Positions 1 through 50,542 of a stretch of DNA of 50,542 bases are shown here, piece by piece. The DNA is from Gammaproteobacteria bacterium. GTDB lineage: Bacteria > Pseudomonadota > Gammaproteobacteria > Porifericomitales > Porifericomitaceae. The translations under genes and the position numbers were made by a program. The notes under the pieces are model-generated. The model made no database searches, was not told the origin of the DNA, and worked only from the letters and a program-made list of their open reading frames with translations. The DNA lies in contig JABAAT010000035.1 in the NCBI GenBank assembly GCA_014238615.1, forward strand, positions 1 through 50,542, given 5' to 3'. Numbering within the stretch: position 1 is the stretch's first letter; every line of letters begins with the position of its first letter.

Positions 1-29
1 CTCAGGGGGAATCTCTCATGGGAAAGCTC

Positions 30-986
30 TCAGGATGGGTCCTTGGGATGCTCTTGTCGTCCGGCCGCTCCCCGCAGGCGCCTGTCGGCTTCCAGGTAGC
101 GGGCACTGGTTGCGTCAATGACCTCGGCGGGCAGATTCGGAGCCGGCGGGCTGTGATCCCAGTTGCAACGGTCCAGGTAGTCGCGTACATACTGCTTGTC
201 AAAGCTGGGTTGCTCGCTGCCCGGCTGGTAACCGTCGGCCGCCCAGAAGCGCGATGAGTCCGGAGTCAGCAGTTCGTCGATCAGGTGTAACTCCCCGGCT
301 TCATCCAAGCCGAACTCGAACTTGGTATCGGCGAGCAGCAGGCCGCGTTGGGCAGCGTATGCGGCCGCCTGCCGGTATATATCCAGGCTCGCCGTACACA
401 CCCGATCCGCCAGGGTTTTACCCAGCAGCTTCTCGACTTCTTCCTGGCTGATATTGCGATCGTGCTCCCCGGGCGCGGCCTTCGTGGATGGTGTAAAGAT
501 CGGTTTTGGAAGCTGCTCGGAGTGTTGCAGGTTTCGTGGCAGCGGGATGCCGCAGACGGCGCCTGTTTCCTGGTATTCCCGCCAGCCGGAGCCGCTCAGG
601 TAACCGCGTACGATGGCCTCTATGGGGAGAGGCCGCAGGCGCTGCACCACGGCGGAGCGGCCCTGCAGTGCCGCAAGCGCTGCACTCCCGGCGGGCAGCA
701 GCTGCTGCAGGGTGGGGGAGGCCAGGTAGTGGTCGGGCACCGGAAGCTGCAAGGTGCGGCTCCAGAACAGCGACAGTTGGTTCAGTACCCGGCCTTTGCC
801 GGGAATCGCCTGGGGCAAAACCACATCGTAGGCGGAGATACGGTCGGTGGTGACAATCAGTAATTGTGTTTCACCGATGGCGTAAATGTCGCGGATTTTT
901 CCCTGGCGGAGCAAGGGCAGACCTGGCACCACGGAATGCGCCATTGGGGGAGGTGATGGAGTGCGTGTGTCCTGATCCAGGCCCAT
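30..986 (-). CDS. purC: Phosphoribosylaminoimidazole-succinocarboxamide synthase (SAICAR synthetase)
   Basis: Cytosolic purine-biosynthesis enzyme that joins aspartate to CAIR in an ATP-dependent step. The nucleotide-binding start RQGKIRDIY, the segment VRGYLSGSGWREY, and the ADTKFEFG and DELLTPDSSRFW motifs are all visible, typical of the bacterial single-domain enzyme. I chose the ATG at 986 (318 residues) because a GGAG lies about 12 bases upstream. The frame stays open to 1094, and a second ATG at 944 (304 residues) is closer to the usual length of about 295-300, so the N-terminus is uncertain. It lies 174 bases downstream of ppc with its own candidate promoter, so it may be transcribed separately from the serine-cycle operon. 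Confidence 0.95.
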   Translation of the reverse strand: MGLDQDTRTPSPPPMAHSVVPGLPLLRQGKIRDIYAIGETQLLIVTTDRISAYDVVLPQAIPGKGRVLNQLSLFWSRTLQLPVPDHYLASPTLQQLLPAGSAALAALQGRSAVVQRLRPLPIEAIVRGYLSGSGWREYQETGAVCGIPLPRNLQHSEQLPKPIFTPSTKAAPGEHDRNISQEEVEKLLGKTLADRVCTASLDIYRQAAAYAAQRGLLLADTKFEFGLDEAGELHLIDELLTPDSSRFWAADGYQPGSEQPSFDKQYVRDYLDRCNWDHSPPAPNLPAEVIDATSARYLEADRRLRGAAGRQEHPKDPS

Positions 987-1113
987 GGTATGGAAGTGCT
1001 CCGGCAAGGGACGGTTTGCCCGCGTTGCGTCCGGGAAGGTTTCTGAGTTATGAGTGAAGCCGCCCTCTTCCCCCGGCGGTGCGCGGAGAGGCATGGGAGA
1101 GCGACAGCGCTCC

Positions 1114-1142
1114 AGTATAGCGAAAATCGGTCTTCTTAAATC
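1114..1142 (-). promoter_or_regulatory. Candidate sigma-70 promoter for purC
   Basis: On the minus strand a TATACT hexamer (1114-1119) matches the -10 consensus well. At 17 bases' spacing the -35 position (1137-1142) reads GATTTA, which is weak. It sits in the only untranslated stretch before purC. It overlaps the ppc terminator-like hairpin, so the two readings compete for the same bases. Confidence 0.35.
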
Positions 1143-1155
1143 CGATCTTTTTAAG
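1121..1155 (-). terminator. Candidate intrinsic terminator after ppc
   Basis: Just after the ppc stop, the minus strand reads an A-run, ATCGG, an 11-base loop, CCGAT and then a T-run. The five Watson-Crick pairs extend to about eight counting G-U and A-U pairs. The position at the end of the serine-cycle operon fits termination, but the stem is short. Confidence 0.4.
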
Positions 1156-1160
1156 GCATA

Positions 1161-3941
1161 TCAGCCGGTCCAGCCCAGGCCGGCGGAGATGCAGTTCATG
1201 GAGAGCAGCAGGGCTTCCAGCTTGGCGGGGTCACGTTTTTCCCTCAACTTTTCGATGAGCGCCACCTGTTCCAGGCCGGCGGCGCGCAGAATGGGCAGGC
1301 GCCGTTCCAGCTTGCGGCTGTACTTGCGAAATCCCCGCGCCAGGTGCTTGTGGCCGCTGAGCTGAAGGATGTGTTTGCGGGTCAGCAGGTACTCTTCCTT
1401 AAAGAGCTTGTAGAAGGTGTTGCGCAGCTCCGGGGGGGCCAGGCCGGCGTAGCTCTGGGCGACTTCCGGGTCCACCAGGGCCAGGGTTTTCTCGACTTCG
1501 TTGATGATCAGGCGGAACAGGCGGTGCTCCTTGTACATGTCTTTCAGCAGTGTGCGGCGGCTCGGCCCCGCCTTGGCGCGGCCTGCCAGGAAGTCACGCA
1601 GGGCGCTGCCGATGCCGTACCAGCCGGGTACCAGGTGACGGTTCTGGGTCCAGGCGAAGACCCAGGGGATGGCGCGTAGATCTTCCAGGGTCTGCAGGCC
1701 GGAGCGCCGCGCCGGGCGTGAGCCGATGTTGAGTTGCTTCAGCTCCTCCACCGGGCTGGCGGCCGTAAAGTATTCCACCAGTCCGGGGCGCTCCAGGAGG
1801 CTGCGGTAGCGTACGTAGGCCGTACCGGAGAGGGCCTCCATGGCCTCGTTGAATTCCGGGCGGGGGCGCAACTCCTGTTCCTCCATGGAGCGCAGGCTGT
1901 GTTCCAGAACGCTTGCGAACAGCAGTTCCAGGTTGTAGATTGCCGTGCCCTGGTTGGCGTACTTGTGAGAGACGGCTTCGCCCTGCTCGGTGATGCGCAG
2001 GCGGCCGTCTATGGAGCCGGGCGGCTGGGCGGCGATGGCGCGTCCGGTGGGCACACCGCCCCGGCACACGGAGCCGCCGCGGCCGTGGAAGAAGACGATG
2101 CGGGTACCAGTGCGCGCCGCGACATCCATGAGCAGGCGCTGCGTTTTGGCGAGCTCCCAGTGGGAAGTGAAGAAGCCACCGTCCTTGTTTGAGTCCGAGT
2201 AGCCGAGCATGACCTCCTGAACGCCGTGGTAGCGCACGCTGTTTTGCACCACCGGCACTTCCAGCAGTTCCTGGAGCACGCGCGGCGCCTCCTGTAAATC
2301 GCGGATGGACTCGAACAGGGGCACGATGGATAGGGCGCAGGCTTCCATTCCCTGGCGGTCGGTGAAGAGCCCGGTGTACTTGCACAGCAGGTAGAGACCG
2401 AGCACATCATCGGCGCGGCGCGTCAGGCTGAGAATGAAGGCGCCGATCGCTTCGTCGTCCAGGTGGTTGCGGTGTTGCGCCAGGTTCCTGAGCAGCACCA
2501 GGACGCTATTGGAGCGTTCATCCATCCCGGAGAGGCGCGGCAGAGAGCGTATGGGAGTAGCGAGTTCGCGCAGCAGCCAGTCTTTCCAGGCCGGATCACC
2601 GGGCGTGACGCCAGGCAGCGCCAGGCTGCGCCGCACCTGGTTCAGGGTGTGCTGGATGGCGGAGGTGTTCTCGCGCAGATCCAAGCGCATGGAGCAGAAG
2701 CGGAAGGTCTGCGCCTGGCGCCGCAGGGGGCTGATCCAGCGGTGCGCCAGGTGTGGACAGCCGGACTCTTCCAGACCCTGTTCCAGGGTGCGGATATCCG
2801 CAATGTATTCCTTGGCGCTGGTGTAGAGCTGATGGCGCGGCACTCCGGGCCGGTCGCCGTGCGCGTCATCCAGGGTGTGCTTCAGTCTTTGCAGCATGAT
2901 GGCGCTCCATTGCCGAAAGACTTCGTTGGGATTGCGCGCTACGATGCTTTTTGCGTTCGGCAGCTTCCGCAAACGTTTTTGCAGTGTTTCATTGAATTGA
3001 TGCGCCACTGCCACCGCGTGTTTACTGATGCTCAATTGCTGCAGGACACGGAACAGGCCCGCGTGGTGGCAGCGTATGGCGGCGCAGCGATATTCGCGCA
3101 GGGCGTCCAGGGTGACCTGTGGAGTCACCGCTGGATTGCCGTCCCGGTCTCCGCCGATCCAGGAAGCCACCCGCAGCGGCGGCGGCGGCGCTTCCTCGTC
3201 CGGATAGTTCTGCTCCATGGCGGAGCGCAGTCGCTCCAGGACCTCGGGCACGCAGACGTAGAAGCTTTGTTCCAGGAAGTGCAGGCCCCAGGTGACTTCC
3301 TGGGGAACGCTTGGCTTTTCCAGGCGCAGCTCGCCGCTTAGCCACAACAGCTCGATCTCGGCGCGCAGTTCCTGGGCGAAATCCTCCCGTTCGCGCGGCG
3401 TCCAGCGGCTGCCTTCCAGGCGGTAGAGCAGCACGTAGATGCGGCGGTGAATCTCCATGACCGTAATGCGCTTGGCCTCGGTCGGATGGGCGGTCAGGGT
3501 CGGCGTGACGCGGGTGTTTTCCAACAAGTCGCGGAGCTTTGCAGTGGGGACGCCTGCGGCGCGCGCCCGGCCCAGAACAAAAGCCAGGGAACCGGGGACT
3601 TTCTCCAGGCCATGGTAAGTCTCGGTCTGGCGGCGGCGGCGCATGGCGGTGTTTTCCTCCGCGATGTTGAGGAGTTGGAACCAGATGCCCCATGCCTGCA
3701 TGAGCTTGCGTAGCATTCCCGGGTCGTTCGGTGCCGGCGCCTGCGCCTTCTGGACCGGGCCTTGGGTCAGGGCTTCCAGGATTTCCGGGCAGTGCTCCCT
3801 GACCACGGAGCGGAATTGCCGTCGCAACAGGTCGATGACCTGGCTGGCGTAAGCCGCCGCGACAGCGTCCAGACGCTGGGTGGTGGGATTCCTGAGGCCG
3901 TAAAGCGGGGGGAGATCGGCGACCGGGTCCGGTGAATTCAC
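1161..3941 (-). CDS. ppc: Phosphoenolpyruvate carboxylase
   Basis: Carboxylates PEP with bicarbonate to oxaloacetate, the CO2-fixing step of the serine cycle. The protein has 926 residues, within the family range. Visible motifs are the catalytic-histidine block TLTAHPTEAKR (His152), GGDRDGNP, GYSDSNKDGG, FHGRGGSVCRGG and ITEQGE, and the C-terminus ends in the family-like WTG. The GRGG loop carries Cys where E. coli has Gly (SVCRGG). It starts at a GTG that overlaps the hprA stop by four bases (GTGA), so it is translationally coupled as the last serine-cycle gene. Its place in this operon argues for an assimilatory serine-cycle role rather than only anaplerosis. Confidence 0.97.
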   Translation of the reverse strand: MNSPDPVADLPPLYGLRNPTTQRLDAVAAAYASQVIDLLRRQFRSVVREHCPEILEALTQGPVQKAQAPAPNDPGMLRKLMQAWGIWFQLLNIAEENTAMRRRRQTETYHGLEKVPGSLAFVLGRARAAGVPTAKLRDLLENTRVTPTLTAHPTEAKRITVMEIHRRIYVLLYRLEGSRWTPREREDFAQELRAEIELLWLSGELRLEKPSVPQEVTWGLHFLEQSFYVCVPEVLERLRSAMEQNYPDEEAPPPPLRVASWIGGDRDGNPAVTPQVTLDALREYRCAAIRCHHAGLFRVLQQLSISKHAVAVAHQFNETLQKRLRKLPNAKSIVARNPNEVFRQWSAIMLQRLKHTLDDAHGDRPGVPRHQLYTSAKEYIADIRTLEQGLEESGCPHLAHRWISPLRRQAQTFRFCSMRLDLRENTSAIQHTLNQVRRSLALPGVTPGDPAWKDWLLRELATPIRSLPRLSGMDERSNSVLVLLRNLAQHRNHLDDEAIGAFILSLTRRADDVLGLYLLCKYTGLFTDRQGMEACALSIVPLFESIRDLQEAPRVLQELLEVPVVQNSVRYHGVQEVMLGYSDSNKDGGFFTSHWELAKTQRLLMDVAARTGTRIVFFHGRGGSVCRGGVPTGRAIAAQPPGSIDGRLRITEQGEAVSHKYANQGTAIYNLELLFASVLEHSLRSMEEQELRPRPEFNEAMEALSGTAYVRYRSLLERPGLVEYFTAASPVEELKQLNIGSRPARRSGLQTLEDLRAIPWVFAWTQNRHLVPGWYGIGSALRDFLAGRAKAGPSRRTLLKDMYKEHRLFRLIINEVEKTLALVDPEVAQSYAGLAPPELRNTFYKLFKEEYLLTRKHILQLSGHKHLARGFRKYSRKLERRLPILRAAGLEQVALIEKLREKRDPAKLEALLLSMNCISAGLGWTG

Positions 3942-4912
3942 GCGACGCGGTCGGGGGGGGGACGGCCCTCAAAAAAGGCCTGCAGGTTGCTCAGCACGCG
4001 CATCCCCATGGCGACGCGGGTCTCGCGCGAGGCGCTGCCCAGGTGCGGCGCCAGCAGCACCTGTTCCATGTGCACCAGTTCCGGGTGTACCCTTGGTTCC
4101 TGCTCGTAGACGTCCAGGCCGGCGCCGGCCAGGTGACCCTTGCGCAGTACCTCGACCAGGGCTGCTTCGTCCACGACGTCGCCGCGCGCGGTGTTGATCA
4201 GGAAAGCGCCGCGTTGCATGTGGTTCAGCCGGTCCGCGTTCATCAGGTGGCGGGTCTGTTTGCCGCCGGGGCAGTGCAGGGAGACGAAGTCGGCTTCTGC
4301 CAGCAGCGTTTCCAGGCTGTCACGGGCCTCGGCTTGTACCTCGGCCATGGCTTCGGGTGAGGGTGACTGCGGATCGTGGAACAGGATCCGCATGCCGAAA
4401 CCATGGTGTGCGCGCCGCGCCACGGCGCGCGCGATGCGGCCGAAGCCGACCAGGCCCAGGGTTTTGCCGCTTACCCGGGTGGCCAGCATGTGTGTGGGCC
4501 GCCAGCCGCCCCATTGCCCGGCCCGCAGGCAGCGTTCGCCTTCGCCGAGGCGGCGTGCGGCCGCCAGCAGCAGGGCCATGGCCAGGTCGGCCGTGCAGTC
4601 GGTCAATACTTCCGGAGTGTTGGTGACCACCAGTTCGCGCCGCCGCGTCGCCTTCAGGTCGATGTGGTTGAAGCCGACTCCGAAGTTGCCGAGGATACGG
4701 GCGCGGCAAGATTCGGTTTCCAGGACTTCGGCATCGATGCGATCCGAGACGGTGGGGCAGAGCGCATCGGATTCGGCCAGGGCGCCTTGCAGCTCAGCCA
4801 CGCTGAGCGGGTGGTCGTCTCCGTTCAAGTGGACATCGTAGAGTTCCGCCAGGTGGGCCTCTACTTCCCCGGGCCAGCGGCGGGTCAGGGTGACTACGTG
4901 TTTTTTACTCAT
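3938..4912 (-). CDS. hprA: Hydroxypyruvate/glyoxylate reductase (D-2-hydroxyacid dehydrogenase)
   Basis: NAD(P)H-dependent reductase expected to turn hydroxypyruvate from the Sga reaction into D-glycerate. The 324-residue protein has the D-2-hydroxyacid dehydrogenase layout: NFGVGFNHID substrate loop, GLVGFGRIARAVA nucleotide-binding motif, and the catalytic Arg (NTARGD), Glu (YEQEP) and His (APHLGSAS). By sequence style it is closest to the GyaR/GhrB glyoxylate-reductase branch, so the symbol hprA rests mainly on operon context. Preference for hydroxypyruvate over glyoxylate cannot be read from sequence. It overlaps ppc by four bases and is separated from mtkB by 127 bases that hold two hairpins. 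Confidence 0.9.
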   Translation of the reverse strand: MSKKHVVTLTRRWPGEVEAHLAELYDVHLNGDDHPLSVAELQGALAESDALCPTVSDRIDAEVLETESCRARILGNFGVGFNHIDLKATRRRELVVTNTPEVLTDCTADLAMALLLAAARRLGEGERCLRAGQWGGWRPTHMLATRVSGKTLGLVGFGRIARAVARRAHHGFGMRILFHDPQSPSPEAMAEVQAEARDSLETLLAEADFVSLHCPGGKQTRHLMNADRLNHMQRGAFLINTARGDVVDEAALVEVLRKGHLAGAGLDVYEQEPRVHPELVHMEQVLLAPHLGSASRETRVAMGMRVLSNLQAFFEGRPPPDRVA

Positions 4913-4942
4913 GCCTTGTTACCTGGTTTCCGCGGAGCAGTC

Positions 4943-4994
4943 CGGAGGGTGGCCTCCGCGAGGGGAGTGAGGGGAGAGGTGGGCCTGTGAGGCC
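4943..4994 (-). other. Two small hairpins between mtkB and hprA
   Basis: The 127-base gap holds two perfect inverted repeats: CGGAGG/CCTCCG with a 4-base loop (4943-4958) and GGCCT/AGGCC with a 3-base loop (4982-4994). No T-run follows on the minus strand, so these look more like mRNA-processing or stabilising stems inside the operon than a terminator. No internal promoter is convincing. Confidence 0.3.
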
Positions 4995-5039
4995 GCCGTT
5001 ACTTTCCGCCGTCGTGGCTTCCTCCCGTCGAAGTTATTT

Positions 5040-5921
5040 TTAGCCGAGGATCTTCGCCACGGAGGCGCCGATCATGGACGGGTTCGGCGCGACTTCCACC
5101 CCGCAGTCACGCAGGATCTCGATTTTTTCCGCGGCGCTTTCGCCGTAGGCGGAAACGATCGCGCCGGCGTGCCCCATGCGCCGCCCGCGCGGCGCGGTGA
5201 GTCCGGCGATGTAGCCCAACACGGGCTTTTTCATGTGCTCCTTGGCGAAGTGCGCGGCCTCGCTCTCCTGGGGGCCGCCGATTTCACCGATCATGACGAT
5301 GGCGTCGGTCTCGTCGTCCTGTTCGAATAACTCCAGGATGTCTCGGAAAGAACTGCCGTTCACGGGATCGCCGCCGATGCCGATGCTGCTGGAAATGCCG
5401 ATGTTCAGTGCCTGCATCTGCGCCGCCGCCTCGTAGCCCAGGGTGCCGGAACGGCTCACGATGCCGATGCGGCCGTGCATGTAGATATGCCCGGGCATGA
5501 TGCCCAGCATGGCTTTGCCCGGGCTGATATTGCCGGCGCAGTTGGGTCCGGTGAGGATCATCTTTTGTTCGCGTCGGTAGCGGCGCATGTAGCGTTTCAC
5601 GCGAATCATGTCGTGCGCCGGGATGCCGTCGGTGATCGCCACGCAGTATCGAATGCCGCCGTCCGCGGCTTCCATGATGGAGTCACCGGCAAATGGCGCC
5701 GGTACGAAGATGATGCTGGTATCGGCGTTGGTGGCCTTTACCGCATCCTTGACGGTGTTGAAGACCGGCCGTTCCAGGTGTTGCATACCGCCTTTGCCGG
5801 GCGTCACGCCGCCCACGATTTGGGTTCCGTAGGCCAGCATTTCCTTCGCGTGGAAGGTTCCAATCTGGCCGGTGAAGCCTTGTACGATGACGCGGTTGTT
5901 TTGATCGATGAGGATCGCCAT
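5040..5921 (-). CDS. mtkB: Malate-CoA ligase (malate thiokinase) alpha subunit
   Basis: CoA-binding, phospho-histidine subunit of malate thiokinase, which makes malyl-CoA from malate, CoA and ATP. The 293-residue protein is SucD-like: Rossmann start VQGFTGQIGTFH, TGPNCAGNISPG, SRSGTLGYE, IGEIGGPQE and the phospho-histidine loop GRRMGHAGAIV (His251). The insert VKRYMRRYRREQK after GIPAHDM is the pattern I associate with methylotroph MtkB rather than TCA-cycle SucD. Placement between mtkA and hprA, with mcl upstream, supports the malate rather than succinate assignment. The gap to mtkA is 45 bases. Confidence 0.95.
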   Translation of the reverse strand: MAILIDQNNRVIVQGFTGQIGTFHAKEMLAYGTQIVGGVTPGKGGMQHLERPVFNTVKDAVKATNADTSIIFVPAPFAGDSIMEAADGGIRYCVAITDGIPAHDMIRVKRYMRRYRREQKMILTGPNCAGNISPGKAMLGIMPGHIYMHGRIGIVSRSGTLGYEAAAQMQALNIGISSSIGIGGDPVNGSSFRDILELFEQDDETDAIVMIGEIGGPQESEAAHFAKEHMKKPVLGYIAGLTAPRGRRMGHAGAIVSAYGESAAEKIEILRDCGVEVAPNPSMIGASVAKILG

Positions 5922-5966
5922 GATTTAGGTCTCTCTAAAGAGCGCGGGCGGGCGCGGCGGGTTGAT

Positions 5967-7142
5967 TCAGGATGCGGTGTGTCGGCGCCAGGCCTGCACC
6001 GCCTTGTCTGCGGATGCGGCCAGCGATTCGGCCGTGATCACGGGCAGGCCGCTCTCGGCGATGATCTTCCGGCCCTGCTCCACGTTTGTGCCGGACAGAC
6101 GCACCACCAGGGGAATCTTCATCTCCATCTTGCTGACCGCCTGCACGATGCCCTGTGCCACCCAGTCGCAACGGTTGATGCCAGCGAAAATGTTCACAAG
6201 CATGGCCTTCACCTTGGGATCCGAGAGCACCAGCCGGAACGCCTTGGCGACCCGATCGGGCGAGGCGCCGCCGCCGATGTCCATGAAATTGGCCGGCTCG
6301 CCGCCGGCGTGCTTGATCATGTCCATGGTGGCCATGGCCAGGCCCGCGCCGTTGATGATGCAGCCGATTTCGCCGTCCAGTCCCACGTAGTTCAGGCCGC
6401 GGTCCGCGGCCTTCATCTCCAGTTCGTCTTCCTGCGTTTTGTCGCGCAGCTCGGAGACGTCGCGGTGCCGGAACAGGGAATTTTCATCGAAGGACATCTT
6501 GGCGTCCAGGGCCAGCAGGCGGCCGTCTTCGGTGACCACCAGGGGATTCAGTTCCACCATGGTGGCGTCCAGGTCGCGGAAGGCCCGGTAGCAGCCCAGG
6601 ATGGTGGTCGCCGCCTGGCTGATGAGCGAGTAATCAAGTCCCAGTTTGAAGGCGATCTCGCGCGCCTCGAAGGACTGCATACCCACCGCCGGCTCCACCG
6701 CTTTGCGGATCAGGGATTCGGGCTTTTGTACCGACAGCTCCTCGATCTCCATGCCGCCCTCGGCGGAAGCCACCACCATGACCCGTTCCGAGAGCCGATC
6801 CAGCACCAGGGCCAGGTAATATTCGTTGCGGATCGGCACGGCGGCTTCCACGAACAGCCGCGAGACCGTTTTGCCGCGCGGCCCGGTCTGCTGGGTGACC
6901 AGCTTGCGGCCCAGCAGGTCGTCGGCGGTCTCCGAAACCTCATCGAAGGAGGAGCAGACCTTGACGCCTCCGGCTTTACCGCGGGCGCCGGAGTGTATCT
7001 GGGCCTTGACGACCCATTGGGAGCCGCCGATCTCACGCGCCCGGTAAACCGCCTGTTCCGGGCTGTAGGCCAGCCCGCCGGGCGCCGTGCCCACACCGAA
7101 GCGCGCCAGCAATTCCTTGGCCTGGTATTCATGGATGTCTAT
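5967..7142 (-). CDS. mtkA: Malate-CoA ligase beta subunit, apparent ATA start codon
   Basis: ATP-grasp subunit partnering MtkB. Family members begin MD(I/V)HEYQAKELL. Here that N-terminus is fully encoded ([15 protein letters not shown]), but the codon in the initiator position is ATA (7140-7142), eight bases after a perfect GAGGAG Shine-Dalgarno (7151-7156). The frame is closed by the mcl stop at 7158-7160. The only usual start codon nearby is a TTG at 7110-7112, which would delete HEYQAKE and has no good ribosome site. With ATA the protein has 391 residues, matching the family length. Other motifs: [37 protein letters not shown] and [11 protein letters not shown] single-base sequencing error from ATG is the alternative. 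Confidence 0.93.
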
Positions 7143-7150
7143 TGGAATAA

Positions 7151-7156
7151 CTCCTC
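7151..7156 (-). promoter_or_regulatory. Shine-Dalgarno that fixes the mtkA start
   Basis: GAGGAG on the minus strand lies within the bases right after the mcl stop, eight bases before the ATA at 7140-7142. Its spacing is ideal for that codon and far too long (38 bases) for the TTG at 7110-7112, so it decides the start. Confidence 0.8.
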
Positions 7157-7157
7157 T

Positions 7158-8108
7158 TCAGTGGGCGCCGGACCGGGCCTCGATGGCCTCGGCCAGTTGC
7201 ACGATGTTACGGGCCATGCGCTCGGTGGCGGCGTCGATCATCTTACCATCCAGGGAAGCGGCGCCCTGGCCGCGTTCGGCGGCCTCGGCGAGCGCGGTGA
7301 GCATGCCGCGCGCTTTCTCTACCTGTTGCGCGCTGGGGGACATGATTTCATTGGCCATCGGGATCTGACTGGGGTGGATGGCCCATTTGCCGTCGTAGCC
7401 CATGGTGACGACGCGCAGGGCGGATTGCCGGTAGCCTTCCTCGTCCCGCAGGTCGCCGAAGGGGCCGTCGATGGCACGCAGGCCGTAGGCGCGGCAGGCC
7501 ACCAGCATGCGCTGCAGGCTGGCGTGCCATTGGTCGCCTGGGTAATCGGGGTGCAGGCCGCCGATGTTCACGGTGCGCGCCCGGCAGCTGGCCGCGTAGT
7601 CGGCGACGCCGAAATGCAGGGCTTCCAGGCGCCGGCTGCATTGCGCTATTTCCTCCACGTTGGCCATGCCCAGGGTGGTCTCTATGAGGGCCTCCAGGCC
7701 GATCGGCTGCTTCCAGCCCCTGGCCTGCTCGATCTGGCTGACCAGGCACTCCACCGTGTAGATGTCTCCAGGCACTCCCACCTTGGGCACCAGCAGCGTG
7801 TCGATACGATCCCCGACCTGTTCCACCAGGTCCACCACGTCCCGGTACATGTACTGCGTGTCCAGACCGTTGATGCGCACGCAGATGCTTTTGCCGCCGC
7901 TGCGCCAATCCATGTCGCGCAGGGCGCGCACGGCGTTTTCGCGGGCCGTGGCCTTATCCGGGGGGGCGACCGAATCCTCCAGGTCCAGGAAAATGTAGTC
8001 CGCGGCGCACGCGGCGGCTTTCTCAAACATCTTGGGTTGCGTCGCCGGCACCGCCAGGGTGCTGCGCTGCAGGCGTATCCGCACCGGCTCATATTGGGTG
8101 AAACTCAT
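7158..8108 (-). CDS. mcl: L-malyl-CoA lyase (HpcH/HpaI citrate-lyase family)
   Basis: Cleaves malyl-CoA to glyoxylate and acetyl-CoA, closing the serine cycle. The 316-residue protein shows the citrate-lyase beta fold signatures: RSTLAVPATQPKMFEKA at the CoA site, the metal-binding FLDLEDSVAPPDK, LVPKVGVPGD, ALIETTLGMANVEEI and YDGKWAIHPSQI. Length and motifs match methylotroph Mcl (MclA). An ATG at 8108 has GGAG nine bases upstream. The stop is immediately followed by the mtkA ribosome site. Family relatives act on citramalyl-CoA or beta-methylmalyl-CoA, but the mtkAB context makes malyl-CoA by far the likeliest substrate. Confidence 0.95.
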   Translation of the reverse strand: MSFTQYEPVRIRLQRSTLAVPATQPKMFEKAAACAADYIFLDLEDSVAPPDKATARENAVRALRDMDWRSGGKSICVRINGLDTQYMYRDVVDLVEQVGDRIDTLLVPKVGVPGDIYTVECLVSQIEQARGWKQPIGLEALIETTLGMANVEEIAQCSRRLEALHFGVADYAASCRARTVNIGGLHPDYPGDQWHASLQRMLVACRAYGLRAIDGPFGDLRDEEGYRQSALRVVTMGYDGKWAIHPSQIPMANEIMSPSAQQVEKARGMLTALAEAAERGQGAASLDGKMIDAATERMARNIVQLAEAIEARSGAH

Positions 8109-8137
8109 GTCTTTATCTCCAGGTGTCCCCGCGAGGT

Positions 8138-8172
8138 TGATTGCGCCCCAGTTGATTGCGCCTGATTGCGCC
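8138..8172. repeat. Three direct copies of TGATTGCGCC
   Basis: The decamer TGATTGCGCC occurs at 8138-8147, 8153-8162 and 8163-8172, filling the gap between the sga stop and the mcl start. The last two copies abut. This could be simple slippage or a protein-binding array within the operon; nothing in the sequence decides. Confidence 0.6.
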
Positions 8173-9354
8173 CTAGTTACGGATCTGGGCCGAGGTGCTC
8201 CGCAGGTATTCCTGGGCCGCGGCCACGCCGCTGCCCAGTTCCACCGGAATTCCCAGGTCCTTCATGGCCATTTCCGCCCCCGTGATGGGCGTCAGGAGCA
8301 TGAGCTCATTCAGGTCTCCCAGGTGGCCGATGCGGAAAGCCTTGCCGGCGATCTTGGATAGGCTGACGCTCAGGGCCAGGTTGTACCGGCGGTAAGCATG
8401 CCGTACCACTTCGTTGCCGTCAAACCCATCCGGCACATAGATGGCGCTCACGGTGTCCGAATGCCACTTGGGCTCTTTTGCGACCAGGCGCAGGCCCCAG
8501 GCTTGCACCGCCTTGCGCACTGCCTCGCCCATGCGATGCTGGCGCCGGAAGACGTTTTCCAGGCCTTCCTCCAGCAGCATGTCCAGCGAGGCGCGCAGTC
8601 CGCGCAGCAGGATGGTGGCCGGCGTGTAAGGGAAATAGCCATCGTCATTCACGCGCATCATGTCTTCAAAGGAGAAGAAGGTACGCGGCAGCCGTGCCGA
8701 GGCCATGGCCTCCAGCGCTTTTTGACTGACTCCCAGGAGCCCCAGCCCGGTGGGCATCATGAAGCCTTTCTGGGAGCCGCTGACGGCCAGATCCACCCCC
8801 CATTCGTCCATCCGGAAATCAATGCTGGCGATGGAACTGACACCGTCCACGTAGAGCAGTGCCGGGTGCCCGGTCTCGTCCAGCGCCCGTCGCACCGCGG
8901 CCACGTCGCTGGTGACCCCGGTAGCCGTTTCGTTATGGGTCGCGAAGACGCCCTTGATTTCCCTGTTCTTATCCGCTTCCAGGATGCGACGGTATTCCTC
9001 CACCGGCACGCCTTCCCCCCAGTCCACTTCCAGCGCATGTACGTCCAGGCCGTGGCGCTGGCACATGTCCACCCAGAGGTGACTGAAGTGCCCGAAGCTC
9101 GACATCAGCACCTTGTCGTTGGGCGACAGGGTGTTGCTGATCGCCGCTTCCCAGGCGCCGGTGCCGGAGGAAGGGAAGATGAAAGCTCGGCCGTGCTTGG
9201 TGCGAAACACCTGTTTCAGATCCGCGAACAGGGAGAGCGTGAATTCGGGGAAGTCACTGGCCCGCATGTCTTCCTGGGAGATATGCATGGCGTTCTGAAT
9301 GCGTTCCGGAACATTCGTCGGTCCGGGGATAAACAGGAAATTTCTACCAGCCAT
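8173..9354 (-). CDS. sga: Serine-glyoxylate aminotransferase
   Basis: PLP enzyme that moves the amino group of serine to glyoxylate, giving hydroxypyruvate and glycine; it is the entry step of the assimilatory serine cycle. The 393-residue class-V aminotransferase starts FLFIPGPTNVPERI, has the PSSGTGAWEAA cofactor loop, the aspartate segment LLYVDGVSSIASIDF and the Schiff-base lysine in VSGSQKGF (Lys196). The start is supported by an AAGGAGG ribosome site about nine bases before ATG. It is the first gene of the operon, so the promoter for all six serine-cycle genes should lie in 9355-9752. Confidence 0.96.
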   Translation of the reverse strand: MAGRNFLFIPGPTNVPERIQNAMHISQEDMRASDFPEFTLSLFADLKQVFRTKHGRAFIFPSSGTGAWEAAISNTLSPNDKVLMSSFGHFSHLWVDMCQRHGLDVHALEVDWGEGVPVEEYRRILEADKNREIKGVFATHNETATGVTSDVAAVRRALDETGHPALLYVDGVSSIASIDFRMDEWGVDLAVSGSQKGFMMPTGLGLLGVSQKALEAMASARLPRTFFSFEDMMRVNDDGYFPYTPATILLRGLRASLDMLLEEGLENVFRRQHRMGEAVRKAVQAWGLRLVAKEPKWHSDTVSAIYVPDGFDGNEVVRHAYRRYNLALSVSLSKIAGKAFRIGHLGDLNELMLLTPITGAEMAMKDLGIPVELGSGVAAAQEYLRSTSAQIRN

Positions 9355-9480
9355 TACGCTGCAGCCTCCTTACAAAAAAGCAAAAATCCGGGATACGGAC
9401 GGTACCCCAAAGTGCACCGTGGATCGTACTGTGAATCGCCTTGTGAATTCATGGGTGGGTGGCCTCTCAGCTTCCAAGAC

Positions 9481-9572
9481 GCTTTCCCGGGGAGGAAAGC
9501 CCTCCGGAAAGGCTGGAAAGGGCTGGAGTCATGCGGAGACGACCCGCTGTCTCCGCACCCGCTGTCTCCAGC
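9481..9572 (-). promoter_or_regulatory. Structured leader upstream of the serine-cycle operon
   Basis: The 398-base gap between sga and proS (9355-9752) holds no convincing gene. Within it are a perfect 7-bp stem GCTTTCC/GGAAAGC with a 6-base loop (9481-9500) and a nested pair: outer GCTGGAG/CTCCAGC (9522-9528 with 9566-9572) and inner GCGGAGAC/GTCTCCGC (9533-9540 with 9549-9556). These could be folded 5' leader RNA of sga or regulator-binding palindromes. I did not recognise a named riboswitch and could not place a confident -35/-10 pair. Confidence 0.45.
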
Positions 9573-9718
9573 AAGTGAACGAAAGTCGCGCCGCCGCCGT
9601 GCTTCCCTTTAAGCCCCCCGTAGTAAACCCCGCGTGTAAGCTACCTTAGTAAGCCCCATTTCCCATCATCACTTCCCCATCCTCAGGGGAATCCGCGGAT
9701 GGTCCGTCCTCTCACGGG

Positions 9719-9734
9719 CGGCTTGCCGAAGCCG
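9719..9734 (-). terminator. Hairpin just after proS
   Basis: CGGCTT/AAGCCG with a 4-base loop lies 18 bases past the proS stop. There is no T-run after it on the minus strand, so it is only a weak candidate for termination. Confidence 0.25.
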
Positions 9735-9752
9735 AACCCTTTCGCGATTTCG

Positions 9753-11516
9753 CTACATTCTAACAGCATCGGTGACGTTTGTGCGATCCGGGACGCTGCT
9801 GCTTCGGGAAAATTGCCCGGCGATGTGGTGTGCCGTCCGTTCCGCGGCTTCCGGGATCGGCCAGCGCAGGCGCTCGTCCGTGTCCCGGATGCGGAATTCG
9901 GCTTCGTTCAGGTCCAGGTCACGTTCACCCAGCACCAGCCAGTAGGGGACGCCGATGAGCTCGGCATCGGCAAACAGCACGCCCGGCCGCGCATGACGGT
10001 CGTCGTAGAGCACTTCCACGCCCAGTTCCAGGAGCCGTTCGTAAAGTTGCGTCACGGCCGCGCGCAGCCGTCCGGATTTGTGCTGGTTGACCGGCACCAC
10101 CACCACCTGGAAGGGGGCCATGGGGAGCGGCCAGCGGATGCCCCGCGCGTCGTGATGTTGTTCGATGGCGGCCGCGACGACGCGGCTTACGCCGATGCCG
10201 TAGCAACCCATCTCCAAGGTACGAGGCTTGCCGGCCGCGTCCAGCACCACGGCACCCAGGGCCGCGCTGTACTTGGAGCCGAGTTGGAAAATATGTCCTA
10301 CCTCGATGCCGCGCGTGATGCGCAGGCGCCCGCCCCCCGGGGCCGCCTCGTTGGCCTGGGCCAGGCGCAGCACGGCCGTATGCGGTTCCGGTAGATCCCG
10401 AACCCAATTGACGCCGGTGTCATGCCGACCCTCAAGGTTCGCGCCGCAGCAGAAGTTCGCGCAGGCCGCGGCCGCCTCGTCGGCCAGGATCGGCAGCGGC
10501 GACCCGCGCGGTCCCAGGGAACCGGGGCTGCAGGCAAAACAGTCCCGGATTTCCTTTTCCGTGGCGAAGCGCAGTGGTTTGGCCACTTCAGGCCGGTTTT
10601 CCGCGGCCAGGCGATTCAGTTGATGGTCGCCGCGCAGCACCAGCAGGATCAGGCCGCCGTCCGAGCCTTGTACCACCAGGGATTTCAGGCATTGCCGCGC
10701 CTCGATCTCGAGCAGGGCCGCCACCTCCTCGATGCTGTGTGCGCCTGGCGTGGTCACCTCGCGCCGCTGCACAACGGGCGGCGGGCGCGCCCCGGGCGGC
10801 GGCGGCGGCGTCAGTTCCAGGTTGGCCGCATAGTCGCTGCTGTCGCTTAGCGCGATCTGGTCTTCCCCGGATTCCGCGAGCACGTGGAACTCCTCCGAGA
10901 CGCTGCCGCCGATATTGCCGCTGTCCGCCGTCACGACGCGAAAGGTCAGGCCGAGACGGCTGAAGATGCGGTGGTAAACCGCGCGCATGTTCTTGTAACC
11001 GCGTCGCAGGCAGTCCTCGTCCAGGTGGAAGGAATAGGCATCCTTCATCAGGAATTCGCGGCCGCGCAGAATCCCGAAGCGCGGCCGGATCTCGTCTCGG
11101 AACTTGCTTTGGATTTGGTACAGGCAGATCGGCAGCCGCCGGTAACTGCGGATTTCCCCGCGGGCCAGGTCCGTGATCACTTCTTCGTGCGTCGGTCCCA
11201 GGCAGAACTCGCGCTCGTGCCGGTCCCGGAAGCGCAGCAGCTCGGGCCCGTATTCCTCCCATCGTCCGGATTTACGCCACAGCTCAGCCGGCTGCACCCC
11301 GGTCATGAGTAATTCCTGCGCGCCGCCGCGGTTCATTTCCTCGCGCACGATGCCTTCCACCTTGCGCAGGACGCGCAGACCCAGCGGCAGCCAGTTGTAG
11401 ATACCCGCCGCCAGCTGGCGCACCATGCCCGCGCGCAGCAGCAGCCTGTGGCTGGCCGTTTCGGCTTCGGCCGGGGCCTCGCGCAGGGTCAGCAGCAGGA
11501 ATTCAGAAGTTCGCAT
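9753..11516 (-). CDS. proS: Prolyl-tRNA synthetase
   Basis: Class II aminoacyl-tRNA synthetase charging tRNA-Pro in the cytosol. The 587-residue protein has the bacterial-type layout. The catalytic core begins MRTSEFLLLTLREAPAEAE and carries motif 2 (FRDEIRPRFGILRGREFLMKD, in part) and LGPTHEEVITD. A YbaK-like editing insert lies at roughly residues 230-390. After motif 3 (MGCYGIGVSR) comes the anticodon-binding domain with VLYDDRHARPGVLFADAELIG. It is slightly longer than the E. coli enzyme (572). It stands alone, divergent from ilvB. The ribosome site before the ATG is weak. Confidence 0.97.
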   Translation of the reverse strand: MRTSEFLLLTLREAPAEAETASHRLLLRAGMVRQLAAGIYNWLPLGLRVLRKVEGIVREEMNRGGAQELLMTGVQPAELWRKSGRWEEYGPELLRFRDRHEREFCLGPTHEEVITDLARGEIRSYRRLPICLYQIQSKFRDEIRPRFGILRGREFLMKDAYSFHLDEDCLRRGYKNMRAVYHRIFSRLGLTFRVVTADSGNIGGSVSEEFHVLAESGEDQIALSDSSDYAANLELTPPPPPGARPPPVVQRREVTTPGAHSIEEVAALLEIEARQCLKSLVVQGSDGGLILLVLRGDHQLNRLAAENRPEVAKPLRFATEKEIRDCFACSPGSLGPRGSPLPILADEAAAACANFCCGANLEGRHDTGVNWVRDLPEPHTAVLRLAQANEAAPGGGRLRITRGIEVGHIFQLGSKYSAALGAVVLDAAGKPRTLEMGCYGIGVSRVVAAAIEQHHDARGIRWPLPMAPFQVVVVPVNQHKSGRLRAAVTQLYERLLELGVEVLYDDRHARPGVLFADAELIGVPYWLVLGERDLDLNEAEFRIRDTDERLRWPIPEAAERTAHHIAGQFSRSSSVPDRTNVTDAVRM

Positions 11517-11687
11517 GGTACAAATCCAGTGGTGAAAGCGTGCCTGGCGGTCCCAGGCGCCCGCGGCAAAGGGCCGCGCGGCGGCGGTTCACGCACGGCC
11601 ATTATGACGGTTCGGCTGGAACCGGGCAAATTGCCTCCCCGCATGCCTTCCGGGAGGACCGCCAAGGCGTCCCACCCCACGGGGCTC

Positions 11688-11714
11688 TTGCCTTTTTTCG
11701 CAATGCAATATAAA
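11688..11714 (+). promoter_or_regulatory. Candidate promoter for the ilv operon
   Basis: TTGCCT (11688-11693) and TATAAA (11709-11714) are good hexamers, but the spacer is short at 15 bases. If used, it leaves a leader of about 310 bases before ilvB. The same AT-rich stretch contains TATATT on the minus strand and could also serve proS. Confidence 0.35.
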
Positions 11715-11940
11715 TTGGTTCCCTGGCCCGAGCCGGGATACTTGGCCTGGGATGTTTGGGCGGGATTCCGGGCGTGATACCCAGGTGGGCCGGGCGCTGC
11801 CGGCGTTGCCGCGGTGTTCCGGGGGTCGGGGAAGAGGCTGGCGCGGAAAACGGCAAATGAAGATCGTTTGGGCAGGGAAGATTCGTTCGCCCCCGGGGGG
11901 ACCGTGGGCATGGCCGTATGTCAGGACCGTTCTTAAGGGC

Positions 11941-11997
11941 CCGCCGAGGCTTCACGGCGGTGTTTCAGGGTGCTTGCGGCGACCCGTGTTGCCGGGT
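11941..11997 (+). other. Hairpins in the long ilvB leader
   Basis: The 515-base divergent gap (11517-12032) carries no convincing gene. Near ilvB it holds CCGCCG/CGGCGG with an 8-base loop (11941-11960) and ACCCG/CGGGT with a 6-base loop (11982-11997). Attenuation is possible, but I found neither a Leu/Val/Ile-rich leader peptide nor a T-run. Confidence 0.3.
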
Positions 11998-12032
11998 GTG
12001 CGGGGCTGAAGATCCAGAGATAACTGATATTT

Positions 12033-13778
12033 ATGAACGAGCCAAAAAGCAAAGTGATGCGGGGTGCCCGCATCTTCGTGGAGGCCCTGAAGGCCGAAGG
12101 TGTACGCTACCTGTTCGGCTATCCAGGCGGCGCGGTGTTGCATCTCTACGACGAGCTTTTCAAGCAGGAAGGGCTGGAGCATATCCTGGTGCGCCACGAG
12201 CAGGGCGCTACGCACGCCGCGGACGGCTACGCACGGGTCAGCGGTGCGCCCGGCGTCGTGCTGGTCACCTCCGGGCCCGGGGTCACCAACTGCGTCACCG
12301 GCATTGCCACGGCCCACATGGATTCCATCCCCCTGGTGGTATTCACCGGGCAGGTGCCGACCGCGCTCATCGGTAACGACGCCTTCCAGGAGGTGGACGC
12401 GGTCGGGATTACCCGGCCCTGCGTGAAGCACAACTTCTTGGTGGAGAAAGTGGAAGACCTCGCGCTGACCATCAAGAAAGCTTTCTATATCTCAACGACC
12501 GGACGTCCCGGCCCGGTGGTGGTGGATCTCCCCAAGGATATCACCGCCGCGGAATGCCCTTTCAGCTACCCGGAGACGTTGGACATGCGTTCCTATAAGC
12601 CCGTGACACGCGGTCACGCCGGCCAGATCCGCAAAGCCGTGAAGCTGCTGTTGGCGGCGCGCCGCCCCATGATTTACAGTGGCGGCGGCGTGATTCTTTC
12701 CGGGGCCGCCAAGGTGCTGACCGATTTCAGCCGCCTGCTGGGCTACCCGGTGACCAATACCCTGATGGGGCTTGGCGGTTACCCGGGCACCGATTCCCAG
12801 TTCCTCGGCATGCTGGGTATGCACGGCACGTACGAAGCCAACCTGGCCATGCACCATTGTGACGTGTTGCTGGCCGTGGGTGCGCGCTTTGACGATCGCG
12901 TCACCGGTGACCTGGATAAGTTCTGTCCCGAGGCGCGCATCATCCATATCGATATTGACCCTTCCTGTATTGCCAAGAACGTGGATGTGGATATTCCCAT
13001 CGTCGGGGACGTGGGGCTTGTCCTGAAGGAAATGAAACAGCATTTGGATGAAAGCGACCGCAAACCGGATGCCGAGGCGCTGCAGGCATGGTGGAAGCGC
13101 ATTGAGACCTGGCGCGCGCAACAGTGCCTGGGCTACCAGCGCGACGCCAAGAAGATCAAGCCGCAGCAGGTGATCGAGACCCTTTATGAGATCACCGGCG
13201 GGGGCGCCTGCCTGACTTCGGACGTGGGCCAGCACCAGATGTGGGCCGCACAGTTTTACAAGTTTGACCAGCCGCGGCGCTGGGTCAGTTCCGGCGGCCT
13301 GGGGACCATGGGCTTCGGTTTGCCGGCCGCCATGGGCGCATACCTGGCCTGCCCGGAGCGAGACGTGGTGTGTATCACCGGCGAGGCCAGCCTGGTGATG
13401 TGTATCCAGGAGCTTTCCACTTGCCTGCAGTACGGTCTGCCCATCAAGATCGTGAATCTCAACAACCGTTACATGGGCATGGTACGCCAGTGGCAGGAAT
13501 TCTTCTACGCCGGGCGCTATTCGCACTCTTACATGGACGCGTTGCCGGATTTCGTCAAGCTCGCGGAGAGTTTCGGCCACGTCGGCATACGTGTTGAAGA
13601 GTCTGTCGAGATCAAGCCGGCGCTGGAGCGCGCCTTCGCGATGAAGGATCGCCTGGTGCTGATGGATTTCGTGACCGACCAGGAGGAAAACGTCTATCCC
13701 ATGATCGCGGCCGGCAAGGGACAGCACGAAATGGAATTGTCGCCCGAGCAGATTTCCCCCGACCGGGAGCTGGCCTGA
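12033..13778 (+). CDS. ilvB: Acetolactate synthase (acetohydroxyacid synthase) large subunit
   Basis: ThDP- and FAD-dependent enzyme forming acetolactate or acetohydroxybutyrate for Val, Leu and Ile synthesis. The 581-residue protein has GYPGGAVLHLYDEL, the catalytic Glu in VRHEQGATHAADGYAR, TSGPGVTN, the FAD-domain segment LGMLGMHGTYEAN and the ThDP motif ending LNNRYMGMVRQWQEFFY. The first metal-ligand position reads GEAS instead of the usual GD(G/A)S; from memory GE variants are common in beta- and some gammaproteobacterial enzymes, so I do not treat it as inactivating. Only a weak ribosome site precedes the ATG. It could be called ilvI; the pairing with ilvH is clear. Confidence 0.96.
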   Translation: MNEPKSKVMRGARIFVEALKAEGVRYLFGYPGGAVLHLYDELFKQEGLEHILVRHEQGATHAADGYARVSGAPGVVLVTSGPGVTNCVTGIATAHMDSIPLVVFTGQVPTALIGNDAFQEVDAVGITRPCVKHNFLVEKVEDLALTIKKAFYISTTGRPGPVVVDLPKDITAAECPFSYPETLDMRSYKPVTRGHAGQIRKAVKLLLAARRPMIYSGGGVILSGAAKVLTDFSRLLGYPVTNTLMGLGGYPGTDSQFLGMLGMHGTYEANLAMHHCDVLLAVGARFDDRVTGDLDKFCPEARIIHIDIDPSCIAKNVDVDIPIVGDVGLVLKEMKQHLDESDRKPDAEALQAWWKRIETWRAQQCLGYQRDAKKIKPQQVIETLYEITGGGACLTSDVGQHQMWAAQFYKFDQPRRWVSSGGLGTMGFGLPAAMGAYLACPERDVVCITGEASLVMCIQELSTCLQYGLPIKIVNLNNRYMGMVRQWQEFFYAGRYSHSYMDALPDFVKLAESFGHVGIRVEESVEIKPALERAFAMKDRLVLMDFVTDQEENVYPMIAAGKGQHEMELSPEQISPDRELA

Positions 13779-13789
13779 GCCGTCCCGCG

Positions 13790-15329
<1,540 letters not shown>

Positions 15330-15340
15330 AAGTAGTCGAT

Positions 15341-16084
15341 ATGGTGCAGTTGCAGTGGCGCGAGACGATCAGGCAGGCGGGGGTCGTGAGTCCCCCGTGG
15401 CGCATCCTCGCTCCCGAATCCCTGCCCTGGGTGTTCGGTCTGCTGCTGCTCGGGCTCCTTTCGTTCGTGTTCTATGGGTCTTTTTGGGTGCCGCTCGTGT
15501 TGTCGCTGGCGGTCCTGTTCATCTGGGTTTTTTTTCGCGAGCCCCGGCGCATCATACCGAATAAGCCGCTGGGCCTGGTCAGCCCGGTTGACGGCCGCGT
15601 CAGCGCGGTGGAGAAAACCCGCGCCCCCATGTTGGATTGCGAGATGATCCGGATCTCCATCCGGAAGTCCGCCTTCGATCCTTCCGCGCTTCGCAGTTCC
15701 ACCGAGGGTAGGGTGCGTGAGCAGAGCATCAGCCACCTGGAGAACGGCGGCTGGCGCTGCCTGACCCTGGTCGAGACCGACGAGGGTGATGCCGTGGTGC
15801 GGGTTGTCGTTCTGCGCCGTTTCCCGCAGCGCCTGCGCCTTTACATGCAGAGCGGCGAGCGTCTCGGCCAGGGCCAGCGCTGCGGCTTCCTGCCGCTGGC
15901 CGCCGCCGTGGAGTTCTATCTGCCTGTGAACAGCAACGTCAAGGTGCAGCCGGGGCAACGGGTGCTGGCTGGCAGCACGCTGCTCGGCTTTTTTGTGCAC
16001 AAAGAAGCGGTGAGCGCCGTCACGAACGGGGCGCGCTGCGGCAATGGCGCCTTGCCCGGAGTGGGCGTGTACGGCGGAGCCTGA
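15341..16084 (+). CDS. Phosphatidylserine decarboxylase-like membrane protein lacking catalytic residues
   Basis: The 247-residue protein has two N-terminal membrane segments (about residues 28-64) and then the Psd fold: FREPRRIIPNKPLGLVSPVDGRVSAVEK near the middle (given here in part) and VEFYLPVNSNVKVQPGQRV near the end. In short-form Psd enzymes the FGS(S/R)VD motif supplies the Ser for self-cleavage and pyruvoyl formation, and a His lies in HVNR. Here those positions read PLAAAVEFYLP and DPSALRS, so both appear lost while the SPVDG Asp remains. It probably cannot make phosphatidylethanolamine alone. It sits between ilvC (11 bases upstream) and pssA (3 bases downstream). Annotation pipelines would likely call it psd. 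Confidence 0.75.
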   Translation: MVQLQWRETIRQAGVVSPPWRILAPESLPWVFGLLLLGLLSFVFYGSFWVPLVLSLAVLFIWVFFREPRRIIPNKPLGLVSPVDGRVSAVEKTRAPMLDCEMIRISIRKSAFDPSALRSSTEGRVREQSISHLENGGWRCLTLVETDEGDAVVRVVVLRRFPQRLRLYMQSGERLGQGQRCGFLPLAAAVEFYLPVNSNVKVQPGQRVLAGSTLLGFFVHKEAVSAVTNGARCGNGALPGVGVYGGA

Positions 16085-16087
16085 TAC

Positions 16088-16945
16088 GTGCCCCAGGCGA
16101 CTGAACCGCGTCGGCGGCGCGGCATCTACCTGCTCCCGAACCTGGTGACCACCGCTTCGCTCTTCTCCGGATTTCTCTCCATTGTTTTCGCCGTCGGCGG
16201 CCAGTATGCCCACGCCGCCATGGCCATCCTGATGTGTGTTCTGCTGGACAACCTGGATGGGCGCATCGCCCGCATGACCCGTACTGAGAGCGACTTTGGG
16301 ATGCATTACGACAGCCTGGTCGATGTCATTTGCTTCGGCCTGGCCCCGGCCCTGCTGGTACACCAGTTCCTGCTCCGGGAGTTCAGTAAGCTGGGCTGGT
16401 TAACCGCTTTTCTGTTCGTCGCAGCAGCCACCCTGCGCCTGGCCCGCTTCAACGCTCAAGTAGGCAGCGCCGACAAACGTTACTTCCAGGGTCTGCCTTG
16501 TCCGGCGGCCGCCGCTTTGCTGGTCTGTTTCATATGGCTGGCTACCAGGCAGGGTCTGCCCGGGTATTCCCTGGCGGTGGTCGTATTCACCCTGACCCTG
16601 GGCAGCGCCGCCCTCATGGTCAGCACCTTCCGTTACTACAGCCTTAAATCCTTTGACTTTGCGGGTAGGGTGCGCTTTCTCACCGTGGCCGCCATCGCCC
16701 TGACCCTGGCTCTCATCGCTCTCGATCCTCCCCTGGTGCTGTTTCTTCTGACCTTGGCTTATACGTTTTCTGGAGTCCTGCTTACGCTCAACGAAAAACG
16801 CCGTCGGCGGCGGCGCAAGCGGGGCCACCGGGAGTCCTTGCCGACAGTACAGACAGTACAGGGTCTCACGGGAGATACCACCACGGATGCGGATTTTTCC
16901 GAGGACACCACCGACTCATTCGGGAACAAGGGAAAAACCGACTAA
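16088..16945 (+). CDS. pssA: CDP-diacylglycerol-serine O-phosphatidyltransferase
   Basis: Integral membrane CDP-alcohol phosphotransferase making phosphatidylserine from CDP-DAG and serine. The signature D-x2-DGxxAR-x8-G-x3-D-x3-D is present (DNLDGRIAR, then GMHYDSLVD). Several hydrophobic helices follow, and a basic segment KRRRRRRKRGH precedes a Ser/Thr/Asp tail. The 285 residues are typical for the Bacillus-type PssA. It starts at GTG three bases after the Psd-like stop, with GGAG inside that gene. It is the last gene before a 57-base convergent gap with mgtE. Confidence 0.94.
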   Translation: MPQATEPRRRRGIYLLPNLVTTASLFSGFLSIVFAVGGQYAHAAMAILMCVLLDNLDGRIARMTRTESDFGMHYDSLVDVICFGLAPALLVHQFLLREFSKLGWLTAFLFVAAATLRLARFNAQVGSADKRYFQGLPCPAAAALLVCFIWLATRQGLPGYSLAVVVFTLTLGSAALMVSTFRYYSLKSFDFAGRVRFLTVAAIALTLALIALDPPLVLFLLTLAYTFSGVLLTLNEKRRRRRRKRGHRESLPTVQTVQGLTGDTTTDADFSEDTTDSFGNKGKTD

Positions 16946-17002
16946 TCAACCAGGCGGTGGCGTTCCCTCCCCCGGAAGCCGTGCCCGGGCGGCTGCGGTT
17001 CC

Positions 17003-18361
17003 TCATCCCACCAGGAAGATGCTGCCCAGGCCGAGGAAGGTCATGAAGCCTATGACATCGGTGACGGTGGTCAGGATCACGCCGCCGGCCAGGGCCGGAT
17101 CGATGCCCATGCGATGCAGCAACAGCGGGATGATGGTTCCGGAAAGCGCGGCGACGCTCAGGTTAACGAGCATGGCGATGCCGAAGATGACCCCCAGCCA
17201 GTAGTGCTGGAACCACAGGCCGGCGATCACCGCCACCAGCACGGCCCACAGCATGCCGTTCAGCAGGCCCACCAGCAGTTCGTTCCTGACGAGTTGGATG
17301 GCGTGGGTGTAGCCGAGTTGTCCCACCGCCAGGGTGCGAATCACGATGGCCAGGGTCTGGCTGCCGGCGATGCCGCCCATGCTTGCCACCACCGGCATCA
17401 GTACGGCCAGGGCCACCAACTGCTGGATGGTGTCCTCGAAGCGGCCGATGACCCAGGACGCCAGGAAGGCGGTGAGCAGGTTCAAGCCCAGCCAGAGCAT
17501 GCGTCGCTTGGCGTTGTGCAGCACCGAGGAGAAGATGTCTTCCCCCCGGCGCAGGCCGGCCATTTTCAGCAGCCGCTGGTCGGCCTGTTCCTGGATGAGG
17601 TCCAGCACATCGTCCACCGTGATGCGTCCCACCAGGCGCCCGCTTTGATCCACCACCGGGGCCGAGACCAGGTCCTGCTGGGCAAAGCGTCTCGCGACTT
17701 CCGAGGCGGGCATGCCTGCGTTAAAGGCCTTGGTCTCGGTGTCCATGCAGTCGCTGACCCTGATGGTGGAGGGCAGCGTCAGGATCTTGCTCAGTTCCAG
17801 GGTGCCGAGAAAGTAATCGGCGCGATTCACCACCATCAGGCGGTCGGTGCCGGATGGCAAATCGCCCAGGCGCAGCAGGTATTCCTGCACGACTCTCAGG
17901 TTGATCTCGGAGCGCAGTGGGACGATCCTGGTGTCCATCAGGCCGCCCGCGCTGTCCGGTGGATAGGAAAGCAGAGATCCCAGGCGGCGTCGATGTTGCT
18001 CATCCATGGCTGAGAGCACGGTGTCGGCCAGGTCTTCGGGGAGTTCCTGCAGCAGGTCCGCGGCGTCGTCGCCATCCAACTTGCTGGCGACCTTTGCGAC
18101 TTTCCCGGGCTGCATCGTGTGCAGCAGGGAGGTGCGCACTTCCTGCTGAACCAGGCGCAGTACCTTGCTCTGCAGTTCCTCGGGGATCAGCACCCAAAGC
18201 CTTTCGCGTTCCCGCAGAGGCAGGGTGCTGAGCAACTGCGCCAGGGCCGCCGGCTCCATGCCCTCTATCCGGGCGCTTACCTGCTCCGGCCGGGTGATGT
18301 CCAGATGCCTGAGCAGGAGGTCGTCGGACTGCTTTTTCGTGGGGCTGTTCTGTTCAGACAT
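17003..18361 (-). CDS. mgtE: Magnesium transporter MgtE
   Basis: Inner-membrane Mg2+ channel/transporter. The 452 residues show an N-terminal helical MgtE_N domain (about 30-130; DGDDAADLLQELPEDLADTVL), a CBS pair (about 135-250; VVDQSGRLVGRITVDDVLDLI) and a five-helix pore domain containing SMGGIAGSQTLAI and the C-terminal PLLLHRMGIDPALAGG. The cytosolic domains gate the pore by sensing Mg2+ in this family. It lies 167 bases after ptsI, and the same position at the end of a PTS-Ntr cluster is known from other gammaproteobacteria. I see no Mg-responsive riboswitch before it. Confidence 0.95.
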   Translation of the reverse strand: MSEQNSPTKKQSDDLLLRHLDITRPEQVSARIEGMEPAALAQLLSTLPLRERERLWVLIPEELQSKVLRLVQQEVRTSLLHTMQPGKVAKVASKLDGDDAADLLQELPEDLADTVLSAMDEQHRRRLGSLLSYPPDSAGGLMDTRIVPLRSEINLRVVQEYLLRLGDLPSGTDRLMVVNRADYFLGTLELSKILTLPSTIRVSDCMDTETKAFNAGMPASEVARRFAQQDLVSAPVVDQSGRLVGRITVDDVLDLIQEQADQRLLKMAGLRRGEDIFSSVLHNAKRRMLWLGLNLLTAFLASWVIGRFEDTIQQLVALAVLMPVVASMGGIAGSQTLAIVIRTLAVGQLGYTHAIQLVRNELLVGLLNGMLWAVLVAVIAGLWFQHYWLGVIFGIAMLVNLSVAALSGTIIPLLLHRMGIDPALAGGVILTTVTDVIGFMTFLGLGSIFLVG

Positions 18362-18528
18362 GCTGGTGCTTGCGGGGTGCCTGGAGCGCGGCGCGCGCGG
18401 AGGAGGATGAGCATGATCCCGCCTCCTCGCTGACTGACGCCTTGAGGCGCGGGGCGGGGGTGCGGATTAAGAAACAGTGTAGCCGGAAGCGGGCGGCCCT
18501 GGAAATCTCCGGCGGTGGGCGTGGCGCT

Positions 18529-20265
18529 TCAGGAAGCGGCGGCTTTGCGCAGCAGGGTATTGATTTCGAGGGCGGTTTCCTGTTGTAAGGCGGTGGCGGC
18601 GAGCTGTTCGCTTTCCTTCAGCCACAATTTCGCCAAGGCGCGGCGCATGCCGGGCAGTTTCGAGGGCGTGACGCTCAATTCGCGCAGGCCGAGTCCAATC
18701 AACAGGGGCAGGCATTCAGGCTCTCCGGCCAATTCGCCGCACAAGTAGGCAGGGATGCGCGCCTGTTCAGCCGCTTTCTGCACTCCCTTGATCAGGCGCA
18801 GCAGGGATGGATGCAGAGGTTCATAGACATGGGAGAGTTCGCCGTCGTTGCGGTCCGCGGCCAGGGTGTACTGGGTCAGGTCGTTGCTGCCGATGGCAAG
18901 GAAGTCCAGGCGTTTCGCGAACAGGTCGGCGCAGACCGCGGCCGCCGGCACTTCGATCATGATCCCCATGGCCACGTTCTGTTCATGCAGCTGACCGTTC
19001 CGCTCCAGCACGTCGGCGGCGTTGCGGTATAGCTCCAGGAAGCGATTCAGTTCCTGGATGTTGGTGACCATGGGGAGCAGCAAGCGCAGGGGCCCCAGGG
19101 TCGCGGCACGCAGGATCGCCCGCAACTGGGGCGCGAAGATCTCCGGCTCATTCAGGCCGAGGCGCAGGGAGCGCAGGCCCATGGCGGGGTTACCGGGAGC
19201 GGCGGCGGGGTCCCGCTCCGGGAGTTGGTGGGGCTCCAGTTCGGCCAGGCGGATGGTCAGGACGCGGCCTTCCAGCCGTTCCAGCAGCTGCCTGTAGACG
19301 CGGTAGTGCTCGTTTTCGTCGGGCGCCTGTTCCCGGTTCATGTAGAGCCATTCGGTGCGGTACAGGCCGACGCCGTCCGCGCCGAAGCGCTTAACCGATT
19401 CCACGTCTCCCGGATTGCTGATGTTGGCCCGCAGTTGGATCTTGGTGCCGTCCAGGGTGACTGCGTCCGCGCCGGGCATCCGGGCTCCGCGCCGTTCCCG
19501 CCAGCCGGCCCGGCGCCGTGTGCGACGGTAGCGACGCAGCAGTTCGGAGTTCGGATTGGCCAGCACGAGACCTTGCTCCCCGTCCATGATGATGAATTCG
19601 CCGCTTTGCAGGTAGTGGCGCGCGCGGTGCAGGTTGGTGATCATGGGTAATCCCAGGTTACGGGCCAGGATAGCGCTGTGCGAGGTGATGCCGCCGCGCT
19701 CCGAGAGTAACGCCGCCGCGCCCTGCCGCTGCAGGATGATGATGTCCGCCGCGCTGAATTGGTGACTCAGGATGATGCGTTTTGCGAGTGGATTGGCGTT
19801 CGCTCTTTCGTGGCGCGGGGGCGGCTGCCGCAGCAGAATGCGCTGCACCCGGTCGCAGACTTGCTCCACGTCGTCCCGGCGGCCGCGCAGGTAAGGGTCG
19901 TTCATGACGTCGAGGCGGCGCAGCAGTTCATCGCGCTGCTGCATCAGCGCCCATTCGGCGTTGCAGTAGGTATCACGGATGAGCTGCAGGGACGCCCGCA
20001 CCATGCTGGAGTTCTTCAGCATCAGCAGATGCGTGTTGAAGAGCGCCGCTAATTCGTCGGAACCATCAAGGAAGCGGACGCGAATCAGCTCCAGTTCCGC
20101 CAGCGCTGTTTCCACGGCCTCCTCCAGGCGCCGCGTTTCGCTTTCCACCTCCCCGGTGTTTTGCAGCTTGCAATACTCCACCTTGCCGCTGTTGTGTTCC
20201 ACCTTGTGGACAGGCCCCAGGGCCACTCCGGGCATGATGGAAGTACCAAGCAGGAGCATGGTCAT
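18529..20265 (-). CDS. ptsI: Phosphoenolpyruvate-protein phosphotransferase (PTS enzyme I)
   Basis: Autophosphorylates from PEP and passes phosphate to the HPr-like protein encoded just upstream. The 578-residue protein has the phospho-histidine in SERGGITSHSAILARN (His196), the PEP-site segment FGADGVGLYRTEWLYM and the C-terminal active Cys in LCGELAG. It has no N-terminal GAF domain, so it is a plain enzyme I rather than PtsP, although the neighbourhood (rpoN, ptsN) is that of the nitrogen PTS. Its ATG overlaps the ptsH stop (ATGA). With no sugar permease in sight, a regulatory role is likely. Confidence 0.95.
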   Translation of the reverse strand: MTMLLLGTSIMPGVALGPVHKVEHNSGKVEYCKLQNTGEVESETRRLEEAVETALAELELIRVRFLDGSDELAALFNTHLLMLKNSSMVRASLQLIRDTYCNAEWALMQQRDELLRRLDVMNDPYLRGRRDDVEQVCDRVQRILLRQPPPRHERANANPLAKRIILSHQFSAADIIILQRQGAAALLSERGGITSHSAILARNLGLPMITNLHRARHYLQSGEFIIMDGEQGLVLANPNSELLRRYRRTRRRAGWRERRGARMPGADAVTLDGTKIQLRANISNPGDVESVKRFGADGVGLYRTEWLYMNREQAPDENEHYRVYRQLLERLEGRVLTIRLAELEPHQLPERDPAAAPGNPAMGLRSLRLGLNEPEIFAPQLRAILRAATLGPLRLLLPMVTNIQELNRFLELYRNAADVLERNGQLHEQNVAMGIMIEVPAAAVCADLFAKRLDFLAIGSNDLTQYTLAADRNDGELSHVYEPLHPSLLRLIKGVQKAAEQARIPAYLCGELAGEPECLPLLIGLGLRELSVTPSKLPGMRRALAKLWLKESEQLAATALQQETALEINTLLRKAAAS

Positions 20266-20540
20266 GGCTGCTCTCCAAAGCGTGTGGAGATCAATTCCTC
20301 CAGGCTTTCCAAGGCTTGTTCGGCGTCGGGGCCGGCGGCGTGCAGGTGCAGGGTGGAGCCGCGGCCGGCGGCCAGCATCAGCAATTCCATGATGTCTTCG
20401 GCGTCCACTTCCCGACCGTTGTGTGCGACCCGGATCCGGCTTTGAAAGCGGCTCGCCGTGTGCGCCAGGAGCCCGGCTGTGCGGACGTGCAGTCCGAGCC
20501 GGTTGCGCAGCAGGCAGCGGCGCTCCAGCGCCGGGTTCAT
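20262..20540 (-). CDS. ptsH: HPr-family phosphocarrier (NPr-like) with unusual key residues
   Basis: 92-residue phosphocarrier between enzyme I and IIA-Ntr (PtsN). The phosphorylatable histidine is present in RLGLHVRTAG (His18), but the near-invariant Pro two residues after the Arg-containing motif start (HARP) is replaced, giving HVRT. The position equivalent to regulatory Ser46 is Asp49 (AEDIMELLML), so kinase control at that site is impossible here. Location downstream of rapZ fits the gene usually named npr or ptsO. Overlaps ptsI by four bases. Confidence 0.9.
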   Translation of the reverse strand: MNPALERRCLLRNRLGLHVRTAGLLAHTASRFQSRIRVAHNGREVDAEDIMELLMLAAGRGSTLHLHAAGPDAEQALESLEELISTRFGEQP

Positions 20541-20553
20541 CGAGGGCGTACTC

Positions 20554-21441
20554 TCACGAGGCCGCCCCCCGCTCCAGTTCTCGGTGTCGTATGCTGACGC
20601 GGCGGCCCGTGGCGCGGAACATCTCTCCGAGCCGCTCTGCCATGTACACCGATCGATGCTGCCCGCCGGTGCAGCCCAGCGCGGCGCTGAGCAGGGGGCG
20701 ATTGTCGTGCTCCGACTGCTCCAGCCAATATTGCAGCAAGGTACGGATGTGCTCCAGCAGGAGCCTGGTGGGCGGCTGCCGGCTTAAGAATTCGGCGACC
20801 TGCGGGTCCCGCCCGGTGCGGCTGCGCAACTCCTTGTTCCAATACGGGTTGGGCAGGCTGCGCACATCGAAGACGAAGGCGGCGTCGCCCGGCAGACCGT
20901 GCCGATAACCGAAGGAGATCAGAACCAGCTCCAACTCCATGCTCTCTCGTTCGGCGATCTGGATGCGCACCAGGCGCTGCAGTTCATGCAGGGTCATGAG
21001 CGAGGTATCAATGCACAGGTCGGCCTGCTCGGCCAGCTGTCCGAGCATTTCCCGTTCATTTCGCAAGGCTTCTTCCAGTCCCTGTTTCGTCTCCAGCAGG
21101 GGATGGCGGCGGCGGGTCTCGACAAAGCGTTCGGTGAGTACGTGGCGCGCCGCGGAGACGAAGACCAAGCGGGTATCGAAACCGTTCGCGCGCCATTCTT
21201 GCAAAGCCTTGGGAAGCAGTTTCAGATCGGCCCCCGGGCCGCGCGCGTCAATGCCCAGGGCGATGTCCCGCGCCGCCTCGGAATTTTGCTGCAGACTGTT
21301 GCCGAGGTGCGGCAGCAGGCGGACCGGCAGGTTGTCGATACAGTAGAAACCCAAATCCTCCAGGGTGTGCAGGGCAATGGATTTGCCGGCCCCCGAGAGT
21401 CCGCTGATGATCACCAGGCGCGGCGGCGGGGGGCTGTTCAT
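20554..21441 (-). CDS. rapZ: RNase adapter protein RapZ (P-loop nucleotide-binding)
   Basis: In E. coli RapZ guides RNase E to the GlmZ small RNA and so controls glucosamine-6-phosphate synthase. This 295-residue protein has a Walker A GLSGAGKS (residues 14-21), the segment DLGFYCIDNLP and the family motif GCTGGQHRSVYMAERL. The frame is open far upstream into ptsN, but the conserved N-terminus and length place the start at the ATG at 21441, 13 bases after the ptsN stop. No glmZ-type RNA was recognised in the window. Confidence 0.95.
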   Translation of the reverse strand: MNSPPPPRLVIISGLSGAGKSIALHTLEDLGFYCIDNLPVRLLPHLGNSLQQNSEAARDIALGIDARGPGADLKLLPKALQEWRANGFDTRLVFVSAARHVLTERFVETRRRHPLLETKQGLEEALRNEREMLGQLAEQADLCIDTSLMTLHELQRLVRIQIAERESMELELVLISFGYRHGLPGDAAFVFDVRSLPNPYWNKELRSRTGRDPQVAEFLSRQPPTRLLLEHIRTLLQYWLEQSEHDNRPLLSAALGCTGGQHRSVYMAERLGEMFRATGRRVSIRHRELERGAAS

Positions 21442-21454
21442 GCCGGACCCCACC

Positions 21455-21967
21455 TCATGCCGGGGGTCGGACGAGCAGGGAATAGACCTGTTCAGGGTGA
21501 TGTCGGGCGGTGTTGCGCAGTTCTTGGCAAAAGGCCTTGTCGCGCAGCCGCTCGACGATTGCGGCCAGCGTCTGGACATACTCGGGATGCTCTCCGGGGG
21601 GCAACAGCAGGGCGAAAGCCAGGTCCACGGGCTGTTGGTCGGGGGTGTCGTATTCCAACGGCTGCGCCAGGTGCGCGAAGGCGCCGATGAAGCGCCGGCA
21701 GCCGTCCAGCCGCGCGTGCGGCAGGGCGATGCCGCCGCCCAGCCCGGTGCTTCCGAGACGCTCGCGGGCCGCCATGGAATCCAAGGCTTGGTGCGCGCAA
21801 AGGTTTTCCTCGCCATCGGTGAGGAGATTGGCGAGTTGTTCCAGGAGGGCCTTCTTGCTGGCCGGGCGGATCCCACTGCACACGCGCGTAGGTCGCAGGA
21901 TGGTGCTTAAATCAAGCGCACCGCGTTGCTCGCCCGGGGGATGGGATGCTTCGGGAAGTGAAATCAT
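21455..21967 (-). CDS. ptsN: PTS IIA-like nitrogen regulatory protein
   Basis: Phosphate acceptor at the end of the nitrogen PTS; in relatives its phosphorylation state affects potassium transport and sigma-54-linked metabolism. The phospho-histidine motif GLGGGIALPHARL is clear, preceded by ARERLGSTG. At 170 residues it is a little longer than E. coli PtsN (163) because of a variable N-terminal stretch before LDLSTILRP; no internal ATG fits better. It lies 71 bases after hpf and 13 before rapZ. Confidence 0.94.
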   Translation of the reverse strand: MISLPEASHPPGEQRGALDLSTILRPTRVCSGIRPASKKALLEQLANLLTDGEENLCAHQALDSMAARERLGSTGLGGGIALPHARLDGCRRFIGAFAHLAQPLEYDTPDQQPVDLAFALLLPPGEHPEYVQTLAAIVERLRDKAFCQELRNTARHHPEQVYSLLVRPPA

Positions 21968-22038
21968 GAGGTGGCTTCCAGGTACTCCGGCGTGCGCCGG
22001 AATTCCCGCGAACGGTGTCGGTGATGGGTGAGGCTTCT

Positions 22039-22356
22039 TCAGTCCTTGGGACGGATGCGCCGCTCGCGCGAATGGTCGGTCAGTTTTTCCTTGTGCTTGA
22101 GGATCTGGCGGTCCAGCTTGTGTGCGAGGTGGTCCGCCGCGGTGTACATGTCATCGTGATGGGCGGTGGCGAACAGCTGTGCACCGTTGGTGTGAACCGT
22201 GGCCGAGACATGGCTCAGCCCGTTCTCCATCTCCAGGATCACATGACCGTGGGTGACATGGTCAAAGTGCCGCTCCAGCCGCTGCAGCTTCTTGACCACG
22301 TAGGAATGAATCGCCGAGGTGATCTCAATGTGCTTGCCGGTAACATCTATTTGCAT
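22039..22356 (-). CDS. hpf: Ribosome hibernation-promoting factor
   Basis: Binds the 30S decoding region in stationary phase and promotes inactive ribosome dimers. The 105-residue short-form protein begins MQIDVTGKHIEITSAIHSYV and keeps the family pattern HVILEMENGLSHVSATVHTNG (first half shown). The long-form C-terminal dimerisation domain is absent. The ATG overlaps the end of rpoN by ten bases, and AAAGGA sits eight bases upstream. Position directly after rpoN is standard. Confidence 0.95.
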   Translation of the reverse strand: MQIDVTGKHIEITSAIHSYVVKKLQRLERHFDHVTHGHVILEMENGLSHVSATVHTNGAQLFATAHHDDMYTAADHLAHKLDRQILKHKEKLTDHSRERRIRPKD

Positions 22357-23942
22357 AGTGATGTCCTTTTGATGAAAGCCTGGCTGCCGTTCAGGCGAGC
22401 CATCCGGCGGCGTTGCTGGCAGCCGGGGATCGCCATGGAATCGCGGTATTTCGCGACGGTGCGCCGCGCCACCCTGATGCCCTGCTTGTCCAGCAACTGG
22501 GACAACCAGGCGTCGCTGTGGGGGTGGCGCGGCGGCTCCTCCGCGATGAGTTTTTTCAACAGCGCCCGCACGGCGGTGGAAGACACCTGGCCGCCGTTAT
22601 GGGTTTGCACCTGGCTTGTGAAAAAATATTTCAGTTCAAAGGTGCCGCGCGGAGTGGCCATGTACTTGCCGATGGTAGCGCGGGAGATAGTGGTCTCGTG
22701 GAGTTCCAGTTCGGAGGCGATTTCCCTCAGTACCAGCGGGCGCATGGCCTCCGGGCCGTGCTCTAAAAAACCCTGCTGACGCTGCACGATGCTGCGCGCG
22801 ACACGCAGCAGGGTGGAGTGGCGCCGTTGCAGGTTTTGCATCAATCCGCGGGCTTCAACCAGGTGTGTGCGCAGGGTCTTGGCGTCGGCGGATTTTTGCA
22901 AGCCGCGCGCCAGTTTCGCGTAATGGCTGTTGATGCGCACCCGCGGCAGGGCCTCGGGGTTGTTTTCCACCAGCCAGCCGTGCGTGGTGCGCCGCACGAT
23001 GATGTCGGGGAGCAGCACCTCTGGGGTGTACGGATCCAAGGTCCGTCCCGGCTGCGGGTCCAGTGACTTCACCAGTTGCATGATCTCCTGCAGGGCCCCG
23101 GCCGAGACGCCAAGTCGACGGGCCAGTTTGGGGAGCTCGCCGTCGCCCATCAATTTCAGGTGTTCCTGGACGAGCAGGCGGGATTCCCGCAGCCAGGGGG
23201 TCGTGCCGGGGAGCTGCTCTAATTGCAGGATCAGGCATTCGCTGAGGTCCCGTGCGCCGACCCCGGCCGGTGCCAGTTCACGCAGGCGTCGCAGCACCGT
23301 TTCCAACTCCTTGACGTCGGTCTTGATCTCGGGCTCCAGCGCCTGCACCAGCGTTTCCAGGTCTTCACTGAGCCAGCCGTGGGCGTCCAGGGCGTCCACC
23401 AGGACCGTGGCCATGGACTGGTGCCGCTGATCCAGGTTCAGCAGGGGGACTTCGCGCAGCAACCGACCGCGCAGGTCGGGGGCGGCGGTAGGCGTCCACT
23501 CCGTCCAGTCCGGGCCGCTGCTTTGAGCGGCTGCCCGCCCGACTGGATAACCAACCGGATCGTCGTAGTTCTGATCCCAGGAAACGTCAACCGGCTGTTC
23601 CCGGGGAATGTCCGTGAGTTCCTGCTGCTCGTTCTCAGGCGGGTCGCTTTCCTCCCTGGGAAGCTCGTCCGTTTCGGCGGCGTGGGCCGTTTCCCCGTCG
23701 GTTTCTATTTCGGTTTCTACTTCATTGGGGCCGCCGCTCTCTTCCCCCAGGCTGTTCTCGGCGCCGTCCTCGACGCGCTCCAGCATGATGTTTGATTCCA
23801 GGGCTTCACCGACTTCCCGCAGCAACTCAAGGGAACTCATCTGCAGCAGGCGTAACGCCTGCTGTACTTGCGGAGTCAAGGCCAAACGCTGGCTGACTCG
23901 TGCCCCGATTGAGAGTTTTAGCTCCAGCGTGGGTTTCATCAT
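22347..23942 (-). CDS. rpoN: RNA polymerase sigma-54 factor
   Basis: Directs polymerase to -24/-12 promoters with enhancer-binding activators. The 531-residue protein has region I (LELKLSIGARVSQRLALTPQ, about 1-50), an acidic region II rich in Glu and Asp (about 55-130), a core-binding domain, a helix-turn-helix near residue 390 (ELELHETTISRA) and the RpoN box ARRTVAKYRD close to the C-terminus. About 25 residues follow the box, including a basic QQRRRMAR stretch, a longer tail than usual, which runs over the hpf start. It is the first gene of rpoN-hpf-ptsN-rapZ-npr-ptsI and is separated from lptB by 366 bases. Confidence 0.96.
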   Translation of the reverse strand: MMKPTLELKLSIGARVSQRLALTPQVQQALRLLQMSSLELLREVGEALESNIMLERVEDGAENSLGEESGGPNEVETEIETDGETAHAAETDELPREESDPPENEQQELTDIPREQPVDVSWDQNYDDPVGYPVGRAAAQSSGPDWTEWTPTAAPDLRGRLLREVPLLNLDQRHQSMATVLVDALDAHGWLSEDLETLVQALEPEIKTDVKELETVLRRLRELAPAGVGARDLSECLILQLEQLPGTTPWLRESRLLVQEHLKLMGDGELPKLARRLGVSAGALQEIMQLVKSLDPQPGRTLDPYTPEVLLPDIIVRRTTHGWLVENNPEALPRVRINSHYAKLARGLQKSADAKTLRTHLVEARGLMQNLQRRHSTLLRVARSIVQRQQGFLEHGPEAMRPLVLREIASELELHETTISRATIGKYMATPRGTFELKYFFTSQVQTHNGGQVSSTAVRALLKKLIAEEPPRHPHSDAWLSQLLDKQGIRVARRTVAKYRDSMAIPGCQQRRRMARLNGSQAFIKRTSLCK

Positions 23943-24007
23943 GACTTTAGAGTTTAACTTAACTTCACGGGAATGCCATTGTTTCGTGAATTCCAGGGGA
24001 AGCGTCC

Positions 24008-24037
24008 ACTTTACATGAGATTATTCCATATACTCAA
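24008..24037 (-). promoter_or_regulatory. Candidate rpoN promoter in the lptB-rpoN gap
   Basis: The 366-base gap 23943-24308 holds no convincing gene. On the minus strand TTGAGT (24032-24037) and TAAAGT (24008-24013) with 18 bases between them form a plausible sigma-70 promoter, about 65 bases before rpoN. The gap also holds an AGCGC/GCGCT hairpin with a T-rich loop (24098-24115) and a tandem CGCTTCTCCCGG repeat near 24210-24235. Confidence 0.4.
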
Positions 24038-24308
24038 TAACTTAGCGGATGCTGCAATGCAAAAAGACGGCCTTGGGCGGTACTTTTTCTTCGGAGAAGC
24101 GCATTTTTTCGCGCTGCATGCGTGGTGACCGCCGTCGCGGGCGCCCAGCCGCTCCTAATCGATGCGGCCGCCCGGACAGAGGTCACGTGCCCGGATGTTG
24201 TTCAATCGCTTCTCCCGGCGCTTCTCCCGGCTGCCGCGGAGGATGATGATTGTCTCGTCGTTGGTGCGGCATGATCCGGGTTTCCGCGGGGTGCACGCCG
24301 CGCATCCG

Positions 24309-25058
24309 CTACATGCTGAAGCGATCGCCCAGGTAAACGTCGCATACCTTGGCGTCGTTCAACAGGCTTGCCTCATCGCCGTGGGCGATGACTTGTCCTT
24401 CATCCACGATGTAGGCGCGATCACAGAGGCGTAGGATTTCCCGCACATGATGGTCGGTGATGAGCAGTCCGACCCGCGCGTTGTGAGCCAGGTGCGTCAG
24501 GACCTGCTGCAATTCCTGGATGGTGATCGGATCGATGCCGGCGAAAGGCTCGTCCAGAAGCAGGAAACGCGGCTCCATGGCCATGGCGCGGGCGATCTCC
24601 ACGCGCCGTCGTTCCCCCCCGGAGAGGGTGTGCCCGACCTGGGCGGCCAGCGCTTCCAGCTTGAAGGTCGCGAGCAGCTCGCCGAGGCGATGGGCGCGCT
24701 CCGCGGCCTGCAGGCCGCGCCTGGTTTCCAGTACGGCCGCAATATTGTCGCGCACCGACAGGCCGCGGAAGATGGAGGGATGCTGCGGCAGGTAGCCCAG
24801 GCCGAGTGCGGCGCGGCTTTCAATGGGCAGGCGCGTGACTGCGGCGGCGCCGATATGGATGCTGCCCCGGTCGCAGGGAAGCAGGCCGGCGATCATGTAG
24901 AAGCTGGTGGTTTTGCCGGCTCCGTTGGGTCCCAGCAGACCGACGATTTCCCCTTGCGCCAGCATCAGGCTGACGTCGCGCACCGCCGCTTTGCCATGGT
25001 AACTCCTGGCCAGGCCGCGGGCTTCCAAACGCTCCGTCGTTGCGCCGACGGTGCTCAT
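24309..25058 (-). CDS. lptB: LPS export ABC transporter ATP-binding protein
   Basis: Powers extraction of LPS from the inner membrane with LptFG (not in the window). The 249-residue ATPase has Walker A GPNGAGKTT, a Q-loop in YLPQHPSIFRGL, signature LSGGERRRVEIARA, Walker B FLLLDEPFAGID and the H-loop LLITDHH. The frame is open to 25094, but the ATG at 25058 overlaps the lptA stop (ATGA) and matches family length (241 in E. coli). It follows lptC-lptA in one operon. Confidence 0.97.
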   Translation of the reverse strand: MSTVGATTERLEARGLARSYHGKAAVRDVSLMLAQGEIVGLLGPNGAGKTTSFYMIAGLLPCDRGSIHIGAAAVTRLPIESRAALGLGYLPQHPSIFRGLSVRDNIAAVLETRRGLQAAERAHRLGELLATFKLEALAAQVGHTLSGGERRRVEIARAMAMEPRFLLLDEPFAGIDPITIQELQQVLTHLAHNARVGLLITDHHVREILRLCDRAYIVDEGQVIAHGDEASLLNDAKVCDVYLGDRFSM

Positions 25059-25576
25059 TGCCACAAGTCTTCCGGGGGCCCGGGAAGACTCCATTGCCCC
25101 TGGGACATGCGTACCTTGCCCAGGCGGATGTCATACTCAATACGCGCGCTTTCCAGGATAAATTCGGGCTGCTTGATCCGCGCCTTTCCTTCCAGGAGCA
25201 GCAAATCCTCGCCGACCCGGTATTCCACGTGCTGCGCTTCGGCTTCGTCGGCCATGCCGGCGTGTTCCTCACCGGTTTTCCGAACGCGGCCGCGGTAGTG
25301 CGCGGGCGCGCCTTCCAAGAGAAGTTTTTGCGGCCTTTGACTGGCATCGTAGTAGATCTGCAGGCGATCCCCGCTGAGCCGTATTTCGCCCTGGGTGACG
25401 ATGACTTTGCCGGTATAGACAGCGATGCGTTTCCGCATGTCCAGTTCGCCCTGTTCGGCCTGTACTTCCAGGGGAGGCGGAGGGGAGGGCTGCTGAGCCG
25501 TCGCCCCGCCCGCCAGGCAGCATGCCAGGCAGTACGGGAGCTGCTTATTCAGGAAGCGTTGGATTGTGGAAGACAC
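25055..25576 (-). CDS. lptA: LPS transport periplasmic protein LptA
   Basis: Periplasmic bridge component that carries LPS between LptC and the outer membrane. The 173-residue protein has an N-terminal signal (LPYCLACCLAGGATAQQ, probable cleavage after ATA) and the OstA-like jellyroll: LEVQAEQGELDMRKRIAVYTG in part, VTQGEIRLSGDRL and ARIEYDIRLGKVRM. Two Cys in the signal core could suggest a lipoprotein, but the lipobox is poor. Its start lies inside the end of lptC (32-base overlap) and its stop overlaps lptB. Confidence 0.93.
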   Translation of the reverse strand: MSSTIQRFLNKQLPYCLACCLAGGATAQQPSPPPPLEVQAEQGELDMRKRIAVYTGKVIVTQGEIRLSGDRLQIYYDASQRPQKLLLEGAPAHYRGRVRKTGEEHAGMADEAEAQHVEYRVGEDLLLLEGKARIKQPEFILESARIEYDIRLGKVRMSQGQWSLPGPPEDLWQ

Positions 25577-26135
25577 TGTGTATTCCTCCGTACAGGGCCA
25601 CGCGCTGTTGTCGCAGGGCGGCGTGCAGACCGCCGTGGGCCCGGTGGAGTATGTCGGCGTGTCGGATGACCACCGGGGCCGCGGTTTCGGCGTGTTGCAG
25701 GCGCGGCTTCACAAGCAGCCATTCGGTGCTGATGCGTAACGGCTGCCGGGTCTCCGCCGTCAACAGCACCTCGCCCTCCAGGCGCACTTCCTGGTTTCCG
25801 CGCTGGACCAGGGCCCGGCGCGCCCGGGCGCGCCAGGGGATATCCATGTCGACCAGGTTCAGCAACGGCGTATCAAGCACTGCGTGGCCGTCCGGAGAAC
25901 GCCGCAGCAGGGTGGCTTCAAGGCTGCTGTGCGCTTGTCCGTCCGGCCCGGTCTGCAGCATGTATAGATCCCTGCTCTCCGATGCAATGGCTTCCGGAAG
26001 CCGCCCGTTTCCCGGCGGGGCCTCCAGGTACCGCACCGCCCAGGTGCTGAACGCGGCCAGTGCCAGCATCAGCAGCGTGCTTCCCGTGAGCCCGAAACGC
26101 GCCGTGCGCCACCATGCTCTTTTCCTGTCCGCCAT
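25545..26135 (-). CDS. lptC: LPS export protein LptC
   Basis: Bitopic inner-membrane protein that receives LPS from LptB2FG and hands it to LptA. The 196 residues show an N-terminal membrane helix (about 13-35; GLTGSTLLMLALAAFSTWAV) followed by a periplasmic beta-rich domain with RDLYMLQTGPDGQ and ISTEWLLVKP. Sequence conservation in this family is low, so the call leans on topology, length and the kdsC-lptC-lptA-lptB order. Confidence 0.9.
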   Translation of the reverse strand: MADRKRAWWRTARFGLTGSTLLMLALAAFSTWAVRYLEAPPGNGRLPEAIASESRDLYMLQTGPDGQAHSSLEATLLRRSPDGHAVLDTPLLNLVDMDIPWRARARRALVQRGNQEVRLEGEVLLTAETRQPLRISTEWLLVKPRLQHAETAAPVVIRHADILHRAHGGLHAALRQQRVALYGGIHSVFHNPTLPE

Positions 26136-26142
26136 GGGTGTG

Positions 26143-26742
26143 CTACTCGGTTGACGTGGCGGTTGACGTGGCGGTCGGCGCGGCGTTTGCGGCGCTCTCG
26201 ATGCGCTGTTCCAGGGCTCGCAGTGTGCTCACCATGCGTTCCTGGCTTTCCAGCAGGAGGTCGCAAACCTCGCGCGCCGCACCACGCCCGCCGCATTCCC
26301 CGGTGATCCAGTGTGCCGCGCGCCGCACACTGGGATGAGCGTCAGCCACGGCCACCGCCAGGCCGACCGCCGCCATCGGCGGCAGGTCCAGTATGTCATC
26401 CCCGGTAAAGCATGCCTGTTGCGACCGCAGGCCGGTGCGCTCCAATAATTCCTCCAGGGCCCGAAGTTTGTCGTTGCGCCCGTGCAGCACATCCTGTATC
26501 CCCATACTCCCCATGCGCTGCTCCAGGGCGTTGGATTTTTTCCCGGAAATCACGGCCACCCGCAGTCCGGCGGCCAGCAACATGATCAGTCCCAGACCGT
26601 CGCGCGTATGGAAAGCGCGTGCCTCGGAGTTGTCTTCACCCAGGTAGAGACGGCCGTCGGTGAGCACTCCATCTACGTCAAACACCGCCAGCCGGATCGC
26701 GGCTGCGCGCTGACGTACTTCCTGGGACACCGGGTCTGTCAC
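26143..26742 (-). CDS. kdsC: 3-deoxy-D-manno-octulosonate 8-phosphate phosphatase
   Basis: HAD-family phosphatase that releases Kdo for lipid A core synthesis. The 199-residue protein has the nucleophile motif LAVFDVDGVLTDGRLYL, VAVISGKKS and FTGDDILDLPPM, the C0-type HAD layout of KdsC. It starts at GTG. A Thr/Ser/Ala-rich tail (ATSTATSTE) is encoded by a tandem 12-base repeat (26149-26172) and has no family counterpart I know. It follows kdsD by five bases. Confidence 0.95.
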   Translation of the reverse strand: MTDPVSQEVRQRAAAIRLAVFDVDGVLTDGRLYLGEDNSEARAFHTRDGLGLIMLLAAGLRVAVISGKKSNALEQRMGSMGIQDVLHGRNDKLRALEELLERTGLRSQQACFTGDDILDLPPMAAVGLAVAVADAHPSVRRAAHWITGECGGRGAAREVCDLLLESQERMVSTLRALEQRIESAANAAPTATSTATSTE

Positions 26743-26747
26743 CGGGC

Positions 26748-27740
26748 CTAGACCACGCCGGCGCGCAACAGGTCATGCATGTTCAGCACTCCCTGTAACA
26801 GGCCTTCCTCGTTCACCACCGGCAGGGCGTTGATGCGGAAGCGCTCCATCATGGCCAGCGCCTCGGCGGCCAGGCGCCCGGCCTTAATCACCTTGCAGTT
26901 TGCGGTCATCAGATCACCGATGCGGACCCGACGGATATCGGCCCCTGCTTCCAGGGAACGCCGCAGGTTGCCGTCGGTGAACATGCCGGCGACGCGTCGC
27001 TCCGGTGTCAGAACCACCGCGAAGCCCAGCCCCTTGCGAGTGATCTCCACCAACGCTTCTGCCAGCAGGGTATGGGGGCCGACGCAGGGCATTTCTTCGC
27101 CTCGGTGCATGATATCGTCGATGCGCAGCAGCAGGCGGCGCCCCAGGCTGCCGCTGGGGTGGGAGAGGGCAAAATCGTCGGCGCTGAAACCGCGCTTTGA
27201 CAACAGCGCGACGGCCAGGGCATCCCCCAGGGCCAGGGCCACGGTGGTACTGGCGGTGGGCGTCAGGCCCAGCGGACAGGCCTCCTGTTCTACTCCGGTG
27301 TCCAGGCACACCTCGGCGTGCCCGGCCAGGCTGGAGTTCGGCTTGCCGCTGAGGGCGATGAGCGGCACCTCCAGGCGCTTGACCAGGGGGAGCAGGGTGA
27401 GTATCTCCTCGGTTTCACCGGAATGCGAAATGGCCAGCACCACGTCGCCGGGCTGGATCATGCCGAGATCGCCGTGGCCGGCCTCCCCGGGATGTACGAA
27501 GAAGGCCGGCGTCCCGGTGCTGGCCAGGGTGGCGGCGATTTTCCCTCCTATATGCCCGGATTTACCCATGCCGAGCACGACCACGCGGCCGCCGCATTCC
27601 AGAAGCAGCCGGCAGGCCCGCTCAAAACGCTCGTCCAGGCGCTCGGCCGCGCGCAGCAGGGCCTCCCCCTCGGTGCGCAGCACCGCGTCCCCCAGGGCCT
27701 GGAAGCCGGGGTCCGAAACCTGCAGCGGCCGCCCGCTCAC
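26748..27740 (-). CDS. kdsD: Arabinose-5-phosphate isomerase
   Basis: Interconverts ribulose 5-phosphate and arabinose 5-phosphate, the first committed step to Kdo. The 330-residue protein has an SIS domain (about 40-180) with VLGMGKSGHIGGKIAATLAS, HPGEAGHGDLGM and ISHSGETEEIL, then two CBS domains (about 205-330; GMFTDGNLRRSLE and LPVVNEEGLLQGVLNMHDLL). Length equals E. coli KdsD. It begins at GTG overlapping the upstream antiporter stop by four bases. Confidence 0.97.
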   Translation of the reverse strand: MSGRPLQVSDPGFQALGDAVLRTEGEALLRAAERLDERFERACRLLLECGGRVVVLGMGKSGHIGGKIAATLASTGTPAFFVHPGEAGHGDLGMIQPGDVVLAISHSGETEEILTLLPLVKRLEVPLIALSGKPNSSLAGHAEVCLDTGVEQEACPLGLTPTASTTVALALGDALAVALLSKRGFSADDFALSHPSGSLGRRLLLRIDDIMHRGEEMPCVGPHTLLAEALVEITRKGLGFAVVLTPERRVAGMFTDGNLRRSLEAGADIRRVRIGDLMTANCKVIKAGRLAAEALAMMERFRINALPVVNEEGLLQGVLNMHDLLRAGVV

Positions 27741-28711
27741 GAAGCCGTGGCCCCCAGGGCACTCAGCAGCAGCAAGCCTTGGTAGCCGAGAAAGCAGAGC
27801 AGCAGCACGGTGCCCTCAACGCGGCTGATAAGCGTCCGTCCCAGCGCGAACGTGAACACCCCGACAAGCAGGGTGAGTGCCGCCATGATTGGAAAGTCGC
27901 GCATCAGCACCGCGCTTTCCACGGCGGTGGGATGCAGGAGAGCGGGCAACCCGATGCAGCCCAGGGCGTTGAAAGTGTTGGAACCCAGGATGGTGCCGAT
28001 GGAGAGCGCCGTCTCGCGCTTGAAGGCGCTGGCCAGGGAAGCCGCCAACTCGGGCAGGCTGGTGCCCACCGCGATCACGGTGAGCCCGATGACCAGGTCG
28101 CTGAGTCCTGCCCAATGGGCGAGCTTCACGGCTCCGGAGAGCAACAGCTGGGCGCCGCCTAGGAGCAGCAGCAATCCAAGGCAGAACAGCACCAGCAGCC
28201 TGGGCAAGGACATCCCCCGGCGGGCCCGCCGCACGGCCGGTTCCGGCGGCTCCGCCGCCGCGGCGCCGGGTCTGATCAGAACACTGGCAGAGAGTATCAG
28301 CAGCAGCGCGCCGCATAGCAACAGTCCATCCCAGCGGCTGAGCAACCCGTTCCACAGGGCGGCCAGCGCCAGCAGGATGGCCAGCAGCCCGATGCAATAT
28401 TCGCGCCGCACGGCCCGCACCGAGACGTTGAAAGGCAACAACAGGGCGGTGGCACCCAGCACCAGGGACAGGTTGGTGATGTTTGAGCCGAGCGCGTTGC
28501 CCACGGCGATGGAGGTGCGCCCATCCAGGGCCGCCAGGACACCGGTGATCAACTCCGGCGCCGAAGTGGCGAAACCGACCAGCACCACGCCCACCAGCAA
28601 CGGTGGAACGCCGAAGCGCATGGACAGCCCGAGCGCGGCGTTCACAAAGAGGTTGGCGCCTCCGGCGAGCAGGACCAGGCCGGCCGCAATAAACAGCATT
28701 TGCAGGAACAT
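27737..28711 (-). CDS. yrbG: Calcium/sodium antiporter (YrbG-like, CaCA superfamily)
   Basis: Ten-helix inner-membrane cation antiporter. Both alpha repeats of the CaCA fold are visible: GFATSAPELITGV with GNALGSNITN, and AVGTSLPELAASLAS with GTILGSNTFN. A cytosolic loop rich in Ala, Glu and Arg (about 150-170) separates the halves. The 324 residues match YrbG. It is the first gene of the conserved yrbG-kdsD-kdsC-lptCAB block. Ion specificity (Ca2+, Na+ or K+) cannot be told from sequence. Confidence 0.93.
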   Translation of the reverse strand: MFLQMLFIAAGLVLLAGGANLFVNAALGLSMRFGVPPLLVGVVLVGFATSAPELITGVLAALDGRTSIAVGNALGSNITNLSLVLGATALLLPFNVSVRAVRREYCIGLLAILLALAALWNGLLSRWDGLLLCGALLLILSASVLIRPGAAAAEPPEPAVRRARRGMSLPRLLVLFCLGLLLLLGGAQLLLSGAVKLAHWAGLSDLVIGLTVIAVGTSLPELAASLASAFKRETALSIGTILGSNTFNALGCIGLPALLHPTAVESAVLMRDFPIMAALTLLVGVFTFALGRTLISRVEGTVLLLCFLGYQGLLLLSALGATAS

Positions 28712-28849
28712 GAAATAAAGGGGTGGGGTGCACGGGATAATAAGTGTCTGGAGGATGTGATAATGCCAGAATTTCCCGCTGGGTTACAGTGAACGTCTCC
28801 AGGGCGCCCCGCCCGCGGCGCGCCCGAAGTGCGCGGGAGAAGAAAAAGA

Positions 28850-29875
28850 ATGCAGCACCGGCGATCACAAATCGAGGCATGGTTGAGCCAGTTGCACGGC
28901 TTGCCCGGGGGGGACAGGCAACTGGAAACCGTCTCCGGCGACGCCAGTTTCCGTCGCTACTGGCGCTTGCGCCTGCCCGACGGAGCGACCCGCATCGTCA
29001 TGGACGCCCCTCCCGAACGGGAGCCGTTGGGTCCGTTCATGGACGTGGCCGGGCGCCTCCAGGCCGCCGGTCTGCGTGTGCCCGAAATACTGGCCTGCGA
29101 GCGGGAGCAGGGCTTCCTGCTGCTCAGCGACCTGGGCGATCGCGTCTATTTCAACGAACTGAACGTCGCAAACGCCACGGAGTACTACGACGCCGCCATC
29201 CAGGCGCTTTTGCGCATGCAACGCCGCGCCGACAGCGCCGGACTCTCCGCATTCGACGACAGGGAACTTCGCCGTGAGACAGCCCTGTTCCACGACTGGC
29301 TGCTCGTCGCCTACCTGGAGAAAGAGCTGGACCCCGGCCGCGCCAGGCTGTGGCGGGATACAGAGACCCTGTTGGTGCATTCGGCCCTGGTTCAGCCCCA
29401 GGTCTTCGTCCATCGAGACTACCATTCCCGCAACCTGTTGCAGTTGCCCGGTAGCCCGGGCCTGCCCGGCGGCCCGGGTATTCTGGATTTTCAGGACGCC
29501 GTACGTGGCCCCCTGAGCTATGACCTGGTGTCCCTGCTGAAGGACTGCTACCTGGAATGGCCCGAGGAGCGCGTTCACGGCTGGGCGCTGGACTACCTCG
29601 GCCAGGTCCGGCAGGCCGGGCCGGAACCAGGCATGGACACGGAGGAGTTCCTGCTGCGTTTTGACCTGATGGGCGCGCAGCGCCACCTGAAGGCCGCCGG
29701 CATCTTCTGCCGTCTCTGGTTGCGCGACGGGAAGCCACACTACCTGGATGCCCTGCCGCGTACCCTGGGCTACATCGTCAAGCTGAAGGAACGCCGCCCC
29801 GCCCTGGGAGACTTCGCCGAATGGTTGGAGACGGAAGTCCTCCCCGCCCTTAAACACCCCCCATGCGCGCCCTGA
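28850..29875 (+). CDS. amgK: Anomeric N-acetylmuramate/N-acetylglucosamine kinase
   Basis: Phosphorylates the anomeric carbon of recycled MurNAc, feeding UDP-MurNAc synthesis without de novo GlcNAc. The 341-residue aminoglycoside-phosphotransferase fold shows SGDASFRRYWRLRL, LLLSDLGDRVYF, the catalytic VFVHRDYHSRNLL and the metal-binding ILDFQDAVRGP. The ATG at 28850 has a GGGAGAAG ribosome site; a GTG at 28829 is also in frame. Its pairing with murU (13-base overlap) makes this assignment much stronger than the generic phosphotransferase name. It is divergent from yrbG across 138 bases. Confidence 0.93.
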   Translation: MQHRRSQIEAWLSQLHGLPGGDRQLETVSGDASFRRYWRLRLPDGATRIVMDAPPEREPLGPFMDVAGRLQAAGLRVPEILACEREQGFLLLSDLGDRVYFNELNVANATEYYDAAIQALLRMQRRADSAGLSAFDDRELRRETALFHDWLLVAYLEKELDPGRARLWRDTETLLVHSALVQPQVFVHRDYHSRNLLQLPGSPGLPGGPGILDFQDAVRGPLSYDLVSLLKDCYLEWPEERVHGWALDYLGQVRQAGPEPGMDTEEFLLRFDLMGAQRHLKAAGIFCRLWLRDGKPHYLDALPRTLGYIVKLKERRPALGDFAEWLETEVLPALKHPPCAP

Positions 29876-30543
29876 TCCTGGCCGCCGGCCGCGGCGTCCG
29901 CCTGCGCCCCTGGACCTTCAGACGCCCTAAGCCCTTGCTGAGGATCAACGGTAAGCCGCTTATCCAGTACCAGGTGGAGCGCCTGTACAGGGCCGGCATA
30001 CGCGATTTGGTCATCAACCACGGCTACCTGGGCGAACAGGTAGAGGGCTTCCTGAAGGACGGCGGTTGTTTTGGGGTGCGGGTGCGCTATTCCAGGGAGG
30101 GCCCCAGGCCCTTGGGCACCGGCGCTGGAGTTCGGCGCGCCCTGAAGCTGCTCGGCCGAGAGCCCTTCCTCATCATTAATGCCGACCTTTGGCACGACTA
30201 CCCGTTGGAGAGGCTGTGTGGCCTGAACCGGGAGTACCAGGCAAGACTGGTCCTGGTTCCCAACCCCCCTCAGCATCCCCAGGGTGACTTCAGCCTCCGG
30301 CGGGGCAAGGTGACCCTGGAGCAACCCACCCCCTTCACCTACGCCGGACTCGCCCTGTGCCGCCCCAGCCTGTTTCGGGTCTGTCCACCACGCCCCCGCT
30401 TTGATCTCGCCCCCCTCCTGCGCGCCGCCGCCACGGCTGGCCGTCTCCAGGGCGAACTCCACCGAGGCGTCTGGGTGGACCTGGGCGCCCCGGAGCGCCT
30501 CATTGCCCTGCGCCGCCGCTTCTCAGCGGGAGCGGCCCGCTGA
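29863..30543 (+). CDS. murU: N-acetylmuramate-1-phosphate uridylyltransferase
   Basis: Makes UDP-MurNAc from MurNAc-1-phosphate and UTP, completing cell-wall recycling with AmgK. The 226-residue nucleotidyltransferase begins MRALILAAGRGVRLRPWT and has RPKPLLRINGKPLIQY, the GTGAGV substrate loop, NADLWHDYPL and WVDLGAPERL. The position after GRG usually holds Glu and is Val here. It is the last gene before a 238-base convergent gap (30544-30781) in which I see nothing definite. Confidence 0.92.
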   Translation: MRALILAAGRGVRLRPWTFRRPKPLLRINGKPLIQYQVERLYRAGIRDLVINHGYLGEQVEGFLKDGGCFGVRVRYSREGPRPLGTGAGVRRALKLLGREPFLIINADLWHDYPLERLCGLNREYQARLVLVPNPPQHPQGDFSLRRGKVTLEQPTPFTYAGLALCRPSLFRVCPPRPRFDLAPLLRAAATAGRLQGELHRGVWVDLGAPERLIALRRRFSAGAAR

Positions 30544-30781
30544 TCCCCGGCATTCGAGACTGTCGGGTAAGGCAATGCAGGGTGTGTTCTATCCGCGCTG
30601 AAAAACCCCGCATTGACGCCTTTTCATCGCTGTAAGGCACCCCGTGGGCCGCAACACCAGCCCGGGGAGCGAAAATGACCCATGGACACAGGCAACAGGA
30701 CCGGGGAATTTTTCCGAGGCAGAAGGACAGCACGATTTCCGCCTTGCGGCTGCCTGGGTTCGTCTTGAAAGAGCAAGCCTT

Positions 30782-31456
30782 TTAGCTTGTCGTGGGGGTG
30801 CCGTGGTAGCGGGTCGGGTCGGGGATGCCGGCGGCGGTGAAACCGTCCCGGCGCAGGCGGCAGGCGTCGCAGCGGCCGCAGGCCGCGCCGTCCGGGGTGG
30901 CCTGGTAGCAGGAAACGGTGAGCGAGAAGTCGATGCCCAGGCGGGCACCCTGTTGTGCGATGTCTGCCTTGGAGTGGTGCTGCAGGGGTGTGTGGATGCG
31001 GGGTGTGTGTCCTTCCATGGCGCGCTTTGTGGCCAGTCCGGCCAATTCCTGGAAGCCTTGGATGAACTCGGGGCGGCAGTCGGGGTAGCCGGAGTAGTCA
31101 ACGGCGTTCACACCGATGAACAGATCGTCGCAGCGCAAGGTCTCGGCCCAGCCCAGGGCCAGGGCCAGGAACAGGGTGTTGCGGGCTGGGACGTAGGTGG
31201 GGGGGATGCCGGTCGTGGGCTGCTCGGGGATGGTCTGCCTGGAGTCCGTGAGCGCGGATGCGGCGATGCCGCTTAACTCCAGGTGGATGATGCGGTGTTC
31301 CCTGGCCCGGAGCGTGGCGCAGATTTCGGCCGCGGCCTTGAGTTCGGCCTGGTGGCGCTGGCCGTAGTCGATGCTCAGGGCGTGACAGCTGAATCCCTGC
31401 CGTCCGGCGATGGCCAGGGTGAGAGCGGAGTCCATGCCGCCTGAGACCAGAACCAC
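30782..31456 (-). CDS. queC: 7-cyano-7-deazaguanine synthase
   Basis: Converts CDG to preQ0 with ATP and ammonia in queuosine synthesis. The 224-residue protein has the PP-loop [43 protein letters not shown] in family form, and four zinc cysteines at the end ([20 protein letters not shown], first part). It starts at GTG with AAGGA five bases upstream, 13 bases after queE. That start trims the usual K-A-V before VLVSGG by two residues. queD and queF are not in the window. Confidence 0.95.
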
Positions 31457-31469
31457 GGCGTCCTTTGCC

Positions 31470-32165
31470 TTAGCGCCCAGGCGTATCTCCCCAGATTTGC
31501 TTGTGCAGTTGGAGCTGCAGGCGCACCTGTAAGCCGTCTCGGAGGATCCAGTCGGCCAGTGCGGCCGGCTCCAGGGCTTCGTGGGAGGGGGAGAACAGTA
31601 GTTCGCAGCGATCCTGCAGCCGCCATTGCCTAAGCCTGGCGCGCGCCCATTCGTAGTCCCGCCGATCGCAGATCACGAACTTGACTTGGTCCGTGGGGCG
31701 CAGCAGCCTGAGATTTCCCCAGAGGTTGCGGGCGGCTTCGCCGGAACCGGGGGTCTTAAGGTCAAGTACGCGTACCACGCGCTCATCCACCCGGGCGATG
31801 TCCAGGGTGCCGCTGGTCTCCAGGGAAACCCGGTAGTCGGCATCGCAGAGTGCGCTGAGCAGATCGTCGCAGGCGGGTTGAGCCAGGGGCTCGCCGCCGG
31901 TGACGGTGACGTACCTGGCCGGGTAGCCGCGCACTTGCCTGAGAATTTGTGGGATGTCCATGCGCTCGCCGCCGCTGAAGGCGTAACTTGTGTCGCAGTA
32001 GCGGCAGCGTAGGGGGCAACCGGTGAGGCGTATGAATACGGTGGGCAGGCCGGCCAGGGTGCTCTCCCCCTGGATGGAGTGAAAAATTTCGGTGACCCTG
32101 AGTCCGGCCGCCTGCTCATCGGGCTCATGCTCCCCGCAGGCGGCGGCGAAAGGGGCCGGGGTCAT
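31470..32165 (-). CDS. queE: 7-carboxy-7-deazaguanine synthase
   Basis: Radical-SAM enzyme contracting the CPH4 ring to the deazapurine. The 231-residue protein has [10 protein letters not shown] at the substrate site, a CxxxCxxC cluster ([14 protein letters not shown]), [10 protein letters not shown] and the C-terminal [10 protein letters not shown]. The order cpoB-queE-queC after pal is common in gammaproteobacteria. Its ATG overlaps the cpoB stop by four bases. Confidence 0.95.
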
Positions 32166-33628
32166 GGGGGAGAGGCGTCGCTCCGTGAACTTTCGGAATT
32201 AGAATTCGCGATCTGCTCCATTTCCCGCCGCGCCAGGCGAGCGGCCGAGGAATCGGGGAAGCGGCGTTGTACGTCCCGGAACATGCGTTGCGCGCTCTGC
32301 CGGTCACCCAGAAGCAGGTGGCTCCTGGCCAGCTTGTAGAGGGCCTGTGGGTATTTCTTATTCTTGGGATAGCGATCCAGGAAGGCGCCGATGTGTCGGA
32401 TAGCCTGCCGGTAGTCTTGCGTTACGTAGTAGGCCTCTGCCACCCAGTATTCGGCGTTGGCTCTCTGGGGGTCGCGCGGGTGGCGGCGCAGGTATTCCTG
32501 GAAGGAGCCGACGGCTTGCTGATAATGGCCCAGGCGCAGGAGGTTGAAGGCCTTGTCATAGTCGGCCTTGGCCATGATGGGATCCGGTTCCGCTTCCGGT
32601 TCGGACGGCCCCGCGGATTGTCCTTCGGGTCTTTCCGGCTGTTGCCTGTTCACCGGGGAGACAAGGCCAGGTGTGGAGGGCTGCGCTTCCAACCGGGCGA
32701 GCTGGTCGAATTGCGGTGTCTCGGCTTCGGGGGGTGCCGGGGTGTCGGGCGTTGAGTTCTCCTGCGCGGCCGCTCTTTGGCGGGCGGGCGAATCGGGTTG
32801 CGGTGTCTCGGCTTCGGGGGACGCCGGGGTATCGGGCGTTGAGCTCTTCGGCGCGGCTGCTCTCTGGCGGGCGGGCGAATCGGGTTGCGATGTCTCGGCT
32901 TCGGGGGACGCCGGGGTATCGGGCGTTGAGTTCTCCGGCGCGGCTGTTGCGTTGAGGGGGGGGAGTGGGCGCAGATTTTCTCCAGGCTGCTCCGGGGGCG
33001 GCCGGGTTGGGACGTTGCCGCCCGTGGAGGGAAGTAGTTGCCGCCCGCCTGGCTCGTTCGCAGGTCCCCTGGGGAGTTCCGGGAATAAGATATTCTCGGA
33101 AGGATTCCGGGAGGGTGCCTCGCCCGCGTGGTTCAGGCCAAGCAGGTCGGCCGGTGTTTCTTCCCACGATGTCGAGAGCTCTTCGTTCTGGAATGTGTTC
33201 CGGCGTGCGACTTCGACACGCCGCAGGCGCTCATCCAAGGCCTTGTAAACCTGGCGCAGCTGGTTTTGCAGACGTTCCAGTTCATGGTTGGATTTTTCCA
33301 CCTGGTCGTACAGGTTGTGCATGATTTCGCGCAGGCTCGCCAGTTCCTGGGCCAGGTTGAGCAGGCCGTCGCTGCCCATTTGCTGCTCCAGCTGCTCCAG
33401 CCGCCGCTCCCAGGAGGGAGTGCTTCCGGGGGGCACCCTGGAGGTTTCCCCGGGGAACGCTTCGGGGGCTTCGGAGGAAGGTTTATCCCCGTTGGAATCT
33501 GCTTGCGCCGCCGCCTGGTGCGGCGGCGTCAGCGCCAGCCCGCTGACCAGTCCGGCCAGCAGGAGGAGCACGCGCCCGCCGGGCACGTGAGGGTTGTACC
33601 GGGAGGGGACGGGAGTCTCAGTAGACAA
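32162..33628 (-). CDS. cpoB: Cell-division coordinator CpoB (YbgF, Tol-Pal associated) with expanded linker
   Basis: Periplasmic protein that in E. coli links Tol-Pal constriction to peptidoglycan synthesis. At 488 residues it is nearly twice the E. coli size (263). Layout: signal sequence (VLLLLAGLVSGLAL), an N-terminal trimerising coiled coil (about 75-140), a Pro/Glu/Ser-rich linker of some 170 residues with three 29-residue repeats (STPDTPASPEAET), and a C-terminal TPR domain (YDKAFNLLRLGHYQQAVGSF). The TTG at 33628 overlaps pal by 11 bases; an internal GTG at 33586, just before the signal, is a plausible alternative start. Confidence 0.92.
   Translation of the reverse strand: MSTETPVPSRYNPHVPGGRVLLLLAGLVSGLALTPPHQAAAQADSNGDKPSSEAPEAFPGETSRVPPGSTPSWERRLEQLEQQMGSDGLLNLAQELASLREIMHNLYDQVEKSNHELERLQNQLRQVYKALDERLRRVEVARRNTFQNEELSTSWEETPADLLGLNHAGEAPSRNPSENILFPELPRGPANEPGGRQLLPSTGGNVPTRPPPEQPGENLRPLPPLNATAAPENSTPDTPASPEAETSQPDSPARQRAAAPKSSTPDTPASPEAETPQPDSPARQRAAAQENSTPDTPAPPEAETPQFDQLARLEAQPSTPGLVSPVNRQQPERPEGQSAGPSEPEAEPDPIMAKADYDKAFNLLRLGHYQQAVGSFQEYLRRHPRDPQRANAEYWVAEAYYVTQDYRQAIRHIGAFLDRYPKNKKYPQALYKLARSHLLLGDRQSAQRMFRDVQRRFPDSSAARLARREMEQIANSNSESSRSDASPP
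32711..32948. repeat. 87-bp tandem repeat inside cpoB
   Basis: About 2.7 copies of an 87-bp unit. Landmarks ttgcg(g/a)tgtc at 32711, 32798 and 32885, and gttgag at 32751, 32838 and 32925, are each exactly 87 bases apart. The period is a multiple of three, so the repeat keeps the reading frame and encodes 29-residue linker units. Copies differ by only a few bases, implying recent expansion. Confidence 0.9.
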
Positions 33629-34217
33629 TGTCCACTCGGCGGTTCAGGCGCCAGGATTCCTCATCGTGACCGCGGCCATAGGGGCGTTCTTCACCGTAAC
33701 TGATGACGCGCATCCGGGCGGCCGGTACTCCAAGCAGATTGAGCAGGCGCTTGACCACCATGCCGCGGCGTTCGCTCAGGGCCAGGTTGTACTCGCGCGT
33801 GCCGCGTTCGTCCGCGTGGCCTTCCAGGATCAGCGACGGGTTGCGGTGGCTGGTCAGGTAGTCGGCGTGTGCTTCCAGGATCTCGCGGTATTCGGGCTGG
33901 ATGACATCGCTGTCAAACTCGAAATAGATACTGCTCTGGTTGAGCAGTTTTTCTCGTTTCTGATCCAACCCGGCGACCTGGATCTTATCTTCTTTAAACC
34001 CCTGGGTCCTGATGTCGTCCATGCCGTCCCGGGCGTCGGGTGATGTCTGTTCCATGGCGCCGCTTCGATCCTCCACTTCCACCTTTTCCGGGTCGTGTTT
34101 GGATAAGGAACAGGCGGGGGCCAGGACCAGTGTCGCCAGTAGTGCCAGGCAGGCGGCGGGACGCGGTGCGGGGAGGAGGGCGCGGGGGTGCGTTAATTTC
34201 AAAGTGATGAATTTCAT
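33618..34217 (-). CDS. pal: Peptidoglycan-associated lipoprotein Pal
   Basis: Outer-membrane lipoprotein that binds peptidoglycan and the Tol complex. The 199-residue protein has a signal ending LAPAC (lipobox with Pro at -2, unusual), a short linker and an OmpA-like domain: IYFEFDSDVIQPEYREIL, LEGHADERGTREYNLALSERR (first part) and RMRVISYGEERP. The frame is open to 34253, but the ATG at 34217 has GAGGAG about ten bases upstream and puts the signal in place. The tolQRAB genes that usually precede pal are absent; agu genes lie upstream instead. Confidence 0.95.
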   Translation of the reverse strand: MKFITLKLTHPRALLPAPRPAACLALLATLVLAPACSLSKHDPEKVEVEDRSGAMEQTSPDARDGMDDIRTQGFKEDKIQVAGLDQKREKLLNQSSIYFEFDSDVIQPEYREILEAHADYLTSHRNPSLILEGHADERGTREYNLALSERRGMVVKRLLNLLGVPAARMRVISYGEERPYGRGHDEESWRLNRRVDIVY

Positions 34218-34376
34218 GGCTGCGGGGCTCCTCGATGACGGGAAGAGCTTCATGGGGGGTGAGTCGGTTGCTCTGGGTGCGCCTCGCGCCTGGGGCGGTT
34301 TTCCACTTGGGGAGGCCTTGACACGGAGTCCGTGGCGCCCCGGTGTGGCACCCCGGCGGAATTTCAGCGCAGGCTT

Positions 34377-34405
34377 ATTATAGCGGGTCGGCTCGGCGGT
34401 GTTCC
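34377..34405 (-). promoter_or_regulatory. Promoter for pal-cpoB-queE-queC
   Basis: A perfect TATAAT (34377-34382, minus strand) lies in the 194-base gap between aguB and pal. At 17 bases the -35 reads GGAACA (34400-34405), weak. It would give a leader of about 150 bases and make the pal operon independent of the sdh-agu operon. Confidence 0.55.
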
Positions 34406-34411
34406 CTGGCC

Positions 34412-35302
34412 TCAGCCTGGGTCGTGCACCGTATCCCGGAGCACCAGGTCCTGGTAAGCATCTACGCGGCGATCACGCAGGAAAGGCCAGGTGCGGCGCA
34501 GTTGCTCGCTGCGCCCCGGCTCGAGTTCCGCGAGGATGACCGCTTCCCTGGTCTCCGAAGCCCGGGCTAGCAGTTCGCCCTGCGGGCCGCTGATGAAGCT
34601 GCTTCCCCAGAACAGGCAGGAGCCGCCGGGACGCGCCTGGCGGCCGATGCGGTTGCCGGCCGCCAGCGGCAGGCAGTTGGCGATCGCGTGGCCGCGCTGG
34701 ACGGTGATCCAGGCTTCCAGCTGTCGATTCCGTTCGGCCTCCTGTTCATCCGGGTCCCAGCCGATGGCGCTCGGATAAAGCAGCAGCTCCGCCTCGGCCA
34801 GGGTCTGCAGGCGGGCCGCTTCCGGGAACCACTGATCCCAACACACCAGTACGCCCAGGCGCCCACAGCTGGTATCGATGGGGGTGCAGCCGGCCGATCC
34901 GGGTGTGAAGTAGTATTTTTCCTCGTAACCAGGCTCCTGTGGTACGTGCAGTTTGCGATAACAGCCGGCCAGGCTGCCGTCCCGCTCCAGCACCACCGCC
35001 GTGTTGTGATACAGGCCGGCCGCGCGGCGCTCAAACAGGGTGCCGACAATGACCAGCCCCAGGCTTTTGGCTGCCTCGGCGAGGAAGTCCGTGCCCGGAC
35101 CCGGGATGGTCTCCGCCAGGTCAAAGTGGCGGGGGTCCTGGACAGCGCAGAAATAAGGCAGCAGGCTGAGTTCCGGCAGCAGGGCAAGTTGTGCGCCGGC
35201 ACGGGCCGCTTCTTCCAGGGTCGCGCGGCAGGCGGTGCGGTTTGCCGCGAGGTCCTGCCCTGGTTCGTATTGGCAGACGGCGAGACGCAGGAGCCGGCTC
35301 AT
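34412..35302 (-). CDS. aguB: N-carbamoylputrescine amidase (carbon-nitrogen hydrolase)
   Basis: Hydrolyses N-carbamoylputrescine to putrescine, CO2 and ammonia. The nitrilase-superfamily Glu-Lys-Cys triad is visible: Glu44 (LLPELSLLPYF), Lys117 (YRKLHVPQEPG) and Cys154 (LVCWDQWFPEAAR). The 296 residues and the EKYYFTPG loop match AguB rather than generic amidases. It overlaps aguA by four bases, which together give the agmatine route to putrescine. Confidence 0.95.
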   Translation of the reverse strand: MSRLLRLAVCQYEPGQDLAANRTACRATLEEAARAGAQLALLPELSLLPYFCAVQDPRHFDLAETIPGPGTDFLAEAAKSLGLVIVGTLFERRAAGLYHNTAVVLERDGSLAGCYRKLHVPQEPGYEEKYYFTPGSAGCTPIDTSCGRLGVLVCWDQWFPEAARLQTLAEAELLLYPSAIGWDPDEQEAERNRQLEAWITVQRGHAIANCLPLAAGNRIGRQARPGGSCLFWGSSFISGPQGELLARASETREAVILAELEPGRSEQLRRTWPFLRDRRVDAYQDLVLRDTVHDPG

Positions 35303-36318
35303 GCCGACGTTCCCCGCGCCAACTGCATGGCGAGGCAGTGCAGGGCGCCACCCTGGCGTATCAGCGGTCGGCAGTCAATGGCGCTGCAGAAATGATTGGG
35401 AAAGCTTTCGCGCAGGATGCCCAGGGCGGTGGTGTCGGTGCGCGCCACGCCGTATGCGGGGACCAGAACTTTTTTCTCCAGCACCAGGAAATTTAAATAA
35501 CTGGCCGGTAACGAAGCGGCTTGTTCCCGCAGGTTCGGAATCGGCAGCAGGCGGAGTTCGTAAGGGGCGCCGTCGCTTTTGCGCAGGGAGCGCAGTTCCT
35601 CGCCCAAGGCTGCCAATTCCGCGTAGTCCGGGTGTTCCGAGTCTTCCGCCCCGGCATACAGGATGGTGCCGGGAGCGGCGAAGCGCGCCAGCATGTCCAC
35701 GTGGCGGTGGGTGCTGTCGCCGCTCAGCGCACCGTGTTCCAGCCATATGACCCGCTGACATCCCAGGCGCGTTTTCAGGATTTGTTCCAGAGTGTTGCGT
35801 TCCAGGCCCGGGTTGCGGCAGCCGCCCTGCATGCTTGAGGGGGTGCAGAGTAGCGTGTCCAGTCCGTTGCTTTCGATGGCGCCGCCTTCCAGGGTGAGCG
35901 GCACGCGCTCCAAGGGTGTGTCGCCGAAAGCACCGCCCGCATGCAGCCGGGCCGTGGCCGCGTTACTCTGTGCCGCCGGATGTTGCCCGCCCCATCCGTC
36001 AAAATAGAAATCCAACAGCAGCGGCGCGTCGTCCTGCAAGACGGTGATGGGACCGAAATCACGTATCCAACAATCATCCACGGGGCAGGCGTAAAGCTCC
36101 GCGGCTTCGCCCACCGAGCGCAGGGCCTGTTTCGCGGTGTGCAGTTCCCGGGGCGCACAGGCCACCTGCAACCGTTGCACCTCGGCCGCCTCGCGGGCCA
36201 GGCACAGCCAAGCCTGCCGGGCCGCCTCCAGGTCCGCCCCCCAGGTCCCCTCGGGCCCCGGCCAGCACAGCAGCAGGCTCTCCTGGGGCTCCCACTCGGC
36301 CGGCAGGCGGCGCTTCAC
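35299..36318 (-). CDS. aguA: Agmatine deiminase
   Basis: Deiminates agmatine to N-carbamoylputrescine. The 339-residue guanidino-modifying fold has WEPQESLLLCWPG, VDDCWIRDFGPI, LEGGAIESNG, the catalytic His segment THRHVDMLARF and the nucleophile in GGALHCLAMQ (Cys328). The WIRDFGP and THRHVD spellings diverge slightly from the usual (W)ARDxGP and TxGHID, but all catalytic types remain. It overlaps ygfZ and aguB by four bases each. Confidence 0.94.
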   Translation of the reverse strand: MKRRLPAEWEPQESLLLCWPGPEGTWGADLEAARQAWLCLAREAAEVQRLQVACAPRELHTAKQALRSVGEAAELYACPVDDCWIRDFGPITVLQDDAPLLLDFYFDGWGGQHPAAQSNAATARLHAGGAFGDTPLERVPLTLEGGAIESNGLDTLLCTPSSMQGGCRNPGLERNTLEQILKTRLGCQRVIWLEHGALSGDSTHRHVDMLARFAAPGTILYAGAEDSEHPDYAELAALGEELRSLRKSDGAPYELRLLPIPNLREQAASLPASYLNFLVLEKKVLVPAYGVARTDTTALGILRESFPNHFCSAIDCRPLIRQGGALHCLAMQLARGTSA

Positions 36319-37253
36319 CGTGCCGTGGCGTCGCCGGCGGGTCCCTTGGGAATGGGTTCCTCTATAAACAATTCCTGCTCCAGGATATCCATGGGGTGCA
36401 GACTCTCAGCACCGATTTTTACCACCGCCAGTCCAACCCAGCCTGTTTCGGTGGGGGCGCAATTCAGCATCCGGCCTGCCGCCGTGCCTTCTCCGTCCAA
36501 CAGTTTCCATCCCGATTCCAGGTCTTCCTCACTGCGTACCCGGTACAGGCGGTGTTTCAGGACGCCCTGATGTTGCAGGCGGTTGATGACTTCCTGGCCG
36601 GGGTAGCAACCTTTGTCCAGAGCCATGGCTTTGAATTTCTCCAGGTACAGCATCTGGGGCAGGAATTGTCCGCTGCTCTCGGTACCGATCCAAGGCAAGC
36701 CGGCTTCCACGTCAAGCAGCGCCCATTGCTCTGGGGTCAGGTTGTGAGCCTTGCTGTCCGGCTGCTCCGGGGGGGTTCGGACGGTGATGTCGGGGCCGAT
36801 CGCATAGAGGAAGCGCGGTTCTTCTCCAGAAAACCGCAGCAGCAGTCTCTCGCCTTGCTCCATCCCGGTATAGGGCTGCGTCAGAATGTTTTCAGGTGCA
36901 CCGGCCTGGAAGCGGGTGGGTGGCGGGCCGCCTATCCAGGCGCTCCACTCGTACTCCATGCATTCCAGTTGCACATCAGCGCGCAGCACGTAGGTGGCCA
37001 GGTGCTGCTGCAGAAAGTCGGTCATCTCCGGCGGCGGCAGCAGCATGTAGGAAGTCGCCCCCAGTCTCCACAGGTAGAAGTTGGCGATCACCCGGCCCTG
37101 CACTGAGCAGCTGCAGTTGATTTGTCCCATGCCGGGTTCCAGTTGCCCCAGGTCTCCGGTCAGAATGCGTTGCAGGAAAGCCTCGGCGTCGTTGCCGCTG
37201 ACCTGCAAGGCGCCGACGAAAGGGGCGCGGCGGGAAAGGCCGGTATAGCTCAT
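36315..37253 (-). CDS. ygfZ: tRNA-modifying/iron-sulfur assembly folate-binding protein YgfZ
   Basis: Folate-binding protein of the GcvT-like fold that supports repair or assembly of certain Fe-S enzymes such as MiaB. The hallmark K-G-C-Y-x-G-Q-E motif is present (DKGCYPGQEVINRL; Cys216), with Pro in place of the usual Thr. It has 312 residues, near family size. It sits between sdhE and aguA with four-base overlaps on both sides; the neighbourhood with complex II fits a link to Fe-S or flavin enzyme maturation. Confidence 0.93.
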   Translation of the reverse strand: MSYTGLSRRAPFVGALQVSGNDAEAFLQRILTGDLGQLEPGMGQINCSCSVQGRVIANFYLWRLGATSYMLLPPPEMTDFLQQHLATYVLRADVQLECMEYEWSAWIGGPPPTRFQAGAPENILTQPYTGMEQGERLLLRFSGEEPRFLYAIGPDITVRTPPEQPDSKAHNLTPEQWALLDVEAGLPWIGTESSGQFLPQMLYLEKFKAMALDKGCYPGQEVINRLQHQGVLKHRLYRVRSEEDLESGWKLLDGEGTAAGRMLNCAPTETGWVGLAVVKIGAESLHPMDILEQELFIEEPIPKGPAGDATAR

Positions 37254-37570
37254 TGGGAATCACTCTCCGGAGACTGCGAGGCGCCGCACAGTCGGCTCAG
37301 AATGAGTTGAAATTCCGGACAGGGTGGAACGGAACGCCGCATCAACCAATCCATGATCTCAGGGTCGGAATATTCTAGCAATTCGGCAAAGCGCTGTTGC
37401 CCGGCTTCGTCTAAACCGTGATAGGACTCCCTCAGAAAGGCCTGCAGCAGCAAATCCAGCTCGCGTGTGCCGCGGCGGCAGCGCCAGCGCAGGCGCGAGT
37501 GGATTTTCGGGAGGACGTGGGTGGAGTCGTCCTTGAAGGGAGAAGCGGCGTTGTGACTCGTCATGGCCAT
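37250..37570 (-). CDS. sdhE: FAD assembly factor SdhE
   Basis: Small protein that promotes covalent flavinylation of SdhA. The RGxxE motif is clear (RRGTRELDLLLQAFL), followed by YSDPEIMDWLMRR, diagnostic for the family. I chose the ATG at 37570 (106 residues); a TTG at 37576 and an ATG at 37564 are also in frame, and no strong ribosome site separates them. It lies 58 bases after sdhB, so it is probably co-transcribed with its client. Its usual partner gene ygfX is on the other side of the sdh operon. Confidence 0.93.
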   Translation of the reverse strand: MAMTSHNAASPFKDDSTHVLPKIHSRLRWRCRRGTRELDLLLQAFLRESYHGLDEAGQQRFAELLEYSDPEIMDWLMRRSVPPCPEFQLILSRLCGASQSPESDSQ

Positions 37571-37628
37571 GCTCAAGGCGTCCAGTGAAGATCTGGAGTA
37601 GGGTGTGATGCTGTTACGGCGGCGGTTT

Positions 37629-38408
37629 TTACAAGGTGCGATTGACCATCAGTTGCTTGATTTCGGCGATGGCCCGTGCGGGGTTTAGCTGCTTGGGACA
37701 GGTGCTGGTGCAGTTCATGATGGTATGACAGCGAAACAGGCGAAAGGGGTCTTCCAGGTCATCCAGGCGCTCGCCGGTGTTTTCATCACGGCTGTCAACG
37801 ATCCAGCGATAAGCCTGCAGCAACGTCGCCGGTCCCAGGTAGCGGTCTTCGTTCCACCAATAGCTGGGACAGCTGGTGGAGCAGCAGGCGCAAAGGATGC
37901 ATTCATAAAGGCCGTCCAGGCGTTCCCGTTCCTCCGGAGACTGCAGGCGCTCGCGATCCGGCGGCGCCGGGGTGTGAGTCTGCAGCCAGGGTTTGATCGA
38001 TGTGTACTGGGCGTAGAAGTGCGTCATATCCGGCACCAGGTCCTTAATCACCGGCAGGTGGGGCAGAGGGTAGATGCGAATTTCCTCGGGGCATTCCTGG
38101 ATGGTCCTGATGCAGGCCAGGGTATTCGTGGCATCAATGTTCATGGCGCAGGAGCCGCATATGCCCTCCCGGCAGGAACGCCGAAAGGTGAGGGTGGAAT
38201 CAATGCGGTTCTTGATGTAGATCAGCGCGTCCAGGACCATGGGGCCGCAGGCGTCCACGGGGATCTCGAAGGTGTCCAGGCGCGCGGTGTCGCCTTCGTC
38301 CTGGTTCCAGCGGTACACGATGAAGCGTTTCTTATGCTTGGCGCCGTCCGCCGCACAGACGGTTTTCCCGGGCCCGATCTTGATTTTATGGGGTAGTTGG
38401 GATGCCAT
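37629..38408 (-). CDS. sdhB: Succinate dehydrogenase iron-sulfur subunit
   Basis: Carries the 2Fe-2S, 4Fe-4S and 3Fe-4S clusters of complex II from FAD to quinone. The 259-residue protein has [30 protein letters not shown] and [17 protein letters not shown], covering all cluster ligands. The N-terminal extension is about 20 residues longer than in E. coli (238), with Lys-rich [11 protein letters not shown]. It lies nine bases after sdhA. Confidence 0.97.
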
Positions 38409-38417
38409 GACAATTGC

Positions 38418-40199
38418 TCAGTATACCCGCTTTCCGGGGGGGATGCTGTCTATTTCAGCGGGTTGCAACTGCACCGGGCGGTAGGCGAAACGCGTTCGGC
38501 CGCTCTCCGGATCAATCCAGCACAGGGTATGCTTCAACCAGTCTTGGTCATCGCGCTTCGGGTGGTCCTCGCGAGCGTGTGCCCCGCGGCTTTCGGTGCG
38601 GTTGTCCGCCGAGTGGATGCTGACCATGGCGCAGGCCAGCAGGTTCCCCAGTTCCCAGCTTTCCACCAGGTCCGTGTTCCAGACCAGGGAGCGATCCGTG
38701 AGCTTGATGTCATCCATATTCTCCCAGAGCCGGCGCAGTTTCTCAATGCCTTCCCGCAGGATCTCCCGGTTGCGGAAGACAGCGGCGTTCTGCTGCATGA
38801 TCTTCTGCATTTCCCGGCGCAGCTCGGCGGTGGATATTTCTCCCGAGGCGTTGCGCAGCTTGTCAAATTTTTCCAGGATGGGGTCCAGGAGGCCCTTGGG
38901 CATGGCCTTGTGGGGGGCGCCGGGGCGTAACCGCGCCGCGCAGTGTTCAGCGGCGGCGCGCCCGAACACGATGAGGTCAAGCAGCGAGTTCGATCCGAGA
39001 CGGTTGGCACCGTGCACGGAGACGCAGGCCGCCTCGCCGATGGCATACAGTCCGGGCACCACCCGCATGCCGTTTTCAGCATGGGTCAGAACCTGGCCGT
39101 GCAGATCGGTGGGTACGCCACCCATGTTGTAGTGCACGGTGGGTTGCACCGGGATCGGCTCCCGGATCACGTCCACCCCGGCGAAGATGCGCGCGGTCTC
39201 GGAGATGCCGGGCAGGCGTTTCTCAATGAGTTCCGCGTCCAGGTGTTCAAGGTGCAGGTGTACGTAGTCTTTCTCGGGACCCAGTCCGCGGCCTTCGCGC
39301 ACCTCCATGGTGATGGCGCGGCTGACCACGTCGCGCGAGGCCAGGTCCCTGGCGCTGGGTGCGTAGCGTTCCATGAAATGTTCCCCCGAGGAGTTGCTCA
39401 GGTAGCCGCCCTCGCCGCGCGCGCCTTCGGTGATCAGGCAACCGGCTCCGTAGATACCGGTGGGATGGAATTGGATGAATTCCATATCCTGCAGGGGCAA
39501 CCCGGCGCGCGCCGCCATGCCGGCGCCGTCTCCGGTACAGGTGTGAGCGGAGGTACAAGAGAAATAAGTACGTCCGTAACCGCCGGTGGCGAGCACCACC
39601 GTGTGCGCGAGCAAACAGTGCAGGCTGCCGTCGTCCAGGTTCCAGGCAAGTACACCGCGGCAATTTCCCTCCTCGTCCATGAGCAGGTCCAGGGCGAAGT
39701 ATTCCACGAGAAAGTGAGCCTGGTGGCGCAGCGACTGCTGGTAGAGAGTGTGCAGGATGGCGTGGCCGGTGCGATCGGCGGCGGCACAGGTGCGTTGCGC
39801 GGTACCCTTGCCGAAGTGGGTGCTCATACCGCCGAAGGAACGCTGGTAGATGCGCCCGTCCTCGGTGCGCGAGAAGGGGACGCCCTGGTGTTCCAGCTCC
39901 AGCACGCAGGACATGGCTTCACGGCACATGTATTCAATGGCGTCCTGATCGCCCAGCCAGTCGGAGCCCTTGACGGTGTCGTACATGTGCCAGCGCCAGT
40001 CGTCCTCGCCCATGTTGCCGAGGGCGGCGCTCATACCGCCCTGGGCCGCTACCGTATGGCTGCGGGTGGGGAAAACCTTGGTGACGCAGGCGGTCTTCAG
40101 GCCTTTGAGCGCCATTCCCATGGTGGCGCGCAGGCCGGCGCCGCCGGCGCCGATGACCACGACGTCATACCTGTGCTCCACGATGGGATAAGCGGTCAT
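38418..40199 (-). CDS. sdhA: Succinate dehydrogenase flavoprotein subunit
   Basis: Oxidises succinate to fumarate at covalently bound FAD. The 593-residue protein has the dinucleotide motif [11 protein letters not shown], the flavin-linking His in [11 protein letters not shown] (His48), [21 protein letters not shown] (first part), and the capping and C-terminal helical domains ([19 protein letters not shown], first part). It follows sdhD by ten bases. The assembly factor SdhE encoded downstream should act on His48. Confidence 0.97.
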
Positions 40200-40209
40200 G
40201 GAGCGTCGC

Positions 40210-40593
40210 TCAGCCGGTGACGGCGATCTTCAGCACCGCGATCAGGGTGGCGATGGCGATGAAGAAGCTGATGAGATACAGGAATACGATGCATGTGATT
40301 TTTTCCCAACCTTCCTCGGCATAGTCCTCGATGATGACCTGCACCCCTAAATGTCCGTGGTAGTAGAGACTCATGGTGAACATCAGCATGAGCGTGGATA
40401 CCACGGGCCTGCGCAGCCAGGCCAATACCTCCTGGTGTTCCAGGCTCTCCAGGCCGCAGAGCGTGAGCAGGAACCAGATGCTCAGGGGCAGCAGGGCAAC
40501 GGCGGTGAGCCGCTGCCATATCCAATGCCGGGTGGCGTCATGTCCCACGGCGCCCAGGCCGCGCGCCCGGCCCAGCGCTGACTTCAGGCTCAC
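40210..40593 (-). CDS. sdhD: Succinate dehydrogenase membrane anchor subunit
   Basis: One of two heme-b membrane anchors of complex II. The 127-residue protein has [19 protein letters not shown], three membrane helices and [15 protein letters not shown] with the conserved His. The frame is open to 40740, but the GTG at 40593 overlaps the sdhC stop (GTGA) and gives the family length. Confidence 0.94.
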
Positions 40594-40985
40594 GCGCGGG
40601 CCGCCCCGGAATAAAACAACAGCAGGTAGAGTACGCCCAGCACCAAGGTGGCGGCCAGCACGGCGGCGCCGGAGCGGTAAACGGCCGGCAGCGAAAAACC
40701 CAGGCCGGCGTCCCAGCACAGGTGGCGGATGCCGTTGCACAGGTGGTAGAGCAGGGCGAACAACAGCAGGATCAGCAGGTTTTCACCGTACCAAGACTGC
40801 ATGTGCAGCTGCAGGCGCCCGTAAACCTCAGGCCCGGAGGCCAGGGCCAGCAGCCACAAACCCAAGGCGATACCGCCCAAAAACAACACGAAGCCGCTGA
40901 TGCGGTGCAGGATCGATAGCACCGAGGTCAGTTGCGGTTTGTAGATGGTCAGGTGTGGTGACAGCGGCCGGGCGTGTTTTACCAT
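40590..40985 (-). CDS. sdhC: Succinate dehydrogenase cytochrome b556 subunit
   Basis: Heme-binding membrane anchor with the quinone-site start RPLSPHLTIYKPQLTS and SILHRISG, and the axial heme ligand region YHLCNGIRHLCWDAG. Three helices, 131 residues. An AAGGAG lies only two or three bases from the ATG, closer than ideal. It is the first gene of sdhCDAB-sdhE-ygfZ-aguAB, transcribed from the 495-base divergent region. Confidence 0.95.
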   Translation of the reverse strand: MVKHARPLSPHLTIYKPQLTSVLSILHRISGFVLFLGGIALGLWLLALASGPEVYGRLQLHMQSWYGENLLILLLFALLYHLCNGIRHLCWDAGLGFSLPAVYRSGAAVLAATLVLGVLYLLLFYSGAARA

Positions 40986-41480
40986 GACTCCTTCAACGAT
41001 TCTTCCAGGCGGCGGGTGCGGGCGGTTTCACCTGCACTGCTTTGGGTGAGGGGCCGAGTGGGCGGCCGCGGCTGCTCAGAAGTCAATGCAGCGCCCTTTA
41101 CCTTTACGTTCCCAATCCCCGTAGCGGCATGGATCGATCCCCTGGGGGCCGTTGTGCCCGCGCTGCTGAGCAGGGTGGATCCCGGCTGTTTCGGCCCCCG
41201 TTTCGGTGGCTGCTTCGGTGCCCGTTTCGGGGGCTGTCCGGGGGGCTGTCGTGTGCGGCGGGCGTCCATGCGGAACCGCTTGCTCTTGCTCCTGCCCTGC
41301 TTTCCGTGGATAATTCTCAGCAGACCGAAGCACCGTACGCGGATTCAATTTTTCGCGGTTGGACATGACCCGGTTATTATCCGGCAGAGTATAAGCCGAT
41401 GCAAGCGCTGGCGGCGAATTGCAGGCGTTCGGGGTGTGGCGGTGGCGCTTATTGGACATCAAAACACGGAGGTTTTTTTG
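40986..41480. promoter_or_regulatory. Divergent sdhC/ygfX control region
   Basis: This 495-base stretch holds no gene I can support. A TATACT hexamer on the minus strand (41388-41393) could be the sdhC -10, though no good -35 is spaced to it, and a leader of about 400 bases would follow. Two copies of CCCGTTTCGG (41197-41206 and 41221-41230) lie 24 bases apart in an imperfect G/C-rich repeat. The open frames here are low-complexity (Pro/Lys/Arg/Thr/Glu). Confidence 0.35.
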
Positions 41481-42053
41481 TTGCGGCAAATGGAGTTCGG
41501 CGGCGGGATTCTACGCCTGCCTTTGTCTGCATCGTCCGGTTTGCGCTTCAGTAGCCTGTTGCTGCGGTTCGGCCTGTTACCCACCGCGTTGCTGCTCAAG
41601 CCCCCTTTTCAGTGGCTGCTGGCGGGGTTGGCCTTGCTGTTGCTGCTTGGAGAGTACCGTCGGCGCAGCGCCCCTTTTGTCGCCCTGGAAGTCCAGGATC
41701 GCGCACACTGCTGGCTGCTGGATGCCGCTGGACACCGTTTGCCTGCGCGCCTGTTACCCGGCTCCTGCCTGCATCCCCGCCTGACAACGCTGTATCTGCG
41801 TTATGCCGGCGGCCTGCACACGGTGTTTTTGCCACCCGCTCCGGGGGCGGTTGCCCTGCATCGCCGGCTCCGCGTGCGGCTGGGCCTTTCCGTTTCAGCG
41901 GCCGCTGCGGCGGCTCTGGTTATAGATCCGCCAGGCCAGCCAAAGCTTGCGCACGGGACCGGGCACGGTGTGAGCCTGGGCCCGCTCCGGGTCAGCCGCG
42001 GCAGGCTTCAAACAAGTGGTTTCTGCCAGCCGGGCCATGATCAGGCCAGGTAG
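41481..42053 (+). CDS. ygfX: YgfX-like membrane protein (CptA family)
   Basis: Small inner-membrane protein; in E. coli YgfX (CptA) shares an operon with sdhE and has been described as a toxin acting on MreB and FtsZ. The pattern fits: a two-helix hairpin (LLLRFGLLPTALLL and FQWLLAGLALLLLLGEYRRR), then WLLDAAGHRLPARLLPGS and the closing HRRLRVRLGL. I place the start at TTG 41481, eight bases after GGAGG; an ATG at 41490 is the alternative. The 190 residues exceed the usual 135-150 because about 50 low-complexity residues follow the family core and run antisense over the end of the next gene. Confidence 0.7.
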   Translation: MRQMEFGGGILRLPLSASSGLRFSSLLLRFGLLPTALLLKPPFQWLLAGLALLLLLGEYRRRSAPFVALEVQDRAHCWLLDAAGHRLPARLLPGSCLHPRLTTLYLRYAGGLHTVFLPPAPGAVALHRRLRVRLGLSVSAAAAAALVIDPPGQPKLAHGTGHGVSLGPLRVSRGRLQTSGFCQPGHDQAR

Positions 42054-42677
42054 TTGTCTCCGGCGCTCCGTGGCCGGCACACGCAGGCGCGCTTCCCGCA
42101 AATCCCGCGCCAATTCCTTCAGCCGCCCATGCTCCGGTCGCGAGCGGCCGCCCGGCAGCACCAGGATGATTTCATAACAGGTCAGCAGCCGCGCCAGCTT
42201 TTCCAGCCCGGGGCTGACGAGAGGGGGGGCCGTGGTATGCGCGGCCGATTCGCTCAGCCAGTGGGCGCACCGCGCCGCGTCCGGCGGCAGGGGCGCTGGA
42301 GCCGCCAATTCTTTTTCGCAGGCCACGGCCAGCTGCAGCAGTTGTTCCCAGGCGGCCGCTTGCACCGCCAGCATCTTCTGCAATTCCCGCGCGACCGGGT
42401 GCCCGGCCTCCCCGAGACGCGCCCGCGCCAGTTCCGTTTGCCACCACTGCAGCTTGAGCCGGGCCACGCCGGGGTCTTTTTGCAGCCCTGGTATTTCCCC
42501 CACTTCCAAGGCGTAGGCATGCAGGGCGTGGAGCAGGCGTTTGCGCCGCACCGTCTCAAAGAGCAGCGCATAATACAGGTTGGAGCCGAGCGGCGCGCAG
42601 CGGGCGCGACAGTAGGCCGCATCGCTCGGGGCAGGGGCAGCGGGGGAAGGCACCCGGGGCATTGTGAACCTTGTCAC
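41895..42677 (-). CDS. Squalene/phytoene synthase-family protein, probably non-catalytic
   Basis: The 260-residue protein has the fold signatures of the SQS/PSY family: a start like APLGSNLYYALLFETVRRKR, LHALHAYALEVGEIPG, and DPGVARLKLQWWQTELARA. The Asp-rich motifs (DxxxD) that hold the diphosphate-bound magnesium in true synthases are not apparent; the first position reads EVGEI. This resembles the NDUFAF6-type branch, proteins linked to respiratory complex assembly. It overlaps ubiG by four bases, so quinone or respiratory function is a reasonable inference. It overlaps ygfX tail to tail by 159 bases. Confidence 0.75.
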   Translation of the reverse strand: MTRFTMPRVPSPAAPAPSDAAYCRARCAPLGSNLYYALLFETVRRKRLLHALHAYALEVGEIPGLQKDPGVARLKLQWWQTELARARLGEAGHPVARELQKMLAVQAAAWEQLLQLAVACEKELAAPAPLPPDAARCAHWLSESAAHTTAPPLVSPGLEKLARLLTCYEIILVLPGGRSRPEHGRLKELARDLREARLRVPATERRRQLPGLIMARLAETTCLKPAAADPERAQAHTVPGPVRKLWLAWRIYNQSRRSGR

Positions 42678-43390
42678 GGTGGATTCCGCGGATGGACAAA
42701 CTCCCTGCCGTGCTCGTGGGCCGGGCGCCGTGCCGCGAGCAGGTAGTTGACCCCGGGGCGCCGGGTCAGGAAAGCACGCTGCAGGCCGGGTAGGTAGAGC
42801 AGGCCGCGCAGTTCCAATACCTCCAGGTTTGCCGCGCGCACCATTGCCGCCAGCTCTTCCGGGCGCAGCAGGGATACGTAATCATGCGTACCGGGCGGCA
42901 GCACACGCAACAGGTATTCCGCTCCCAGGATCGCCAGCAGCCAGGAGGTCGGACTGCGATCCAGGGTGCTGCAAACGAGTTCGCCGCCGGGGCGCAGCAG
43001 GGCCGTGCAGGCGCGTACCTCCGTCGCCGGATCGGCGCAGTGCTCAAGCATTTCCATGCAGGTGACCAGCTCGTAGTCGGTGGTTTCCCGCGCGGCGTGG
43101 TCGGCGAGAGAGCGACAGTGGTAGTCGATCTCAAGCCCGGAACGCCGGGCGTGGTCGCGCGCCGCCTGGATCGCCTCCGGCGCCGTGTCCAGGCCGGTCA
43201 CCCGCGCCCCGCGCCGGGCCATGGCCTCGGCCAGGATGCCTCCCCCACAACCAGCGTCCAGCACCGAAAGGCCGCGCAGCGGCGCTCGGGACTCAAGATA
43301 GGCCAGGCGCGCCGGGTTGATGGCTGCCAGGCTTGTATAGGCGCCGCCCGGCTCCCACCAAGCGGCTGCACCCAGGTTGAAATCCGTCAT
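42674..43390 (-). CDS. ubiG: Ubiquinone biosynthesis O-methyltransferase
   Basis: SAM-dependent enzyme for both O-methylations in ubiquinone synthesis. The 238-residue class I methyltransferase has FNLGAAAWWEPGGAY at the N-terminus, motif I VLDAGCGGGILAEAMARRG, ITGLD-like VTGLDTAPEAI, the post-II segment VTCMEMLEHCADP and GTHDYVSLLRPEEL, the last typical of UbiG. A short tail of about 20 residues after the core (HEHGREFVHPRNPP) is unusual. It stands 102 bases after the SHOCT gene; that gap holds two copies of GCCTTGAGCCTG (43449-43460, 43464-43475). Confidence 0.94.
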   Translation of the reverse strand: MTDFNLGAAAWWEPGGAYTSLAAINPARLAYLESRAPLRGLSVLDAGCGGGILAEAMARRGARVTGLDTAPEAIQAARDHARRSGLEIDYHCRSLADHAARETTDYELVTCMEMLEHCADPATEVRACTALLRPGGELVCSTLDRSPTSWLLAILGAEYLLRVLPPGTHDYVSLLRPEELAAMVRAANLEVLELRGLLYLPGLQRAFLTRRPGVNYLLAARRPAHEHGREFVHPRNPP

Positions 43391-43492
43391 GGGTGGGGAT
43401 GTTGGTGCCTGGCCTTCCAGGGCTTGAAGCCTTGAGAGTGCGTCACTTGCCTTGAGCCTGCCTGCCTTGAGCCTGAACTGACCGGGATTGAT

Positions 43493-43846
43493 TCAGAAGA
43501 GCAACGCCGTGCCCCCGCTGAGCAACACCAGCAGCAGCAAGACCGCGCCCCGACAGTACAGCGTCCGGTGCCGTTGCCGTGCCGCGAAGGCTGCTCCCTG
43601 CTGCTTGAACATGCGTAGTTGGCTGGCGGCGTCGGCCCGGCGCCGTCGCAGTTCGTTGCATGTCACGGTGCTGTTCTCGGAACTTTCCAGGTAAGGGTAG
43701 ATTTGCTCAGGCAGGGACCGGGCGCTGCTCAGAACGGCCGTCAGCAGGGCACGGCGCCGCTCGAGATATTCTTCTTTGGATAACAGGCCCTGGGTGTACA
43801 GAAGGTTTAGCTGGTAAAGGGAGGATTCGCTCGCTGGGCATGGCAT
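43493..43846 (-). CDS. Small SHOCT-type tail-anchored membrane protein
   Basis: An unnamed protein of 117 residues. Its N-terminus reads LYQLNLLYTQGLLSKEEYLERR, a good match to the SHOCT motif (a short helical hairpin found in oligomeric bacterial proteins). It ends in a single hydrophobic helix (RGAVLLLLVLLSGGTALLF), so it is probably tail-anchored in the inner membrane. The ATG at 43846 has AAGGA seven bases upstream; a TTG at 43861 overlaps the kinase stop and has GGAGG four bases before it. Either way it is translated right after the kinase and is probably its partner. Confidence 0.75.
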   Translation of the reverse strand: MPCPASESSLYQLNLLYTQGLLSKEEYLERRRALLTAVLSSARSLPEQIYPYLESSENSTVTCNELRRRRADAASQLRMFKQQGAAFAARQRHRTLYCRGAVLLLLVLLSGGTALLF

Positions 43847-43857
43847 CGACCGATCCT

Positions 43858-46800
43858 TCAATAAACCTCCTCTCGCAGCACCCGGAAACCGGTGATCGGA
43901 TTCGGTGTGCCGTCTTGCGCATGGCTCAGCGAGACCTGGCAGTCCTGCAGGGAATCTTTGTGTGAACCACCGCGGGCGCTCAGGCTGTCGGAGTCTCGCA
44001 CCAACTCCTGCACGTTGCCCAGGTAGTTGCTCAAACCCCAGGCGTTGGTTGTTCCGGAGCGCACGCTAAGCGCCGACATGCCTTTGAGCACCTGGTTGTT
44101 TTGCACCACCTGGCAGTTTAGATTCCGGCGCACCGCCGAGACCTGGGTGTCGGTCATGCCGTTGGCCCGGGCGGCGTATTCCCATTCGGTCGAGGTGGGC
44201 AGACGATAATGATTCCCGGAGCGTTCAGATAGCCATTTCAAGTAATTGTCCACAAACTGGATGGAGACTCCCGTCAGCGGGTTGTTCTTATCCCCGGAAA
44301 GTACCTTGCAGCTTTTGGAGAACACGCAGTATTTATTGTGATCATGGATCGATATCTCGTATTTTCCGATCGCGAAGGGCTGGGTGAAGCTTCCCCCGGC
44401 GGGTACCACCACCAGGTCCGGCCCGCGAAACCTGTCGGAGATCATGTCATAGCAGACGGCGCGCACGCGTTTGCCGTATCCCGCCAGGCGGGAGTTGCAC
44501 TCAGCGGGTGATGGGATGGGCTGCCAGGGGGCGGGGGTTTCCGGGGTGGGAGCAGGCTCGCGGAGTGTGGCTACCGCCTGGTTGTCAGCCTGGGTTGCGG
44601 GTGCCTCGGAGGGGGTGGGTGCAGCGCCTGACGCGGCTTCAGGGTCCCGTGTGTGCGAGGGGGCGGAGGTCGGCTCCGCTGGACTGGGGCCCGCCTCGGG
44701 TCTCGTCTCTGGTCTCGCCTCAGGCGCGGGGCGCGGCGCGGGGGACGCTGGCGCGGGTTCCGCTTGCTCAAAAAGATCCCCTTCCTGCCGCCTGATGCCG
44801 GTTGGCCGGTTACTGAGGCCGCGGATCCTGTTTCCCAAGTCAACCCACTCCTTGCTGAACGCCGGATTGTCCTTCCAGATCAGCCTGGCGATTTGCAGCT
44901 TCAACTTGGCCTCTTTCAACTTCTCCTGGTTATTTCCGGCCTGGCCCAGGAGACTCAGGAATTCGTCCTTGGCGTTGTTGGCCTCTTGGATTTTGTCTTC
45001 CAGGCGTTCCCGGAAAGGATCGACCCCAGGGTTATCCTCGGGAGCCTGGCCCAGCAATTCCCGGGCCTCACTCAGGTTGCCGTGCTGAAGGGCCAGTTCG
45101 GCTTTTTCCTGGTTCTCCCAGGGCGTGCTCGCAAAAGAGTCACGCAAGGCCGTCAGGGCAGACGCGCCCGGGAAGATCGTCAGTGCCTGCTGGAGTAGAT
45201 CGCCGGCCTCCGCGGGTTGTTGCTCCAGCAGGGCCTGTACACGCTGCTCTAGAATTTGCACGGACTCGGAGCGCAGTTTGGCATAGCGTGAAGGTGCTTC
45301 CTGCTCCAGGGACTGAATGGTTTCCTGAATGGACGCCGCGGAAAAGTCGAAGCCCTCGCGGAAGATTCCCCCGAGTTTCGCGATGTCGTTTTCAATACGG
45401 TATGCGCGCTCCAACTGTTTCAGGTTAGCCGAATCGGGGGCGACTTCCAGGGCCTTTTGTATCGTCTGCAGGGCCGCCGTGAAGTCCCGGTTTTTAGCGT
45501 CTGCCTTGGCCAGGCCGAGATAAGCCGTCTCGAACAGACCGGGCGCCTTGTCGCCCAGGTAGGGGTCCCCGGCCGGTAATTCCCGTTTCAGTTCTTTCAG
45601 GATGCCCCTGGCTTCCATCACCGATTCGGGGGTTTTGGCCTGAAGGGCCACTTGCAGTGCCTGTTTTTTGCTTTCCAACTCGGCCAGGCGCTGTTCTTCC
45701 TTTTTCTGGCGATGAAAATCGAGGTCGGCGGCCCTGATTTCCTGCTCCTTGATTTTCAGTACGGCGACGTCCGGGGCCAGCAGGGCGGCACCCTGAATCA
45801 GGTTGATAGCCTCTTCGAAACGCTGCTCCTCAAGCAGTTTATCGGCAGCGCTGATATGGATCGAGGCGATGGTTTTATGGGTTTTGGAGAGCAGGGAGTC
45901 GTCCGGGGGCAACAGGGCCGACAACTGCTGCAGGGAGGCGCGCAAATCACTCTGCCAATCGGGGTCATTCAGCATGGGGTTCTGCAACAACCTGTTGATA
46001 TTATCCTGGCTTTCTCCCAGGATCTCCTTGATGACCTTACCGCGTTCAGGTCCGGAGAGGTGGAGCAGTTTGAGTTCGGAGAGTTCACGCCCGAACTGCA
46101 AAGCGCTGAGCAGATTCCCGTAAGTGCCCACCACCTTTTGCGCGTCGGCCCGGGACCCGGAGGTGCGGATCTCGCTCACTTTCTCCTGCAGGACATCCTG
46201 GGTTTGCAGGGCCAGCCTGGCGACCGCCTCGTTGCCCGGCGCCAGCGAGACTAATTCCGTTACGTCTTTTTCGATGGCCCTGTAATCTTCCAGTCGCCTT
46301 AGATGCGGCTGGGCGTCAAGGATTTTCTTCTCCAGCGCGGCGATGTTCCGGTCGCGCTCAATTTTGCCCCTCAGGTTCAGCAGGGTGCGTTCCGTGGGAG
46401 CGATTTCCAGCCCGGAATCCACGCTTTGCAAGGCCAGCTGATAGTTGCCCTTGTTGAGCTCGCCCCTGGCCACTTCCCAGTAGGCGATGACCCGGCGCTG
46501 ATCCTTGAGAAGCGCGTGGCCGGGTGAAATTTGTTCGATCTTGCCCAGTATTTCGCTGATCTGGTCCTGGTTTTCGAGCACCCCGCTGGGGTCCTCCAGG
46601 AACCCAAGGTAGCGCTTGTTCAGTTCGTAGAGCAGCTGGTCCTTGCGGCTTTGTACCTTCTGTGCGAAATTACTCAGCCACCGGGAGTCCGGGTACAGCA
46701 TGCGCACCTGCGTCAGCAGGGCTTCGGCCCGGCCGAAGTTGTAGCGGCCTTCCGTGGTCTGGATCGCGTAGTTTACCTTGTTCTCATAAGACTGTTGGAT

Positions 46801-48318
46801 GGCCATACGCGCTTCGTCCAGAATGGTTTTTCGATCCTGCTCACTGTATGAGGGCAAGCGCTCAAGCACTACTCCAACGTAGTCCTGGCTTTCCTGCATC
46901 TGGGCGATGGTTTTCCTGACTTCTTCCGTGTGCAGGTAATCCCGCACCGGGAAGAAAGCGATACCCGCGGCCAAAAAGAGAACCATGATGCCGATGAACA
47001 CCGGATTCTTCTGCCAGTGCGCCTTGCCTTCCAGTTCCTCGACGAAGCTTTCCACCGTGGGTGAGCGATCCTTGCGATGAAAGGTCACGGAACGTTTTAA
47101 GGCGCGGTTCTGCTTGCCTTTCAGGCCCTTGACCATGGGCGGCGACAGCTTGTTCTCCAGTGCGACCGTGGCCGGCATTTTGTTGAAAGGATGTTTGCCG
47201 GTCAGTAGTTCGTAGGCCACGCATCCCATGGCGTAGATGTCGTCGCGTGGATCCGGCTCCTCGCCTTCCAACATTTCCAGGCTGGCGTAAGCGGGCGTCA
47301 GGGCGCCCAGTTTGCCCGGGTCAAAGAGGGTTTTTTCACTGTCTCCCGTGATCGGATTCTTGGCGGCGCGCGCGATGCCGAAGTCCAGGACTTTCACGTT
47401 GCCGTCCTTGCAGAGGAAGGAGTTTCCCGGTTTGAAATCCGAGTGCACGATGTTCTGGTTGTGGGCGTAGGCCAGGGCCAGCCCGAGGTCCTGGATCATG
47501 GGGAAAGCCTTTTCAAAAGGCAGGCCGCCCTGGGGGCGGGTCTTTTCCTTGATGAAGGTGTTCAGCGGCACGCCTTCCAGCAACTCCATGGTCAGGTAAA
47601 CCTGCGAGCCGGTGGTGCCGATGCGGTCAAAGTCGTAGACCGTGGCGATGTTGGGGTGCGCGAGCTTCTGCTGGCGGCTGGATTCACGCTGCAGGGAAAT
47701 AAAAGCTTCGGGATGCTGCCTGAAGTCCTCGTTCAGCAACTTGATAGCCACGTAAGGGTTGCGGTCCCGGGCTTCCTGTTTCAGCAGGTCAATCCCCTTG
47801 TACACCCTGCCCATGCCGCCCTCGCCCAGTACCTCCAGCAATTTGAAGCGGTGCTTGATGACCGATCCCACGCCGAGCTGCTCGCCGTCCGACTCTTCTG
47901 TGGCGGAGGCATCCGTCCAGCCGCTGGAGGAGGCGCTTGGCCCAGGCGCGTCCGGCAGGGAGTGGACGGAGGGCAGGGGGGCCGGATCATCCAGGGTGAG
48001 GTCCATGTTATCTTGGACACCAGGTTCCGCGGGACTCGGCGCATCGTCCGTTGTTTCTCGCGCCTGCGCGATGGGATCGGCTGATTTCCTTGCAGTCAGG
48101 GCGCGGGTTTCCTCTGCCACGCGTGCCACCTTGCCGCGCAGGCGGGTGTATAGCGCACGCTCCAGGTGCTGCGTGGTATGGGCATTATCCAGTTCTTCCA
48201 GTATTTCATCCGCGACCTGTGGAGACTGGCGCAGCAACAGGTCCAGGCGTTTGCTGAACTTGATTTCTTCCAGTTTGCCTCGAACGACTGCTTGCAGTGC
48301 TTGCTTGAAGTTAGCCAA
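43858..48318 (-). CDS. Giant membrane Ser/Thr protein kinase with C-terminal FGE-sulfatase-like domain
   Basis: 1486 residues, TTG start with GAGGAG upstream. Layout: helical N-terminus (1-80), acidic Ser/Pro linker, kinase domain (about 158-430), one membrane helix (about 439-456), a long helical repeat region (about 460-1170), a Pro/Glu/Ala linker (about 1180-1268) and an FGE-sulfatase (SUMF1) domain to the end. Kinase motifs: LGEGGMGRVYKG, Lys193 (VAIK), HSDFKPGN with Asp294, DFGIARA with Asp312. HRD is HSD, so it is a non-RD kinase, and APE reads SLE. The FGE part has RLPTSTEWEYAAR and ARGGSHKDSLQDC but only one of the two catalytic-cysteine positions. The helical region and FGE fold should lie in the periplasm, suggesting a sensor. 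Confidence 0.92.
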   Translation of the reverse strand: MANFKQALQAVVRGKLEEIKFSKRLDLLLRQSPQVADEILEELDNAHTTQHLERALYTRLRGKVARVAEETRALTARKSADPIAQARETTDDAPSPAEPGVQDNMDLTLDDPAPLPSVHSLPDAPGPSASSSGWTDASATEESDGEQLGVGSVIKHRFKLLEVLGEGGMGRVYKGIDLLKQEARDRNPYVAIKLLNEDFRQHPEAFISLQRESSRQQKLAHPNIATVYDFDRIGTTGSQVYLTMELLEGVPLNTFIKEKTRPQGGLPFEKAFPMIQDLGLALAYAHNQNIVHSDFKPGNSFLCKDGNVKVLDFGIARAAKNPITGDSEKTLFDPGKLGALTPAYASLEMLEGEEPDPRDDIYAMGCVAYELLTGKHPFNKMPATVALENKLSPPMVKGLKGKQNRALKRSVTFHRKDRSPTVESFVEELEGKAHWQKNPVFIGIMVLFLAAGIAFFPVRDYLHTEEVRKTIAQMQESQDYVGVVLERLPSYSEQDRKTILDEARMAIQQSYENKVNYAIQTTEGRYNFGRAEALLTQVRMLYPDSRWLSNFAQKVQSRKDQLLYELNKRYLGFLEDPSGVLENQDQISEILGKIEQISPGHALLKDQRRVIAYWEVARGELNKGNYQLALQSVDSGLEIAPTERTLLNLRGKIERDRNIAALEKKILDAQPHLRRLEDYRAIEKDVTELVSLAPGNEAVARLALQTQDVLQEKVSEIRTSGSRADAQKVVGTYGNLLSALQFGRELSELKLLHLSGPERGKVIKEILGESQDNINRLLQNPMLNDPDWQSDLRASLQQLSALLPPDDSLLSKTHKTIASIHISAADKLLEEQRFEEAINLIQGAALLAPDVAVLKIKEQEIRAADLDFHRQKKEEQRLAELESKKQALQVALQAKTPESVMEARGILKELKRELPAGDPYLGDKAPGLFETAYLGLAKADAKNRDFTAALQTIQKALEVAPDSANLKQLERAYRIENDIAKLGGIFREGFDFSAASIQETIQSLEQEAPSRYAKLRSESVQILEQRVQALLEQQPAEAGDLLQQALTIFPGASALTALRDSFASTPWENQEKAELALQHGNLSEARELLGQAPEDNPGVDPFRERLEDKIQEANNAKDEFLSLLGQAGNNQEKLKEAKLKLQIARLIWKDNPAFSKEWVDLGNRIRGLSNRPTGIRRQEGDLFEQAEPAPASPAPRPAPEARPETRPEAGPSPAEPTSAPSHTRDPEAASGAAPTPSEAPATQADNQAVATLREPAPTPETPAPWQPIPSPAECNSRLAGYGKRVRAVCYDMISDRFRGPDLVVVPAGGSFTQPFAIGKYEISIHDHNKYCVFSKSCKVLSGDKNNPLTGVSIQFVDNYLKWLSERSGNHYRLPTSTEWEYAARANGMTDTQVSAVRRNLNCQVVQNNQVLKGMSALSVRSGTTNAWGLSNYLGNVQELVRDSDSLSARGGSHKDSLQDCQVSLSHAQDGTPNPITGFRVLREEVY

Positions 48319-48421
48319 GCCGGTTTAACTCCTCAGTTTGAAGCATACAGGTTGTTAAGGCCCAGGGTATTGGGCCGCCGCTCCCCCCCCCTGATGAATT
48401 AAAGAGCGGAACATTAGGTTG

Positions 48422-49273
48422 TTAAGCTCCAGAGATTGTACCGCTGTTCTTCCGAGCCTGCACCCTGTCGTCCCCGTGCAGGTCCACTATGATTGCGGTG
48501 ATGTTGTCTTGGGCGCGGCCCGCCAGGGCCTTTTGCATCAGTTTTTCACAGGTCGGTCGGGTGGCCTCGCCCGCCGCCAGCAGGTCGAAGATTTCAGCGT
48601 CCGAAACTTCATTGGTGAAGCCGTCGGTGCAGAGCAGGTAACGATCTCCGGGCCGCAGGGTGATCATGTCCAAATCAAGATGCAGTTCGCCGGGGCCTCC
48701 CACGGCGCGCAAGATGCGGTTGCGCAGGGGGTGCCTGCGCGCCTCCTCGGGAGAAAGCAGGCCGGCGCTGACATACTCATAGACTGTCGAGTGGTCCAGG
48801 GTCATTTGGCACAACCGTTTATTCCGAAAGCGGTACAGGCGGCTGTCTCCGACCCACAGAAACACCCCGTGGCCTTGCTGCAGCAGCAGCACCAACAACG
48901 TGGTTCCAATAAGACATTTGTTGTATCCCAGTGCGACCCTGCGCAGGTAGGCATGGGCCTGGCCGATGCGGCTCTCTACCTCATCCAGCAGCTGGACCAG
49001 GGACCGTTTCTCAGGCAGGGCGCGTAACACATCCGTGACGATCCTGCTGGCGATGTTGCCGCCGACGTGTCCACCCATGCCGTCTGCGACCACCCAGATG
49101 CCCGCTTCCCCGCGACACAGGAAGCAGTCTTCGTTCAGCTTGCGTTCCTTCCCGATATCGGTGATGGCGTGGGAAGTCCAGCGCAACGGCGCCTCCCGCT
49201 TCCCGTTCAGGGCGAGTCGCGGCGGCGGGTAAAGATGCGGCGCGCCGAGCGGTTGCGCCTTGACCACGCTCAT
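48422..49273 (-). CDS. PP2C-family serine/threonine phosphatase
   Basis: Predicted to reverse the neighbouring kinase. The 283-residue PPM phosphatase keeps the metal and phosphate motifs: KERKLNEDCF (Asp49), VVADGMGGHVGG (Asp64), GDSRLYRF, LDHSTVYEYV, LLCTDGFTNEVSD and DNITAIIVDL. It begins with an ATG overlapping the cyclase stop (ATGA) and lies 103 bases before the kinase. It has about 30 extra N-terminal residues before the domain. Kinase-phosphatase pairing is known from Stp/Stk and from type VI secretion PpkA/PppA systems; no secretion genes are seen here. Confidence 0.94.
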   Translation of the reverse strand: MSVVKAQPLGAPHLYPPPRLALNGKREAPLRWTSHAITDIGKERKLNEDCFLCRGEAGIWVVADGMGGHVGGNIASRIVTDVLRALPEKRSLVQLLDEVESRIGQAHAYLRRVALGYNKCLIGTTLLVLLLQQGHGVFLWVGDSRLYRFRNKRLCQMTLDHSTVYEYVSAGLLSPEEARRHPLRNRILRAVGGPGELHLDLDMITLRPGDRYLLCTDGFTNEVSDAEIFDLLAAGEATRPTCEKLMQKALAGRAQDNITAIIVDLHGDDRVQARKNSGTISGA

Positions 49274-50169
49274 GCGCCGCGTTTTCCTGAGAACCGCACG
49301 AGCGCTGGGGGATTATCGCTGAACGGGCGTCCCATGCTGATTTCCCCGCTGTCCGAAAGCAGTCCTTCCTCCCGATGCAAGTAGGAAAGCTGTCCGTTGC
49401 TGCGTACATGGGTGCCGTTGGTGCTTTGGTCAATGATAAAGAATTTATCCCGGCGCATCTCCAGGCGCACATGATAGCGGGAGGCGAGCTCCTCATCGAC
49501 GGGCATGTCGCAGTCCTTGCTGCGGCCGAGTACCAGGGTATGGCAGGAGCGATTCAGTGTGAGGTTTTGATCCTGGTACGTCACCTGCAGGTTGCGGGTG
49601 CTGCCAGTCTGTCTCACGCGCGTTTTGGGGGCCAGGCAGGTCGCATCCTCGGATTGCCACAGGACTTCGTAAATAGACGTCAACTCTTTCTTTCCCTTGA
49701 CGATGATGCGATCCAGCATGCGGCACGACCCCCGCAGGTCCCGCGGAAGCATTTTCAGGGTGTCCTCGGTAAGGACCGTTTGCCGGGCCTTGGCCTGGGC
49801 GGCCATGCGCGCCGCCATGTTGACGGTGTCGCCGTAAACGTCGCCCTGCTCAATCAGCGCGGGTCCGTAGTGAATCCCGATGCGCATTTGCAGGGGGAGG
49901 AATTCGTAGGTGGCCGAAGGATCATGGAATTTCCGATGTACCTGCGTAGCCGTGTTAACGGCCTTTTCAACGCCGGTGAATATGCACATCACTTCATCGC
50001 CGATGGTCTTGATAATCTTGCCTTCGTGGTTGCGGATGATCCCGGAAATCGCCCGCAGCACGGCGGAAATCAACCGCTGAGCATGCTTGTCCCCGAGTTT
50101 CTCGTAGAGCTGGGTGCTGCCGCTGACATCCGCAAACATGATAGCGAGCTTTGCGGCCTTAGGTGTCAT
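49270..50169 (-). CDS. Class III nucleotidyl cyclase with C-terminal FHA domain
   Basis: The 299-residue protein joins a class III cyclase catalytic domain (about 5-170) to an FHA domain (about 205-285). Catalytic features are complete: metal Asp14 (FADVSGST) and Asp58 (KTIGDEV), base-selecting Lys54 and Asp114 (YGDTVNMAARM), and transition-state Asn117 and Arg121. Lys plus Asp favours cAMP over cGMP. The FHA domain has LGRSKDC, SRYHVRL and NGTHV, the phosphothreonine-binding residues. I infer that it binds phosphorylated kinase or substrate, coupling phosphorylation to cyclic nucleotide output. First gene of the unit; no membrane helix. Confidence 0.93.
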   Translation of the reverse strand: MTPKAAKLAIMFADVSGSTQLYEKLGDKHAQRLISAVLRAISGIIRNHEGKIIKTIGDEVMCIFTGVEKAVNTATQVHRKFHDPSATYEFLPLQMRIGIHYGPALIEQGDVYGDTVNMAARMAAQAKARQTVLTEDTLKMLPRDLRGSCRMLDRIIVKGKKELTSIYEVLWQSEDATCLAPKTRVRQTGSTRNLQVTYQDQNLTLNRSCHTLVLGRSKDCDMPVDEELASRYHVRLEMRRDKFFIIDQSTNGTHVRSNGQLSYLHREEGLLSDSGEISMGRPFSDNPPALVRFSGKRGA

Positions 50170-50418
50170 GCGCTCTCCACGCGTCGGCGCTCTTCACGGG
50201 GCGTAACGCTTGTCAACAGGAGGCATCTTGAAATACGTTTCTGAGTCATGTGCATGGCGGGATTTATCAAAAGATGCACGAACCCAATCGCTCCCGCCGG
50301 CCGCTCCCGGGAAAGCGGTGAAGGTGGCGCGGGCACTTGAACCCTGCGCCGCTTTACCCAAGGCATCCAGGCGCATCCAGACCCCAGCCTTGTGATAGAC
50401 AACTCCCAGACACTCACT
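50170..50418. other. Upstream region of the signalling unit
   Basis: About 250 bases before the cyclase gene. The minus-strand frames here lack ribosome sites and show no domain pattern. The promoter of the cyclase-phosphatase-kinase unit should lie here, but I could not place convincing hexamers. Confidence 0.3.
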
Positions 50419-50542
50419 CCAGTCAGTCAAGCCAGTCAGTCAAGCCAGTCAGTCAAGCCAGTCAGTCAAGCCAGTCAGTCAAGCCAGTCAGTCAAGCCAG
50501 TCAGTCAAGCCAGTCAGTCAAGCCAGTCAGTCAAGCCAGTCA
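50419..50542. repeat. 13-bp tandem array at the window edge
   Basis: About 9.5 perfect copies of CCAGTCAGTCAAG run from 50419 off the right end. The unit is not a multiple of three and the array contains no coding frame of its own, so it is a noncoding minisatellite. Perfect identity implies recent slippage expansion or an assembly artefact at a contig end. Confidence 0.9.

Follow-up and report, generated by a model that had tools for sequence, protein, structure and literature searches.

The gene that we denote psdX encodes a relative of phosphatidylserine decarboxylase (Psd), the enzyme that forms the common membrane lipid phosphatidylethanolamine (PE), from which the catalytic serine and histidine are missing. 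It lies on a gammaproteobacterial contig of 50,542 nt (the window, by which we mean the whole stretch of DNA analysed), and comparison of its locus with those of sampled genomes confirmed, at the level of sequence, that it is not a one-off and belongs to a conserved, locus-bound family of predicted pseudoenzymes found across Gammaproteobacteria. Our leading interpretation, to which we give a little under an even chance, is that psdX acts as a membrane-anchored, non-catalytic partner in PE synthesis, in the first place of PssA, the enzyme of the step before.

The psdX locus and its lost catalytic parts

psdX and pssA are packed tightly behind an ilvB-ilvN-ilvC-like cluster (12033–16945; names from sequence), an arrangement that ties genes for phospholipids to genes for branched-chain amino acids. 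The stop codon of ilvC and the start of psdX are separated by 11 nt, and the end of psdX and the GTG start of pssA by 3 nt. The features discussed below, in window coordinates, are as follows.

14316–15329, + strand: ilvC, upstream in the same cluster (name read from sequence)
15341–16084, + strand: psdX, Psd-derived, without catalytic Ser and His; 247 amino acids, ATG start
15413–15475, + strand: membrane hairpin helix 1, residues 25–45 (hydropathy, AF2 helix)
15485–15532, + strand: membrane hairpin helix 2, residues 49–64 (hydropathy, AF2 helix)
15581–15595, + strand: SPVDG, kept, residues 81–85, with D84 at the position of E. coli D90 (alignment)
15683–15685, + strand: S115, in the column of the catalytic His of active-type short Psds (alignment)
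15776–15793, + strand: TDEGDA, residues 146–151, the psdX form of the family motif TDExDD (alignment)
15854–15886, + strand: GERLGQGQRCG, residues 172–182, conserved, before the former cleavage site (alignment)
15896–15904, + strand: L186-A187-A188, replacing the FGS self-cleavage motif (alignment)
15968–15979, + strand: AGST, residues 210–213, not a cleavage site (alignment)
16088–16945, + strand: pssA, CDP-alcohol phosphatidyltransferase type, with an intact DxxDGxxARx8GxxxDxxxD motif

The psdX protein matches PF02666 with 46.4 bits against a cut-off of 22 and would thus be annotated as Psd, as a preliminary description of this DNA had anticipated. None of the NCBIfam equivalog cut-offs was reached, the best match being the short-form model NF003680 with 107 of 262 bits. 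Throughout, we call a copy ‘active-type’ when the His and the Ser are both present and ‘divergent’ when one or both are missing; the active-type reference rows used for the cleavage column were selected on the same basis. Aligned with gammaproteobacterial short Psds that carry DVH or NVH together with FGSR, psdX has S115 in the His column and L186-A187-A188 in place of FGS, the pyruvoyl-forming GS being replaced by AA with A188 in the Ser column; D84 and D113 are retained. When short- and long-form Psd profiles are compared by hhalign, the His of the short form falls at that of the long-form DYH (E. coli H144), and FGS pairs with MGS. In E. coli Psd, as described in PMC7952604, Ser-254 turns into the pyruvoyl residue, and the H144A and H144N substitutions abolish decarboxylation, with no PE made.

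These columns bear out the original claim of a Psd-like protein without the pyruvoyl-forming Ser and the catalytic His, and the absence of the residues for processing and catalysis agrees with its suggestion that the protein probably does not process itself. At the level of motifs, the reported replacement of FGS stands, the residues now reading LAA, and the AGST that had been placed at residues 219–222 in fact lies at 210–213. That AGST had also been named as a possible displaced cleavage site. We rejected it: it lies downstream of the old site, it occurs in 4 of the 107 divergent rows, and at its position active-type rows show no conserved GS.

Because the presence of both residues defines the active-type group, the His and Ser columns cannot serve as evidence for a split between the two groups. 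The substrate loop FxNA...NER, which was not used to define them, can: all 22 active-type rows have it and none of the 106 divergent rows does, the window's psdX included (this count, like the trees, omits 4 of 132 rows: G099, G125, G185 and G002). Part of this loop aligns with the phosphate-contacting loop of the long-form (E. coli) Psd. From the loss of the catalytic residues and of the loop we strongly infer that psdX is without decarboxylase activity.

The fold, the membrane hairpin and SPVDG are kept, as also first proposed. Hydropathy places a hydrophobic hairpin at about residues 26–68, the AF2 model (pLDDT 87.6, pTM 0.82) retains both the hairpin and the beta domain, and SPVDG stands at residues 81–85. 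The model aligns with the E. coli Psd beta chain (7cnx_A) with a Z score of 10.2 over 135 positions at 3.7 Å. Foldseek returned no solved structure for the psdX model at E ≤ 0.001 and matched two E. coli Psd chains with an active-type model; of the four best matches to psdX among viral models, three are named Psd, the first match being a ‘putative orfan’. The highest VIA-align Z score for the psdX beta domain was to EIIA-Glc (1f3g; Z 14.4, 127 aligned, 2.5 Å). The model of an active-type short Psd gives a similar top match (3our_B; Z 13.8, 122 aligned, 2.3 Å), so the likeness is a property of the Psd fold and not of psdX, and we dropped it as a functional clue.

With the short-form Psd/archaetidylserine decarboxylases (NF003680, TIGR00164; PF02666), psdX shares the N-terminal hairpin, SPxDG, the beta fold and the slot between ilvC and pssA, but it differs from them in having no pyruvoyl Ser, no catalytic His and no FxNA...NER loop. 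The long-form, E. coli-type Psds (TIGR00163; PDB 7cnw, 6l06) have a related fold, but to them psdX is a distant profile match without the catalytic residues. Of the properties that mark a Psd-fold pseudoenzyme, a kept fold and missing catalytic residues are seen in psdX itself, and purifying selection is seen in pairs of its relatives.

Spread and selection across Gammaproteobacteria

The window protein was matched in 46 of 142 other relatives, and a pattern scan of genome contigs with alignment A2 confirmed 287 relatives, of which the best 80 were kept. With profile A1, at least 127 of 370 sampled gammaproteobacterial genomes have a family match, a lower bound because this count scored no more than 8 candidates from each genome and eight genomes with short-type PF02666 scores (G009, G040, G076, G120, G146, G226, G309 and G388) fall outside this set. 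We read 126 of these loci, the one left unread being a partial match (G306). Divergent copies occupy 103 loci from 50 family codes, a weak outlier (G099) included, and active-type copies the other 23; no family code holds both. If this assignment is right, about a quarter of the sampled gammaproteobacterial genomes (103/370) hold a Psd relative that cannot be counted as Psd in pathway models. A search within the open-licence PMC literature, covering the titles and abstract starts of the matches listed, found no described family of inactive Psds. When 125 loci were merged into a 110-row alignment, in which 101 divergent and 8 active-type rows were counted and L158 was left out, the His of the divergent rows was found replaced by Tyr (64) or Phe (32), and the Ser was kept in 19.

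The ilvC–psd–pssA gene order recurs in most loci read. ilvC lies upstream of 98 of 103 divergent and 20 of 23 active-type copies, and pssA downstream of 99 of 103 and 17 of 23, respectively, counts that include loci at contig ends (there is room on the ilvC side in 102/103 and 22/23, and on the pssA side in 103/103 and 22/23). Other genes stand downstream in the divergent loci of G078, G201 and G169, whose pssA is elsewhere in the genome; in G162, no further ORF of the sought size follows psdX before the contig end. Among active-type loci, four of family code f58 (L150, L230, L221 and L225) have a short Psd after ilvC with no adjoining pssA seen. In L150, an RlmI-like methyltransferase gene (name from sequence) follows, and the pssA of that genome is on another contig.

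In midpoint-rooted trees, one change suffices between the active-type and divergent groups; the separating branch has an SH-aLRT of 95 with all columns and 33 with the motif segments left out. Of 16 divergent pairs, 13 gave dN/dS values of 0.105–0.272 and three were saturated; of 5 active-type pairs, 4 gave 0.035–0.116 and one was saturated. The pairs were hand-picked among close tree pairs, and no close relative was found for the window's gene itself. Similar losses in 103 of 126 loci, together with purifying selection in the measured pairs, argue that the losses in psdX are neither chance nor the mark of a broken gene, and the divergent copies are probably kept by purifying selection for another function. 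That psdX is a decaying relic without function seems to us scarcely credible. Selection on divergent pairs is relaxed relative to active-type pairs, and among the three genes set side by side psdX has the greatest mean distance, as a relic would; but in none of the 13 divergent pairs with finite dS does dN/dS come near 1, and rows representing up to 50 family codes share newly fixed columns.

These new columns emerged from a conservation count that compares 107 divergent with 22 active-type rows and omits three rows. E122, D147, E148, D150, R174, G176 and Q177 are present in 0.92–1.00 of the divergent rows versus 0.09–0.36 of the active-type rows; D147 and E148 reach 1.00 and D150 0.95, versus 0.23–0.36. 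Four positions fixed in active-type copies, F 108, N 137, E 138 and Q 156 in window numbering, are relaxed in the divergent ones. TDEKDD is already found in three active-type copies (L152, L097 and L102), so the TDExDD motif may predate the catalytic loss. One reading of this pattern is that psdX binds a lipid or its headgroup (PS, PE or CDP-DAG) as a sensor or carrier, or has some other enzyme activity, and has no fixed protein partner. A kept fold in which the old active-site columns are relaxed and the near-invariant charged residues E122, D147, E148, D150 and R174 have been gained would suit such a role. However, the divergent rows have lost the segment that lines up with the loop through which E. 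coli Psd contacts phosphate, and the conserved adjacency to pssA would be left unexplained; we consider this reading quite unlikely.

Long-form Psd in the window's genome and its relatives

The genome of the window (1.67 Mb, 99.3% complete) holds a second PF02666 protein, encoded on contig C65 downstream of trp genes (names read from sequence). It scores 174 bits with TIGR00163 against a cut-off of 111.75 and carries intact DYHRVH and MGS motifs. Both motifs recur in every one of 31 long Psds retrieved, made up of this protein and the 30 with the best scores. The supposition that a true Psd would be found elsewhere is upheld by this protein, and the opposite possibility, a genome with no other psd, falls with it.

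A long Psd is present in 98 of 103 divergent genomes versus 0 of 23 active-type genomes (Fisher p ~1e-20), a p-value that overstates the association because the tree may hold a single transition and the genomes are not independent events. Presence was read by hand from best E-values: the 28 genomes whose best match was no stronger than 1e-48 count as having no long Psd, and G248, at 4.3e-49, counts as having one.

Neither PF02666 nor the long-Psd profile detected a long Psd in G002, G003, G090, G191 and G232 of the class sample or in G001, from outside it. All six genomes have pssA and keep psdX with it, and three of them (G001–G003) belong to the window's family. Possible explanations are that the assemblies miss the long Psd, that PE has been lost or that PE is made otherwise. 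A synteny check for long psd in the three family members found, in G001, SURF1-, SCO- and CtaA-like genes (named from their sequences) after trpC, with no psd there; in G002, a stretch after trpC that runs through repeats to the contig end; and in G003, no trpC match. It is plausible that the window's family has lost the long psd, with assembly gaps as a further possibility. The repeats in G002 (L254:1-522, downstream of trpC at the contig end) code for low-complexity frames and a GIY-YIG-like ORF (name from sequence), and may explain why the assembly breaks there.

Genomes of this kind might be served by divergent members, perhaps those that keep the Ser, that still decarboxylate PS by a modified mechanism. 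Ser is kept without His in 15 of the 103 divergent copies of the class sample, and the E. coli His mutants still cleave themselves to some extent, given time. Yet those mutants form no PE (both points from PMC7952604), and all 15 genomes with a Ser-keeping copy have a long Psd. The psdX copies of the six genomes in which none was detected lack the Ser and are therefore poor candidates for an active enzyme, and in the window protein the Ser, the His and the loop are all missing. We regard residual decarboxylation as very improbable.

Candidate partners and a proposed history

Across 98 divergent loci, the divergence of psdX is correlated with that of pssA once ilvC is controlled for (partial r 0.45, a value that none of 500 permutations attained), and its partial correlation with ilvC, controlling for pssA, is −0.03; differences in GC do not account for the psdX–pssA correlation. 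Such a correlation is no mark of the dead form, because 15 active-type loci show the same (0.44). When long Psd is included, for 28 genomes, psdX tracks pssA (0.24; 14/500), long Psd (0.21; 26/500) and ilvC (0.21; 9/500) about equally, so correlated divergence does not settle the partner. The preliminary description had suggested that psdX may be a scaffold for PssA or a regulator; adjacency and the correlated divergence in 98 loci fit that suggestion, but the 28 genomes do not single out PssA. None of the 107 rows in which pssA was hit showed a psdX–pssA fusion. Type II pssA is present in 353 of 370 genomes, and at least 226 of these have no psdX-family match, so PssA has no general need for psdX. 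We also tried co-occurrence with type II pssA as a clue to the partner, which proved uninformative with pssA in so many genomes.

AdoMetDC belongs to a fold family other than that of Psd. In trypanosomes, a dead AdoMetDC paralogue, the ‘prozyme’, activates the active paralogue, according to PMC5201418, and is thus, like psdX, a catalytically dead relative of a pyruvoyl decarboxylase; the partner of the prozyme is its active paralogue, whereas the gene neighbour of psdX is PssA. With this precedent for a dead pyruvoyl-enzyme paralogue as an activator, psdX might partner the long-form Psd in place of PssA and modulate its membrane docking or processing. The presence of a long Psd in nearly all divergent genomes and the similar tracking of long Psd and PssA in the 28 genomes are consistent with that partnership. 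We nevertheless consider it unlikely: psdX adjoins pssA, and the long psd of the window's genome is on another contig; psdX persists with pssA in G001 and in five divergent sampled genomes where no long Psd was detected; and the long and short Psds are distant from each other. Gene position, together with the persistence of psdX and pssA in those genomes, tips the balance to PssA, short of proof.

For psdX as a non-catalytic partner of PssA, we propose that the hairpin would anchor the protein in the membrane and that the beta domain, with its new acidic patch and GERxGQGQR stretch, would dock on PssA; docked psdX could then tune or stabilise PssA, or help to pass PS on. A bolder version, possible and in our view doubtful, is that psdX serves integral-membrane PssA across much of Gammaproteobacteria as a dedicated subunit for its regulation or assembly, the enzymatic job having passed to a long Psd and the formerly PssA-facing surface being the selected function. 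If that were true, PS and PE synthesis would have a control point hidden under the name ‘phosphatidylserine decarboxylase’.

The ancestor would have been an active short Psd in the ilvC–psd–pssA slot, as in other Gammaproteobacteria. Where a long Psd was present, decarboxylation by the short copy would have been redundant, and the short copy may then have lost the His along with the substrate loop, and in most cases the cleavage Ser too, with the gene retained. The His would have been lost early and the Ser would have drifted later, since nearly all divergent copies are without the His and about a fifth still have the Ser. We infer the direction of this change, from active to dead, from function. 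The series of loci offers a natural before-and-after set, in which active-type copies in genomes without a second Psd can be compared with dead copies in genomes with one; if our reading is right, it also offers a testable handle on PS/PE control in bacteria with an integral-membrane PssA.

One copy, L181 (G361), branches on the tree as the sister of the active-type set; it keeps FGSRVD and has Tyr in place of the catalytic His, and its genome also holds a strong PF02666 match. It is possibly an intermediate between the active-type and divergent forms.

Follow-up and report, generated by a model that had tools for sequence, protein, structure and literature searches.

A conserved operon of a PpkA-type membrane kinase, a PP2C phosphatase and a predicted FHA-linked adenylyl cyclase in Gammaproteobacteria, related in parts to type VI secretion control

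The window, that is, the whole stretch of DNA analysed here, is one complete contig of 50,542 bases from a genome of 1.67 Mb that is 99% complete. Most named relatives of the genes studied here belong to Gammaproteobacteria, which is taken as the class of the genome. Towards its end, four genes separated by overlaps or short gaps are encoded on the minus strand, and all four open reading frames are present where the sequence-only reading had placed them. The genes and features of the locus are as follows:

49270..50169, minus strand: CYC, the cyclase-FHA gene (299 aa)
49639..49641, minus strand: codon of CYC Thr177 in the interdomain linker (SEDATCLA), a candidate kinase phosphosite
48422..49273, minus strand: PP2C-type Ser/Thr phosphatase (283 aa), a presumed PppA-like partner
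43858..48318, minus strand: transmembrane Ser/Thr kinase (1486 aa; TTG start)
47329..47331, minus strand: codon of kinase Thr330 in the activation loop (EKTLFDPG), a candidate autophosphorylation or FHA docking site
43861..44553, minus strand: C-terminal FGE-like ectodomain of the kinase (Pfam FGE-sulfatase, E=1e-13)
43493..43861, minus strand: small SHOCT-like protein (122 aa; TTG start)
42674..43390, minus strand: UbiG-like methyltransferase (Pfam methyltransferase), the conserved next gene, not claimed for the signalling set
50419..50542, no strand: 13-base tandem repeat at the contig end, 9.5 copies, 100% identical (Tandem Repeats Finder)

As read from the window, the CYC and PP2C reading frames overlap by 4 bases, as do those of the kinase and the small protein, and a gap of 103 bases separates PP2C from the kinase. 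Upstream of CYC, 373 bases remain before the contig breaks off within the perfect 13-base tandem repeat, and the upstream side of the operon is cut there. The proposed domain content was borne out by Pfam, which returned Guanylate_cyc and FHA for CYC, PP2C_2 for the phosphatase, and Pkinase, TPR and FGE-sulfatase for the kinase. The four genes thus exist at the positions given, and they are conserved.

CYC is composed of a class III nucleotide cyclase domain (aa 6-164; Guanylate_cyc, E=7e-23), a disordered linker and an FHA domain (aa 213-261; E=7e-11). The catalytic set D14, K54, D58, D110, N117 and R121 was invariant in the 44 operon homologues, leaving the two metal-binding Asp, the Lys/Asp purine pair and the transition-state Asn/Arg of a class III adenylyl cyclase all intact. 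The Lys/Asp pair would select ATP, and CYC is thus predicted to form cAMP from it. The predicted structure (pLDDT 88.5, pTM 0.61) had the adenylyl cyclase Ma1120 as its best PDB match (TMt 0.89). With the class III adenylyl cyclases Ma1120, CyaB and Rv1900c, CYC has in common the catalytic fold and all six catalytic and specificity residues; it differs from them in its C-terminal FHA domain, in the conserved Thr of its linker and in the linkage of its gene to a kinase/phosphatase pair. The FHA residues R216, S230, H233 and N251 (motifs GRS, SRxH and NGT) were invariant in all 112 homologues, so the phosphothreonine-binding set is complete. The low-confidence part of the linker (residues 174-189, pLDDT <50) contains a single residue that is fully invariant among the operon homologues, namely Thr177 (44/44). 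This residue was also kept in 55 of the 68 homologues, among the 112, in which CYC-FHA is encoded alone. Since CYC so often stands alone elsewhere and mostly retains Thr177 there, its kinase need not be the neighbouring one.

The kinase begins with an N-terminal linker, followed by the kinase domain (aa 159-427), one TM helix (aa 440-458), a long TPR-containing ectodomain and the C-terminal FGE-like domain. The motifs VAIK, HSDFKPGN and DFG are present, and among the relatives tested the HSD version of HRD is common to all that are CYC-linked and to most of those from T6SS. Homology to the kinases of T6SS clusters and the single TM helix identify it as a PpkA-type transmembrane Ser/Thr kinase. 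It did not qualify as a PASTA-type Stk1/PknB kinase, as NF033483 matched the kinase part only, at 189.5 bits against a cut-off of 450. The activation-loop motif [DE]xT[LVI]FD[PA]G was conserved in most kinase homologues, T6SS kinases included. In the Marinospirillum kinases L112 and L118, the T-[LV] that precedes FD is D-E instead, possibly a built-in phosphomimetic.

The FGE domain ascribed to the kinase is upheld as a Pfam match, but probably not as a formylglycine-generating enzyme, because it has lost an active-site cysteine: of the two, the second is kept, and the first, which varies across the family, is Asp in the window kinase and most relatives. An active formylglycine-generating enzyme was rejected on this ground. 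The domain also matches the PvdO, a kinase ToxD and FGE structures of the FGE/PvdO superfamily, and it differs from FGE in having only one of the latter's two active-site cysteines. Six cysteines were invariant in a 10-sequence alignment. The lost active-site Cys together with the other conserved cysteines would be more in keeping with a periplasmic binding domain stabilised by disulphides than with an enzyme, and the domain is probably a non-catalytic binding or sensing domain. The same ectodomain type is found on a phosphatase in the same genome, where a PP2C-TM-FGE-like fusion is encoded on contig C47 (L004:1-2004). At two loci of the same family (L072, L073), another kinase of the same group also ends in an FGE-like part and is an orphan, having no PP2C, CYC or SHOCT neighbours.

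The phosphatase (PP2C_2, E=1e-12) contains the metal motifs VADGMGGH, GDSR, CTDGF and QDN, as read from the sequence, and scored 189.9 bits with NF033484 (Stp1), under the cut-off of 230. It lies beside the kinase, as does the PppA-type PP2C of the T6SS pathway.

The small protein has an N-terminal helical hairpin and a C-terminal TM helix. The match to SHOCT (PF09851), which lies N-terminally, ahead of the TM helix, fell below the Pfam cut-off (18.5 against 27 bits, E=0.0017), as did those of two homologues (14.5 and 24.7 bits). An HMM trained only on homologues from T6SS clusters and from PP2C-kinase-SHOCT trios matched the window protein at E=5.8e-4. The same HMM was positive in 26 of the 37 sets of reading frames downstream of CYC-linked kinases and in none of the 16 downstream of unlinked kinases. 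In six loci (L079, L081, L082, L083, L084 and L105), the SHOCT-like protein after the kinase is much longer (566-761 aa), and most of these carry a second FGE-like domain.

The conserved synteny predicted for the four genes was recovered. The order CYC, PP2C, kinase, SHOCT-like gene recurs in genomes of the same family, in many other families of the class and in named records, and since the homologues are full-length and in the same order in so many families, the gene set is more than chance. In a class-wide sample of 369 genomes, searched with the N-terminal 483 aa as the kinase query, full-length CYC-FHA homologues were found in 79 genomes and the kinase in 64. Both occurred together in 42 genomes, with the kinase alone in 22 and CYC alone in 37 (Fisher p=6e-18, a value that is only indicative because related genomes are not independent), and the two genes lay within about 5 kb of each other in 20 genomes. 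The named isolates Marinospirillum alkaliphilum and M. celere carry CYC, PP2C and kinase followed by a small hairpin-plus-TM reading frame (profile E=0.0022 and 1e-5, respectively). In some families (L090-L093, L121), CYC is divergent or convergent to the PP2C-kinase-SHOCT trio. Five loci (L094, L095, L113, L117 and L142) have CYC, PP2C and a SHOCT-like reading frame with no kinase between them, and in G142 and G094 no such kinase was found anywhere in the genome at the threshold used. The Klebsiella pneumoniae and Bordetella parapertussis record titles among L113, L168 and L162 seem doubtful, since the records are metagenome bins with genes that fall among those of unrelated bins.

The surroundings of the operon are conserved as well. 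Another 25 CYC loci contain a UbiG-like gene, and each of them has PP2C or the kinase close by; none of the compared loci with CYC alone contains one. SdhA/SdhC and a phytoene-synthase-like gene often lie in the same stretch as CYC and ubiG, as they do in the window. This neighbourhood points to an old chromosomal site for the operon rather than a recent assembly. In the CYC tree, the window protein falls within a starred, supported set of 34, of which 31 are in operons. In the kinase tree, from which the kinases near CYC in L032, L096 and L170 were left out as members of other kinase families, the starred set that includes the window has 28 members, 27 CYC-linked and none from T6SS, and the T6SS kinases all lie outside a wider starred clade of 48; this is a quick tree with no bootstrap and no outgroup, which does not settle the direction of change.

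Kinase/PP2C/FHA sets are known with type VI secretion, and the sequence-only reading had noted that the window contains no secretion gene. Adjacent tss/imp genes were looked for, and no TssC (PF05943) was found in this 99% complete genome, in which the contig stops short on the upstream side of the operon. The possibility that the set belongs to a T6SS in this organism was therefore rejected. TssC was present in 2 of 20 genomes with a CYC-linked kinase, against 27 of 44 in which kinase and CYC are not neighbours, and the T6SS of those two genomes lies on other contigs than the operon. In other genomes, the order TssK-TssL-TssM-TagF-PP2C-kinase-SHOCT was seen inside T6SS clusters (Pfam check of one cluster), and an FGE-like C-terminus is also common in T6SS-cluster kinases. 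With homologous trios inside such clusters, the T6SS threonine-phosphorylation pathway is the nearest known counterpart. This PpkA/PppA/Fha pathway resembles the operon in that its membrane kinase and PP2C are homologous and follow the same order, in its FHA reader and in the SHOCT-like reading frame after the kinase. It differs in that the FHA reader here is C-terminal to a class III cyclase and not part of a TagH/Fha scaffold, in that this genome has no TssC, and in that the kinase group is separate from the T6SS kinases. Among the window genes, the Fha/TagH model with N-terminal FHA (TIGR03354) scored 27.1 bits, against a cut-off of 120, and through the FHA part only. Of the two components thought to set the operon apart from the standard T6SS set, the cyclase fusion does differ, but the SHOCT-like gene does not, since its homologues also directly follow the PpkA-like kinase in T6SS clusters. 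A SHOCT-like gene special to the cyclase version was accordingly rejected.

The operon and the T6SS pathway also have a threonine pattern in common, defined as an acidic residue at most 3 positions before Thr and a hydrophobic residue 2 after it. It occurs in three places: the kinase activation loop (Thr330 in the window), many kinase N-terminal linkers, and CYC at Thr177. In the disordered N-terminal linkers of 31 CYC-linked kinases, it was observed 97 times against 25 expected from shuffling, and in those of 13 T6SS kinases 35 times against 5.5. The Ser version was observed 40 times against 23 expected in the CYC-linked linkers, and 3 times against 6 in the T6SS linkers. The N-termini of T6SS TssL, for which Met was added at +2, gave 25 observed against 3.0 expected. 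As the pattern is short and was defined after reading the sequences, these statistics are exploratory. In Agrobacterium tumefaciens, PpkA phosphorylates TssL within SSWQDLPpTVVEITEE (D-L-P-pT14-V-V), and phospho-TssL recruits Fha (PMC5995506). This site fits the pattern, and an acidic-x-T-x-hydrophobic sequence is thus common to the kinase loops and TssL (PMC5995506). The window kinase has no copy in its own linker (0 against 0.39 expected), and an array of linker motifs serving as its docking site was rejected. In this genome, that leaves just Thr330 and Thr177. The pattern suggests a preference of this kinase family for such sites, with CYC Thr177 as its substrate and with the FHA domain reading Thr177 or the kinase.

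Taken together, the favoured interpretation, in which we have somewhat more confidence than doubt, is a conserved signalling operon independent of T6SS, built from parts of the T6SS threonine-phosphorylation pathway, whose output component is a class III adenylyl cyclase-FHA protein. The TPR/FGE-like ectodomain would sense an envelope condition and activate the cytoplasmic kinase. Judging from the common pattern, the kinase may then autophosphorylate at Thr330 and phosphorylate CYC at Thr177. The FHA domain would bind one of these two phosphothreonines, so that CYC is docked on the kinase or its dimer is re-arranged, and cAMP synthesis would change, up or down. PP2C, from its family, would reset the system, with the SHOCT-like membrane protein as a putative accessory at the membrane. 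A kinase-to-cyclase link through FHA, with Thr177 as candidate phosphosite, is plausible. The sequence-only reading had called the set a phospho-relay, which is the wrong term for a Hanks kinase, a PP2C and an FHA reader.

cAMP is a reasonable predicted output, because no class III cyclase other than CYC was found in the genome and several cyclic-nucleotide-binding proteins are encoded there (seven domain matches in four or five proteins). These proteins are the predicted targets of cAMP, and one of them is fused to a kinase, so the pathway may lead on to a second kinase. This fusion, a Hanks kinase with a C-terminal cyclic-nucleotide-binding domain on contig C47 (L076:4470-5822), is possibly a cAMP-controlled kinase. 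Two similar proteins of the same genome (L076:10921-12024 and L008:1201-2298) combine cyclic-nucleotide-binding domains with a C-terminal rhodanese-like part.

A tentative variant of the favoured interpretation has the FHA domain bind phospho-Thr177 within CYC itself, by which phosphorylation would shut the cyclase off with no recruitment. Autoinhibited FHA proteins of this kind are the GarA/OdhI type. The position of Thr177 in a disordered linker just ahead of the FHA domain agrees with this variant, whereas the low confidence of that linker leaves the domain arrangement open in the model (pTM 0.61).

It is unlikely that the genes share an operon and no direct pathway, with the CYC FHA domain answering other kinases and the kinase/phosphatase pair acting on other substrates. 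At least two other Hanks kinases are encoded in the genome, CYC-FHA is found apart from these neighbours in betaproteobacteria, among other groups, and CYC-PP2C loci without this kinase exist; however, the adjacency is long conserved, the grouping is congruent in both trees, and Thr177 matches the pattern of this kinase family. It is very improbable that the operon is a T6SS regulatory cassette that was displaced or has decayed, whether it continues to serve a secretion system or is a remnant of one, with the cyclase riding along: its PP2C and kinase are indeed homologous to PppA-PpkA of T6SS clusters and in the same order, but the genome has no TssC, T6SS occurs in few CYC-linked genomes and then on other contigs, the catalytic motifs of the kinase are intact, the CYC-linked kinases group apart, and the operon occupies a conserved ubiG/sdh site.

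Returning to the signalling operon, we give roughly even chances to the broader proposition that Gammaproteobacteria widely possess an envelope-to-cAMP pathway through which a PpkA-family kinase acts on Thr177 of the FHA-adenylyl cyclase linker, with one phosphothreonine code common to it and the T6SS switch and with different outputs. If true, a switch for secretion control and a second-messenger pathway share one set of parts. To our knowledge, few direct links from a Hanks-type kinase to cAMP have been described in bacteria. Myxococcus Pkn2 likewise brings kinase and cyclase modules together, but as one polypeptide, whereas here they are separate genes and the FHA domain is on the cyclase (PMC1262709). 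No description of the operon was found in the open literature searched, and as far as that search goes it is new; PpkA/PppA-type control is known, and the variation lies in a cyclase replacing the Fha scaffold. Thr177 offers one named residue for testing in cultured hosts, as two Marinospirillum species carry the operon. The UbiG-like, phytoene-synthase-like and sdhCDA genes beside the operon (window positions 41895-43390 and 38418-40985) are also found in distant relatives, and these neighbours may hint at a link to quinones or respiration.
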